Shown here one piece after another: positions 1 to 47,955 of a stretch of 47,955 bases of DNA. The notes beneath the pieces are model-generated. The model was given only the letters and a program-made list of their open reading frames with translations, was not told the origin of the DNA and did no database searches. Both the position numbers and the translations under genes were made by a program. The DNA lies in the NCBI GenBank assembly GCA_902509965.1, contig CABWZP010000007.1, positions 1-47,955 on the forward strand, written 5' to 3'. Source of the DNA: an uncultured SAR86 cluster bacterium. GTDB lineage: Bacteria; Pseudomonadota; Gammaproteobacteria; Magnimaribacterales; D2472. Each line of letters begins with the position of its first letter. The stretch's first letter is position 1.

Positions 1-1
1 T

Positions 2-205
2 GTTAATATGTCCTCTACATTTTTTCAAGACAATACCTACTTATCTATTTTTGTTAAAAATATTTTTAATGAAAGGGGTGTAACAGGTGCATTTTTAAAT
101 CCAGCATTTGGTCCCTCACCATCTCAAGGATTTTATGGAAGTAATAATAGAGAATTCTTTGCACTACCAAGAACAGTTGGCATATCTTTAAATAGATCTT
201 TCTAA
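2..205 (+). CDS. TonB-dependent receptor, C-terminal fragment (5' truncated by window edge)
   Basis: Frame open to the window edge; ends ...REFFALPRTVGISLNRSF, typical terminal beta-strand of a TonB receptor ending in Phe. Confidence 0.75.
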   Translation, partial: VNMSSTFFQDNTYLSIFVKNIFNERGVTGAFLNPAFGPSPSQGFYGSNNREFFALPRTVGISLNRSF

Positions 206-214
206 ATAAAACCT

Positions 215-1879
215 TTGCACAGGCTTTTATTACTTATTTTATGCATTCCACTAGCTTCTCAGGAGCTAGTGGATGTTCTATGGGGAAATGAAAGGTTAAC
301 AAATACATATAGTTATCAGGAAATAAATAAATTAACTATAGAAGGCCTTGAAGATAGTAAGCCTATTAGCGGAATTTTAAGTCTTGATAAAGATGCTATT
401 GGAAAAGGTTATAAAGTTCTAGTTGACGATAGAAAGATATATAAAAACATACACGAAGACATCCCAACTTTTTCATTAGGGTTCATGTCTAGTAGAGGAA
501 AAGCATACCCATCTATAACAAAAATTATTCAAACAGATCATCCATTCTGGAATATTCAATTTGGTATTGGTACATCAAAAAAAGATAAACAATCTAGTAA
601 TACATTAGTGGTTTTACCCTTTAGTCTAGTTCATAAAAATGCTAATTGTGTTCATTCAGGGTTAGCTATTTTCGCAATTTCAACAGCTAATATAATTTCA
701 AATATTCTATTTGAGATAGCTAGTGAAACTTGTGCTTATTACAAGTTTGATTTAGTTGGTTTATATCCAGTTTCTTTTTCTGCAGCTAATATTACTAAAA
801 TCGAGCCTATAGATATAAAAAAATTGGAGGGCAACCCTACACTAGTTAGGCCTATTGAAGACTTGTATTCTAAATTCTCTCTTAATAATGATTCTTTTTT
901 AAATTCATCTTATATAAATCCATCTAATGTTTCATTATTTGGTGTTATTGATGAAAACAACCATTATGTCAGTAGTTGTAATACTAGATTAGGTGAATAT
1001 CCTTTCTGTGACCAGCTGTTACTTCCATCCTATTCACTGGCTAAATCTATTGCTGGCTCCTTGAGCCTATCTCTTATAGAAAATGAATTTGGCCCCATAA
1101 GCAATTTAATGGTTAATGATTTAGTAAAGGAATGCGATCAAAGAAAATGGAAAGGAGTTTCTTTAGAAAACCTGTCTGATATGGCAACTGGTCAATATAT
1201 AAATGCTACTCATGACCGTGATGAGAGCGGCGCATCATCAATTCAACTTATTTTTAATTTATTAACTCATAAAGAAAAATTAAACAAAGCTTGTAAAGCT
1301 TTTCCAAAAAAAACAAAACCTGGTAGGAAGTTTGTTTATCACACATCTGATACTTATATCCTCGGATCAGCAATGAATAATTTTTTAAAGTTAAACACTC
1401 GATATGAAGACTACTTTAATGATTTTTTAATTCCATTTTTTAAAAAAAATAATTTTAGTCAAGTCTCAGAATCTGTTTTAAGAACAGATGATAATGTTAA
1501 TCAACCATATACAGGATGGGGTATGTTTTTTATTCGCGAAGATTTGGAGCATATTTCAAGCATTATGCATAAAGTAATGAAAAATAACTCTGAAAATTTT
1601 AAATTTTTACATGAAGCTTTAAACCCTAAAACAGACAACTCTTTATCAGCAATCCCTGGAGTTAATATTTATTACAATAATGGTTTTTGGTCTAGAAAAT
1701 TTGATAAATCAATTTTTAATTGTAAAGAAGATGTTTGGGTCCCATTCATGTCTGGCTTTGGCGGAATAACTTTTGCTTTCCTTCCTAATGGTATGACTTA
1801 TTATTATTTTAGCGATGGATATGAGTATGCTTGGGAGTCAGCTGTATTTTCATCGAATTCTATAAAACCTTTTTGTTAA
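215..1879 (+). CDS. Secreted serine hydrolase, beta-lactamase / 6-aminohexanoate-dimer hydrolase-like fold
   Basis: Signal-like N-terminus (TTG start, MHRLLLLILCIPLAS); SxxK motif in YSLAKSIAGSLSLSLIE; later KFVYHTSDTYILG resembling the Y-x-(N/S) motif region. Confidence 0.7.
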   Translation: MHRLLLLILCIPLASQELVDVLWGNERLTNTYSYQEINKLTIEGLEDSKPISGILSLDKDAIGKGYKVLVDDRKIYKNIHEDIPTFSLGFMSSRGKAYPSITKIIQTDHPFWNIQFGIGTSKKDKQSSNTLVVLPFSLVHKNANCVHSGLAIFAISTANIISNILFEIASETCAYYKFDLVGLYPVSFSAANITKIEPIDIKKLEGNPTLVRPIEDLYSKFSLNNDSFLNSSYINPSNVSLFGVIDENNHYVSSCNTRLGEYPFCDQLLLPSYSLAKSIAGSLSLSLIENEFGPISNLMVNDLVKECDQRKWKGVSLENLSDMATGQYINATHDRDESGASSIQLIFNLLTHKEKLNKACKAFPKKTKPGRKFVYHTSDTYILGSAMNNFLKLNTRYEDYFNDFLIPFFKKNNFSQVSESVLRTDDNVNQPYTGWGMFFIREDLEHISSIMHKVMKNNSENFKFLHEALNPKTDNSLSAIPGVNIYYNNGFWSRKFDKSIFNCKEDVWVPFMSGFGGITFAFLPNGMTYYYFSDGYEYAWESAVFSSNSIKPFC

Positions 1880-1887
1880 TATAACTT

Positions 1888-3054
1888 ATGACTACATACA
1901 AATTTTCCTCAACCCTTAATCAATCAAGCGTTTTAGCTGCAATCCTTTACAGTATCGTAGCTACTGCTGGTCTTTTTTATGTAAATCTTGGTGGGGCCTT
2001 CTTATCAGCTTTTGTTGATGGTTTAGGAGTAGAAAGAGATGTAGCTGGCTATATTGTAAGCGCAAATAAATATGGGGCAGCATTTGGAGCCTTAATAGCA
2101 ACTTTTATTGTTAAAAGAGTTGAATGGCGCAAGGTAATTCGTCTTTTATTTATGGCTCTGATAGCTTTTGATTTGATATCTACTCAATTTTCAAATCCTC
2201 AAACTTTAATTATTTTAAGATTTATTCATGGCACCATAGGAGGACTTTCAGTTGGTATAGGACTTTCAATTATTGCTAGAACATATAACCCAGATAAAAT
2301 TTTTGGGATGCTTTTAGTTGTTCAGTATAGCTTTGGTAGCTTAGGAATATGGCTTGTACCAAGACTTGTTGATAGTTTTGGATATAGTGCCGCATTTGGA
2401 ACTTTGATAAGTTTTACCTTAATGACACTTTTAATTTTGCCATTTGTTCCAAATGTTGAGTCTCCTTCTAAATCTGATAATACCACTTCAGGTTTATTTC
2501 AAATTCCAATGACTATGATGTTGTTTTTTGTTCTGTGTGCTCTATTTTTATTCCAAGCTGCAAATATGGGAGTTGCAGATTATGCTTTTGAATTAGGAAA
2601 AGATATTGGATTATCAAATATCGAAATAAGTAATATTCTTACACTAGCTAATATTATCTCAATTTCAGGCGGACTCCTTGTTTATATCATTGGAACTAGG
2701 TTTGGTAGGACAATCCCTCTAATCATTGGTATATCTGTAGCTTCTATTTTTACATACTTACTTCACTATTCAGACAATACAAATATCTACTTTATAGCAA
2801 ATACATTCACTGGAATAGCATGGGGCTTCACTATCCCTTATTTACTAGGTTTATGTGCAACTTTTGATTTTCATGGTCAAATGGCAGCTCTAGCAGGATT
2901 TGTATCTAAGATGGGTCTAGCATCGGGACCACTTGTTGGCTCCTTATTTATAATTAGCAATGGTTTCTCTTACATCATTAATTTAGCAACTATCGCACTC
3001 ATGATTGCATTGATTCTTTCTGTATATGTGAGTAAAAACCATGAGAAATCTTAA
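1888..3054 (+). CDS. MFS transporter
   Basis: 388 aa, about 12 hydrophobic segments, MFS-like loop motifs. Confidence 0.85.
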   Translation: MTTYKFSSTLNQSSVLAAILYSIVATAGLFYVNLGGAFLSAFVDGLGVERDVAGYIVSANKYGAAFGALIATFIVKRVEWRKVIRLLFMALIAFDLISTQFSNPQTLIILRFIHGTIGGLSVGIGLSIIARTYNPDKIFGMLLVVQYSFGSLGIWLVPRLVDSFGYSAAFGTLISFTLMTLLILPFVPNVESPSKSDNTTSGLFQIPMTMMLFFVLCALFLFQAANMGVADYAFELGKDIGLSNIEISNILTLANIISISGGLLVYIIGTRFGRTIPLIIGISVASIFTYLLHYSDNTNIYFIANTFTGIAWGFTIPYLLGLCATFDFHGQMAALAGFVSKMGLASGPLVGSLFIISNGFSYIINLATIALMIALILSVYVSKNHEKS

Positions 3055-3906
3055 ATGACTATTTTAAAAGTTGGAGCTCTTCAATTAGCATTAAATAAAT
3101 CTAATAATTTAGATTATGTTATTAATTCTATTGAAAAATTCTGTGCAGAAAATGAAGCATTGGAATTAGTTGTTTTAAGTGAGCTTGCTATAGGAGGTTC
3201 AGGAGCTAAGAATACTGAATATACATTAGATAAATATATAAATACTTTCGCATCCTTAGCTAAAAAATTAAATATTTGGCTTATTCCTGGAACATTTTAT
3301 GAGCATGAAGGAGATAGTATTTTTAATACTGCCCCTGTTTTTAATTCTAAGGGCGATCTTGTTACTAAAGCGCGTAAATTATATCCGTGGCTTCCTTATG
3401 AATTAAACGTAGATAGTGGAAATAATATTTGTGTTTTTGATATGCCTGGGAAGGGAACTATTGGTCTACATATATGTTATGACTTATGGTTTCCTGAGAC
3501 AAGTAGAGCGCTAGCTCTTGCTGGAGCAGAATTAATAATTAATCCAACACTTACTCCAACAAAAGATAGAGAAATTGAGACTCTTATGGTTAGAACAACA
3601 GCTGCACAACAACAAGCTTACTATATTGATGTTAATAGTTGTGGCGATCAAGGCTGTGGACTTTCAATTGCTGCAGACCCAGATGGTAATGTTTTACATA
3701 AATCTTCTGATCAAGAGGATTTATTTACTATTGATGTTGATTTTGATATATCTCATAATTCAAGAATTAAAGGGTTTATGGGGTTAGGTCAAAACTTAAA
3801 GAGCTATAGAGATAGATCTTTCAATGAATTAGTTATCACACCTAAAAATCAAGATTACCTTGATAATTTAGGTGACTTAAAAGATTTTAATAAGGAAAAC
3901 CAATGA
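3055..3906 (+). CDS. Carbon-nitrogen hydrolase (nitrilase superfamily amidase)
   Basis: E-K-C triad contexts: SELAIGG, RKLYPW, LHICYDLWFPE. Confidence 0.9.
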   Translation: MTILKVGALQLALNKSNNLDYVINSIEKFCAENEALELVVLSELAIGGSGAKNTEYTLDKYINTFASLAKKLNIWLIPGTFYEHEGDSIFNTAPVFNSKGDLVTKARKLYPWLPYELNVDSGNNICVFDMPGKGTIGLHICYDLWFPETSRALALAGAELIINPTLTPTKDREIETLMVRTTAAQQQAYYIDVNSCGDQGCGLSIAADPDGNVLHKSSDQEDLFTIDVDFDISHNSRIKGFMGLGQNLKSYRDRSFNELVITPKNQDYLDNLGDLKDFNKENQ

Positions 3907-5273
3907 GTATTAAAGAAGTAAAAAACTTAGAAAAAATAGATAAAACTAATCTATTTCACCCTATAACGAATTTAAAATCACATGCCTCTGAAGATGTTTT
4001 AATTCTTGATAGGGGAGAGGGTATTTATGTTTATGATAAAGAAGGTAAGAAATATTTAGAAGGTTTAGCTGGTCTATGGTGTACATCACTGGGTTATGGT
4101 GTAAAAGAGTTGGGCGAAGTTGCTTCGGAGCAAATGACAAAATTAGGTTACTCATCTCTCTTCACGTCTAAAAGTCATGAGCCAGCAATTTTATTATCAG
4201 AAAAATTAATTGAAATGTCTCCATATGATAAAGGCAAAGTTTTTTTTGGTAATTCAGGTTCTGATGCTAACGATACACAGCTTAAGTTATATACCTACTA
4301 CAACAATGCATTAGGTAATAATTCAAAGAAAAAAATTATATCTAGGATGAAGGGTTACCATGGTGTAACCGTTGCCAGCGCTAGTATGACTGGTTTACCT
4401 GCACAGCATAAGTTATTTGATTTACCTGCAGATGGTTTTTTTCATATTGATACTCCACATTTTTATAGAGGAGCACTTGATAACGAAAGTGAAGAAGAAT
4501 ATGTTTCAAGATTAACTATTAATTTAGATAATTTGATAAATAAGGAAGGGCCTGAGAATATTGCTGCCATGATTGCAGAACCGTTGATGGGTGCTGGAGG
4601 GGTAATCATTCCTCCAAAAAATTATTTCCCTAGTATTCAGAAAGTTTTAAATAAATATTCTATACCTCTTATAGATGATGAGGTTGTATGCGCTTTTGGA
4701 AGAACTGGGAATGTTTGGGGAGCTGATACTTTTGATATGAAGCCATCATCTATAACTATAGCTAAAGCACTATCTTCCGGGTATATACCGATTAGTGCAG
4801 TAATTGTCCCTGATGAACTATATGATCCCATTAAAGACGCTAGTGGTGATATAGGTATTTTTGGTCATGGTTATACCTATTCAGGCCATCCTGTAGCATG
4901 CGCAGTCGCCTTAAAAACATTAGAAATATATGAAAGAGATAAAATTTTTGAGCACGTTGCTTCGATATCTGATTATTTTCAAGCAAGAGTAAAAAAACTA
5001 AATTTATTTGAAAGTGTTGGAGAGGCTAGGGGTGTTGGTCTTATATGTGGAATTGAGTTAGTTAGTGATAAAGCTACCAAAGCAGGATTTGCCCCAATGG
5101 GTTCAGCTGGAAGAGTTGTAGCAAAAGCATGCCAAGATGAGGGTTTAATCGTAAGAGCTATAGGTGATGTAATAGCAATGTGCCCACCTCTTATAATTAC
5201 TACAAATCAAATAGATGAAATGTTTGATATGTTTGAGTTAGCATTAAAAAAAGCAGAGAGTAAAATTCTTTGA
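3903..5273 (+). CDS. Class III (omega) aminotransferase, PLP-dependent
   Basis: LEGLAGLWCTSLGYG, GSDANDTQ, MKGYHGVTVASASMTGL, IDDEVVCAFGRTG, SITIAKALSSGYIP; overlaps the previous ORF by 4 nt. Confidence 0.92.
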   Translation: MSIKEVKNLEKIDKTNLFHPITNLKSHASEDVLILDRGEGIYVYDKEGKKYLEGLAGLWCTSLGYGVKELGEVASEQMTKLGYSSLFTSKSHEPAILLSEKLIEMSPYDKGKVFFGNSGSDANDTQLKLYTYYNNALGNNSKKKIISRMKGYHGVTVASASMTGLPAQHKLFDLPADGFFHIDTPHFYRGALDNESEEEYVSRLTINLDNLINKEGPENIAAMIAEPLMGAGGVIIPPKNYFPSIQKVLNKYSIPLIDDEVVCAFGRTGNVWGADTFDMKPSSITIAKALSSGYIPISAVIVPDELYDPIKDASGDIGIFGHGYTYSGHPVACAVALKTLEIYERDKIFEHVASISDYFQARVKKLNLFESVGEARGVGLICGIELVSDKATKAGFAPMGSAGRVVAKACQDEGLIVRAIGDVIAMCPPLIITTNQIDEMFDMFELALKKAESKIL

Positions 5274-5325
5274 TATTTATATCTTTTCGTTATACATCAC
5301 TCATTAATTAATATATCTTATCTAT

Positions 5326-6225
5326 ATGAGATATCGTCATATAGAAGTTTTCTATTCAGTTTTTATTCATGGTTCTGTTACTAAAGCTGCTCATGATTTA
5401 AATGTCACACAACCTTCAATTAGCAAAATATTAAGCCAGTCAGAATCTGATCTTGGAATAAAATTATTCGAAAGATTGAATAAGAAGATGATACCAACTC
5501 AAGAAGCTAAAATATTATTTCCCTATGCACAAAAAATTCATAATAATTTATCAAATTTTAAAAAGGTTTCCTCTAATCTAGTTGAGAAACCTCAAGGTGA
5601 TTTAAATATAGCAGCGACTCATGCACTCGGCATAGACTATTTACCAGAGGCTATCTCTAAATTTAGTGCCCTTAATTCTAAAGCTACTTTTGAAACAGTA
5701 ACCCTGCATTATGAAGAAATTATTAAACAAGTTTTAGAGTTAAAGGTTGATGTAGGTATAGTTTATGACCCAGTTCCACATGATGATCTTATCAACCAGC
5801 CAATCATCAATGGTAAATTTGTTGTAATAGCACCACAATCTTTTTTCCCTAATAAAACAGAAGTTAGTATTGATGATATAAAAACACAACCATTTATAAA
5901 GATAACAGATAAAGTTGGCCCAAGAGGACCCTTAGGAAGTAAATTAGAAGAATATTTACTAAAAAATTCATTAAATCTTAATCCTACTTTTAATACAGAA
6001 ACCTACCAAGTGGCTCTCGCGCTTGTTTCAAAAGGAATGGGTATTACAATTACTGATAAAATATCTGCAGAAAGTTCGTCTCATCCAAATATAAAAATTC
6101 TTGAGTTAAAGCCTGATCTCGAGTTTAGTCTTGAAATAGTCTATTCAAAATCAAACCCTTTATCACTGATAAATAAAAGTTTTATAAGCTTTTTATCTAA
6201 TTTTGAATATCATAATGACATATAA
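5326..6225 (+). CDS. LysR-family transcriptional regulator
   Basis: N-terminal HTH: RHIEVFYSVFIHGSVTKAAHDLNVTQPSISKILSQSESDLGIKLFER. Confidence 0.93.
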   Translation: MRYRHIEVFYSVFIHGSVTKAAHDLNVTQPSISKILSQSESDLGIKLFERLNKKMIPTQEAKILFPYAQKIHNNLSNFKKVSSNLVEKPQGDLNIAATHALGIDYLPEAISKFSALNSKATFETVTLHYEEIIKQVLELKVDVGIVYDPVPHDDLINQPIINGKFVVIAPQSFFPNKTEVSIDDIKTQPFIKITDKVGPRGPLGSKLEEYLLKNSLNLNPTFNTETYQVALALVSKGMGITITDKISAESSSHPNIKILELKPDLEFSLEIVYSKSNPLSLINKSFISFLSNFEYHNDI

Positions 6226-6291
6226 CTTTTTGGAATACTTATATAATTTTTTTTCACTTATATTACTAGCTTAATATGGTACATTAGCCAA

Positions 6292-7380
6292 ATGATCATA
6301 GGCGTTCCATCAGAAGTAAAAAATAATGAATTTAGAGTTGGATTAACTCCTAGCTCGGTTAAAACTATAGTTAACCATGGTCATTCTGTATATATACAAA
6401 ATAATGCTGGATTTAATGTAGGTTTCTCTAATGATGACTATATTAATGCTGGTGCTAAAATTTTAGACACAGGAGCTGAAATTTATTCCCATGCTGAACT
6501 TGTTATAAAGGTTAAAGAGCCCATTGAGTCCGAGTACCAATATTTACGAAACGATTTAACATTATTTACTTATCTTCACCTTGCAGGTGATCTTGTAAAC
6601 GCAAAAAAACTTATTGCTACAGGGGTAAGAGGTATTGCATATGAAACAGTAACCTCAGATGACGGATCTATGCCACTGTTAGCACCTATGAGTGCAATAG
6701 CTGGTCAAATAAGCATTGTAGTAGGCTCATATCATTTACTTAAACACAATTTAGGAAAGGGAGTATTGATCGGTTCTTTTGGTGATATTTCTCCTAGAAT
6801 AGTAACTGTAATTGGAGGAGGTGTTGCAGGAACTGAAGCTGTTTCAAAAGCTGTTGCAAATAATGCTTTCGTAAAAGTCATTGACCTTTCTAAGGATAAA
6901 CTTGTTGAGCTTGAAGCAAGATTTGGGAATCAGAATATTGAATATATATTATCTTCACCACAGAATATTCAAGATGCTATTGCTATCTCTGACTTGGTTA
7001 TTGGAGCAGTTTACGTCATTGGCAAAGAAGCCCCTAAGATAGTTACTCTAGATATGCTCAAAGCAATGAAGCCTGGGACCGTCATGGTAGATATCTCCAT
7101 TGATCAAGGAGGCTGTTTTGAATCAAGTAAACCAACAACTCATGATAATCCAACTTTTTTAGTTGATGGTGTTCTTCATTACTGTGTAACAAATATGCCT
7201 GGTGCTGTTCCTTTAACAGCAACGGAAGCTTTAAATAAAGAAACTTTACCTTATATTTTAGAATTGGCAAATAAAGGAATTGAAGTAGCTTTAGATGAGA
7301 ATATTCATTTAAAAAATGGTCTTAATACTCAAGATGGCAAGATTATGCATCCAGCAGTAGATGAAGCTTTAAATAAATAA
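6292..7380 (+). CDS. ald: Alanine dehydrogenase
   Basis: MIIGVPSEVKNNEFRVGLTPSSV..., TYLHLAGD, GSMPLLAPMSAIAGQ, VIGGGVAGTEAV, DQGGCFESSKPTTHDNPTF. Confidence 0.95.
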   Translation: MIIGVPSEVKNNEFRVGLTPSSVKTIVNHGHSVYIQNNAGFNVGFSNDDYINAGAKILDTGAEIYSHAELVIKVKEPIESEYQYLRNDLTLFTYLHLAGDLVNAKKLIATGVRGIAYETVTSDDGSMPLLAPMSAIAGQISIVVGSYHLLKHNLGKGVLIGSFGDISPRIVTVIGGGVAGTEAVSKAVANNAFVKVIDLSKDKLVELEARFGNQNIEYILSSPQNIQDAIAISDLVIGAVYVIGKEAPKIVTLDMLKAMKPGTVMVDISIDQGGCFESSKPTTHDNPTFLVDGVLHYCVTNMPGAVPLTATEALNKETLPYILELANKGIEVALDENIHLKNGLNTQDGKIMHPAVDEALNK

Positions 7381-7452
7381 AATCTTTCATTTTTTTATAT
7401 AGTATTTTTTTTATTCTCTATATATAATTTTTGTGAGTGTCGTATTTATAGA

Positions 7453-7482
7453 TTGACATGGGGATTTATAAATATATATATT
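7453..7482 (+). promoter_or_regulatory. Predicted sigma70-like promoter of the intergenic RNA locus
   Basis: TTGACA at 7453-7458; TATATA at 7475-7480 (16-bp spacer) or TATATT at 7477-7482 (18-bp spacer). Confidence 0.5.
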
Positions 7483-7485
7483 CTT

Positions 7486-7650
7486 ACCCTACGAAGGAGG
7501 TGGTCCTATTAGTATTAATATTAAATCAGGAAATGGAGGGTTCACCTTTTGACAAAAGGTAAATCATAAATTTTCGACTGTAAGTTATAATTTATAACGA
7601 ACAGATTTTTTTATAAAACCCTCAAATTAATTTTTGGGGGTTTTTTTTAT
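7486..7650 (+). ncRNA. Candidate structured small RNA / leader transcript with 5' extended Shine-Dalgarno-like sequence
   Basis: AAGGAGGTGGTCC at 7494-7506; hairpins ACCTTTT-GAC-AAAAGGT (7544-7560) and CTGT/GTTATA...TATAAC/ACAG (7578-7604); intrinsic terminator at the 3' end; no convincing CDS. Confidence 0.5.
7615..7650 (+). terminator. Rho-independent terminator
   Basis: Stem AAAACCCTCAAA / TTTGGGGGTTTT (one G-U) followed by T-run. Confidence 0.85.
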
Positions 7651-7659
7651 TTTTTAAGT

Positions 7660-8523
7660 ATGCAATTAAGATATTGGTTTTTATTAGTTTTACTCGGTGC
7701 CATTTGGGGAAGCTCTTTTATGTTTATTAAAATAGCTACACCTGAGTTCGGTCCAATTACATTAGTTGGTTTGCGGTTATTACTCGCAGGATCATTATTT
7801 TTGCCTTTCCTTTTAATGCCAAAATATTTAAATCAGGTAAAAGGCCACACAAAGAAAATTTTGTTTCTTAGCTTATTTAATACTGCTATTCCTTTTACTT
7901 TGTTTTCTTATGCTTCACTTAGCTCCAATTCTAATATGTTAGCAATATTAAATTCTTCTGCAGCATTATTTACAATGATTGTTGCCTATTTTTGGATTAA
8001 TGAACAAGTGAGTAAAAAACAAATATTAGGATTAATAATTGGCTTTATTGGAATAGTGGTTCTAGTTAACCCTTTTAATGCTCAAACAACATTATTAGCA
8101 AGCTTGGCTTGTTTATTAGCCGCTCTATGCTATGGAATATCAAATGTATTTATACAAAAATTTGCTACCAAAGTGAATAAATTAGTTCTTATTGGATGGT
8201 CATTAAATATTGGTGGATTAATTTATTTACCTTATACAATTTCATCATTTCCTATAGTTGCACCATCAAATGAAGCTATCATGAGTCTTATTTGGTTAGG
8301 TGCTGTTGGAACAGGTTTAGCATTTATTGGTTATATAAGACTAATTGAAAAAATAGGTGCCGTTAGAACTTCAACAGTTGCATACTTTCTTCCAGTATTC
8401 GGAATTATTTGGGGAAATATTTTTTTAAATGAACAAGTTACCTTTGTTGTTGCAATTGGATGCTTTATGGTTTTAACAGGAATATTTGTTGCTAATACCA
8501 GTAAGCCTTCAACTAAGTTGTAA
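7660..8523 (+). CDS. EamA/DMT-family transporter
   Basis: GAIWGSSFMFIKIATPEFGPITLVGLRLLLAG and duplicated TM architecture. Confidence 0.92.
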   Translation: MQLRYWFLLVLLGAIWGSSFMFIKIATPEFGPITLVGLRLLLAGSLFLPFLLMPKYLNQVKGHTKKILFLSLFNTAIPFTLFSYASLSSNSNMLAILNSSAALFTMIVAYFWINEQVSKKQILGLIIGFIGIVVLVNPFNAQTTLLASLACLLAALCYGISNVFIQKFATKVNKLVLIGWSLNIGGLIYLPYTISSFPIVAPSNEAIMSLIWLGAVGTGLAFIGYIRLIEKIGAVRTSTVAYFLPVFGIIWGNIFLNEQVTFVVAIGCFMVLTGIFVANTSKPSTKL

Positions 8524-8565
8524 ATCATATTTTTTCAGTCTATATTTAATTATGGTGTTTATTAA

Positions 8566-8937
8566 ATGAATACAATTACAGACTTATTAAATATAGCCAA
8601 TGATTCGGTTAAACGCTTGAATTTTGATGAAGCCAATGAATTTATTCTTGAAGGTGCATTTGTTATTGACGTAAGAGAAGAATCAGAGGTTGCACAGACT
8701 GGAAAGGTTAGTAATGCACTTCATATACCAAGAGGACTCATTGAATTTAAACTTAATCCTGAAGCACAAAATAATCCTTTAGGGATTCAGAAAGACTCAA
8801 CTTTACTAGTCTACTGTGCTGCAGGAGTTAGATCTGCATTAGCAGCTAAAACTCTCCAAGATCTTGGTTTTGAAAACGTTTTTAATCTTGGTAGTATTTC
8901 TGAGTGGGTTTCTAATGGCGGTACTTTAGAGACCTAA
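8566..8937 (+). CDS. Rhodanese-like domain protein
   Basis: FVIDVREESEVAQTGKVSNALHIPRG; active-site loop VYCAAGVRS. Confidence 0.92.
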   Translation: MNTITDLLNIANDSVKRLNFDEANEFILEGAFVIDVREESEVAQTGKVSNALHIPRGLIEFKLNPEAQNNPLGIQKDSTLLVYCAAGVRSALAAKTLQDLGFENVFNLGSISEWVSNGGTLET

Positions 8938-10631
8938 TTTTGGCTTTCATCTAAGTACTTATATATTGATTTAAATAAATCCATCTCAACAAGAGTTGAG
9001 TAATCTAAATTCTCATCATAATTTTTTTGAATTTGATTCTCTTCACTAAACCTAGCCCAACCTTTAGATGACAAATCACCTGTTTTAGCAAAATCAGTCC
9101 AGTCATCTCGCATTTGTTCACCAATTCTATTATCTAACTCATTTTTAGGCCATCCGGGTATAAAAGCATTAAATAAATACATAATTTCTATACCATGGGT
9201 GGCACCTATAATTTGTTTTTGCGAAGCAGGTGATCTATTAAAGTAATAAAAGTAGGTATTAGGATTTACTTTGCTATGGTTTAGTGCGGAATAATAAGTT
9301 GATGAACCAAATTGGACATCACCCCATAATTTTTGTGCAGCCAAATAAGACTCTTTTTCAATATTTTTAGCCCACTCTCTGTAGTCGTTAATTATATTGT
9401 TAGGATCATTTGGTATCGCTAAGTCCCATATTGTTTGAATCCAATCCTTATCATTAAGATGTTGATCTTTGGTATAAAACATTGGTAATAAACTAGAGCC
9501 TTCAAAACTATTAAAGCCTATAAGTAATGGGATATCATGGGTTTGGCCTGTTCTTGAAATACTCAATGCAGAATCATTAAAGACCCAACCATCAACATTA
9601 GGCATCCATGCTGCAGAGATAACATAATCTTCTACATTTGAAGCATCTTCAGGATTTACCATACCATCTCCAATCTGCTGGAGATTTTCAGCGGGGATAC
9701 TTCTTAAATTCTCTAATAAATCACCATCTTCTTTTAAGCCTAATATCTTTACAAAATCTTTTCCTGAGTTTTCAGCTGACTGGATGATTCCACTATTATT
9801 TTTTAAATAAAGGGTATTGCCTACAGAATAACTACTTTGAGCTATTGCCTTATGGAATAAGCCTTTTGCTAACGGTGATGACATAAGTTGTCTGACAGCA
9901 TGACCACCTGCAGATTCACCAAAGATAGTAATATTATTAGAATCTCCACCAAACTTCTCAATATTCTCATGTATCCACTTTAGTGCTTGTATTTGATCTA
10001 GGGTTCCGTAATTACCTGATGAATTAAACTCGGATTCAGCTGATAGAGCAGGGTGTGCAAAGTAACCCAATGAGCCTAATCTATAGTTAATAGTAATTAA
10101 AATTACGTCTTTAGATACAAGATCGCTGTCGATATATGCACCAGCCCCATTTCCAAATCTATATCCACCTCCATGAATCCACATCATTACGGGTAATTTT
10201 TGTTTAGAAGTTTTTGGAGTGATTACATTTAAATACAAACAATCTTCAGAGTTTCCATCCTCACCACTATCTAAAAAAGGTAAAAGACCTGCTCCAAAAT
10301 AAAGGAGTTTTCTCTTAAACCAACTCATTCCAGACCCATCTACCCAAAGTCCTATAAACGGACCTAGACCAAAACCAGTTGGTTGCATACAAGATGGTGG
10401 AATATTTACTGCAAGTTTTTTGCCTTCCCATCCATCATGATTTAAAGGCGGTTTCCACCTTAAATCATTAACTGGAGCTTTGGCGTAAGGAATTCCAAGA
10501 TAATAATTAGCATCAGCCTCTTCATAACCTTGAAGACTACCTTGATTTATTATTAACTCATTAGTAAGTATTTTCTTATCTTCAGAACAACTAACTAAAA
10601 AAAATACTAAAACTAGTACAAAATATCTCAT
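8934..10631 (-). CDS. Type-B carboxylesterase, predicted lipoprotein
   Basis: GESAGGHAV serine elbow, SEDCLYLNVITP. Likely start is the internal Met (MRYFVLVLVFFLVSCSED, lipobox) at 10631 rather than 10670. Confidence 0.9.
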   Translation of the reverse strand: MRYFVLVLVFFLVSCSEDKKILTNELIINQGSLQGYEEADANYYLGIPYAKAPVNDLRWKPPLNHDGWEGKKLAVNIPPSCMQPTGFGLGPFIGLWVDGSGMSWFKRKLLYFGAGLLPFLDSGEDGNSEDCLYLNVITPKTSKQKLPVMMWIHGGGYRFGNGAGAYIDSDLVSKDVILITINYRLGSLGYFAHPALSAESEFNSSGNYGTLDQIQALKWIHENIEKFGGDSNNITIFGESAGGHAVRQLMSSPLAKGLFHKAIAQSSYSVGNTLYLKNNSGIIQSAENSGKDFVKILGLKEDGDLLENLRSIPAENLQQIGDGMVNPEDASNVEDYVISAAWMPNVDGWVFNDSALSISRTGQTHDIPLLIGFNSFEGSSLLPMFYTKDQHLNDKDWIQTIWDLAIPNDPNNIINDYREWAKNIEKESYLAAQKLWGDVQFGSSTYYSALNHSKVNPNTYFYYFNRSPASQKQIIGATHGIEIMYLFNAFIPGWPKNELDNRIGEQMRDDWTDFAKTGDLSSKGWARFSEENQIQKNYDENLDYSTLVEMDLFKSIYKYLDESQN

Positions 10632-10652
10632 TCTTAATCCCCTTAAAATTAG

Positions 10653-10669
10653 TGACATTAGGTATGTCA
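10653..10669. promoter_or_regulatory. Palindromic site TGACAT-TAGGT-ATGTCA
   Basis: 6-bp inverted arms, 5-bp spacer; same architecture as the site at 15336-15352. Confidence 0.45.
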
Positions 10670-10760
10670 TTAATCATAATGTTTATATATATAATACGAC
10701 AATAGATATAAAATCTGAAATTGATGAATCTTTTAATAATATACTCTTCCACTTATCGAT

Positions 10761-12209
10761 ATGCATAAAGATGTAGTCATTGTTGGTGCTGGAATCTCTG
10801 GAATAGGGGCAGCCTATAATTTACAAAAAAGTTGTAAAACTAAATCGTTTACTATTATTGAGGGAAGGAGTGATCTTGGTGGAACTTGGGATTTATTTAA
10901 ATATCCTGGTATTAGATCTGATTCAGATATGCATACTCTAGGCTTTAGATTCAAGCCCTGGATTAACGATAAATCTATCGCAGACGGCCCCTCTATTTTA
11001 AATTATCTTAATGAAACCACAGATGAATACAATATTCGTGAGAAGATTTTATTCAACCATAAAGTTAAATTAGCAAATTGGAATTCTGCAGAATCAGTAT
11101 GGGAGTTAGAGGTTCAAGATGATACGAATTCCATTAGTAAGTTTACGTGTAATTTTTTATTTATGTGTGGGGGTTACTACAGTTATGATAAACCTCATCA
11201 GCCTGACTTTAATGAACAAGAATCCTTTAATGGAAAGATTATTCATCCACAATTTTGGGATGAATCGTTAGATTATGCTAACAAAAATATTATTGTTATT
11301 GGAAGCGGTGCAACTGCTGTAACTTTAGTGCCAGCATTAGCTGAAACTGCTAAGCATGTTGTTATGCTTCAAAGATCTCCTAGTTATGTTATCGCAGCAC
11401 CAGAGGCTGATGCTATTAATTTAAAATTAAAAAAATTCCTTCCATTAAAATTAGCCTACTTTATAACAAGATGGAAAAATATTTTATTAACATATTTAAT
11501 GTTTTATTTTGCCAGGTCATATCCTGAAAGAGTAAAAACTAGATTAATTAATCTTGTAAAAGAAGAACTCGGTAATGATTATGACGTAGAAAAACATTTC
11601 ACGCCTAGATATAAGCCATGGGATCAAAGAATGTGTCTAGTTCCAGATGGAGACCTCTTTGAGTCAATTAAAAAAGGAACTGCAAGTGTAGTAACGGATC
11701 ATATTGATAAATTTAATGAAGATGGAATCTTATTACAATCTGGTGAAGAGTTAAAAGCTGACATTATCATTACAGCAACAGGTATTGAGCTGAATGTACT
11801 TGCTGATATTGCAATTAATATTGATGGTAGAAAAGTTGAACCTCATAATCACCTAGCTTATAAAGGAATGATGCTAGGAGGGGTTCCAAATCTAGCTTTT
11901 TCATTTGGATACGTAAATGCATCATGGACTCTAAGAGCTGACCTTACAGCAGAGTATGTATGCAGACTTATCAATCAAATGGACAAAGAGGGCGTATCTG
12001 TATGTATGCCACAAGAAGATCCAGCAGCAGAAGCTGAAGATGATTATATAGACTTTACTTCAGGCTATGTCCAAAGAGCACTAGATAGATTACCTCAACA
12101 AGGTAAAAAAGCACCTTGGAGAAATTATCAAAATTATCTATTAGATATCTTTTATGTAAGAATTTGGAAACTTAAAGATTCTACTCTACGTTTTTATAAC
12201 CCTAAATAA
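10761..12209 (+). CDS. Flavin-containing / Baeyer-Villiger-type monooxygenase
   Basis: GAGISGIGAAYNL; FNGKIIHPQFWD fits the FxGxxxHxxxW(P/D) fingerprint; second Rossmann motif VIGSGATAV. Confidence 0.9.
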   Translation: MHKDVVIVGAGISGIGAAYNLQKSCKTKSFTIIEGRSDLGGTWDLFKYPGIRSDSDMHTLGFRFKPWINDKSIADGPSILNYLNETTDEYNIREKILFNHKVKLANWNSAESVWELEVQDDTNSISKFTCNFLFMCGGYYSYDKPHQPDFNEQESFNGKIIHPQFWDESLDYANKNIIVIGSGATAVTLVPALAETAKHVVMLQRSPSYVIAAPEADAINLKLKKFLPLKLAYFITRWKNILLTYLMFYFARSYPERVKTRLINLVKEELGNDYDVEKHFTPRYKPWDQRMCLVPDGDLFESIKKGTASVVTDHIDKFNEDGILLQSGEELKADIIITATGIELNVLADIAINIDGRKVEPHNHLAYKGMMLGGVPNLAFSFGYVNASWTLRADLTAEYVCRLINQMDKEGVSVCMPQEDPAAEAEDDYIDFTSGYVQRALDRLPQQGKKAPWRNYQNYLLDIFYVRIWKLKDSTLRFYNPK

Positions 12210-12210
12210 T

Positions 12211-12287
12211 TGGCGCGCCCGGGAAGATTCGAACTCCCGACCCCTTGGTTCGAAGCCAAGTACTCTATCCAGCTGAGCTACAGGCGC
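12211..12287 (-). tRNA. tRNA-Arg (anticodon TCG)
   Basis: Cloverleaf: acceptor GCGCCTG/CGGGCGC, anticodon stem CTTGG-CTTCGAA-CCAAG, T-arm GGGAG-TTCGAAT-CTTCC, encoded CCA. Confidence 0.93.
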
Positions 12288-12315
12288 AATCTGAGTTTAA
12301 TAGTTTTTTATTAAT

Positions 12316-13515
12316 TTATCTTATCTCAGGATTTGCCTCAAATGTAATTTGTAAAGGCATAAACATCTGCATCAACAAAGAAGGAAAATAGAAATCAGGA
12401 TTTTGTAAAGCCATATCTATATCTGGCATAAGATTTAATCCCTCATCAAAACTTAAAATTATTTTCATTCCTGAAGGATTTTGAGAAAATTCTTTAGCAG
12501 CATAGAAAGCTGATACATAGATATCATAAAATTTATCTTGAAATAATATCAATGGAGCTAATTGTTCTTGAGTTGATAACATCATTGCAAATTGATCTTT
12601 ATCGAGTCTAGAAATTGTCATTGCTTGCATTGCTAAAATAAATCCTTCTATTTCAGGATTATTTCTTTTGTAATATTCAAACTGTTCTTCTGTCCATGAA
12701 ATGCTCAGACTAGAAGAATTTAGTAATAGCTCAAAAATAGGCCTTGGAATATGTTCTAAAAATACAGTTGGTTGAAATTCAAGTTCAGCCATAAAATCTT
12801 TCATTACATCTGATGTATCTCCAGTTGTATCTTTATACAAGCCCTCATAGCTTTGATATCCCCAGTATTTAAAGACGACATTATTGATAAAGGTATCAAC
12901 AAATTGATACATTTGTTCAATATCTACACTTATAGAAGTCTCATTTTCAGCATATACGCTGTCAGCAAAATTTAAATGTATATCTTGTATGTAATCATTT
13001 CCTTTTTTTCTGTAGTCTATTTTTATATCTATATCTTTTAATAAATTTAGAGCCATATTTATTGAATTAGAATTTTCAGCCTCTGGCATTAATTGACTCA
13101 TTCCATCAACTAAAAAACTATCAATGAAAGATAAATTAATACCCTCAATAAAACATTTAGAAGGTCTATTTACAGAATTTTTTACATCTATTAATGGTGG
13201 CATTTTAAATAATCTTGTTAAAGATGTATTAAAAGATAAATCATTGATCTTATAACCCGAACATGAAATCTCTTTTACAGTTAAAAGTTTTGAGGGGGTT
13301 GAGTTATATACCCTTAAATTTTGAATATTAAACTTATCTCTAGATCCTTTAATGCTTGAAGTAGAAACTGATATATCTACATCTATACCTTCATCACTTA
13401 TATCAGTCATAAAATTCTTAACTAGAGTATTTAATTCTTCTTCAGTAACAAAGAGTTCTGCCGCTGGTGATGTAAATGATAAAATACATAATATTGTTAT
13501 TAGAGATTTATTCAT
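12316..13515 (-). CDS. Hypothetical exported protein
   Basis: 399 aa ORF with signal peptide (MNKSLITILCILSFTSPAAE); no recognised family. Confidence 0.75.
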   Translation of the reverse strand: MNKSLITILCILSFTSPAAELFVTEEELNTLVKNFMTDISDEGIDVDISVSTSSIKGSRDKFNIQNLRVYNSTPSKLLTVKEISCSGYKINDLSFNTSLTRLFKMPPLIDVKNSVNRPSKCFIEGINLSFIDSFLVDGMSQLMPEAENSNSINMALNLLKDIDIKIDYRKKGNDYIQDIHLNFADSVYAENETSISVDIEQMYQFVDTFINNVVFKYWGYQSYEGLYKDTTGDTSDVMKDFMAELEFQPTVFLEHIPRPIFELLLNSSSLSISWTEEQFEYYKRNNPEIEGFILAMQAMTISRLDKDQFAMMLSTQEQLAPLILFQDKFYDIYVSAFYAAKEFSQNPSGMKIILSFDEGLNLMPDIDMALQNPDFYFPSLLMQMFMPLQITFEANPEIR

Positions 13516-13647
13516 TGGATTTATAGGGTTTTGGAATTTATGTGTAATTATAACACATTACATGTTTTTAAATAAATTCACATCAAATAGATTTCTTTAA
13601 AAAAAATTCTTGGTATTATTACTATGTAATATTAATAGGGGTATTTA

Positions 13648-15330
13648 ATGAGCAATTTTGATTTTATAATTTTAGGTGCAGGGTCTGCAGGTTGCGTTCT
13701 TGCAAACAGGTTAAGCGCTAATCCAGAAGTGTCAGTGTGCTTGATTGAGGCTGGATCAAAAGATAATGACCCAAGATTACATGTACCTCTTGGTTTTGCT
13801 TTTCTCGGAGATAAGAGCAAGTACAGTTGGGCATATAATACTGTTCCGCAAAAAGAATTCGAAAAAGTTCTAGTTAAAGAACCTGAAACTGTAGCTGTTG
13901 ATACAGCTGGCGGTGTTCACAAAGTACCAAATGAATCCATGGAACATAGAAAAGGTTATCAACCCCGAGGAAAAACATTAGGTGGCTCGAGCTCTATAAA
14001 TGCGATGTTATATGTAAGAGGGCATAGATGGGATTATGACCATTGGGCAGAACTTGGTAATAAAGGTTGGTCATACGATGAAGTATTGCCTTACTTTAAA
14101 AAAGCAGAGCACAATGAAGAGCACAATAATGAATATCATGGCCAAAATGGTCCACTAAATGTAAGCAGAATTCGTCATAGACCAGAATCTTGTGATGAGT
14201 TTGTTAAGGCCGGGTCTTCACTTTTTAAATACAACGAAGATTTTAACGGAGAAGATCAAGAAGGATTTGGTTATTATCAAACTACACAAATTAATGGAAA
14301 AAGATGCAGTGCTGCTAAAGCTTATTTAGTACCAGCTCTAGAAAGAGAAAATCTCACGGTATTAACAGACACAAATGTTAATAAAATTCTTATAAATGAT
14401 AATTCTGCAAAAGGTGTTGAGTGTATTAATAATAAAAATGAAACATTTCAATTATTTGCAGATAAAGAAGTCATTCTTTCATCAGGAGCTTTTGGATCAC
14501 CACAAATTTTATTAAGATCGGGAGTTGGTCCTGGTAATGAAATAAGTAGACATGGCATTGAACATAAAGTCGATTTGCCAGGTGTTGGAAAAAATCTACA
14601 AGATCATATTGATTATCTAACAGTTCATAAATATAACTCGATTAACTTAATAGGGTTTAATTTAAAAACAATATTTTTTAAGTACCCACTAGAGATTTTA
14701 AAATATATTTTTAAAAAAACTGGCCTTTTCACTTCAACAATTGCAGAAGCTGGTGCTTTTATTAAGACTCATGACGACTTAGAAGCTCCTAATATTCAAT
14801 ATCATTATGCTCCAGCTATGATTGTTGATCATGGTAGAACAGCTGTCTGGGGTACTGGTATGAGTTGTCATTCGTGTTTATTGCGACCAAAGTCCAGAGG
14901 AGAAGTTACTCTTGAATCTGCTGACCCATTTGCTGACCCACTAATTGATCCAAACTTTTTAAGTCATCCTGATGATGTTAAAGATATGGTTGATGGCTAT
15001 AAAATAATGATGAAAGTATTAAATCAAGAACCATTTAGTAAATATATACAAGAACATACGCACAGACCTGTTGATATAAATAATGATTCAGATATCGAAT
15101 TAGCTATTAGAGAAGAGGCTGATACGGTTTATCATCCTGTTGGAACTTGTAAGATGGGAAGTGATGAAATGAGTGTTGTAAATGATAGATTAAAGGTTCA
15201 TAACATGAATAATTTAAGAATTGTAGATGCTTCAATTATGCCAACTTTAGTAGGGGGCAACACTAATGCACCAACTATTATGATTGGTGAAAAAGCTTCT
15301 GATATGATTAAAGAGGATTGGAACATTTAA
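13648..15330 (+). CDS. GMC-family oxidoreductase (choline dehydrogenase-like)
   Basis: DFIILGAGSAGCVLANRLS; GGSSSINAMLYVRGH; C-terminal YHPVGTCKMG and NTNAPTIMIGEKASDMI. Confidence 0.95.
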   Translation: MSNFDFIILGAGSAGCVLANRLSANPEVSVCLIEAGSKDNDPRLHVPLGFAFLGDKSKYSWAYNTVPQKEFEKVLVKEPETVAVDTAGGVHKVPNESMEHRKGYQPRGKTLGGSSSINAMLYVRGHRWDYDHWAELGNKGWSYDEVLPYFKKAEHNEEHNNEYHGQNGPLNVSRIRHRPESCDEFVKAGSSLFKYNEDFNGEDQEGFGYYQTTQINGKRCSAAKAYLVPALERENLTVLTDTNVNKILINDNSAKGVECINNKNETFQLFADKEVILSSGAFGSPQILLRSGVGPGNEISRHGIEHKVDLPGVGKNLQDHIDYLTVHKYNSINLIGFNLKTIFFKYPLEILKYIFKKTGLFTSTIAEAGAFIKTHDDLEAPNIQYHYAPAMIVDHGRTAVWGTGMSCHSCLLRPKSRGEVTLESADPFADPLIDPNFLSHPDDVKDMVDGYKIMMKVLNQEPFSKYIQEHTHRPVDINNDSDIELAIREEADTVYHPVGTCKMGSDEMSVVNDRLKVHNMNNLRIVDASIMPTLVGGNTNAPTIMIGEKASDMIKEDWNI

Positions 15331-15333
15331 AGT

Positions 15334-15354
15334 ATTGACATACAATATGTCAAT
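15334..15354. promoter_or_regulatory. Palindromic site ATTGACATA-CAA-TATGTCAAT upstream of the DUF3604 gene
   Basis: 9-bp perfect inverted arms, 3-nt centre; contains TGACAT-N5-ATGTCA. Confidence 0.5.
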
Positions 15355-15390
15355 TATTTTTGTAATTTAAAATAATAGGGGAATCTAGTC

Positions 15391-17541
15391 ATGAATAAAT
15401 TTTTAAAACGTCTTGGCGTAACACTTCTTTTTATAGTATTTTTTGTATATATATTATTAGATGTAGATTTTAATAATAAGAGACCTGTAATAGGGCTCTT
15501 TAAGAGTATTACTCATTCCGATTCAGCGCTTGAAATAGTTGATTTTTCAGTAGATAAGCCTAAATCAAATAAGGTAAGACCACCTGCAAACCCAGATAGA
15601 AACCCATATTATGGTGATTTACATGTTCATACAAAGTACTCTTTTGATGCTTATGTATTTGGAGTCACAGCGTCACCTGATGATGCATATGAATTTGCTA
15701 AAGGTAAAGGCATATTGCATCCACTTGGCTATGAAATGAAATTACAAGAACCGTTAGACTTTTATTCAGTCACAGATCATGGGTTCTACATGGGTATGAT
15801 TCAAGCATACGCTGATACCACAACTGACATATCGCAAAACGACTTTGCAGAGCCATTTCATAATTTAAATGCTCCAGAAAATCTTGTAGTTGAATCTGCT
15901 GGCCAACGCTCAAATATTTTCAGTAATGTTCTTGGTGCAGCAATTGCTAAACCTGTTCCATGGTGGCACCCTAGAACACTCAAAGCGTGGTTTACCAACA
16001 ATACACAATTAGCCCTTGAATCATTTGAATATAATATTCATAAATCAGCTTGGGCAGATGTAGCTAGATCAGCAAATGAACATAATGATCCAGGCCATTT
16101 CACTACATTCATTGGTTACGAATTTACTACTTCAACCGATACTGAGGGTGGAAATCTTCACAGAAATGTAATATTCAATTCATCAAAAGCACCCATACGG
16201 CCTTGGACTAGAATAGATTCTATTAATCCTGAAGATTTATGGACTTGGCAAGATGGATTAAGAGAAAAAGGTATAGATACTGTGTCCATGCCTCATAATA
16301 GCAATGGCTCAAATGGGCAAATGTTTGAAATGGAAACCTTCAAAGGTAATGCATTAAACCGTAAATATGCAGAACAACGAATGAGAAATGAGCCTTTAGT
16401 AGAAATAACACAAGTTAAAGGAACATCAGATACACATCCTTTATTATCTCCTGATGATGATTGGGCTGATTTCGAAATAATGGATAAAAGAGTTGGAAGT
16501 AGACCGCCAACATATAGTAAACCTTCAGGAGGTTACGTTAGAGAGGCATATTTAAATGGTTTAACGCTCGATTGGACTAATCAAGGAAATCCCTATAAGT
16601 TTGGTTTAATTGGTTCCAGTGATACTCATACTGGCGCAGGTTCTTTTGATGAGTCTAATTACTGGTCTAAGATTGGATTGCTTGATGGAGATGGTATAAA
16701 TAGAGGTAGTATCCCAGTAAGTCCTGAACAGGAGCAGCTCCTTATAGACTACATGAATGCATTTAATCAACCAAATGCATTAATTGAACTAGAGGCAGGA
16801 AAATTTGCAAATACTGGTTTTACTCAATGGGGTGCATCAGGATTAGCGGTAGCATGGGCTGAAGAGAATACTAGAGAATCAATATTTAATGCATTTAAAC
16901 GAAAAGAAACTTTTGCTACAACAGGAACACGCATTGCAGTCCGCTTTTTTGCTGGTTATGACCTAAAAACAATTGACCTAGATTCAGATACTTTAGTGAG
17001 CCAAGCATACAAAAAAGGTGTGACAATGGGTTCAGATATTTTGAATAAAGGTGAAATAGCTCCAGATTTTCTTGTTTGGGCTCAAGGAGATAAAAATGGA
17101 GCACCTTTGCAGCGTATTCAAATAATAAAAGGTTGGATTGATATGCAGAGCGGGACTCCGTATGAAAAAGTTTTTGATGTTGTTTGTTCTGATGGAATGT
17201 CTGTTGATCCTCTAACTAATAAATGTCCTGACAATGGAGCAAGAGTTAATATTAATGATTGTTCAATCTCTCAAAATGTAGGTGCGACTGAATTGAAATC
17301 CGTATGGGTTGATCCTGAATTCGATCCAACTGTTAAATCATTTTATTATGTAAGAGTTCTTGAAAATCCAACTTGTAGATGGTCTACATGGGATGCTGTC
17401 AAGAGTGGCAACACACCAAGAGAAGATTTACATCAAACTATTCAAGAACGAGCTTGGTCTTCACCTATATGGTATATACCTGCTATTAATGAATTTACAA
17501 TTATTCCATTAGGCGGAACTGTTGCTATTGGTGACGAATAA
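15391..17541 (+). CDS. DUF3604 domain protein
   Basis: NPYYGDLHVHTKYSFDAYVFG, SVTDHGFYMG, IGYEFTTSTDTEGGNLHRNVIF, SSDTHTGAG; N-terminal TM. Confidence 0.9.
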   Translation: MNKFLKRLGVTLLFIVFFVYILLDVDFNNKRPVIGLFKSITHSDSALEIVDFSVDKPKSNKVRPPANPDRNPYYGDLHVHTKYSFDAYVFGVTASPDDAYEFAKGKGILHPLGYEMKLQEPLDFYSVTDHGFYMGMIQAYADTTTDISQNDFAEPFHNLNAPENLVVESAGQRSNIFSNVLGAAIAKPVPWWHPRTLKAWFTNNTQLALESFEYNIHKSAWADVARSANEHNDPGHFTTFIGYEFTTSTDTEGGNLHRNVIFNSSKAPIRPWTRIDSINPEDLWTWQDGLREKGIDTVSMPHNSNGSNGQMFEMETFKGNALNRKYAEQRMRNEPLVEITQVKGTSDTHPLLSPDDDWADFEIMDKRVGSRPPTYSKPSGGYVREAYLNGLTLDWTNQGNPYKFGLIGSSDTHTGAGSFDESNYWSKIGLLDGDGINRGSIPVSPEQEQLLIDYMNAFNQPNALIELEAGKFANTGFTQWGASGLAVAWAEENTRESIFNAFKRKETFATTGTRIAVRFFAGYDLKTIDLDSDTLVSQAYKKGVTMGSDILNKGEIAPDFLVWAQGDKNGAPLQRIQIIKGWIDMQSGTPYEKVFDVVCSDGMSVDPLTNKCPDNGARVNINDCSISQNVGATELKSVWVDPEFDPTVKSFYYVRVLENPTCRWSTWDAVKSGNTPREDLHQTIQERAWSSPIWYIPAINEFTIIPLGGTVAIGDE

Positions 17542-17561
17542 AATTTAAGTAAACTCAACAA

Positions 17562-18365
17562 TTGAAAACTAAACTTTTTTTATTTTTTATAATAGGTTTA
17601 TCCATATATCTAATTGATATAGGGTTAAATTCATCTGATAATACAAAAGAAATTTATATATCTGACCAAGAAGTTCTTAGTTTGGTAAGCGCATGGGAAT
17701 CACAAGTTGGCAGAAAACCAACTGAAGACGAAATAACAAGAATTATTAATAATTTAATAGAAGAAGAAATCCTTTACAGAGAGGCTCTTTTATTGGGACT
17801 AGATCAAGAAGATAGAATCATTAAACGAAGATTGGCTCAAAAAATTTCATTTTTAAAACAAGAAACTTCAACTGATAAACCATCAAATGATGATCTCATA
17901 GAATATTATGAAAATAATAAAGATAGGTATTATATTAAATCTGCATATACCTTTACACATCACTTCTTTTCAGCAGAAAATAGTTCATTAATAAGATCTA
18001 CTAATGGTTTTGAAGAGATCTTAAATGGCTCTATATCCATTGAGTCTGATCCATTTTTTCTTGGTAAAAATTTTATAAATAAAAATGAGGATGAAATAAG
18101 TAGAAATTTTGGAAAACTCTTTAGTCAAAATTTTAAAGAGGACATAAAAACTAATGAATGGATGGGACCATTAAAATCCTCATTTGGTCATCATATTATT
18201 AAAGTCAACAACACTATCCCTGGATATTATCCATTAATTACAGAAATATTGAATCAAGTTGAAATAGATTTATTAGCTGAGAAAAGAGATAGCGCAATTA
18301 AAGATTATATAAATTCAGTCAAATTAGAATATAAAATTTTTGTAAATAAGAATCTTGAATACTAA
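17562..18365 (+). CDS. Parvulin-like peptidylprolyl isomerase
   Basis: Membrane-anchored N-terminus, EEEILYREALLLGLDQEDRIIKRRLAQKISFL, C-terminal GPLKSSFGHHIIKVNN. Confidence 0.8.
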   Translation: MKTKLFLFFIIGLSIYLIDIGLNSSDNTKEIYISDQEVLSLVSAWESQVGRKPTEDEITRIINNLIEEEILYREALLLGLDQEDRIIKRRLAQKISFLKQETSTDKPSNDDLIEYYENNKDRYYIKSAYTFTHHFFSAENSSLIRSTNGFEEILNGSISIESDPFFLGKNFINKNEDEISRNFGKLFSQNFKEDIKTNEWMGPLKSSFGHHIIKVNNTIPGYYPLITEILNQVEIDLLAEKRDSAIKDYINSVKLEYKIFVNKNLEY

Positions 18366-19318
18366 TGATTAAGATCTTATCTTCTCTTTTATTTCTATTT
18401 ATTATTAATATAAGCGCACATGAATTCAATCCTGCGCATTTAGTTATAGAGGAAACAGATTCAACTAATTTCACATACAAAGCTACCTGGTTATATCCAA
18501 TAAAGAATATTGGTAAGAGAGCAGAATTAATATTTTCAGACTCCTGTCAATTAAATACTTTATCACCATATCCACAAGGTAAATATTTAGTTGAAAAAAT
18601 TACATTAAATTGTAATTCGTCTATAAAAGGCCAAATTATAGAAGTAAAAAATTTAAGTGTTTTAACTGATGCTCTTGTAACAATTAATTTTAAAAATAAC
18701 TCAACGTTTGAAGGTATTATGAATTTAAGAAATTCAAAGCTTGAAATACCATTTGAAAAACAAGCATTTCCAACAACATATTTTAAACTGGGTATAGACC
18801 ATCTTTTAAGTGGTATAGATCATATTCTATTCATATTTGGATTATTATTTCTTGTTACAGGTGTTTTAAATATTGTTAAAACAATTACAGCATTTACTGT
18901 TGCTCATAGCATTACCCTAGGCCTTTCTTTTTTTAATTTATTATCATTACCTCAAGCAACTGTAGAAGTCTTGATTGCTCTTACTATAGTTTATCTTGCA
19001 ACTGAAGTTAGCAATTCTAATAAATACTCAAATACACCATGGTTAATGGCATTTGGATTTGGTTTATTACATGGTTTAGGCTTTGCGAGCGCTTTAGGTG
19101 ATATTGGCATCAGTAATGACCAAGTCTTTTTATCATTGCTATTTTTTAATATTGGCATAGAAGCAGGTCAGCTGGCTTTAATACCTCTATTTGGAAGTAT
19201 TTTATGGTTTGCTAACAAGTATCAATTTTATAAAAAAGCTTCAATCGGAGCATCTTATATACTTGGCTCAATGGGTTTTTATTGGGTCATAAGTAGATTT
19301 ATTGGAATAATAATTTAA
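18365..19318 (+). CDS. HupE/UreJ-family membrane protein
   Basis: FKLGIDHLLSGIDHILFIFGLLFLV, TVAHSITLGLSF, FGFGLLHGLGFASAL. Confidence 0.88.
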   Translation: MIKILSSLLFLFIINISAHEFNPAHLVIEETDSTNFTYKATWLYPIKNIGKRAELIFSDSCQLNTLSPYPQGKYLVEKITLNCNSSIKGQIIEVKNLSVLTDALVTINFKNNSTFEGIMNLRNSKLEIPFEKQAFPTTYFKLGIDHLLSGIDHILFIFGLLFLVTGVLNIVKTITAFTVAHSITLGLSFFNLLSLPQATVEVLIALTIVYLATEVSNSNKYSNTPWLMAFGFGLLHGLGFASALGDIGISNDQVFLSLLFFNIGIEAGQLALIPLFGSILWFANKYQFYKKASIGASYILGSMGFYWVISRFIGIII

Positions 19319-19350
19319 TCGCTGAAATAATCGTATTAGGCTAAAATTAA

Positions 19351-19367
19351 TATCATTTAAAATGATA
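19351..19367. promoter_or_regulatory. Perfect palindrome TATCATTT-A-AAATGATA immediately upstream of the GcvT/DmdA-like gene
   Basis: 8-bp arms, 1-nt centre, ends 8 nt before the ATG at 19376. Confidence 0.4.
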
Positions 19368-19375
19368 CCTATAAA

Positions 19376-20530
19376 ATGAATAATTCTATTAATACATTAT
19401 ATGATTTTGGTTTTGGTACCCAGATACGAAAAAGTCCATTTTTTGATGCTACCGTTAGATGGGGAGCTCAAGGCTTCTCAACTTATAATCATATGTATAT
19501 ACCACGTGATTTTGGGAATCCCGAAGAAAATTTTTGGAATTTAATAAATCACGCAATTTTGTGTGATGTTGCTGTTGAGAGACAAGTCCAAATAAAAGGT
19601 CCTGATGCATCTAAATTTGTCCAAATGATGTCACCACGCGATTTATCTGAAATGAAGGTCGGTCAGTGTAAATATATAATTTTAGTAAATCAAAATGGCG
19701 GCATTTTAAATGATCCTGTTCTACTGAAAATAGCAGATGATTGTTATTGGTTTTCATTGGCCGATAGTGATATTCTTTTTTGGGCACAAGGGCTTGCTGC
19801 AAATTCAAATTATGATGTTGAAATTACAGAACCTGATGTATCTCCATTGCAGCTTCAAGGACCAAAATCAAGAGATATTATGATTAGACTCTTTGGTGAC
19901 AGCATAAACGACTTGAAATATTTCTGGTTTAAACCATTTAATCTTGGAGACATAAACTTAATAATTTCAAGAACTGGTTGGTCAAGTGAGTTGGGTTATG
20001 AAATATTTCTTCTTGATTCAAATCAAGGTGATGATTTATATGAACTACTTATGTCAACTGGAAAAGAATTTGGATTAAAACCAGGCCATACTTCAACTAT
20101 TCGAAGAATTGAAGGGGCTATGCTTTCTTACCATGCTGATATGGATATTAATACAAACCCTTTTGAGCTTGGTTTAGATAAATATATAGATATAAATAAT
20201 GATTTTAACTTTATTGGTAAAACTGCATTAAAAAAAATTATAGAAACTGGTATTGATAGAAAGCAAGTAGGCTTAGTTATTAATAGCGATCCTCTGGAAG
20301 GTCCAAACACACGTTTTTGGGATATAAAAATTGATGGCTTAAATATCGGCAAAATTACATCAGCAGTATATTCACCTAGATTAAAACAAAATATTGCACT
20401 TGGTTTAATAGCAGTTGACCATGCAAAAATAGGAAATGAGGTTTTTATAGATCAAGGCTCCTATACTTCATCAGCAATTATTATTGAAAAACCCTTTTAT
20501 GATCCCAAAAAAGCTATTACAAAAAGTTGA
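19376..20530 (+). CDS. Aminomethyltransferase (GcvT) family, DMSP demethylase (DmdA)-like
   Basis: GcvT fold motifs (DVAVERQVQIKGPDA, LQLQGPKSRDI, RTGWSSELGYEIF); close to remembered Pelagibacter DmdA in several blocks, not verified. Confidence 0.75.
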   Translation: MNNSINTLYDFGFGTQIRKSPFFDATVRWGAQGFSTYNHMYIPRDFGNPEENFWNLINHAILCDVAVERQVQIKGPDASKFVQMMSPRDLSEMKVGQCKYIILVNQNGGILNDPVLLKIADDCYWFSLADSDILFWAQGLAANSNYDVEITEPDVSPLQLQGPKSRDIMIRLFGDSINDLKYFWFKPFNLGDINLIISRTGWSSELGYEIFLLDSNQGDDLYELLMSTGKEFGLKPGHTSTIRRIEGAMLSYHADMDINTNPFELGLDKYIDINNDFNFIGKTALKKIIETGIDRKQVGLVINSDPLEGPNTRFWDIKIDGLNIGKITSAVYSPRLKQNIALGLIAVDHAKIGNEVFIDQGSYTSSAIIIEKPFYDPKKAITKS

Positions 20531-20583
20531 TAAGACTTTATAAAGCGATATTATTACTTCTTTAAAAAAATTGAATTTAAAAT

Positions 20584-21786
20584 ATGATCAGACTGTCAAA
20601 TAAAAAAATTCTCTTATGTATTACAGGGGGAATTGCTGCATATAAAACTCCTGAACTAACAAGAATATTTAAGAAAAATGGTGCTGATGTTCGAATTATT
20701 ATGACTCAATCAGCAAAAGAGTTTGTTGCACCTTTAAGTTTGCAAGCAGTTTCAGGCAATCAAATACATTATTCACTTCTAGATGAAGAAGCAGAGCTTG
20801 GGATGGGACATATTGAATTAGCTAAATGGGCTGATGTTATTTTGATAGCTCCATGTACCGCTGAATCAATTTCAAGACTAGCTCAAGGTCGAGCTAATGA
20901 CTTGATGAGTGCTGTAATATTGGCCTCAGATGCTGACTTATTTATAGCTCCAGCAATGAACGTTAAGATGTGGAATGATAAAGTTACACAGAAAAATGTT
21001 AAAACACTTTCTTTAAAAAATATTAACTTTATTGGTCCAGATAGTGGAGAGCAAGCATGTGGTGATATCGGGGATGGGAGAATGTCTCAACCTGATGACA
21101 TTGCCATGACGATTGCGAAATCATTTTCATCTTCTTTTTTACAAGGAAAAAAAATACTTATTACAGCTGGACCGACACAAGAAGCAATTGATCCTGTTAG
21201 ATATTTAAGTAACAACAGTTCAGGAAAAATGGGCTATGCGTTAGCAGAAGCTGCATATCTTGCAGGTGCAAATGTTCAATTGGTTAGCGGCCCTGTTAGT
21301 ATCAAAAAGTTTGATGGAGTAAACCTATACAAAGTTAAAACAGCAGACGAAATGTTAAAAATTATAAAAACACTTATAAATGATGATGACATAGATATTT
21401 TTATTGGTTGTGCAGCGGTTGCTGATTTTAAGCCTGTTGATTATAAAAACTCTAAAATTAAAAAAACAGATGATACAGAAATATCGATATTGCTTACGAA
21501 AAATCCAGATATTTTAAAATATGCAGCAGACAATATGACTGATAAAATTGTTATTGGTTTTAGTGCTGAAACTGATAATATTATTGAAAATGCCAAATTA
21601 AAATTAAAAAGTAAGAAACTAGACATGATTATTTGTAATGACGTTTCAAACTCTGAAATTGGTTTTGATTCAGATGATAATGAAGTCTACTTGATTACTA
21701 ATGATACTGAACAATTGCTAGCTAAAACTTCAAAAATTAAGATTGCAAAAAAAATATTACAAAATATTCAACCATTAATTAACTAA
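20584..21786 (+). CDS. coaBC: Bifunctional phosphopantothenoylcysteine decarboxylase / phosphopantothenate-cysteine ligase
   Basis: LCITGGIAAYKTPEL, APAMNVKMW, ACGDIGDGRM, ITAGPTQEAIDPVRYLSNNSSGKMGYA. Confidence 0.97.
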   Translation: MIRLSNKKILLCITGGIAAYKTPELTRIFKKNGADVRIIMTQSAKEFVAPLSLQAVSGNQIHYSLLDEEAELGMGHIELAKWADVILIAPCTAESISRLAQGRANDLMSAVILASDADLFIAPAMNVKMWNDKVTQKNVKTLSLKNINFIGPDSGEQACGDIGDGRMSQPDDIAMTIAKSFSSSFLQGKKILITAGPTQEAIDPVRYLSNNSSGKMGYALAEAAYLAGANVQLVSGPVSIKKFDGVNLYKVKTADEMLKIIKTLINDDDIDIFIGCAAVADFKPVDYKNSKIKKTDDTEISILLTKNPDILKYAADNMTDKIVIGFSAETDNIIENAKLKLKSKKLDMIICNDVSNSEIGFDSDDNEVYLITNDTEQLLAKTSKIKIAKKILQNIQPLIN

Positions 21787-21788
21787 GT

Positions 21789-22604
21789 ATGTCATCTCAA
21801 AATAACTCACCTCTAACTACTATAGCTTCTTTAAGCAAGTTAAAAGATAAATCTAAAAAATTTACATGTTTAACAGCATATGAATCAACAATGGCATCAA
21901 TTATTAGCAAAGCAGGTGTTGATGTTATTTTAGTTGGTGATAGTTTAGGAATGGTTATCCAAGGTCATGACAGTACTCTGCCTGTAACTATGGATCAATT
22001 AATTTATCACCTCGAATGTGTAGTTAAGGGTAATAAAAGTTCACACATTATGGCTGATATGCCATTCATGAGTTATGCAACTGATGATCTTGGTTTTGAA
22101 AATGCTACAAGATTGATGCAAAGTGGAGCTCATTCAATAAAGATAGAAGGTGGAGAATGGATATGTAATATGGCCAATACTTTGGCTGAGCGAGGTATTC
22201 CTGTTTGCGCTCATATAGGTTTAACCCCTCAAGCAATAAATAGAATAGGTGGTTATTTTGTTCAAGGTAGAGACACTGAAAAACATGACTTAATGATAGC
22301 TGAGGCTAAAGCGCTAGAAAATGCCGGTGCTGCAATGCTTCTTCTTGAATGTGTTCCTGATCAATTAGCTGAAACAATCACTAATGAATTACAAATACCA
22401 GTAATAGGTATCGGTGCTGGTTCAAAAACTGACGGTCAAATTATGGTTATACATGATTTGCTTGGCATCTCATGTCTAGAAAAACCTCCAAAATTTGTTA
22501 AAGATTTTATGAGTGATGCCAACTCTATTCAAGAAGCAATTGAGTTATATAACACATCCGTTAAATCTGGAACCTTTCCTGCAAAGGAACATACTTTTTT
22601 TTAG
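21789..22604 (+). CDS. panB: 3-methyl-2-oxobutanoate hydroxymethyltransferase
   Basis: TCLTAYESTMA, DVILVGDSLGMVIQGHDSTLPVT, CAHIGLTPQ, IGIGAGSKTDGQIMVIHDLLG. Confidence 0.98.
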   Translation: MSSQNNSPLTTIASLSKLKDKSKKFTCLTAYESTMASIISKAGVDVILVGDSLGMVIQGHDSTLPVTMDQLIYHLECVVKGNKSSHIMADMPFMSYATDDLGFENATRLMQSGAHSIKIEGGEWICNMANTLAERGIPVCAHIGLTPQAINRIGGYFVQGRDTEKHDLMIAEAKALENAGAAMLLLECVPDQLAETITNELQIPVIGIGAGSKTDGQIMVIHDLLGISCLEKPPKFVKDFMSDANSIQEAIELYNTSVKSGTFPAKEHTFF

Positions 22605-22606
22605 GT

Positions 22607-23416
22607 TTGATACAAGTTACATCATCTGATTATAATTTTTCAAAGCATAGAGATATTGCTTTTGTCCCAACAATGGGAAATTTACATGAAGGACATTTAA
22701 ACTTAATTAAAGAGGCAAAATTAAGATCATGTTTTGTTGTTGTCTCTATATTTATAAACCCTCTACAGTTTAATGATGCTAATGATCTTAATAATTACCC
22801 TAAATCAATTGATACAGACATTAAGCTTTTAGAAATAGCTGGTTGTGATCTAGTTTTTTTACCTGATGAATCAATTTTACATGACATAGATTCTATAAAA
22901 GCATCAGACCAGTCTAATATCTTGTGTGGAAAATCTAGACCAGGTCACTTTGATGGCGTGTTAACCATAGTAAATAGGTTATTTAATATTATTAATCCAA
23001 AAATTGCTTTTTTTGGATTGAAAGATTACCAACAATTTATTCTTATTAAAAATTATGCATTTGAGCATTTCTCAGATTTACTTATCATAGGAGTTCCAAC
23101 CTCAAGAAATATTGCCGGTTTAGCATTGTCATCTCGTAATAATTTATTAAGCGCAGAGGAATTGAGCCTTGCTTCTAATATTTATAAAGAGTTATATAAA
23201 ATAAAAACAAATTTCTCTTTAAATAACGTAGATTTACTTGCAAATGTAGCAAAACAAAACTTAACCATGCTTGGTTTTAATGTTGATTATCTAGATTATC
23301 TTGATGCTTTTACATTGAATGAAGTAAATTCTTCAACATCTACTATCATTATTGCAATAGCTGTATATCTTGGTGAGATAAGATTAATTGACAATATTTT
23401 AGTTAATGAAATTTAA
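22607..23416 (+). CDS. panC: Pantoate-beta-alanine ligase
   Basis: FVPTMGNLHEGHLNLI, FINPLQF, RPGHFDGVLTIVNRLFNII, FFGLKDYQQ, ALSSRNNLL; TTG start. Confidence 0.97.
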   Translation: MIQVTSSDYNFSKHRDIAFVPTMGNLHEGHLNLIKEAKLRSCFVVVSIFINPLQFNDANDLNNYPKSIDTDIKLLEIAGCDLVFLPDESILHDIDSIKASDQSNILCGKSRPGHFDGVLTIVNRLFNIINPKIAFFGLKDYQQFILIKNYAFEHFSDLLIIGVPTSRNIAGLALSSRNNLLSAEELSLASNIYKELYKIKTNFSLNNVDLLANVAKQNLTMLGFNVDYLDYLDAFTLNEVNSSTSTIIIAIAVYLGEIRLIDNILVNEI

Positions 23417-23464
23417 GCAAAATTTGAGTTTAAGCAGCAATTAATTCATAATTCTTTTTTTATT

Positions 23465-23854
23465 ATGAAACAGACTTTTTTAAGCGCTAAATTACATCGT
23501 GTAAATGTAACTCAAGTTGAGTTAGATTATGAGGGTTCTTGTGCTGTTGACTCTAATTTTCTAGAAGCCTCAGGTATGCATGAGTATCAAAAAGTAGATA
23601 TTTATAACGTTACCAATGGTGAAAGATTTTCAACTTATTTAATCCTAGCTGAAAAAAATTCAAAAACTATATCTGTGAATGGTGCTGCTGCTCATAAAGT
23701 ATCACTTAATGATGTATTAATCATTTGCACCTATACCTCTCTAGAATTAAATGAGATTGCTTTACATAAGCCAACTCTCGTATATTTTGATGGTGAAAAT
23801 AATATTACTGACATAAAAAATTCTATTCCTGAGCAAAAACTTCATTCTATTTAA
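23465..23854 (+). CDS. panD: Aspartate 1-decarboxylase
   Basis: KLHRVNVTQVELDYEGSCAVD (GS pyruvoyl self-cleavage site), INGAAAHK-like SVNGAAAHKVSLND. Confidence 0.95.
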   Translation: MKQTFLSAKLHRVNVTQVELDYEGSCAVDSNFLEASGMHEYQKVDIYNVTNGERFSTYLILAEKNSKTISVNGAAAHKVSLNDVLIICTYTSLELNEIALHKPTLVYFDGENNITDIKNSIPEQKLHSI

Positions 23855-23888
23855 AAAAATACATTTCGAATTCAAATCTTTAGCAATA

Positions 23889-24851
23889 TTGATTCTTTTT
23901 TTATTTATTAATAATACTATTTCAGAAGAACTCTTCAAAAATAACCATAATGTTCATAATGACGATACTACGTTTAAAGATTTTTTAGCATGGAGATTTA
24001 AAGGTGATAGACCTGATAGAGTTTCCATAGAAATAAGCGATGAATTTAATAATGCAAAGAGTTTGCCTGAAAATTCATATGCAGTTTGGATAGGTCATGC
24101 AAGCTTTCTAATTCATAACAAAAACATTAATATACTTACTGACCCTATTTTTTCAAAAAGGGCATCTCCGTTCTCCTTTATGGGCCCAAAACGCCTAATC
24201 CCACCAGGAATTAATATTGATAAGCTTCCACCTATAGATGTTGTGACTATAAGCCATGCTCATTATGATCATCTTGATTTGCCATCATTAAAAAAACTAT
24301 ACAAAAAAAATAAAGATACGTTATTTCTTGTTCCAATGAATCTTGGAAAATTACTAAAATCTTCTGGTGTCAAGAATGTCGTTGAAATGAATTGGTGGGA
24401 CACAATAACTATAAAGGAATCTCTTATTACTTTTGTACCGGTCCATCATTGGTCATCAAGAACACCTTTCGATAAAAATGAGACTCTTTGGGGAGGGTGG
24501 TGGTTTGAAACCAATTCAAGTAAATTATTGCACTTAGGTGACACAGGTTATACCTATGATTTTGTAACTATTCACAAGGAACTTGGTTCTCCTGATTTTG
24601 CTTTCATACCTATTGGTGCATATGAGCCTAGATCTCTTATGAAAGACAGTCATCTAAATCCAGAAGAATCTATTCAAGCAGCAATTGATCTGAAAACAAA
24701 TAAGGCTATTGGGATGCATTGGGGAACTTTTATGTTGACTGACGAGCCAGTTCTGGATCCACCTATCCGTTTAAATAAAGAATTAGAAAGACTTAATCTT
24801 GAAAATCTCTTTCTTATACCAAAACCTGGTGAGATTATTTCTCTGGAGTAA
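23889..24851 (+). CDS. MBL-fold metallohydrolase (NAPE-PLD/UlaG-like)
   Basis: WIGHASFLIH, ISHAHYDHLDLPSLK, LHLGDTGYTYDF, GMHWGTFML. The TTG start is the first canonical codon; the frame stays open upstream. Confidence 0.9.
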   Translation: MILFLFINNTISEELFKNNHNVHNDDTTFKDFLAWRFKGDRPDRVSIEISDEFNNAKSLPENSYAVWIGHASFLIHNKNINILTDPIFSKRASPFSFMGPKRLIPPGINIDKLPPIDVVTISHAHYDHLDLPSLKKLYKKNKDTLFLVPMNLGKLLKSSGVKNVVEMNWWDTITIKESLITFVPVHHWSSRTPFDKNETLWGGWWFETNSSKLLHLGDTGYTYDFVTIHKELGSPDFAFIPIGAYEPRSLMKDSHLNPEESIQAAIDLKTNKAIGMHWGTFMLTDEPVLDPPIRLNKELERLNLENLFLIPKPGEIISLE

Positions 24852-26193
24852 AACTTACTGGCATTTCTTGAATTGCATGTACAAAATTATTAGGGGCAAC
24901 TTTCCAGTCACCATCCATGTGCATATCAGGGAATCTTGTAAGGATTTGCTTATAAACCTCTTTTAACTGCATCAAAGCCACAGGTTTGCCAATACAGGTA
25001 TGTCTACCCATACCAAATGCTAAATGTTTTACAGCATTTTCACGCTCAATATCAAAGTTATTTGGATTTGGAAAAACTGCAGGATCTCTATTTGCAGCTC
25101 CATACCACATAATAACTTTTTCACCTTTACCTAATTTTTGATTACCTAAAGTAGTCTCACAAGTTGTTGTTCTTCTCATATGAATAACAGGAGAAACCAT
25201 ACGGATAGTCTCTTGCGCAAAATTAGGCAGAAGATCTAAATTATCTAACAACTTTTTCTTCTGATCAGGAAATTCAGTAAGTAGTTTTATGGCACCACTT
25301 ATAGAATTCCTGGTAGTATCATTACCAGCAAATATAATAAGTAACCAAGATCCGTCCAGGTATTCTTGACTTAATTTAGCTCCATCTAATTCAGCATTAG
25401 CTATAGCTGATAGAAGATCATTCTGAGGATTTTTACGTTTTTCTTGGAGTATATGTTTACCGTAATCAAACATTTCTTGCACCATATTTTCAAAAAGCTC
25501 TATCATTGATGGATCAACCTCCATATCTTCTTGATTGCCTGTTTGTTGTTTTAAATTCTCGGCACTTAAATATTGAGCTAATTCAAGAAACTCCATCCAT
25601 GTTGCAAGTTTATGTCTATCCTCTTCTGGAATTCCTAAAACTTCAGATAGGGTAAAAATTGGAATTTGTTGAGATAAATCTTTAACAAGATTTGATTTAC
25701 CAACTTTGGATATTGCATCTAGCAAGTCTTTAACTTTAATTTCAACTTTTTTATGAAGATCATCTACATATCCAGGTTTGAAAAAAGGCATATGCTCTCT
25801 TCTTAAATCTAGATGAAAAGACCCATCTAAATTCAACATATGATCAATAGAAGTCTGCCATAATTTTGGATGTCTAGTTTCAGGATTACCTAATGTAATT
25901 AAATTACCTGTAGCTGCTTGAGATGAGAATATCTTTGGATTTGATGAAACTTCCATAATATCCTTATATGAAGTCAACATCCAAGCACCAGGTTCTATAT
26001 CCCAGTCAGGAGGATTTTGAAAATATATAGGACTATTCTTTCTTAGATCAGCATAGGCTTCAAAAGGTTGGCCATTGGTGAACTGATGGATATCATAAAG
26101 ATCAATAGGACTCTTATATGAATAATATGGATCATATTGGTTACTCTTTATAATTGTATTAAGAGCAGTTTCACTAATTGGCGGATATGACAT
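24835..26193 (-). CDS. Cytochrome P450
   Basis: Heme-binding FGMGRHTCIG; I-helix FAGNDTTR; ExxR region ETIRM. Confidence 0.97.
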   Translation of the reverse strand: MSYPPISETALNTIIKSNQYDPYYSYKSPIDLYDIHQFTNGQPFEAYADLRKNSPIYFQNPPDWDIEPGAWMLTSYKDIMEVSSNPKIFSSQAATGNLITLGNPETRHPKLWQTSIDHMLNLDGSFHLDLRREHMPFFKPGYVDDLHKKVEIKVKDLLDAISKVGKSNLVKDLSQQIPIFTLSEVLGIPEEDRHKLATWMEFLELAQYLSAENLKQQTGNQEDMEVDPSMIELFENMVQEMFDYGKHILQEKRKNPQNDLLSAIANAELDGAKLSQEYLDGSWLLIIFAGNDTTRNSISGAIKLLTEFPDQKKKLLDNLDLLPNFAQETIRMVSPVIHMRRTTTCETTLGNQKLGKGEKVIMWYGAANRDPAVFPNPNNFDIERENAVKHLAFGMGRHTCIGKPVALMQLKEVYKQILTRFPDMHMDGDWKVAPNNFVHAIQEMPVSFTPEK

Positions 26194-26198
26194 TTATA

Positions 26199-28937
26199 TT
26201 AGTTTTTAATTATTTCAAGAAGGCCAATATTTAATTCTCTAATTGGATCTTCAATTTCATTTAAATCACCAACAATTACCCATGTCCATTTATTAGTATC
26301 AAGATACTTTGATGTGGCTGATTGAACGTCCTCAAGTTTTATAGAGTTTCTTTTATCAGCAATCGTATCTAGATAATCATAGTCTCTATTGTATTTAACG
26401 ATATCTTCTATACCACCTAACAGGGCACTCAATGTTTCGTATTGACCAGGCAAACGAAGCGTTCTAGCATTTTTAATTTTTGACAATTCATCTGAATTTA
26501 TTGGTGAGCTATTTATATACTCATCATATTCTCGCAGTATTTCTAAGATAGCTGGTGCAGTCTTGTCTGTTTGAACAGGAGCTGTCATTCTCATTAGTCT
26601 TTGCCCTTGTGAGTAGCCCGTAGATGTTCTGACACCATATGACCAACTCTTATCTTCTCTTAGATTCATATTTAATCTTGATGTAAAACTTCCTGCAATT
26701 GCATAATTCATGTAGTCAATCAAAATATCATCATTTGAATTGGTTGGAGGCAATAATTGCGCTGCAAGGATATATGATTGAATCGCTCCTGGTTTATCTA
26801 TTAAGAAAACTCTTGGTGAAGTCTGGTCTTCTACGTCAAATAAATTAACTTTTATTGTTGATTTATTAGAAGATTTCCAATTTGAGAATTTTTTATTAAG
26901 TAAATTTGTAGCATCAGCTAAGCTAATATCACCAGTTACAATAAAAGTTGCATCATTTGGATTAGTAATTTTTGCATACATAGCTTGAAGATCTTCTCTT
27001 GTAAATGTTTCAACAGTATTTTTGGTCCCAGAACTGGATGCTTTTGCATAAGGGTGTCCTGATCCATAAACTAATGTTCTTATTTCTCTATTAGCCATAG
27101 ATGCAGGACTATTAAGTTCTTGATCGATACCAGCTAACCAACGTTTTTTCACTTTATCTAATTCTACTTGCGGAAAAATAGGATTAAGCAATCCTTCCTT
27201 AAATAAATCCAATGTCTTTTCTAGATTTACTTTCAACGAGGACATTGATGCATAGGTGGTGTCTATAGATGATCCAAATCCAATCCCTGATCCTAAACTT
27301 TCTTGCATTTCAGCAAATTCTAAAGAGTTGTACTTTTTAGTTCCTTCATCAACCATACTCATTGTAAAGTTAACAAGACCCAGCTCATCTTCAGACTCAA
27401 CTGCATAACCATTATTAAAAACTATCTCTAATTGCACTAGAGGCAGATCATTACGTTCAGCTAAAACTAGTTTTGATCCATTATTAAGAACAGCACTTTG
27501 AATTTTCGGGAATGAATAAGATAACTTTTCTGTTGGATATGGAATACCTTTAGATCTATCAATTGTTGATTCAACAACAGATGTCTTTGCTGCAGGTACT
27601 ATTGTTAAAACATAATCACCAGAGCTAAGCCATTTGTTAGAAGCTGCCTTTACTTCATTTGCAGAAGTATCTAAATACATTTCTAATATCTTTCTAAAAG
27701 CTCCTGCATCACCATATAGCGTCTGATATGTTGCTAAAATATCAGATTTACCACCAAATCCACCAATTCTTTGAAGTCCATTAGTTAATCCTGCAATTGT
27801 TGATGTTTTGGTATTTTTTAATAGCTTACTATTCGGGCCTGTTTTGAGATATTTTTCTAAAGTAGCATCAATAACACTCTCTACCTCCTTCACATCTTGT
27901 TCAGGCGCTACGGTTGCAGAGATTATAAAAAGACCTGCTATTTCTCTACCATAATAAAAAGCAGAAACACCAGTCGCCAATCCTGTCTTATAAACAAGTT
28001 CTTGATATAGAGGACTATTTTTACTTCCTGCTAAAGTAGAAGAGGCTAAATCTAATGCCTGAGCTTCGGCTGTTCCATCTTCTGGAACATTCCAAACCTT
28101 ATAAATTCTAGTTTGAGGAACATTATCTTCCATAACTTCTCTTGTTTGTTCTGTTCTTTTAGCAATCCATTTTTTTGGTTTTGTTAGCGGAGGGCCAGGC
28201 TGAATATCACCAAAATATTCTTGAACTTTTATTTTTGCTGTTTCTAGATCTATATCACCAGCTAAAGCTATAACCGCATTAGTAGGCCCATAATATGTTT
28301 CAAACCATTCCTTAACATCATCAAGAGTTGCAGCGTTAAGATCAGCCATTGAGCCTATTACAGACCATGAGTACGGGTGACCTTCAGGAAAGGCTGCTTT
28401 TCCGATTGCATTAAAAACCTGACCATATGGTTGATTTTCACCCTGTCTTTTTTCATTTTGAACAACACCTCTTTGTTCATCTAGCTTTTCTTGATCTATA
28501 ACATTAAGAATATGTCCCATTCTTTCTGATTCCATCCACAAAGCTAAATCTAGTGCATTGGTAGGTACATTTTGAAAATAGTTAGTTCTATCATTATTCG
28601 TAGTTCCATTTTGATCAGTAGCGCCTATCTTCTCAAAAGGTTCAAAATATTCAGCATTATAGTTTTCAGTTCCATTAAACATTAAATGTTCAAATAAATG
28701 AGCAAATCCAGTTTTACCAACCTTTTCATTTTTTGAACCTACGTGATACCAAACATTTACAGCCACCATAGGTACCTTACGATCTTCATGAACCACAACT
28801 GTTAATCCATTACTAAGAGTAAAGGTGTCATATTCAATATCTGGAACATTTAACTCAGTTTGCCCATATGCTAATGAAGCGGTTGTAGATAAAGTAATCA
28901 ATGCAAGTAAGATATTTTTTGTATTTGCTATTTTCAT
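26199..28937 (-). CDS. M16 (pitrilysin-like) zinc peptidase, duplicated domains, exported
   Basis: HxxEH: FAHLFEHLMFNGTENYN; signal peptide; 912 aa. Confidence 0.95.
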   Translation of the reverse strand: MKIANTKNILLALITLSTTASLAYGQTELNVPDIEYDTFTLSNGLTVVVHEDRKVPMVAVNVWYHVGSKNEKVGKTGFAHLFEHLMFNGTENYNAEYFEPFEKIGATDQNGTTNNDRTNYFQNVPTNALDLALWMESERMGHILNVIDQEKLDEQRGVVQNEKRQGENQPYGQVFNAIGKAAFPEGHPYSWSVIGSMADLNAATLDDVKEWFETYYGPTNAVIALAGDIDLETAKIKVQEYFGDIQPGPPLTKPKKWIAKRTEQTREVMEDNVPQTRIYKVWNVPEDGTAEAQALDLASSTLAGSKNSPLYQELVYKTGLATGVSAFYYGREIAGLFIISATVAPEQDVKEVESVIDATLEKYLKTGPNSKLLKNTKTSTIAGLTNGLQRIGGFGGKSDILATYQTLYGDAGAFRKILEMYLDTSANEVKAASNKWLSSGDYVLTIVPAAKTSVVESTIDRSKGIPYPTEKLSYSFPKIQSAVLNNGSKLVLAERNDLPLVQLEIVFNNGYAVESEDELGLVNFTMSMVDEGTKKYNSLEFAEMQESLGSGIGFGSSIDTTYASMSSLKVNLEKTLDLFKEGLLNPIFPQVELDKVKKRWLAGIDQELNSPASMANREIRTLVYGSGHPYAKASSSGTKNTVETFTREDLQAMYAKITNPNDATFIVTGDISLADATNLLNKKFSNWKSSNKSTIKVNLFDVEDQTSPRVFLIDKPGAIQSYILAAQLLPPTNSNDDILIDYMNYAIAGSFTSRLNMNLREDKSWSYGVRTSTGYSQGQRLMRMTAPVQTDKTAPAILEILREYDEYINSSPINSDELSKIKNARTLRLPGQYETLSALLGGIEDIVKYNRDYDYLDTIADKRNSIKLEDVQSATSKYLDTNKWTWVIVGDLNEIEDPIRELNIGLLEIIKN

Positions 28938-29078
28938 AGTTGCTCCTAATTAATAATTTTTTAAGACATAGTCACTAATAAGAATTATTAGAACGCTTAA
29001 TTTGATTACCTATTTAATCTTATAATTATATAGAATGCAAAGTAGAATTGAGTTACTTTTATATAAGAGATAATATTT

Positions 29079-30701
29079 ATGAAAAGAATAATCAGTATAA
29101 GTTTTTTACTAATATTAATAGTTTCTTGTTCATCTGATAGCGAGATTGATAAGCGTTTAACGCTTCAAGAATCAATAGCCACGCTAGCTTCTGATGAATT
29201 TGAAGGAAGAGCGCCAGGAACAGAAGGTGGAAAACTTACCAAGAATTTTATTTCAAAGGCGTTTAATGATAATGGTTTAGAGACAATTAATACGAGTTAT
29301 TTTTTAGAAGTTCCAGCTGTTGATATTAAACAAAAACCCAATTCATTTTTTTCAATTTCTTTTAGAAATGTTGACGAGAAACTAGATCCGGGAAAAGATG
29401 TTGTTTTTTGGACTAAACGTACTTCTGATTATGAAAAAATAAGATCAAGCGAGCTTGTCTTTGTTGGTTACGGTATTGTTGCTCCAGAATACAATTGGAA
29501 TGACTATGATGGAATAGACGTTAAGGGCAAAACAGTAGTTATGCTTATTAACGATCCAGGTTTTGCTACTGGAAGTCCAAGATTATTCAATGGTAGATCA
29601 ATGACTTATTACGGTAGATGGACATATAAATTTGAAGAAGCAGCTAGACAAGGAGCAGCTGCAGCAATAATTATTCATGATGAAGAACCTGCTTCCTATC
29701 CTTGGTCAGTTGTAGAGTCATCATGGTCAGGTTCACAATTATCCTTACAAAGAAATGCAGATGATGTTCTACCTTTGCAATTGGAAAGCTGGATGCATAA
29801 AGATACATTAAATAGGTTGATGCAGTACACTGGTTTTAATTTAGATTCATTGGAAGAAATTGCACTAAGTAAAACCTTTGAACCCTTTATAATTAGAGGC
29901 TTAGAATTAAACTCTGATATTTATAATTCAGTTAATTACTTTAAATCACATAATATAGCTGCAGTAAAAAAGGGGTCTATAAAACCAGATGAATATATTT
30001 TATTTACAGCACACTGGGATCATATTGGAATAAAAGATGATGGTTTAGGTGACAATGATAATATTTATAATGGAGCTGTTGATAACGCAACTGGCGTTGC
30101 TGTTGTTCTAGAGCTTTCTAAAAGATTTGCAAAGATTAATACAGATCGATCTATTTTGTTTTTAGCTGTTACTTTAGAGGAGTCAGGGCTTCTTGGGTCA
30201 GAGTATTTTGCAAGCAATTCACCAATCCCTCTTAAAAATATTGTTGCTGGCTTTAACTTTGATGCTGTTTTTCCATCAGGCAAGTCTAACGATATGGTTG
30301 TTATTGGATACGGAGCTTCTGAATTGGAAGATCTGCTGGAAGAAGAACTTATTAAAAATAATAGATACATCAATCCTGATCCTTCACCTGAAAAAGGTTT
30401 TTTTTATAGATCAGATCATATAAGTTTTGCTAAAAGGGGCGTGCCGATGCTTTATTCTAATAATGGCTCTGATTTAGAGGTTGGTGGAAGGGCCGCTGCA
30501 TTCAATTTATCCTATGACTACACCCTTAATGACTATCATCAACCATCAGATGAATATTCAGATGATTGGGATATGACCGGCATAGAACAAACTATTGATA
30601 CCATATTTAATGTTTCATTAAATTTAGCCAATTCTGATATGTGGCCTAACTGGTATGAAGATAATGAGTTTAGATCTATCAGAGATAAACAAAGAGAATA
30701 A
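29079..30701 (+). CDS. M28-family zinc peptidase, predicted lipoprotein
   Basis: SFLLILIVSCSSD lipobox; FTAHWDHIGI, GAVDNATGVAVVLEL, VTLEESGLLGSEYF. Confidence 0.93.
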   Translation: MKRIISISFLLILIVSCSSDSEIDKRLTLQESIATLASDEFEGRAPGTEGGKLTKNFISKAFNDNGLETINTSYFLEVPAVDIKQKPNSFFSISFRNVDEKLDPGKDVVFWTKRTSDYEKIRSSELVFVGYGIVAPEYNWNDYDGIDVKGKTVVMLINDPGFATGSPRLFNGRSMTYYGRWTYKFEEAARQGAAAAIIIHDEEPASYPWSVVESSWSGSQLSLQRNADDVLPLQLESWMHKDTLNRLMQYTGFNLDSLEEIALSKTFEPFIIRGLELNSDIYNSVNYFKSHNIAAVKKGSIKPDEYILFTAHWDHIGIKDDGLGDNDNIYNGAVDNATGVAVVLELSKRFAKINTDRSILFLAVTLEESGLLGSEYFASNSPIPLKNIVAGFNFDAVFPSGKSNDMVVIGYGASELEDLLEEELIKNNRYINPDPSPEKGFFYRSDHISFAKRGVPMLYSNNGSDLEVGGRAAAFNLSYDYTLNDYHQPSDEYSDDWDMTGIEQTIDTIFNVSLNLANSDMWPNWYEDNEFRSIRDKQRE

Positions 30702-30803
30702 TTAGTAATTTTTTACTGTTTTTTAATTTAATTGTTATTAGTTTATAAACATTGACTTATTTAACTATCTCTATACCCTGCAACTAACACTTTTTTAGTT
30801 ATT

Positions 30804-32033
30804 ATGTCATTTACAAATTTAGGCTTATCGGAGCCAATTCTTAAGTCTTTATCTCATAAGGGCTACAAGGAGCCAACACCAATTCAAGAAAAATCAATTC
30901 CTGCAATTTTAGATGGCAAAGATGTAATGGCTGCTGCGCAAACAGGAACTGGTAAGACAGCTAGTTTCACGCTTCCTATACTCACTATACTGTCTCATCC
31001 AAAAAATCAGCATAAGGGTCATCAGGTAAGAGCGCTAATAATAACTCCAACCAGAGAACTTGCAGCACAGGTAAGGGATAACGTATTAGCCTATGGTAAC
31101 AACTTAAATCTTCGATCAGCAGCTGTTTATGGAGGAGCAAGAATCCACAATCAACAACTTAAACTGAAAAAAGGAGTAGATATATTAGTAGCAACTCCTG
31201 GAAGATTATTGGATTTATATAATCAGAAATCAGTAAATTTTACTAAAGTTGAAATTCTTGTTTTAGATGAAGCTGATCAAATGCTTGATATGGGTTTTAT
31301 TCACGATATTAAAAAAATTATAAATCTTCTACCTAAACGTAGACAAAATTTAATGTTTACAGCAACTTTTTCAAATCCTTTTAGGAAACTAGCAAATGAG
31401 CTTGTAGATAATCCAATTGAGATATCAGTAACATCAGATAATGAAACAGCCGCCAATGTAAATCATTATATTCATCCAGTTGATAAATCTAGGAAAGCAG
31501 AACTCCTCATTGAGCTAATAGAATCAGAAAAGTGGAAACAGGCTTTAGTATTTACAAGAACCAAACATGGCGCCGATCGCTTAACTAAACAATTATTAAA
31601 AGTTGATATTAAAGCAGCAGCTATTCATGGAAATAAAACACAAAATAACAGAATGAAAGCATTAGATTCATTTAAAAATAATCGTATTAAAATACTTGTG
31701 GCAACTGACGTTGCAGCAAGAGGGATAGATATACCTAATATGCAACAAGTTATTAATTTTGATGTTCCAACCGTTGCTAAGGACTATGTACATAGAATTG
31801 GAAGAACTGGTCGCGCTGGTAAGTCTGGCAAGGCTATTTCGTTAGTTAGCGCCGATGAGTACAACTTGTTACAAGATATTGAGAGATTACTTAAGAAAAC
31901 CTTAAAAAGGCATCTAATTGATGGCTTTGAGCCTGATCACTCTGTACCTTTAACTAATCATCAAACTGTAAAGAAAAAAGTAAATAATCAAAGAGGATTT
32001 AAAAAAAGATTTAAATCTAAAAGACGTAGGTAA
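30804..32033 (+). CDS. DEAD-box RNA helicase (RhlE-like)
   Basis: AQTGTGKTASF, TPTRELAAQV, LDEADQMLDMGF, TATFS, HRIGRTGRAG; basic C-tail. Confidence 0.95.
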   Translation: MSFTNLGLSEPILKSLSHKGYKEPTPIQEKSIPAILDGKDVMAAAQTGTGKTASFTLPILTILSHPKNQHKGHQVRALIITPTRELAAQVRDNVLAYGNNLNLRSAAVYGGARIHNQQLKLKKGVDILVATPGRLLDLYNQKSVNFTKVEILVLDEADQMLDMGFIHDIKKIINLLPKRRQNLMFTATFSNPFRKLANELVDNPIEISVTSDNETAANVNHYIHPVDKSRKAELLIELIESEKWKQALVFTRTKHGADRLTKQLLKVDIKAAAIHGNKTQNNRMKALDSFKNNRIKILVATDVAARGIDIPNMQQVINFDVPTVAKDYVHRIGRTGRAGKSGKAISLVSADEYNLLQDIERLLKKTLKRHLIDGFEPDHSVPLTNHQTVKKKVNNQRGFKKRFKSKRRR

Positions 32034-32067
32034 TTTTTAATTCAAAATTTTAATATTATTTGTATAA

Positions 32068-33930
32068 ATGCTTTCATTTAATAATTTAGAACTTGTTCTC
32101 GGTGGCAAAACATTATTCGATGATGTTTCACTTACAATTCATCATAAACACAAAGTTGGTTTAATCGGTGCAAATGGAACTGGTAAAACTAGCTTATTTA
32201 AGATCATTCGAAATGAAATAGAAGTTGATCAAAGCACTATCTCATATCCAGATAACTTAAGAATTTCCTACTTAGCACAAGAAGTTCCTTCAAATGATGA
32301 AGTTGCACTCGAATATGTTCTATCTGGTGATGCTCAGCTTATCAAGATAAAAGAAGCAATAAATAATGCAGAGCAAAATGAAAATTTTGATTTATTGGGA
32401 GACCTTTACGAAACTTTCACAACTTTAGATGGATATTCAGCTAACTCAAAAGCCGAACAACTTATGGTTGGCTTGGGTTTTAAGCAAATTGATTTCACTA
32501 AGCGCTTGAAAGATTTCTCAGGAGGTTGGAGAGTAAGACTTAACTTAGCAAAAACTCTTATGCAGCCATCTGATCTAATGCTTTTAGATGAACCAACAAA
32601 TCATTTAGATTTAGATGCAATACTGTGGCTTGCTAGCTGGATCAAATCTTATAAAGGTGCCTTACTATTGATCTCTCATGACAGAGAGTTTTTAGATGAT
32701 TGTGTTGGTTCAGTAGCTCATTTGTATAGAAAGAGTATTGAATTATATAAAGGTAACTATTCACAGTTTGAAATAATAAGAGCGGAAAGAATGGCTGAAA
32801 TCCAAAGTAATTTTATTAAGCAACAAAAAGAAGTTGAGCATATGCAAAGCTTTATTAGAAGATTTAAAGCTAAGGCAACAAAAGCAAAACAAGCTCAAAG
32901 CAGAGTAAAAGCACTTGAAAAAATGGAGCTCATAGCCCCGGCGCACATTGACTCACCCTTTAAATTTACTATCCCTGAAACTAATAAAATATCTAATCCA
33001 TTAGTAAGACTTGATGAAGCATCACTTGGGTATAATGAAGTTATTCTTAAAGATATTAATATAACAATATCTCCTGGTGATCGAATTGGTTTACTTGGTC
33101 CTAATGGAGCAGGTAAATCTACTTTTATTAAAAGCTTGGTAGGAAGTTTGCCTATACTAGCTGGTAAACGTGAAAAAGGAGTAAATTTCAGAGTAGGGTA
33201 CTTTTCACAACATCAGATAGATGATTTAGATCTATCGATATCTGCTTTTCAGCATATACAAAAAATTGATGAAAATATTAATGAAAAACAAATTAGAACA
33301 TATCTTGGAGGGTTTAACTTTAAAGGAGATAAAGTAAAAGATCCTATTAAACTTTTTTCAGGCGGAGAGAAAGCAAGACTTGCTTTTGCCATCATTGCAT
33401 TTAAAAAACCCAATATACTTTTAATGGATGAGCCAACAAACCATTTAGACATGGAAATGCGTCATGCACTAACTATGGCACTTCAATCGTTTAACGGGGC
33501 AATTTTACTTATCTCGCATGATAGACACCTTTTAAGCAGCTCAGTTGATACCTTTTATCTTGTAGATAATGGATCTGTAGAATTATTTGATGGCAACTTG
33601 GATGATTATAAAGATTACATACTTAATCTTAATACCTCTAAAAGTAAAAAAATTGAAAAAGAAATACCATCAGAAAAACTTGTTGAAAAGGATAATTCTC
33701 AAAAGATTAGATTATTAAAATCTGAAATTAGTAAGTTAGATAAACGTAATGAGCGTTTAAATAGAAAATTAAAAGAAGTTAATGAGGAATTAGCTGATCC
33801 CGAGCTATATAGTGGTGATGGTAGAGATGATTTGCAGAATTTATTGAAGAATCAACTAGAATTAACTGATCAAATCGAAGAGATTGAAAAAATATGGATG
33901 TCTAAAGTAGAGGAATTAGAAAGTTACTAA
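32068..33930 (+). CDS. ABC-F family ATP-binding protein
   Basis: Two ABC cassettes (GANGTGKTS, GPNGAGKST; LLDEPTNHLD twice) with linker and coiled C-terminus. Confidence 0.95.
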   Translation: MLSFNNLELVLGGKTLFDDVSLTIHHKHKVGLIGANGTGKTSLFKIIRNEIEVDQSTISYPDNLRISYLAQEVPSNDEVALEYVLSGDAQLIKIKEAINNAEQNENFDLLGDLYETFTTLDGYSANSKAEQLMVGLGFKQIDFTKRLKDFSGGWRVRLNLAKTLMQPSDLMLLDEPTNHLDLDAILWLASWIKSYKGALLLISHDREFLDDCVGSVAHLYRKSIELYKGNYSQFEIIRAERMAEIQSNFIKQQKEVEHMQSFIRRFKAKATKAKQAQSRVKALEKMELIAPAHIDSPFKFTIPETNKISNPLVRLDEASLGYNEVILKDINITISPGDRIGLLGPNGAGKSTFIKSLVGSLPILAGKREKGVNFRVGYFSQHQIDDLDLSISAFQHIQKIDENINEKQIRTYLGGFNFKGDKVKDPIKLFSGGEKARLAFAIIAFKKPNILLMDEPTNHLDMEMRHALTMALQSFNGAILLISHDRHLLSSSVDTFYLVDNGSVELFDGNLDDYKDYILNLNTSKSKKIEKEIPSEKLVEKDNSQKIRLLKSEISKLDKRNERLNRKLKEVNEELADPELYSGDGRDDLQNLLKNQLELTDQIEEIEKIWMSKVEELESY

Positions 33931-33932
33931 AT

Positions 33933-34127
33933 ATGTCTTTTTATCTTTTAGAAGAACAAGTTACTTGTCCATATTGTTGGGAGAGAATTACATTATTAAT
34001 TGATCCTTTAGAGTCTCAAATGTATACCGAAGACTGCTTTGTATGTTGCCGTCCTATACTTATTAATGCTGAAATCCAAGGAGATACTGTTCAAGTTAAT
34101 GTCACACAAGAAGATTTAGGCTTTTAA
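33933..34127 (+). CDS. CPXCG-motif cysteine-rich small protein
   Basis: 64 aa; VTCPYCWERI ... DCFVCCRPI. Confidence 0.85.
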   Translation: MSFYLLEEQVTCPYCWERITLLIDPLESQMYTEDCFVCCRPILINAEIQGDTVQVNVTQEDLGF

Positions 34128-34188
34128 TTAACTTTTAATATATTAGAATTTAATTATTATGTATAGATATTTAACTTAAACTAAAATT

Positions 34189-34281
34189 ATGGATAAAAAG
34201 ATTGATAATAAAACTCTAATTATTGCACTCTTAGTAGGAATAATTATAGGCATGATTGGAAGAGTACAGGGCTGGTTCTAA
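34189..34281 (+). CDS. Candidate small single-TM protein (30 aa)
   Basis: MDKKIDNKTLIIALLVGIIIGMIGRVQGWF; charged N-terminus plus one TM. Below the ORF-track size cutoff. Confidence 0.45.
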   Translation: MDKKIDNKTLIIALLVGIIIGMIGRVQGWF

Positions 34282-34303
34282 TTATTTATTTAAAGATATT
34301 GTT

Positions 34304-34399
34304 TCAATATATAGATATAGCCATACCAATTCTATAAGCAGTTACAGCGAATACTACTATCATTAATATTTTAAAAACTTTAATTATTATTTTACTCAT
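34304..34399 (-). CDS. Candidate small single-TM protein (31 aa)
   Basis: MSKIIIKVFKILMIVVFAVTAYRIGMAISIY; starts 6 nt downstream of the 34406-35017 minus-strand stop. Confidence 0.45.
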   Translation of the reverse strand: MSKIIIKVFKILMIVVFAVTAYRIGMAISIY

Positions 34400-34405
34400 A
34401 TCAGC

Positions 34406-35017
34406 TTAATGTAAATTTTTTTGTTTAACTAAAATTGATCTCAAATCATTGTCTATTTTATCTAATACTTCAATAGCACCAAGATCTAAAGTGTCCCAGT
34501 CATCCTCTTGTTTTAATTCTTCAATTTTTGAATGGGTCGGAAAGTTTTTTATATAAGTCTTAATTTTATTTAAATGATTTTCAAAGAGATTTTTTTTGTT
34601 GATATCAAATTCTTCTAATACACCTGTATCAATCATTTCAGTAACAATTTCTTCTGGAGATGAGCCTTCCAGATAAAGATACTCAGCTGAGCCTCTTACT
34701 CTTCTTATTTCAGGGTTTTGATTGTTTAATTTAGAAACATAAGCTCTAGCTTCGTCTGCTAATTTATTGATTTTAGGAAGCATATCTTTTTGAGCCTCAG
34801 GATTTATTTCACTATAAAATCCTAGTAATCTAAGTAATTCATATTGAGGTTCATCACTGTACTCAAGATAAAAGCTCATGATGCCTATTTGATTTTTTTC
34901 ATCTAAAGTTTGGATAGTTTCTGATTTTGCAAATACATGAAGATCTAAGCAGTCTGCCATCAATTCTTTTATGTATTCACTTTCAGTTTGGTTTTCTAAT
35001 TTTGGTAAAAATTGCAT
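34406..35017 (-). CDS. Hypothetical cytoplasmic protein
   Basis: 203 aa acidic helical ORF; no recognised domain. Confidence 0.7.
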   Translation of the reverse strand: MQFLPKLENQTESEYIKELMADCLDLHVFAKSETIQTLDEKNQIGIMSFYLEYSDEPQYELLRLLGFYSEINPEAQKDMLPKINKLADEARAYVSKLNNQNPEIRRVRGSAEYLYLEGSSPEEIVTEMIDTGVLEEFDINKKNLFENHLNKIKTYIKNFPTHSKIEELKQEDDWDTLDLGAIEVLDKIDNDLRSILVKQKNLH

Positions 35018-35036
35018 GTAAAGGACCCTTAAGTAA

Positions 35037-35113
35037 TGGCGCGCCCGGAGAGATTCGAACTCCCGACCCCTTGGTTCGTAGCCAAGTACTCTATCCAGCT
35101 GAGCTACGGGCGC
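35037..35113 (-). tRNA. tRNA-Arg (anticodon ACG)
   Basis: Acceptor GCGCCCG/CGGGCGC, anticodon stem CTTGG-CTACGAA-CCAAG, T-arm GGGAG-TTCGAAT-CTCTC, encoded CCA. Confidence 0.95.
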
Positions 35114-35140
35114 TTTTATGAAATAGTTTATTCTTAATTT

Positions 35141-35329
35141 TTATGAAATGCTTCTAGCTTCATCTATTAACATTACAGGAATGCCGTCTTTAATAGGGTA
35201 GGCTAAAGAATTATCCTCATTAATTAATTCTTGAGTTTCTTTATTATATGTAAGAGGTTTTTTAGTTTTTGGACAAACTAAAACTTCTAAAATTTTGGTA
35301 TCAAATGCATTCATTTTTTGATTATACAT
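35141..35329 (-). CDS. Trm112-family protein (YcaR-like)
   Basis: ILEVLVCPKTKKPLTYNKETQELINEDNSLAYPIKDGIPVMLIDEAR. Confidence 0.92.
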   Translation of the reverse strand: MYNQKMNAFDTKILEVLVCPKTKKPLTYNKETQELINEDNSLAYPIKDGIPVMLIDEARSIS

Positions 35330-35367
35330 TAGACATGAATTTATAAAAGTTATGGTAAGGTTATGCC

Positions 35368-36672
35368 ATGGTATCTAGGTCATCTAAAGTTTTTTATGCT
35401 TTACTAAATTTTAGTGGTGCAGCAGCAGCAATGCCAATTGTTGTTTATGTTCTGCCATACTTTGCAACAAATCTAGGAATGGGCTTAACTACAGTAGGGT
35501 CTATTTTTGTTCTTGGTCGTGTTCTGGATATTTTTACAGATCCTGTAATGGGAACTCTTATAGATAGATATCCTTCCAGATGGGGCAAACATAAACATTG
35601 GATTGCCTTATCACTTCCGGTTTTAATGTTATCAACAGTTTTGTTGTACCTCCCTATAAATACAAATCCTTCTGGTTGGTATTTCTTTTTTAGTCTTTTT
35701 TTATTGTATAGTGGATTTACATTAAGCGGCATAACCCAATTGTCATGGAGTGTTTATTTAGCCCCTTCTTATGATGATAAGACTAACTTATTAACATTAA
35801 GAGAGGCGGTAAATGTTTTTTTTAGTCTATTAGTTTTAGCTATACCAGCATTAGTTGAATTATATTTTAATGCTCCGATTGAAACTAAAATATTAGCTAT
35901 TGGTGTCTTTGTATTGATATTGCTTCCGGTAATTGTTTCAACTGCTTTATTTAAGGTTCCTGATTCTAAAGAAATTTCAGCTGAGGTATTACATCCATTT
36001 AAAGTATTTAAAACCTTCTTCTATAATAAAAATCTAAAGATCGTTGTTAGTGCTGGTGTTTTAGTGGTGTTGGCACAAGGAGCTCAAGGAGCAACTGCAT
36101 TATTTGTAATTGATTACGTTTTAAAATTACCTGAATATAGCGCAAGGATGATCTTGTTATATTTCTTTTCATCTATTTGTGGTTTACAAATTTGGAGACT
36201 GCTAGCATTAAGAAAATCTAAACATGAAGCTGCATTTATATGTGCTGTTTATGTTGCTACCATGTCTTTTATTGCTTATTTAGGTTGGGAATATTACCTA
36301 ATTGATAATCCAAAATATATGTTGATTGGATCCTGTATTGGATTTGTTAGTATCGGTGTTGCATATGCAGGAGTTAATCCTCTAATAGTAGCTATGGTTG
36401 CTGATCTAGCAAAGCAAGATAACGAACTTTATGGACAAGATAGATCTGCTTCAATGTACTCATTTTTTACTTTATTTTTGAAATTTGGTAATGCATTTGC
36501 TGCTTCAATTCCTTACTTAATACTTGGCCTTTTTTCAGTTTTTGATCCTAGTTTAGGCTTAAATAATACAAGCGAAAGCCTAGATTTGTTGTGGAACTTA
36601 TACATTTTTATACCGATAATTTGTTATACCCTTGCTGCACTTATTATTAAGCAGTATAAACATAACGTCTAA
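35368..36672 (+). CDS. MFS transporter, GPH/MelB-like
   Basis: GRVLDIFTDPVMGTLIDRYPSRWGKHKHWI signature of sodium:sugar-type MFS_2 proteins. Confidence 0.9.
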   Translation: MVSRSSKVFYALLNFSGAAAAMPIVVYVLPYFATNLGMGLTTVGSIFVLGRVLDIFTDPVMGTLIDRYPSRWGKHKHWIALSLPVLMLSTVLLYLPINTNPSGWYFFFSLFLLYSGFTLSGITQLSWSVYLAPSYDDKTNLLTLREAVNVFFSLLVLAIPALVELYFNAPIETKILAIGVFVLILLPVIVSTALFKVPDSKEISAEVLHPFKVFKTFFYNKNLKIVVSAGVLVVLAQGAQGATALFVIDYVLKLPEYSARMILLYFFSSICGLQIWRLLALRKSKHEAAFICAVYVATMSFIAYLGWEYYLIDNPKYMLIGSCIGFVSIGVAYAGVNPLIVAMVADLAKQDNELYGQDRSASMYSFFTLFLKFGNAFAASIPYLILGLFSVFDPSLGLNNTSESLDLLWNLYIFIPIICYTLAALIIKQYKHNV

Positions 36673-36676
36673 GTTG

Positions 36677-37441
36677 ATGAATTCATTGATTTTAAAAGCT
36701 TTAGAGAATATACCTGAAATTAAACCTGGAACTGATTTAGTCGACTTAATATTACACAATATTTCAAATGAAGAAATAATTTTACAAAATGGTGATATTT
36801 TTGTTATTGCTCAAAAAATTGTATCTAAATCTGAAGATAGATATATAAAACTATCTGAAGTTCAAGTATCCTCAGAAGCAAAATTACTTGCAACAAAAGT
36901 AAATAAAACTGCTGAATTTATTCAGATAGTATTAGATGAATCTAATCACATCTTGAGTTTTGATAATAATATTTTAATAACCGAACATAAATTAGGATTT
37001 ACAAATATAAACTCTGGTATTGATATGTCCAATATAAAAGATAATAAGAATCAGGTATTGTTATTACCAGAGGATCCTAATAAATCAGCACTTAGAATTA
37101 GTGAAAATATTAGCAAAAGACTTAATCTTAATATTGATATTATTATCAGTGATTCGATGACTCGGCCTCATAGATATGGAATAACTGGTTTTGCTATAGG
37201 TAGCTCAAATATAAATTGTTTATTAGATAAAAAGGGTTCTGTTGATATGTTTGGAAACGTACTCAGCACAACTGAAATTGCTGTTGGTGACGAGCTTGCA
37301 TCAGCTGCATCTATACTGATGGGCCAATGTGATGAGAAACAACCTATAGTATTAATAAGTGGTTACAAAGATAATACTGATTTTACTAATAGTGCAAAAT
37401 CATTAGGACTCTCAAAAAAGGATGATATATATAGATATTAA
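36677..37441 (+). CDS. Coenzyme F420-0:L-glutamate ligase (CofE)-like
   Basis: GDIFVIAQKIVSKSEDR, VLLPEDPNKSALRI, IISDSMTRPHRYGITGFAIGSSNI, TEIAVGDELASAASILMG. Start probably Met16 of the ORF-track entry. Confidence 0.85.
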   Translation: MNSLILKALENIPEIKPGTDLVDLILHNISNEEIILQNGDIFVIAQKIVSKSEDRYIKLSEVQVSSEAKLLATKVNKTAEFIQIVLDESNHILSFDNNILITEHKLGFTNINSGIDMSNIKDNKNQVLLLPEDPNKSALRISENISKRLNLNIDIIISDSMTRPHRYGITGFAIGSSNINCLLDKKGSVDMFGNVLSTTEIAVGDELASAASILMGQCDEKQPIVLISGYKDNTDFTNSAKSLGLSKKDDIYRY

Positions 37442-37469
37442 AGTTTTTTTCTTATAAATTAGTATAGTT

Positions 37470-38825
37470 ATGAAAATATTAAATACATTCTTATTGTTAT
37501 CAACCTTTAGTTTTTTACCACTTTCAGCCCAACTTATGAGTGTTAATCCTAGTGATCTTGTAGCTAGCAATACAGAGACTGCATCAAGCCCTTTAAAAGA
37601 AGCCCTTTCACAAGATATAGATGGTCTTATGTCTAAAGTTGTTAAATGGAGACATCACTTTCATCAATACCCGGAACTTGGTAACAGAGAATTTAAAACC
37701 TCTAAATATATAGCTGAAATTCTTACAGATCTTGGTTTAGAAGTTCAGACTGAAATAGCTTATACCGGAGTTACAGCATATATAAGAGGTGAACATCCAG
37801 GCCCACTTATGGCATTGCGAGCTGATATTGATGGATTGCCTGTTACTGAAATGACTGATTTACCATATGCATCTAAGGAAACAACTATGTATCAAGGAAA
37901 TGAGGTGGGTGTTATGCATGCTTGTGGCCATGATGCCCATATAGCTGTGATGTTAGGTGTAGCAGATTTTCTTTCAAGAAATACTAAAAATTTACATGGA
38001 GATATTTTATTAATTTTTCAACCAGCTGAAGAAGGAGCGCCAGAGGGCGAGGAGGGTGGTGCTGAGTTAATGCTTAAAGAAGGTATCTTTGAAGAAAGAC
38101 CAGATGTTGTTTTTGGAATGCATGTTACAAATTCATACCATGGCGCAGTTGCAGTTAAAGCTGGACCTGCAATGGCCTCAGCTGAAGCTTTTAGAATAAA
38201 TATTAAAGGGAAACAATCACACGGTTCTACTCCTTGGGCTTCTAACGATCCTGTTATGGCGGCATTTGATATTGGTACAAGTTTACAAACTATTATAAGT
38301 AGAAGGATTGATATAAGGGATAATCCTGCTGTTATTTCAGTAGGGATTGTTAAAGCAGGATCTAGAAATAATATTATTCCTGAATCAGCCATGTTAGAAG
38401 GGACTATAAGAACCTTTGATAACGATGTTTTAGAACTAATACATCAAGAAATGACAACAATTTCTACCAATATAGCTAAAGCTCATAATGTAGAAGCAAG
38501 TGTTGATTTTGCAATATATGGTTCCTATCCAGTAACCGTAAATGACCCCGATCTGGTTAAAAATTATTCTAAATCATTAATTGAAGCATCAAATGGCATG
38601 TTTAGTTCAGACATACTAGCTTCTACTGGAGCGGAAGACTTCGCTTTTTTTGCCAATGAAGTACCTGGCTTGTATTTCTGGCTTGGAGTTAATGCTAAAG
38701 ATGTCATTTCAGCTCCTGGAAATCATACTCCTTATTTTGTTGTGCACGATTCAGCCTTAGATGCTGGTGTAAAAAGTTTTGTAAACTTAGTGTCAGATTA
38801 CTCTGATGATCATTTAAATAACTAG
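37470..38825 (+). CDS. M20-family amidohydrolase, exported
   Basis: Signal peptide; HHFHQYPELGNREFKTS, ADIDGLPVTE, MHACGHDAHIAVMLG, STGAEDFAFF. Confidence 0.93.
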   Translation: MKILNTFLLLSTFSFLPLSAQLMSVNPSDLVASNTETASSPLKEALSQDIDGLMSKVVKWRHHFHQYPELGNREFKTSKYIAEILTDLGLEVQTEIAYTGVTAYIRGEHPGPLMALRADIDGLPVTEMTDLPYASKETTMYQGNEVGVMHACGHDAHIAVMLGVADFLSRNTKNLHGDILLIFQPAEEGAPEGEEGGAELMLKEGIFEERPDVVFGMHVTNSYHGAVAVKAGPAMASAEAFRINIKGKQSHGSTPWASNDPVMAAFDIGTSLQTIISRRIDIRDNPAVISVGIVKAGSRNNIIPESAMLEGTIRTFDNDVLELIHQEMTTISTNIAKAHNVEASVDFAIYGSYPVTVNDPDLVKNYSKSLIEASNGMFSSDILASTGAEDFAFFANEVPGLYFWLGVNAKDVISAPGNHTPYFVVHDSALDAGVKSFVNLVSDYSDDHLNN

Positions 38826-38836
38826 GAACTTTCTTA

Positions 38837-39580
38837 ATGTTACTAAGCATAAATTTAAACAAGATAGCTCTGCTTAGAAATTCACGCGGATCAAACTACC
38901 CTAATCTTGAAAGTTTTGCATTAAAAGCCTTAGACATGGGAGCAGAGGGTATAACGTTGCATCCAAGACCAGATCATCGTCACGCGACATCTAATGATGT
39001 AATAAATTTAAGTAAAATTGTGAAAGATTACGGTGCAGAATTTAATATTGAAGGTAACCCATTTGAAGAAAAAACTGGTGATTATCTTGGGTTTACTGAG
39101 TTAATTAAAATATGTGAACCAACTCAAGCAACTTTAGTACCTGATACATTGGATCAAATTACATCCGATCACGGCTGGACATCTGGAAGCCATGATCAAA
39201 ATTTGATAGGAACAATCAAATTATTAAAATCATATGCAAATAGAGTAAGTCTTTTTATAGATCCAACAACTGAAGGGGTTGATTATGCTCATTCGATGGG
39301 TGCAGACTCAATAGAACTCTACACAGAAAATTATGCTAAAACTTTTAAGAAAATAGATTCTTCATCATTAATTGAAATTTATAAGCAGACTATAATACTC
39401 GCAAAGTCTTTAGGCTTGAGAGTTAATGCGGGACATGATTTAAACTTAGAGAATTTACCAGCCCTAAAGAAGCTCAATCTTATTGACGAAGTGTCGATTG
39501 GACATGCAATCATCGTTGATGCCTTGAATTATGGCTTTGAAGATACTATAAAGAGATATATACAAATTACTAAGGGTTAA
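38837..39580 (+). CDS. pdxJ: Pyridoxine 5'-phosphate synthase
   Basis: INLNKIALLRNSRG, GAEGITLHPRPDHRH, FNIEGNP, NAGHDLNLENLP, EVSIGHAIIVDAL. Confidence 0.97.
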   Translation: MLLSINLNKIALLRNSRGSNYPNLESFALKALDMGAEGITLHPRPDHRHATSNDVINLSKIVKDYGAEFNIEGNPFEEKTGDYLGFTELIKICEPTQATLVPDTLDQITSDHGWTSGSHDQNLIGTIKLLKSYANRVSLFIDPTTEGVDYAHSMGADSIELYTENYAKTFKKIDSSSLIEIYKQTIILAKSLGLRVNAGHDLNLENLPALKKLNLIDEVSIGHAIIVDALNYGFEDTIKRYIQITKG

Positions 39581-39582
39581 GC

Positions 39583-39897
39583 ATGAGTATTGAAGAAAAA
39601 CTTAAAGAACAAATTGCACAAAACAATATTCTTATTTATATGAAAGGAACTCCTTATGAGCCGCGTTGTGGATTTTCAGCAAAAACTGTTCAAGCTTTAA
39701 TTGATTGCGAGGCAGAATTTTCTTATGTTGACATATTGGCTAATTCTGAAATAAGAGCAACCCTTCCAAGTGTTTCAGATTGGCCAACTTTCCCGCAAGT
39801 TTTTGTAGCTGGCGAGTTAATAGGAGGTGCAGATATAGTTACTGAGTTAAATGAATCAGGAGAGCTTAGTAAAATTATACAAGCTGCTGCAAAATAA
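39583..39897 (+). CDS. grxD: Monothiol glutaredoxin (Grx4-type)
   Basis: MKGTPYEPRCGFSAKTVQAL (CGFS), WPTFPQVFVAGELIGGADIV. Confidence 0.97.
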   Translation: MSIEEKLKEQIAQNNILIYMKGTPYEPRCGFSAKTVQALIDCEAEFSYVDILANSEIRATLPSVSDWPTFPQVFVAGELIGGADIVTELNESGELSKIIQAAAK

Positions 39898-39898
39898 A

Positions 39899-40339
39899 TT
39901 ACCCAAAGTCCTTTAACATTGCTTTAAGCTCTAAAGAGTGCTGCTCTTCTTCACCAATCATACTTCTTGCATATTCTTCTAAATAAACTGATGCATCTTC
40001 AACGCTCATAAGCAGTTTCTTGTATAAATTTAAAGCATGTAGTTCATGACCTAATCCTTCTTCTAATATATCTCTAATTGAATGTCTGTTTGTTTCTTCA
40101 ATTTTCGCTATTTTTTGACTAGGATGACCATCTAAACCAGCAATTAGTTCACCTGCTTGTTGAGCATGCAGCAAGGATTCAGTTGCTTGTTCTTTTAAAA
40201 AAGTAACAATAGGTATTCTATAAGGTCCGCTCACCATTAGAGCTGAATGAGTATATCTAACTACCCCAGCTAATTCATATTCCATTATTTCATTAAGAAT
40301 GTTACAAACTTCATCAGAATTTATTGTTTTCATTTCCAT
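39899..40339 (-). CDS. Ferritin-like / bacterioferritin-type protein
   Basis: Four-helix pattern with ExxH motifs: EYELAGVVRYTHSALM, EQATESLLHAQQAGELI, GEEEQHSLELK. Confidence 0.85.
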   Translation of the reverse strand: MEMKTINSDEVCNILNEIMEYELAGVVRYTHSALMVSGPYRIPIVTFLKEQATESLLHAQQAGELIAGLDGHPSQKIAKIEETNRHSIRDILEEGLGHELHALNLYKKLLMSVEDASVYLEEYARSMIGEEEQHSLELKAMLKDFG

Positions 40340-40423
40340 AAAATCTCCACTTTTTTATAAGTTAACAATGTGTAATATAAATTAAAGTATAATTAATGTA
40401 AAGTGTTGATTTTAGGTAATTAT

Positions 40424-40458
40424 TTAATAAGAATCATTATGTTTTTGAGAATCATTTA
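40424..40458. promoter_or_regulatory. Two Fur-box-like elements upstream of the ferritin-like gene
   Basis: AAGAATCATT (40429-40438) and GAGAATCATT (40447-40456), 18 bp apart; second matches the core of the enterobacterial Fur box. Confidence 0.5.
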
Positions 40459-40463
40459 GGATA

Positions 40464-41054
40464 TTAGCTATCAAACTCGTTAACAATCTTACAAAAAACT
40501 TTTGCAGTTATATCAGAATCATAAGCTGCTGAATGTGCTTCTTTAGAATCATAATCTATATTTAAAACATCACATATTCTAGCTAAAACAGTTTGTTTTG
40601 TATGAAGTGCTCCAAGAGTAACAGTATCTAAAACTGAAAAAGGATGAAATGGAGATTTTTTAATATTATTTCTAGATACTGCCTCTGTTAAAAAAGAATG
40701 ATCAAAATGAGCATTATGCCCAATTAAGATTGCTCTAGAGCACCCATTTGCTGTTCTTTCAGTATTTATAATCTTAAAAAGTTCTTCGAGTGCATCTTTT
40801 TCTGTAATGGCATTCCTTAATGGGTGGTTAAGATTAATCTTTGTAAAATCTAATGATTCTTGCTCAACTACTAATCCTTCATATGGCTCTATATGATATC
40901 TATATGTTTTTCCAACATCTAACAATTGAGTGTCTTCATTTTTAATTATTAATGTTGCTGCAATCTCAAGTATTGCATTAGTTTTAGGATCGAATCCGCC
41001 AGTTTCTAAATCAACAACTACGGGTAGATACTTTCGAAATCTTTCTTTAATCAT
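40464..41054 (-). CDS. rnt: Ribonuclease T
   Basis: VVDLETGGFDPKTNAILEIAA (DEDD exonuclease), IGHNAHFDHSFL, AHSAAYDSDITAKVF. Confidence 0.95.
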   Translation of the reverse strand: MIKERFRKYLPVVVDLETGGFDPKTNAILEIAATLIIKNEDTQLLDVGKTYRYHIEPYEGLVVEQESLDFTKINLNHPLRNAITEKDALEELFKIINTERTANGCSRAILIGHNAHFDHSFLTEAVSRNNIKKSPFHPFSVLDTVTLGALHTKQTVLARICDVLNIDYDSKEAHSAAYDSDITAKVFCKIVNEFDS

Positions 41055-41057
41055 TAC

Positions 41058-41732
41058 TCAATCCTTTTGATTTAAATCCTTAAAAAAGTTACTTTTTTGA
41101 TTTTCATCAAAATTATGAAAACTATCCAATTGATCATTAAGTATCTTTAATTGAAGACTTTCTAAATTTTTTTCATTATCTGCATTTCTGTTACCTAATT
41201 TTGTATTGATCACAATACCTATATCTTTATTAAGCTTATTTGCCTTGTCCATTCGCTTCTTCTTTGACTCATTAAACCTAAGCTTTGAGGTAGTATTAAA
41301 GTTAATTTGTGAATTTGCTCTACTCTTTTTTTTATCTGTCTCTATTAGATCTATACAGTCTACGGGACATGGTTCAATACATAATTCACATCCAGTACAT
41401 AAATCTTCAATAATATTATGCATAAGGTTAACTGACCCGGAAATAGCATCCACAGGACAAGCTGTAATGCACTTCTTACAACCTATACATTCCGATTCAT
41501 CAATAACAGCAACCTGATTAGGTATAGTAGGGCCATAGGACATGTCCACAGAAGTAATATTTTTTACAAGAATCTTATTTAAGTTTTGAAGTGTTTCTGT
41601 GCCGCCAGGGACACATCTATCATGAACTACACCGCTGGCAATTTGTTCCGCATATTGATAGCAACCAGGAGTATCACATCTTCCACATTGTATCTGCGGC
41701 AACTCATCATGAATTAACTTAACCAAATCCAT
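41058..41732 (-). CDS. RnfB-like ferredoxin (Fe-S domain plus two 4Fe-4S motifs)
   Basis: LPQIQCGRCDTPGCYQYAEQI; CIGCKKCITACPVDAI; CTGCELCIEPCPVDCI; no N-terminal TM. Confidence 0.88.
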   Translation of the reverse strand: MDLVKLIHDELPQIQCGRCDTPGCYQYAEQIASGVVHDRCVPGGTETLQNLNKILVKNITSVDMSYGPTIPNQVAVIDESECIGCKKCITACPVDAISGSVNLMHNIIEDLCTGCELCIEPCPVDCIDLIETDKKKSRANSQINFNTTSKLRFNESKKKRMDKANKLNKDIGIVINTKLGNRNADNEKNLESLQLKILNDQLDSFHNFDENQKSNFFKDLNQKD

Positions 41733-41737
41733 TGTTA

Positions 41738-42778
41738 TTATGAGTTTACGCCTAATTTAGCTTGTAGTTTTGCGTTAGATGTAGTGTACCCAAAAGGGAC
41801 TCTTTGACCTGGATTAATTCTTCTATATGCCTCTTGAACAGCAATAGTTGTCTCATGAAAACCGCAGAGAATTAGATCAAGCTTACCTTCATAGTGATTA
41901 ATATCACCAACAGCAAAAACACCATCAAGATTTGTTGAATAAGTAGAAGTATCTACATCAATCTTTTTTCCATTTAGATCTATATTCCAATCTAATATTG
42001 GTCCTAATTTTTTGTTAAGCCCAAATAAAAACAAAAGCTCATTAGCTTTAAATTCTTTAACTTCGTTTGAATCAAAGTTTTTTAAGGTTACACCGGTTAC
42101 AGTGTCTTTTCCTAAAATAGAATTTATAACGTAAGGTGTTAGTAACTGTAATTTACCTATTGTAACTAGCTCTCTCATAAGTTTTTCTGTGTGAGGTGCG
42201 CCTCTGAATTCATCTCTTCTATGCACCAAGCTAATTGACTTAGCAATATCAGAAAGCTCAACACACCAGTCCAGCGCCGAATCACCACCACCAAAAATTA
42301 TCAAATCTTTACCTTTATAAAGATCTTTGGACCTTACGGCATAAGATACTCCAGATCCTAAAAACTGATCAGGATCTTCAATATTGGGCGGTCTTCGAGC
42401 CTCAAAAGAACCAGCTCCTGCTGCAATAAATATATTTTTAGTTTTAAATATATTATTTTCTGAAGTAGTAACTTGCCAGGTATTAATATCATTATCAGAA
42501 TTAACAATCTTAATTTCATTGACTCTTTGGTTGAGTAATAAATCATAATCAAATGGCTTAATTTGTTCTATTAATGCATCTACGTGTTCTTGCGCAGTTT
42601 GAAACGGAACTCCGGGAATGTCATATATTGGCTTTTCTGGATAGAGTTCAGCACATTGTCCACCAGGTTTATCTAAATTATCAATTAGGACACAATCTAA
42701 GCCCAACAAACCAGCTTCAAATACTGTGAAAAGACCAACAGGACCTGCACCTATGACAACTATATCAACTTCCTTCAT
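41738..42778 (-). CDS. Thioredoxin-reductase-like ferredoxin/flavodoxin-NADP reductase
   Basis: VVIGAGPVGLFTVFEAGLLGL, DKPGGQCAELYPEKPIYDIPG, FGGGDSALDW, VFAVGDINHYEGKLDLI. Confidence 0.92.
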   Translation of the reverse strand: MKEVDIVVIGAGPVGLFTVFEAGLLGLDCVLIDNLDKPGGQCAELYPEKPIYDIPGVPFQTAQEHVDALIEQIKPFDYDLLLNQRVNEIKIVNSDNDINTWQVTTSENNIFKTKNIFIAAGAGSFEARRPPNIEDPDQFLGSGVSYAVRSKDLYKGKDLIIFGGGDSALDWCVELSDIAKSISLVHRRDEFRGAPHTEKLMRELVTIGKLQLLTPYVINSILGKDTVTGVTLKNFDSNEVKEFKANELLFLFGLNKKLGPILDWNIDLNGKKIDVDTSTYSTNLDGVFAVGDINHYEGKLDLILCGFHETTIAVQEAYRRINPGQRVPFGYTTSNAKLQAKLGVNS

Positions 42779-44751
42779 TTAACTCTTTGACCCTCTTTTG
42801 CGCCTTCATCTGGAGATATTAAGAAAATACCACCATTATCATCTGATGATGCTAAGACCATACCTTCAGATAAGCCGAATTTCATTTTTCTAGGGGCTAA
42901 ATTATATACAAGCACTACCTTTTTATCGGTTAAATCTTCTTTAGAATAAGCGCTTTTAATTCCAGCAAAAACTGTTTTTTGCCCCAAATCACCAACGCTT
43001 AAAGTCAGTTTAATGAGTTTGTCAGCTTCCTCGATATCTTCTGCAGAAATTATCCTAGCAACTCTAAGTTCTACATCTGAGAATTGCTTAATGTCTATAG
43101 TGTTCATGTCATCTGAATTTTCATCATTTGGCATATTATTTTCCTCTTCGTTAAATTGATCAAGTGATAAAGGCTCCATTCTTGTTAAAAGGGGAGTGTA
43201 TTTTTCTAGTTTTTTTGATATTAATTTATCACTAAGACTTTTATATGTTTGTATTTCTACTCCTAATGATTTAAATGCCGCCCCAGTTAATTTGGGCAAA
43301 ACGGGATTCATATATATTGATAATATCCTAAATGCATTAATTGCCGTTGTAGCAACAAAAGTAGCTTCATCATTTTCTAGTTTCCACGGTGTTTTATCAT
43401 TAATGTATTTGTTTGTTAAATCTGCCATATCCATAATCAATCTAATAGCTTTTGAATATTGACGTATTTCAAAGTACTCCTGAATTTGCTCTGCATTACC
43501 AAGAATTGTATTTATTAAATCTTCATCAATATCACTAGATAAAAAGCCTTCATTTTTTTGAATAAATGTTGATGATCTGCTTAGTATATTTAAGTATTTT
43601 CCAACTAAATCTGAGTTAATACGTTGTGTAAAATCTTCTAAATTTAGATCTATATCCTCAACTTTATCATTCAATTTCGCTGCAAAATAGTATCTCAACA
43701 TTTCAGGATTGCAATATTTAGCAAAAGTATCTGTTTTTATTCCAGTGCCCTTTGATTTAGACATTTTCTCGCCGTTAACTGTTAAAAATCCATGTACGAA
43801 TATAGAGTCTGGAAGCTTAAAATTAGCACTATCAAGTGTTGCAGGCCAAAATAAACCATGAAAATAGGCTATATCCTTTCCAATAAAATGCACAATTTCG
43901 TACTCAGAATCATTAGACCAATAATCGTCAATCGATTTATTGTTTGAATTTGCCCAATTTTCAATAGAAGCAATATAACCAATAGGAGCATCTAACCAAA
44001 CATAGAAGTATTTATCTTTTTCGTTTGGTATTTCAAAACCGAAATAGGGGGCATCTCTAGATATATCCCATGGCTTCAAATCTTCTAACCATTCATTCAG
44101 TTTATTTTTTATTGCTGACTGTATATTAACTTCTTCTAAGAATAATTTAAGCATGGACTCTTTTTGAGGTAAGTCAAAAAAGATATGTTCACTATCTTTT
44201 AATTTAGGGGTTGTATTAGTTAATGTTGAAATTGGATTTAATAAATCTCGTGGCTCATAAGTTGCGCCACAAACTTCGCAACCGTCCCCATATTGATTTT
44301 CTGCTGCACATTTTGGACAGGTACCTTTAATAAACCGATCCGATAAAAACATACCCTCATTTTCATCATAATACTGATTAACAGTTTTTTTAATAATTAA
44401 ATCCTTGTCTAAAGCAGCCTTATAAATAATTTCAGAGAATTTTTTATTTTCCTTAGAGTGAGTGGTATGGTAATTCGTAAAATTAATATCATACGTTTCA
44501 TATGTTGCCATATGTTCAGTTCTAACTTTTGCTACTAACTCTTCTGGAGAAATATTTAACTCCTTTGCTTTTAACATTACCGGGGTTCCATGAGTATCAT
44601 CAGCACAAAAGAATAAACACTCATTACCAATTTGATTTTGAAATCTAACCCAAATATCAGTTTGAACAGCTTCAAGTATATGACCAAGATGCAAAGATGC
44701 ATTAGCATAGGGCAATGCTTGCGTAACTATAATCTTTCTTTGCTTGTTAAT
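42775..44751 (-). CDS. metG: Methionyl-tRNA synthetase; apparent start at non-canonical ATT (44751)
   Basis: ALPYANASLHLGHI, FVHGFLTVNGEKMSKSKGT, zinc knuckle, C-terminal tRNA-binding domain. Conserved KIIVTQALPYAN lies upstream of the ORF-track TTG start. Confidence 0.95.
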   Translation of the reverse strand: MNKQRKIIVTQALPYANASLHLGHILEAVQTDIWVRFQNQIGNECLFFCADDTHGTPVMLKAKELNISPEELVAKVRTEHMATYETYDINFTNYHTTHSKENKKFSEIIYKAALDKDLIIKKTVNQYYDENEGMFLSDRFIKGTCPKCAAENQYGDGCEVCGATYEPRDLLNPISTLTNTTPKLKDSEHIFFDLPQKESMLKLFLEEVNIQSAIKNKLNEWLEDLKPWDISRDAPYFGFEIPNEKDKYFYVWLDAPIGYIASIENWANSNNKSIDDYWSNDSEYEIVHFIGKDIAYFHGLFWPATLDSANFKLPDSIFVHGFLTVNGEKMSKSKGTGIKTDTFAKYCNPEMLRYYFAAKLNDKVEDIDLNLEDFTQRINSDLVGKYLNILSRSSTFIQKNEGFLSSDIDEDLINTILGNAEQIQEYFEIRQYSKAIRLIMDMADLTNKYINDKTPWKLENDEATFVATTAINAFRILSIYMNPVLPKLTGAAFKSLGVEIQTYKSLSDKLISKKLEKYTPLLTRMEPLSLDQFNEEENNMPNDENSDDMNTIDIKQFSDVELRVARIISAEDIEEADKLIKLTLSVGDLGQKTVFAGIKSAYSKEDLTDKKVVLVYNLAPRKMKFGLSEGMVLASSDDNGGIFLISPDEGAKEGQRVK

Positions 44752-44813
44752 CTTATATCTAGTTATTGATTCACTTATCTATATTATAATTCAATTCAAT
44801 TAAACAATATTGA

Positions 44814-45506
44814 ATGAGTATTAAAAAAATAATAGCAATAGCCTCAGCGAAAGGAGGGGTTGGAAAATCTACACTCACAGCTTTATCAGCACTGTCGCTT
44901 TGTAATGATTATAAAGTAGGCATTCTCGATGCAGATATTTATGGGCCTAACCAACAAATTTTATTTAATGTTGAGAATATTAAACCTGAGATTATTTCTA
45001 AAAATTCTAAAAAATTCTTTAAACCCATATCATCCAAAGGCATTGAAATATCAAGCATGGGATCAATTATAGAATCTGATAAAGCTACTATCTGGAGAGG
45101 CCCAATGCTTAGTGGTGCCATAAAGCAACTCATCACAAGTACATATTGGAGTGATCTTGACGTACTTTTTATTGATATGCCTCCTGGTACTGGAGATGCT
45201 TACCTAACAGTATGCTCAGAAATTGATCTAGATGGTGTGATATTAGTCTCTACTTCAAATATTTTATCTAAAACAGATACAATTAAAACAATATCTACTT
45301 TTAATAAATTAGATGTTCCAATATTTGGTTATATTGAGAATATGACATTACCACTGTCTGTTGGTGAAGAGCTAACTTTTAATAATGATATTCACAAGAT
45401 AACAACAATAAGTTTTAATGAAAGCATTTATAATATGTCCTTAAATAATATCTCAGATGAGATGCAAATTTTAAAAGAATCTTTAGAGAAAATTATTAAT
45501 GCTTAA
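44814..45506 (+). CDS. Mrp/NBP35-family P-loop ATPase, short, lacking CxxC
   Basis: IASAKGGVGKSTLTALSAL, LDADIYGPNQQILF, DMPPGTGDAYLTV. Confidence 0.9.
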   Translation: MSIKKIIAIASAKGGVGKSTLTALSALSLCNDYKVGILDADIYGPNQQILFNVENIKPEIISKNSKKFFKPISSKGIEISSMGSIIESDKATIWRGPMLSGAIKQLITSTYWSDLDVLFIDMPPGTGDAYLTVCSEIDLDGVILVSTSNILSKTDTIKTISTFNKLDVPIFGYIENMTLPLSVGEELTFNNDIHKITTISFNESIYNMSLNNISDEMQILKESLEKIINA

Positions 45507-46209
45507 ATTACTATTTTTATCCTTATCCTTATTTAGCTTTAATGCATATGTTTTAGCTGATGATGTCCAAGATCCATTTGAAGAGATCAACCAGGTTACG
45601 TTTGCTGTCAATGAGGCTCTTGATAATGCAATAGCTAAACCTATAGCAATTGTATACGGAGATATAACACCTTCATTTATTCAGAATAGAGTAACAAGAT
45701 TCTTTAAAAATCTTGCTGAGATAGATACATTTATAAATCAAGCCTTGCAAGGTAAGCCAAAGCTTGCTTTTCAAGATTTTGGAAGATTTACTATAAATTC
45801 AACGATAGGATTATTTGGATTATTCGATGTTGCAACAGGAATGGGCTTAGAGGCTCATGAAGAGGATTTTGGTCAGACTCTTGGAGTTTGGGGAGTTCCA
45901 AGTGGTCCTTATATTATGTTACCGGTAATTGGACCAAGTAATGCACGAGACCTGATGAGTAGGCCCATATCCTCTTTTCTATCTGGAACTTTTGCCATGA
46001 CTGATACCGATGTAAGACTTGCCTTGACAGCTTTAGATGCACTTGAAACAAGAGAGAGATATCTAGATTTTGAGGCAATGATTCAAGGTGATAGATATAC
46101 CTTTGTAAAAGATGCATATATTCAATCAAGAGACTATGAAATATCTGACGGAGAGAGTGATGAAGATGATTTCTTAGAAGATCTAGACGACTTTTTAATA
46201 GATGACTAG
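45499..46209 (+). CDS. mlaA: MlaA/VacJ-family protein
   Basis: DPFEEINQVTFAVNEALDNAIAKPIA, DFGRFTINSTIGLFGLFDVATGMGLEAHEEDFGQTLGVWGVPSGPYIMLPVIGPSNARD. Confidence 0.95.
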   Translation: MLKLLFLSLSLFSFNAYVLADDVQDPFEEINQVTFAVNEALDNAIAKPIAIVYGDITPSFIQNRVTRFFKNLAEIDTFINQALQGKPKLAFQDFGRFTINSTIGLFGLFDVATGMGLEAHEEDFGQTLGVWGVPSGPYIMLPVIGPSNARDLMSRPISSFLSGTFAMTDTDVRLALTALDALETRERYLDFEAMIQGDRYTFVKDAYIQSRDYEISDGESDEDDFLEDLDDFLIDD

Positions 46210-47162
46210 ATTAGTTCAAGAAGCTGTTCTCTAGATTTAACTATATCTCCGTCTAGGATAGACTGATGAACTTTTTTTCTAAAAGCTCTTGCGTGAGTAT
46301 CGCCTTTGGATAAACCAAAAAGATGCTTAAGCATTCTAGATAAATCATAACCTTTATCACTCATGATTGTTACATAATCTAAATATTCATTTAATATTTC
46401 AACTTTTTGTTTGTTACTACTCGGTTTGTCAAAAAATAATTCATCAACTTTAGAGAGCATAAATGGGTTGTCATAAGAAGCCCTACCTATCATAACGCCA
46501 TCAACTTTCTGTAAGTGCTCTTTGGTTTCCTCAAGATTTTTAATACCACCATTTATAATTATATTAAGCTCCTTGTTATCCTCTTTTAATCTATAAACAT
46601 AATCATATTTTAATGGAGGTATAGTTCTATTTTGCCTTGGACTTAAGCCTTTCAGAAGACCATTGCGAGCATGAATAATAAAGGTAGATACACCAGATGA
46701 TTTAACTATATCTACAAAATTTGATAAGAATTCATAATCTTCTCTATCATCAATACCAAGTCTACATTTTACAGTTACAGGTATTTCTACATTTTTAGAC
46801 ATTGAAGATATACATTCAGCAACAAGTTCAGGTTCCAGCATCAAACATGCACCAAATCTTCCTTTTTGAACCCTTTCTGAAGGACAACCTACATTCAAAT
46901 TTATTTCATCATACCCATAAGCTTCTGCAGTTTTAGCACATTCTGCTAGATGACTAGGATTTGAACCTCCTAATTGAACTGCAACTGGATGCTCTTCATG
47001 ATTATAGTTAAATTGATCCAAACAATTACCAAAAATAATAGAACCAGTTGAAATCATTTCAGTATACAAGTAAATATTTTTTGAAATTAGTCTTAATAAA
47101 AACCTGTCATGCATATCTGTATATTGCATCATAGGCGCTACGCAGACTTTATGAGAAAACAT
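46206..47162 (-). CDS. dusA: tRNA-dihydrouridine synthase A
   Basis: VCVAPMMQYTDMHDRFLLRL, NLNVGCPSERVQKGRFGACLM, VKCRLGIDDREDYEFL, IINGGIKNLEE. Confidence 0.96.
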   Translation of the reverse strand: MFSHKVCVAPMMQYTDMHDRFLLRLISKNIYLYTEMISTGSIIFGNCLDQFNYNHEEHPVAVQLGGSNPSHLAECAKTAEAYGYDEINLNVGCPSERVQKGRFGACLMLEPELVAECISSMSKNVEIPVTVKCRLGIDDREDYEFLSNFVDIVKSSGVSTFIIHARNGLLKGLSPRQNRTIPPLKYDYVYRLKEDNKELNIIINGGIKNLEETKEHLQKVDGVMIGRASYDNPFMLSKVDELFFDKPSSNKQKVEILNEYLDYVTIMSDKGYDLSRMLKHLFGLSKGDTHARAFRKKVHQSILDGDIVKSREQLLELI

Positions 47163-47165
47163 AGA

Positions 47166-47955
47166 TTATAAAATGTAAGTTATAGAGTATAGCCCAACAA
47201 TAGTTAGAACAATTGTATAAGGCAACGCCATTTTAACCATTTTCATATAAGAAAGATTTATGAGTGGCGCTAAAGAGGATGTTAACAAAAATAAAAAAGC
47301 TGCTTGACCATTGGGTGTTGCAATACTGGGGATATTCGTACCTGTATTAACTGCAACTGCTAAAGCTTCAAACTGATCTCTTCCGATATCACCAGCTAAA
47401 TAAACTTGGTTTATCTCATTAATATATATTGTAGCAACAAAAACATTATCACTTATAGCTGAGAGCAATCCATTAGCCATAAAAAAAACAGATGGCTGTA
47501 TAGCAGGGTCTTGTTGAAGAACATAATAAATTACAGGAGAAAATAAATGTTGATCATGTATAACACTTACTATTGCAAAAAAAACAGCAAGCAGTGCAGT
47601 GAAAGGCAGAGCTTCTTTAAAAGCAGGACCAAGATCATGTTCATCAGTAATGCCTTTAAAAGATGTTAATAAAATAATTACAGCAAGACCGATAATACCC
47701 ACTGCTGCTAAATGAAGAGCTAAAGCAGCTATTAAAAATAATAAAACTATGAACTCAACATAAAGTTCAGCTTTTTGAATATCAGTTTTTTTGTGAACTT
47801 TCATATTGATCATAATCTATAAAAATTTGCCTTATAGAATCTGGTAATTGATGACCAAAACCAGCTAACTTAAATCTTTCAATCATGAAGCAAGTAAATA
47901 CTCCAGCAACAAATACTGGCATCGTAACTGGCGCCATGGCTATAACAAACTCTAC
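47166..47955 (-). CDS. nhaB: Na+/H+ antiporter NhaB, C-terminal part (cut by window edge) with an apparent frameshift at 47786-47792
   Basis: [44 protein letters not shown]; the upstream NhaB segment ...[32 protein letters not shown] is in a different frame. Confidence 0.9.

Follow-up and report, generated by a model that had tools for sequence, protein, structure and literature searches.

What is encoded in the gap between ald (6292-7380) and an EamA transporter gene (7660-8523), in which a short segment matches the complement of the 3' end of 16S rRNA? The locus was analyzed in a 47,955-nucleotide stretch of DNA from an uncultured SAR86 cluster bacterium (contig CABWZP010000007.1; hereafter, the window) and in related genomes, and all of its features described below lie on the + strand. 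An earlier note on this DNA had proposed a new structured RNA locus, and this was supported: the locus is conserved and structured, carries a promoter box and a terminator of its own, and is absent from Rfam. What such an RNA may do is a separate matter, and the arguments below lead to a tentative reading in which the RNA is also a very short mRNA.

The segment complementary to 16S rRNA was confirmed as an extended Shine-Dalgarno (SD) sequence, AAGGAGGTGGTCC (7494-7506), complementary to the 16S 3' end over 13 nt. A duplex computation with the tail GGATCACCTCCTTA taken from the 16S gene of the same genome (locus L182), yielded 13 contiguous pairs, including one G-U, and an energy of -24.7 kcal/mol; the best SD among the genes of the window (41 ORFs, each 120 aa or longer) reached -8.3 kcal/mol, with a median of -4.2. 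Across 125 homologues, the mean duplex energy was -22.6 kcal/mol, all values being -19.5 kcal/mol or stronger, and the motif GGAGGTG(A/G)T(C/T) was found in every aligned homologue. Exact AAGGAGGTGRTCC sites occurred only twice in the genome (1.08 Mb): at the RNA locus and on the antisense strand of the 16S 3' end. Since the duplex is far above those of the window genes and only two exact sites are present, the match is not background. Strong capture of 30S subunits by this SD is well supported as a predicted capacity of the RNA.

The limits of the predicted transcript differed from those assumed previously. A -10 promoter box, TATATAAT (7421-7428), is kept in nearly all homologues of family f1 (one of the four families, f1 to f4, of the order), ~75 nt upstream of the SD, and its position would place the transcription start near 7433-7437. 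The predicted RNA is therefore ~215 nt long (about 7433-7650), not ~160 nt, and the SD sits ~60 nt inside it rather than at its 5' end. A TTGACA (7453-7458)/TATATA promoter, as proposed before, was discarded because both boxes lie inside a conserved hairpin (P1) and the TTGACA is conserved only within the genus. On the other hand, the hairpins and intrinsic terminator claimed downstream of the SD were borne out by folding (z -2.4): the terminator (7614-7650) consists of a 12-bp stem and a T run, and has equivalents in homologues, including those ahead of convergent genes.

Conservation in relatives was strong. A DNA search of 101 genomes detected clear homologues across the family and also in others of the order, and 33 of them were used to build a sequence model (R1). 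With this model, the RNA was found as a single copy in 137 of 203 order genomes (many of them incomplete) and in 35 of 40 good assemblies, and all four families were represented; genomes of this order are AT-rich and 0.7-1.8 Mb in size. Neither model nor pattern detected the RNA in two f4 genomes (G063 and G066) or in several g7 genomes; the two f4 genomes are 95-97% complete, so that they have likely either lost the RNA secondarily or diverged strongly in it. The absence from several f4 and g7 genomes indicates that the RNA is dispensable. Outside the order, rare homologues were found in Gammaproteobacteria by model, DNA similarity, and exact pattern: Pontibacterium granulatum, an Ectothiorhodospiraceae MAG, and a Gammaproteobacteria MAG are named carriers. 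When a second model (R2) was run with fast filters, a class sample of 369 genomes gave two strong matches outside the order, both previously found homologues, and a phylum sample of 299 genomes gave no strong match outside the order. A search with the ORF pattern returned the same two outside-order matches together with two chance-like ones. No match to the RNA was found in phage records, nor in viral contigs searched with one exact pattern.

In the comparison with Rfam 15 at the gathering threshold, no match other than tRNAs was obtained for the window and 11 homologous loci, and no Rfam family covers the RNA. The only gathering matches of the window itself were two tRNA genes on the - strand (12214-12287 and 35040-35113). 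The best sub-threshold match was the greA leader (RF01769), at chance level (23.7 bits against a gathering threshold of 60), and shares with the RNA merely a hairpin plus a terminator; the tmRNA model matched neither the window nor the homologous loci. No description of the RNA was found in the literature outside subscription papers and supplementary alignments. A marine motif without an Rfam entry, Ocean-VI, is listed by Weinberg (2010). The RNA family is uncatalogued as far as Rfam is concerned.

Directly behind the SD is a reading frame of 14 codons (7508-7552), with an ATT start at 7508, two bases past the end of the SD match, and a TGA stop (7550-7552) followed by C; the predicted peptide is (M/I)SINIKSGNGGFTF*. 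The earlier statement that no ATG, GTG, or TTG lies at proper spacing holds literally, while the idea of a start-less RNA does not, as this ATT frame is conserved. Within the order, the start codon is ATT (113) or ATC (8) in 121 of 121 cases and never ATG, at a spacing of 7-9 nt from GGAGG in all 121. The frame has 14 codons in the 125 homologues except one (13 codons), and the stop is TGA in all but one (TAA), with C directly after it in 124 of 124 ORFs of standard length. No in-frame stop was present among 1027 codons of 79 distinct ORFs (68 and 65 in the other two frames); column-shuffled alignments averaged ~88 stops, and none of 1000 shuffles reached zero. In four distant homologues, ATG occupies the start position: MSNDSMCAASGATC, MSNECINGASGGTC, MSNRCIIGAPGGTC, and, in P. 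granulatum, MSNLLVEHTPGVTC. These alignments point clearly to selection on the openness, length, start, and stop of the frame; constraint on the amino acids of the peptide appears mild and is less clear. Of the three roles suggested in the earlier note, that of encoding a short peptide with a rare start codon agrees best with the sequence, given the open 14-codon frame, the ATT/ATC start, and the ATG of distant homologues. Another ORF with a canonical start (7458-7562; 34 aa) was dropped because its ATG is limited to the genus.

The conserved fold overlaps the second half of this ORF and its stop codon. Upstream of the SD, hairpin P1 (7443-7474; loop TGACATGGGG) was re-paired in all four families when loci were compared by eye, and its loop takes part in a pseudoknot (PK): TGGGG (7459-7463) pairs with CCCTA (7487-7491), just upstream of the SD. 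The GGGG/CCCT pairing is replaced by AGAGAA/TTCTC in f4. Helix P3 joins GGAAAT (7529-7534), inside the ORF, to ATTTTC (7570-7575), and covaries through GGAAAC/GTTTTC, GGAATA/TATTCC, GGATTA/TAATCC, and AGAGAC/GTTTCT. In type-level permutation tests, which take strand types as independent and ignore the tree, the observed fit of PK strands to their own partners was reached in only 1 of 2000 permutations, and that of P3 in 0 of 2000. A further pairing, P0, may connect TGTC (7438-7441), near the inferred 5' end of the RNA, with GACA (7551-7554), which overlaps the stop codon; its partners change to GGTGTC/GACACC in f4 and to GGCGTT/AACGCC, GCGTC/GACGC, and AGTC/GACT in distant members. P0 is only moderately supported, because mismatched exceptions exist and the changes were judged by eye at fixed positions in an AT-rich region. 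The stop codon is also enclosed in a hairpin, ACCTTTT GAC AAAAGGT (7544-7560), similar in f1 relatives and swapped for an adjacent hairpin, GGGTTAACCC, in f2 and f3. Hairpin P4 (7578-7604) is variable in sequence, and its pairing is kept in homologues by fold and inspection. Homologues in f2 and f3 (L044-L048, L052-L054, L057-L062, and L065) have, ahead of the terminator, an additional 3' hairpin whose conserved loop reads approximately GTTGARATAC; this hairpin is missing from f1 and f4, and its loop may be a contact site for protein or RNA.

Our preferred reading, tentative and given somewhat less than an even chance, is that of a stand-alone structured RNA of ~215 nt that would also serve as a mini-mRNA, in which ribosome capture and IF3-sensitive initiation gate the fold. 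The SD would capture the 30S subunit unusually strongly, and IF3 would hold back productive initiation at AUU, as for infC, so that the initiation status would be reported by how frequently ribosomes enter the ORF and reach its stop. A ribosome over codons 7-14 and the stop would melt helices P3 and P0, and the RNA would toggle between a free folded and a ribosome-engaged state of different stability or trans activity; the peptide of 14 aa may be a by-product, or may contribute. This model is suggested by ATT/ATC being fixed in the order when a single base change would give ATG, the start used by distant relatives, and by the combination of the 16S pairing, the open frame of fixed length, the covariation of P3 and PK, and the changing neighbours (see below). 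It is known that IF3 represses non-canonical starts and that infC of E. coli starts with ATT (PMC5472188). In infC of this genome (G000; L188) and of G005 (L189), no ATG, GTG, or TTG was found near the expected N-terminus, and the start is likely ATA or ATT. On the other hand, infC of G008 (L186) has an in-frame ATG, which counts against the model, as do the P0 exceptions and the genomes without the RNA. Since distant relatives start with ATG, gating by IF3 can be neither the ancestral nor the universal function.

The main rival is a plain small-peptide gene, whose product would be the 14-aa peptide and whose RNA structure would serve to protect a short mRNA and to set its expression. The fixed length agrees with a peptide product, the coding score exceeds that of column shuffles (z 2.1; 9 of 500), and the C-termini of distant peptides (SGGTC*, SGATC*, and PGVTC*) resemble SGGTA* and LGGNC* of f3/f4, with third codon positions changed. 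However, amino acids vary widely within the order, those conserved best fall where the RNA helices and the stop hairpin lie, and variability by codon position (0.86, 1.05, and 0.90 bits) is not enriched at third positions. A maximal SD combined with a minimal start codon would also be odd for such a gene, and we consider this explanation possible but doubtful.

Next in order is an untranslated decoy or storage RNA, which would bind the 16S tail and sequester 30S subunits, the ORF being incidental. Very strong SDs hold 30S subunits, and both the extreme strength of the duplex and the lack of a canonical start in the order would suit this role. The conserved open frame, free of stops and fixed in length, with its invariant UGA-C end and with ATG in distant homologues, disfavours a decoy or standby RNA that acts without translation and makes it improbable.

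The cis-leader suggestion, in which the RNA would act as a leader or attenuator for the EamA gene behind it, depends on synteny. In f4 and at nearly all f1 loci, the RNA is followed by EamA, and a short ORF with a terminator behind it recalls leader-peptide attenuators. In f2 and f3, however, the gene that follows is either convergent or unrelated, and the upstream genes also vary between families; homologues outside the order sit among unrelated genes, while the fold and ORF are kept. With no co-oriented downstream gene conserved beyond the break in synteny at f2/f3, this suggestion was rejected as very unlikely, and the persistence of fold and ORF while neighbour genes change indicates that the RNA is a gene of its own. 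Finally, a CsrA-sequestering sRNA of the CsrB/RsmZ type, for which several conserved GGA triplets (including those of the SD and CAGGAA) might speak, is ruled out to near certainty because no CsrA gene was found in the 13 f1 and 2 f4 genomes searched, both families carrying the RNA. CsrA was present in all f2 and f3 genomes searched, and its absence from f1 and f4 amounts to the loss of a global regulator across the lineage.

Returning to the translation-gated reading, each of its elements has a counterpart elsewhere. Similar to the start region of infC, the conserved AUU/AUC start of the RNA follows an SD, an arrangement that IF3 represses (PMC5472188); they differ in that infC is a protein gene, whereas here the frame comprises 14 codons within a free-standing structured RNA, behind an SD that is complementary to the 16S tail over 13 nt. 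The predicted RNA also resembles dual-function small RNAs, as it would be a short independent transcript that has a terminator of its own and carries a conserved short ORF (as judged from the promoter box, terminator, and changing neighbours). Such RNAs, of which SgrS is an example, are sRNAs carrying a short ORF. In contrast to the SgrS type, the ORF here is central to the fold and has a non-canonical start, and there is neither sequence relation nor a known base-pairing target. Leader-peptide attenuators share the 14-codon ORF (trpL also has 14 codons), helices over its end, and an intrinsic terminator behind it; the RNA differed from them in having no conserved downstream gene or run of control codons, and in its covarying pseudoknot upstream of the SD. 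We regard it as a new RNA family that joins features each known elsewhere: a short ORF in a small RNA, an IF3-sensitive start, and an extended SD. A more far-reaching proposal, which we consider unlikely, is a new class of free-standing RNA that would measure initiation, through 30S capture, an IF3-gated AUU, and refolding of a pseudoknotted RNA upon passage of the stop codon, and would regulate in trans.

The ORF of this RNA is invisible to gene callers because it has no ATG, GTG, or TTG start and only 14 codons. The strong SD before a conserved AUU frame suggests an RNA that may act by the capture or sensing of ribosomes. An RNA family outside Rfam has been kept in most members of the streamlined and abundant marine order SAR86, and its extremely strong ribosome-binding site together with a fixed weak start, replaced by ATG in distant relatives, makes it a concrete candidate for sensing or buffering initiating ribosomes.
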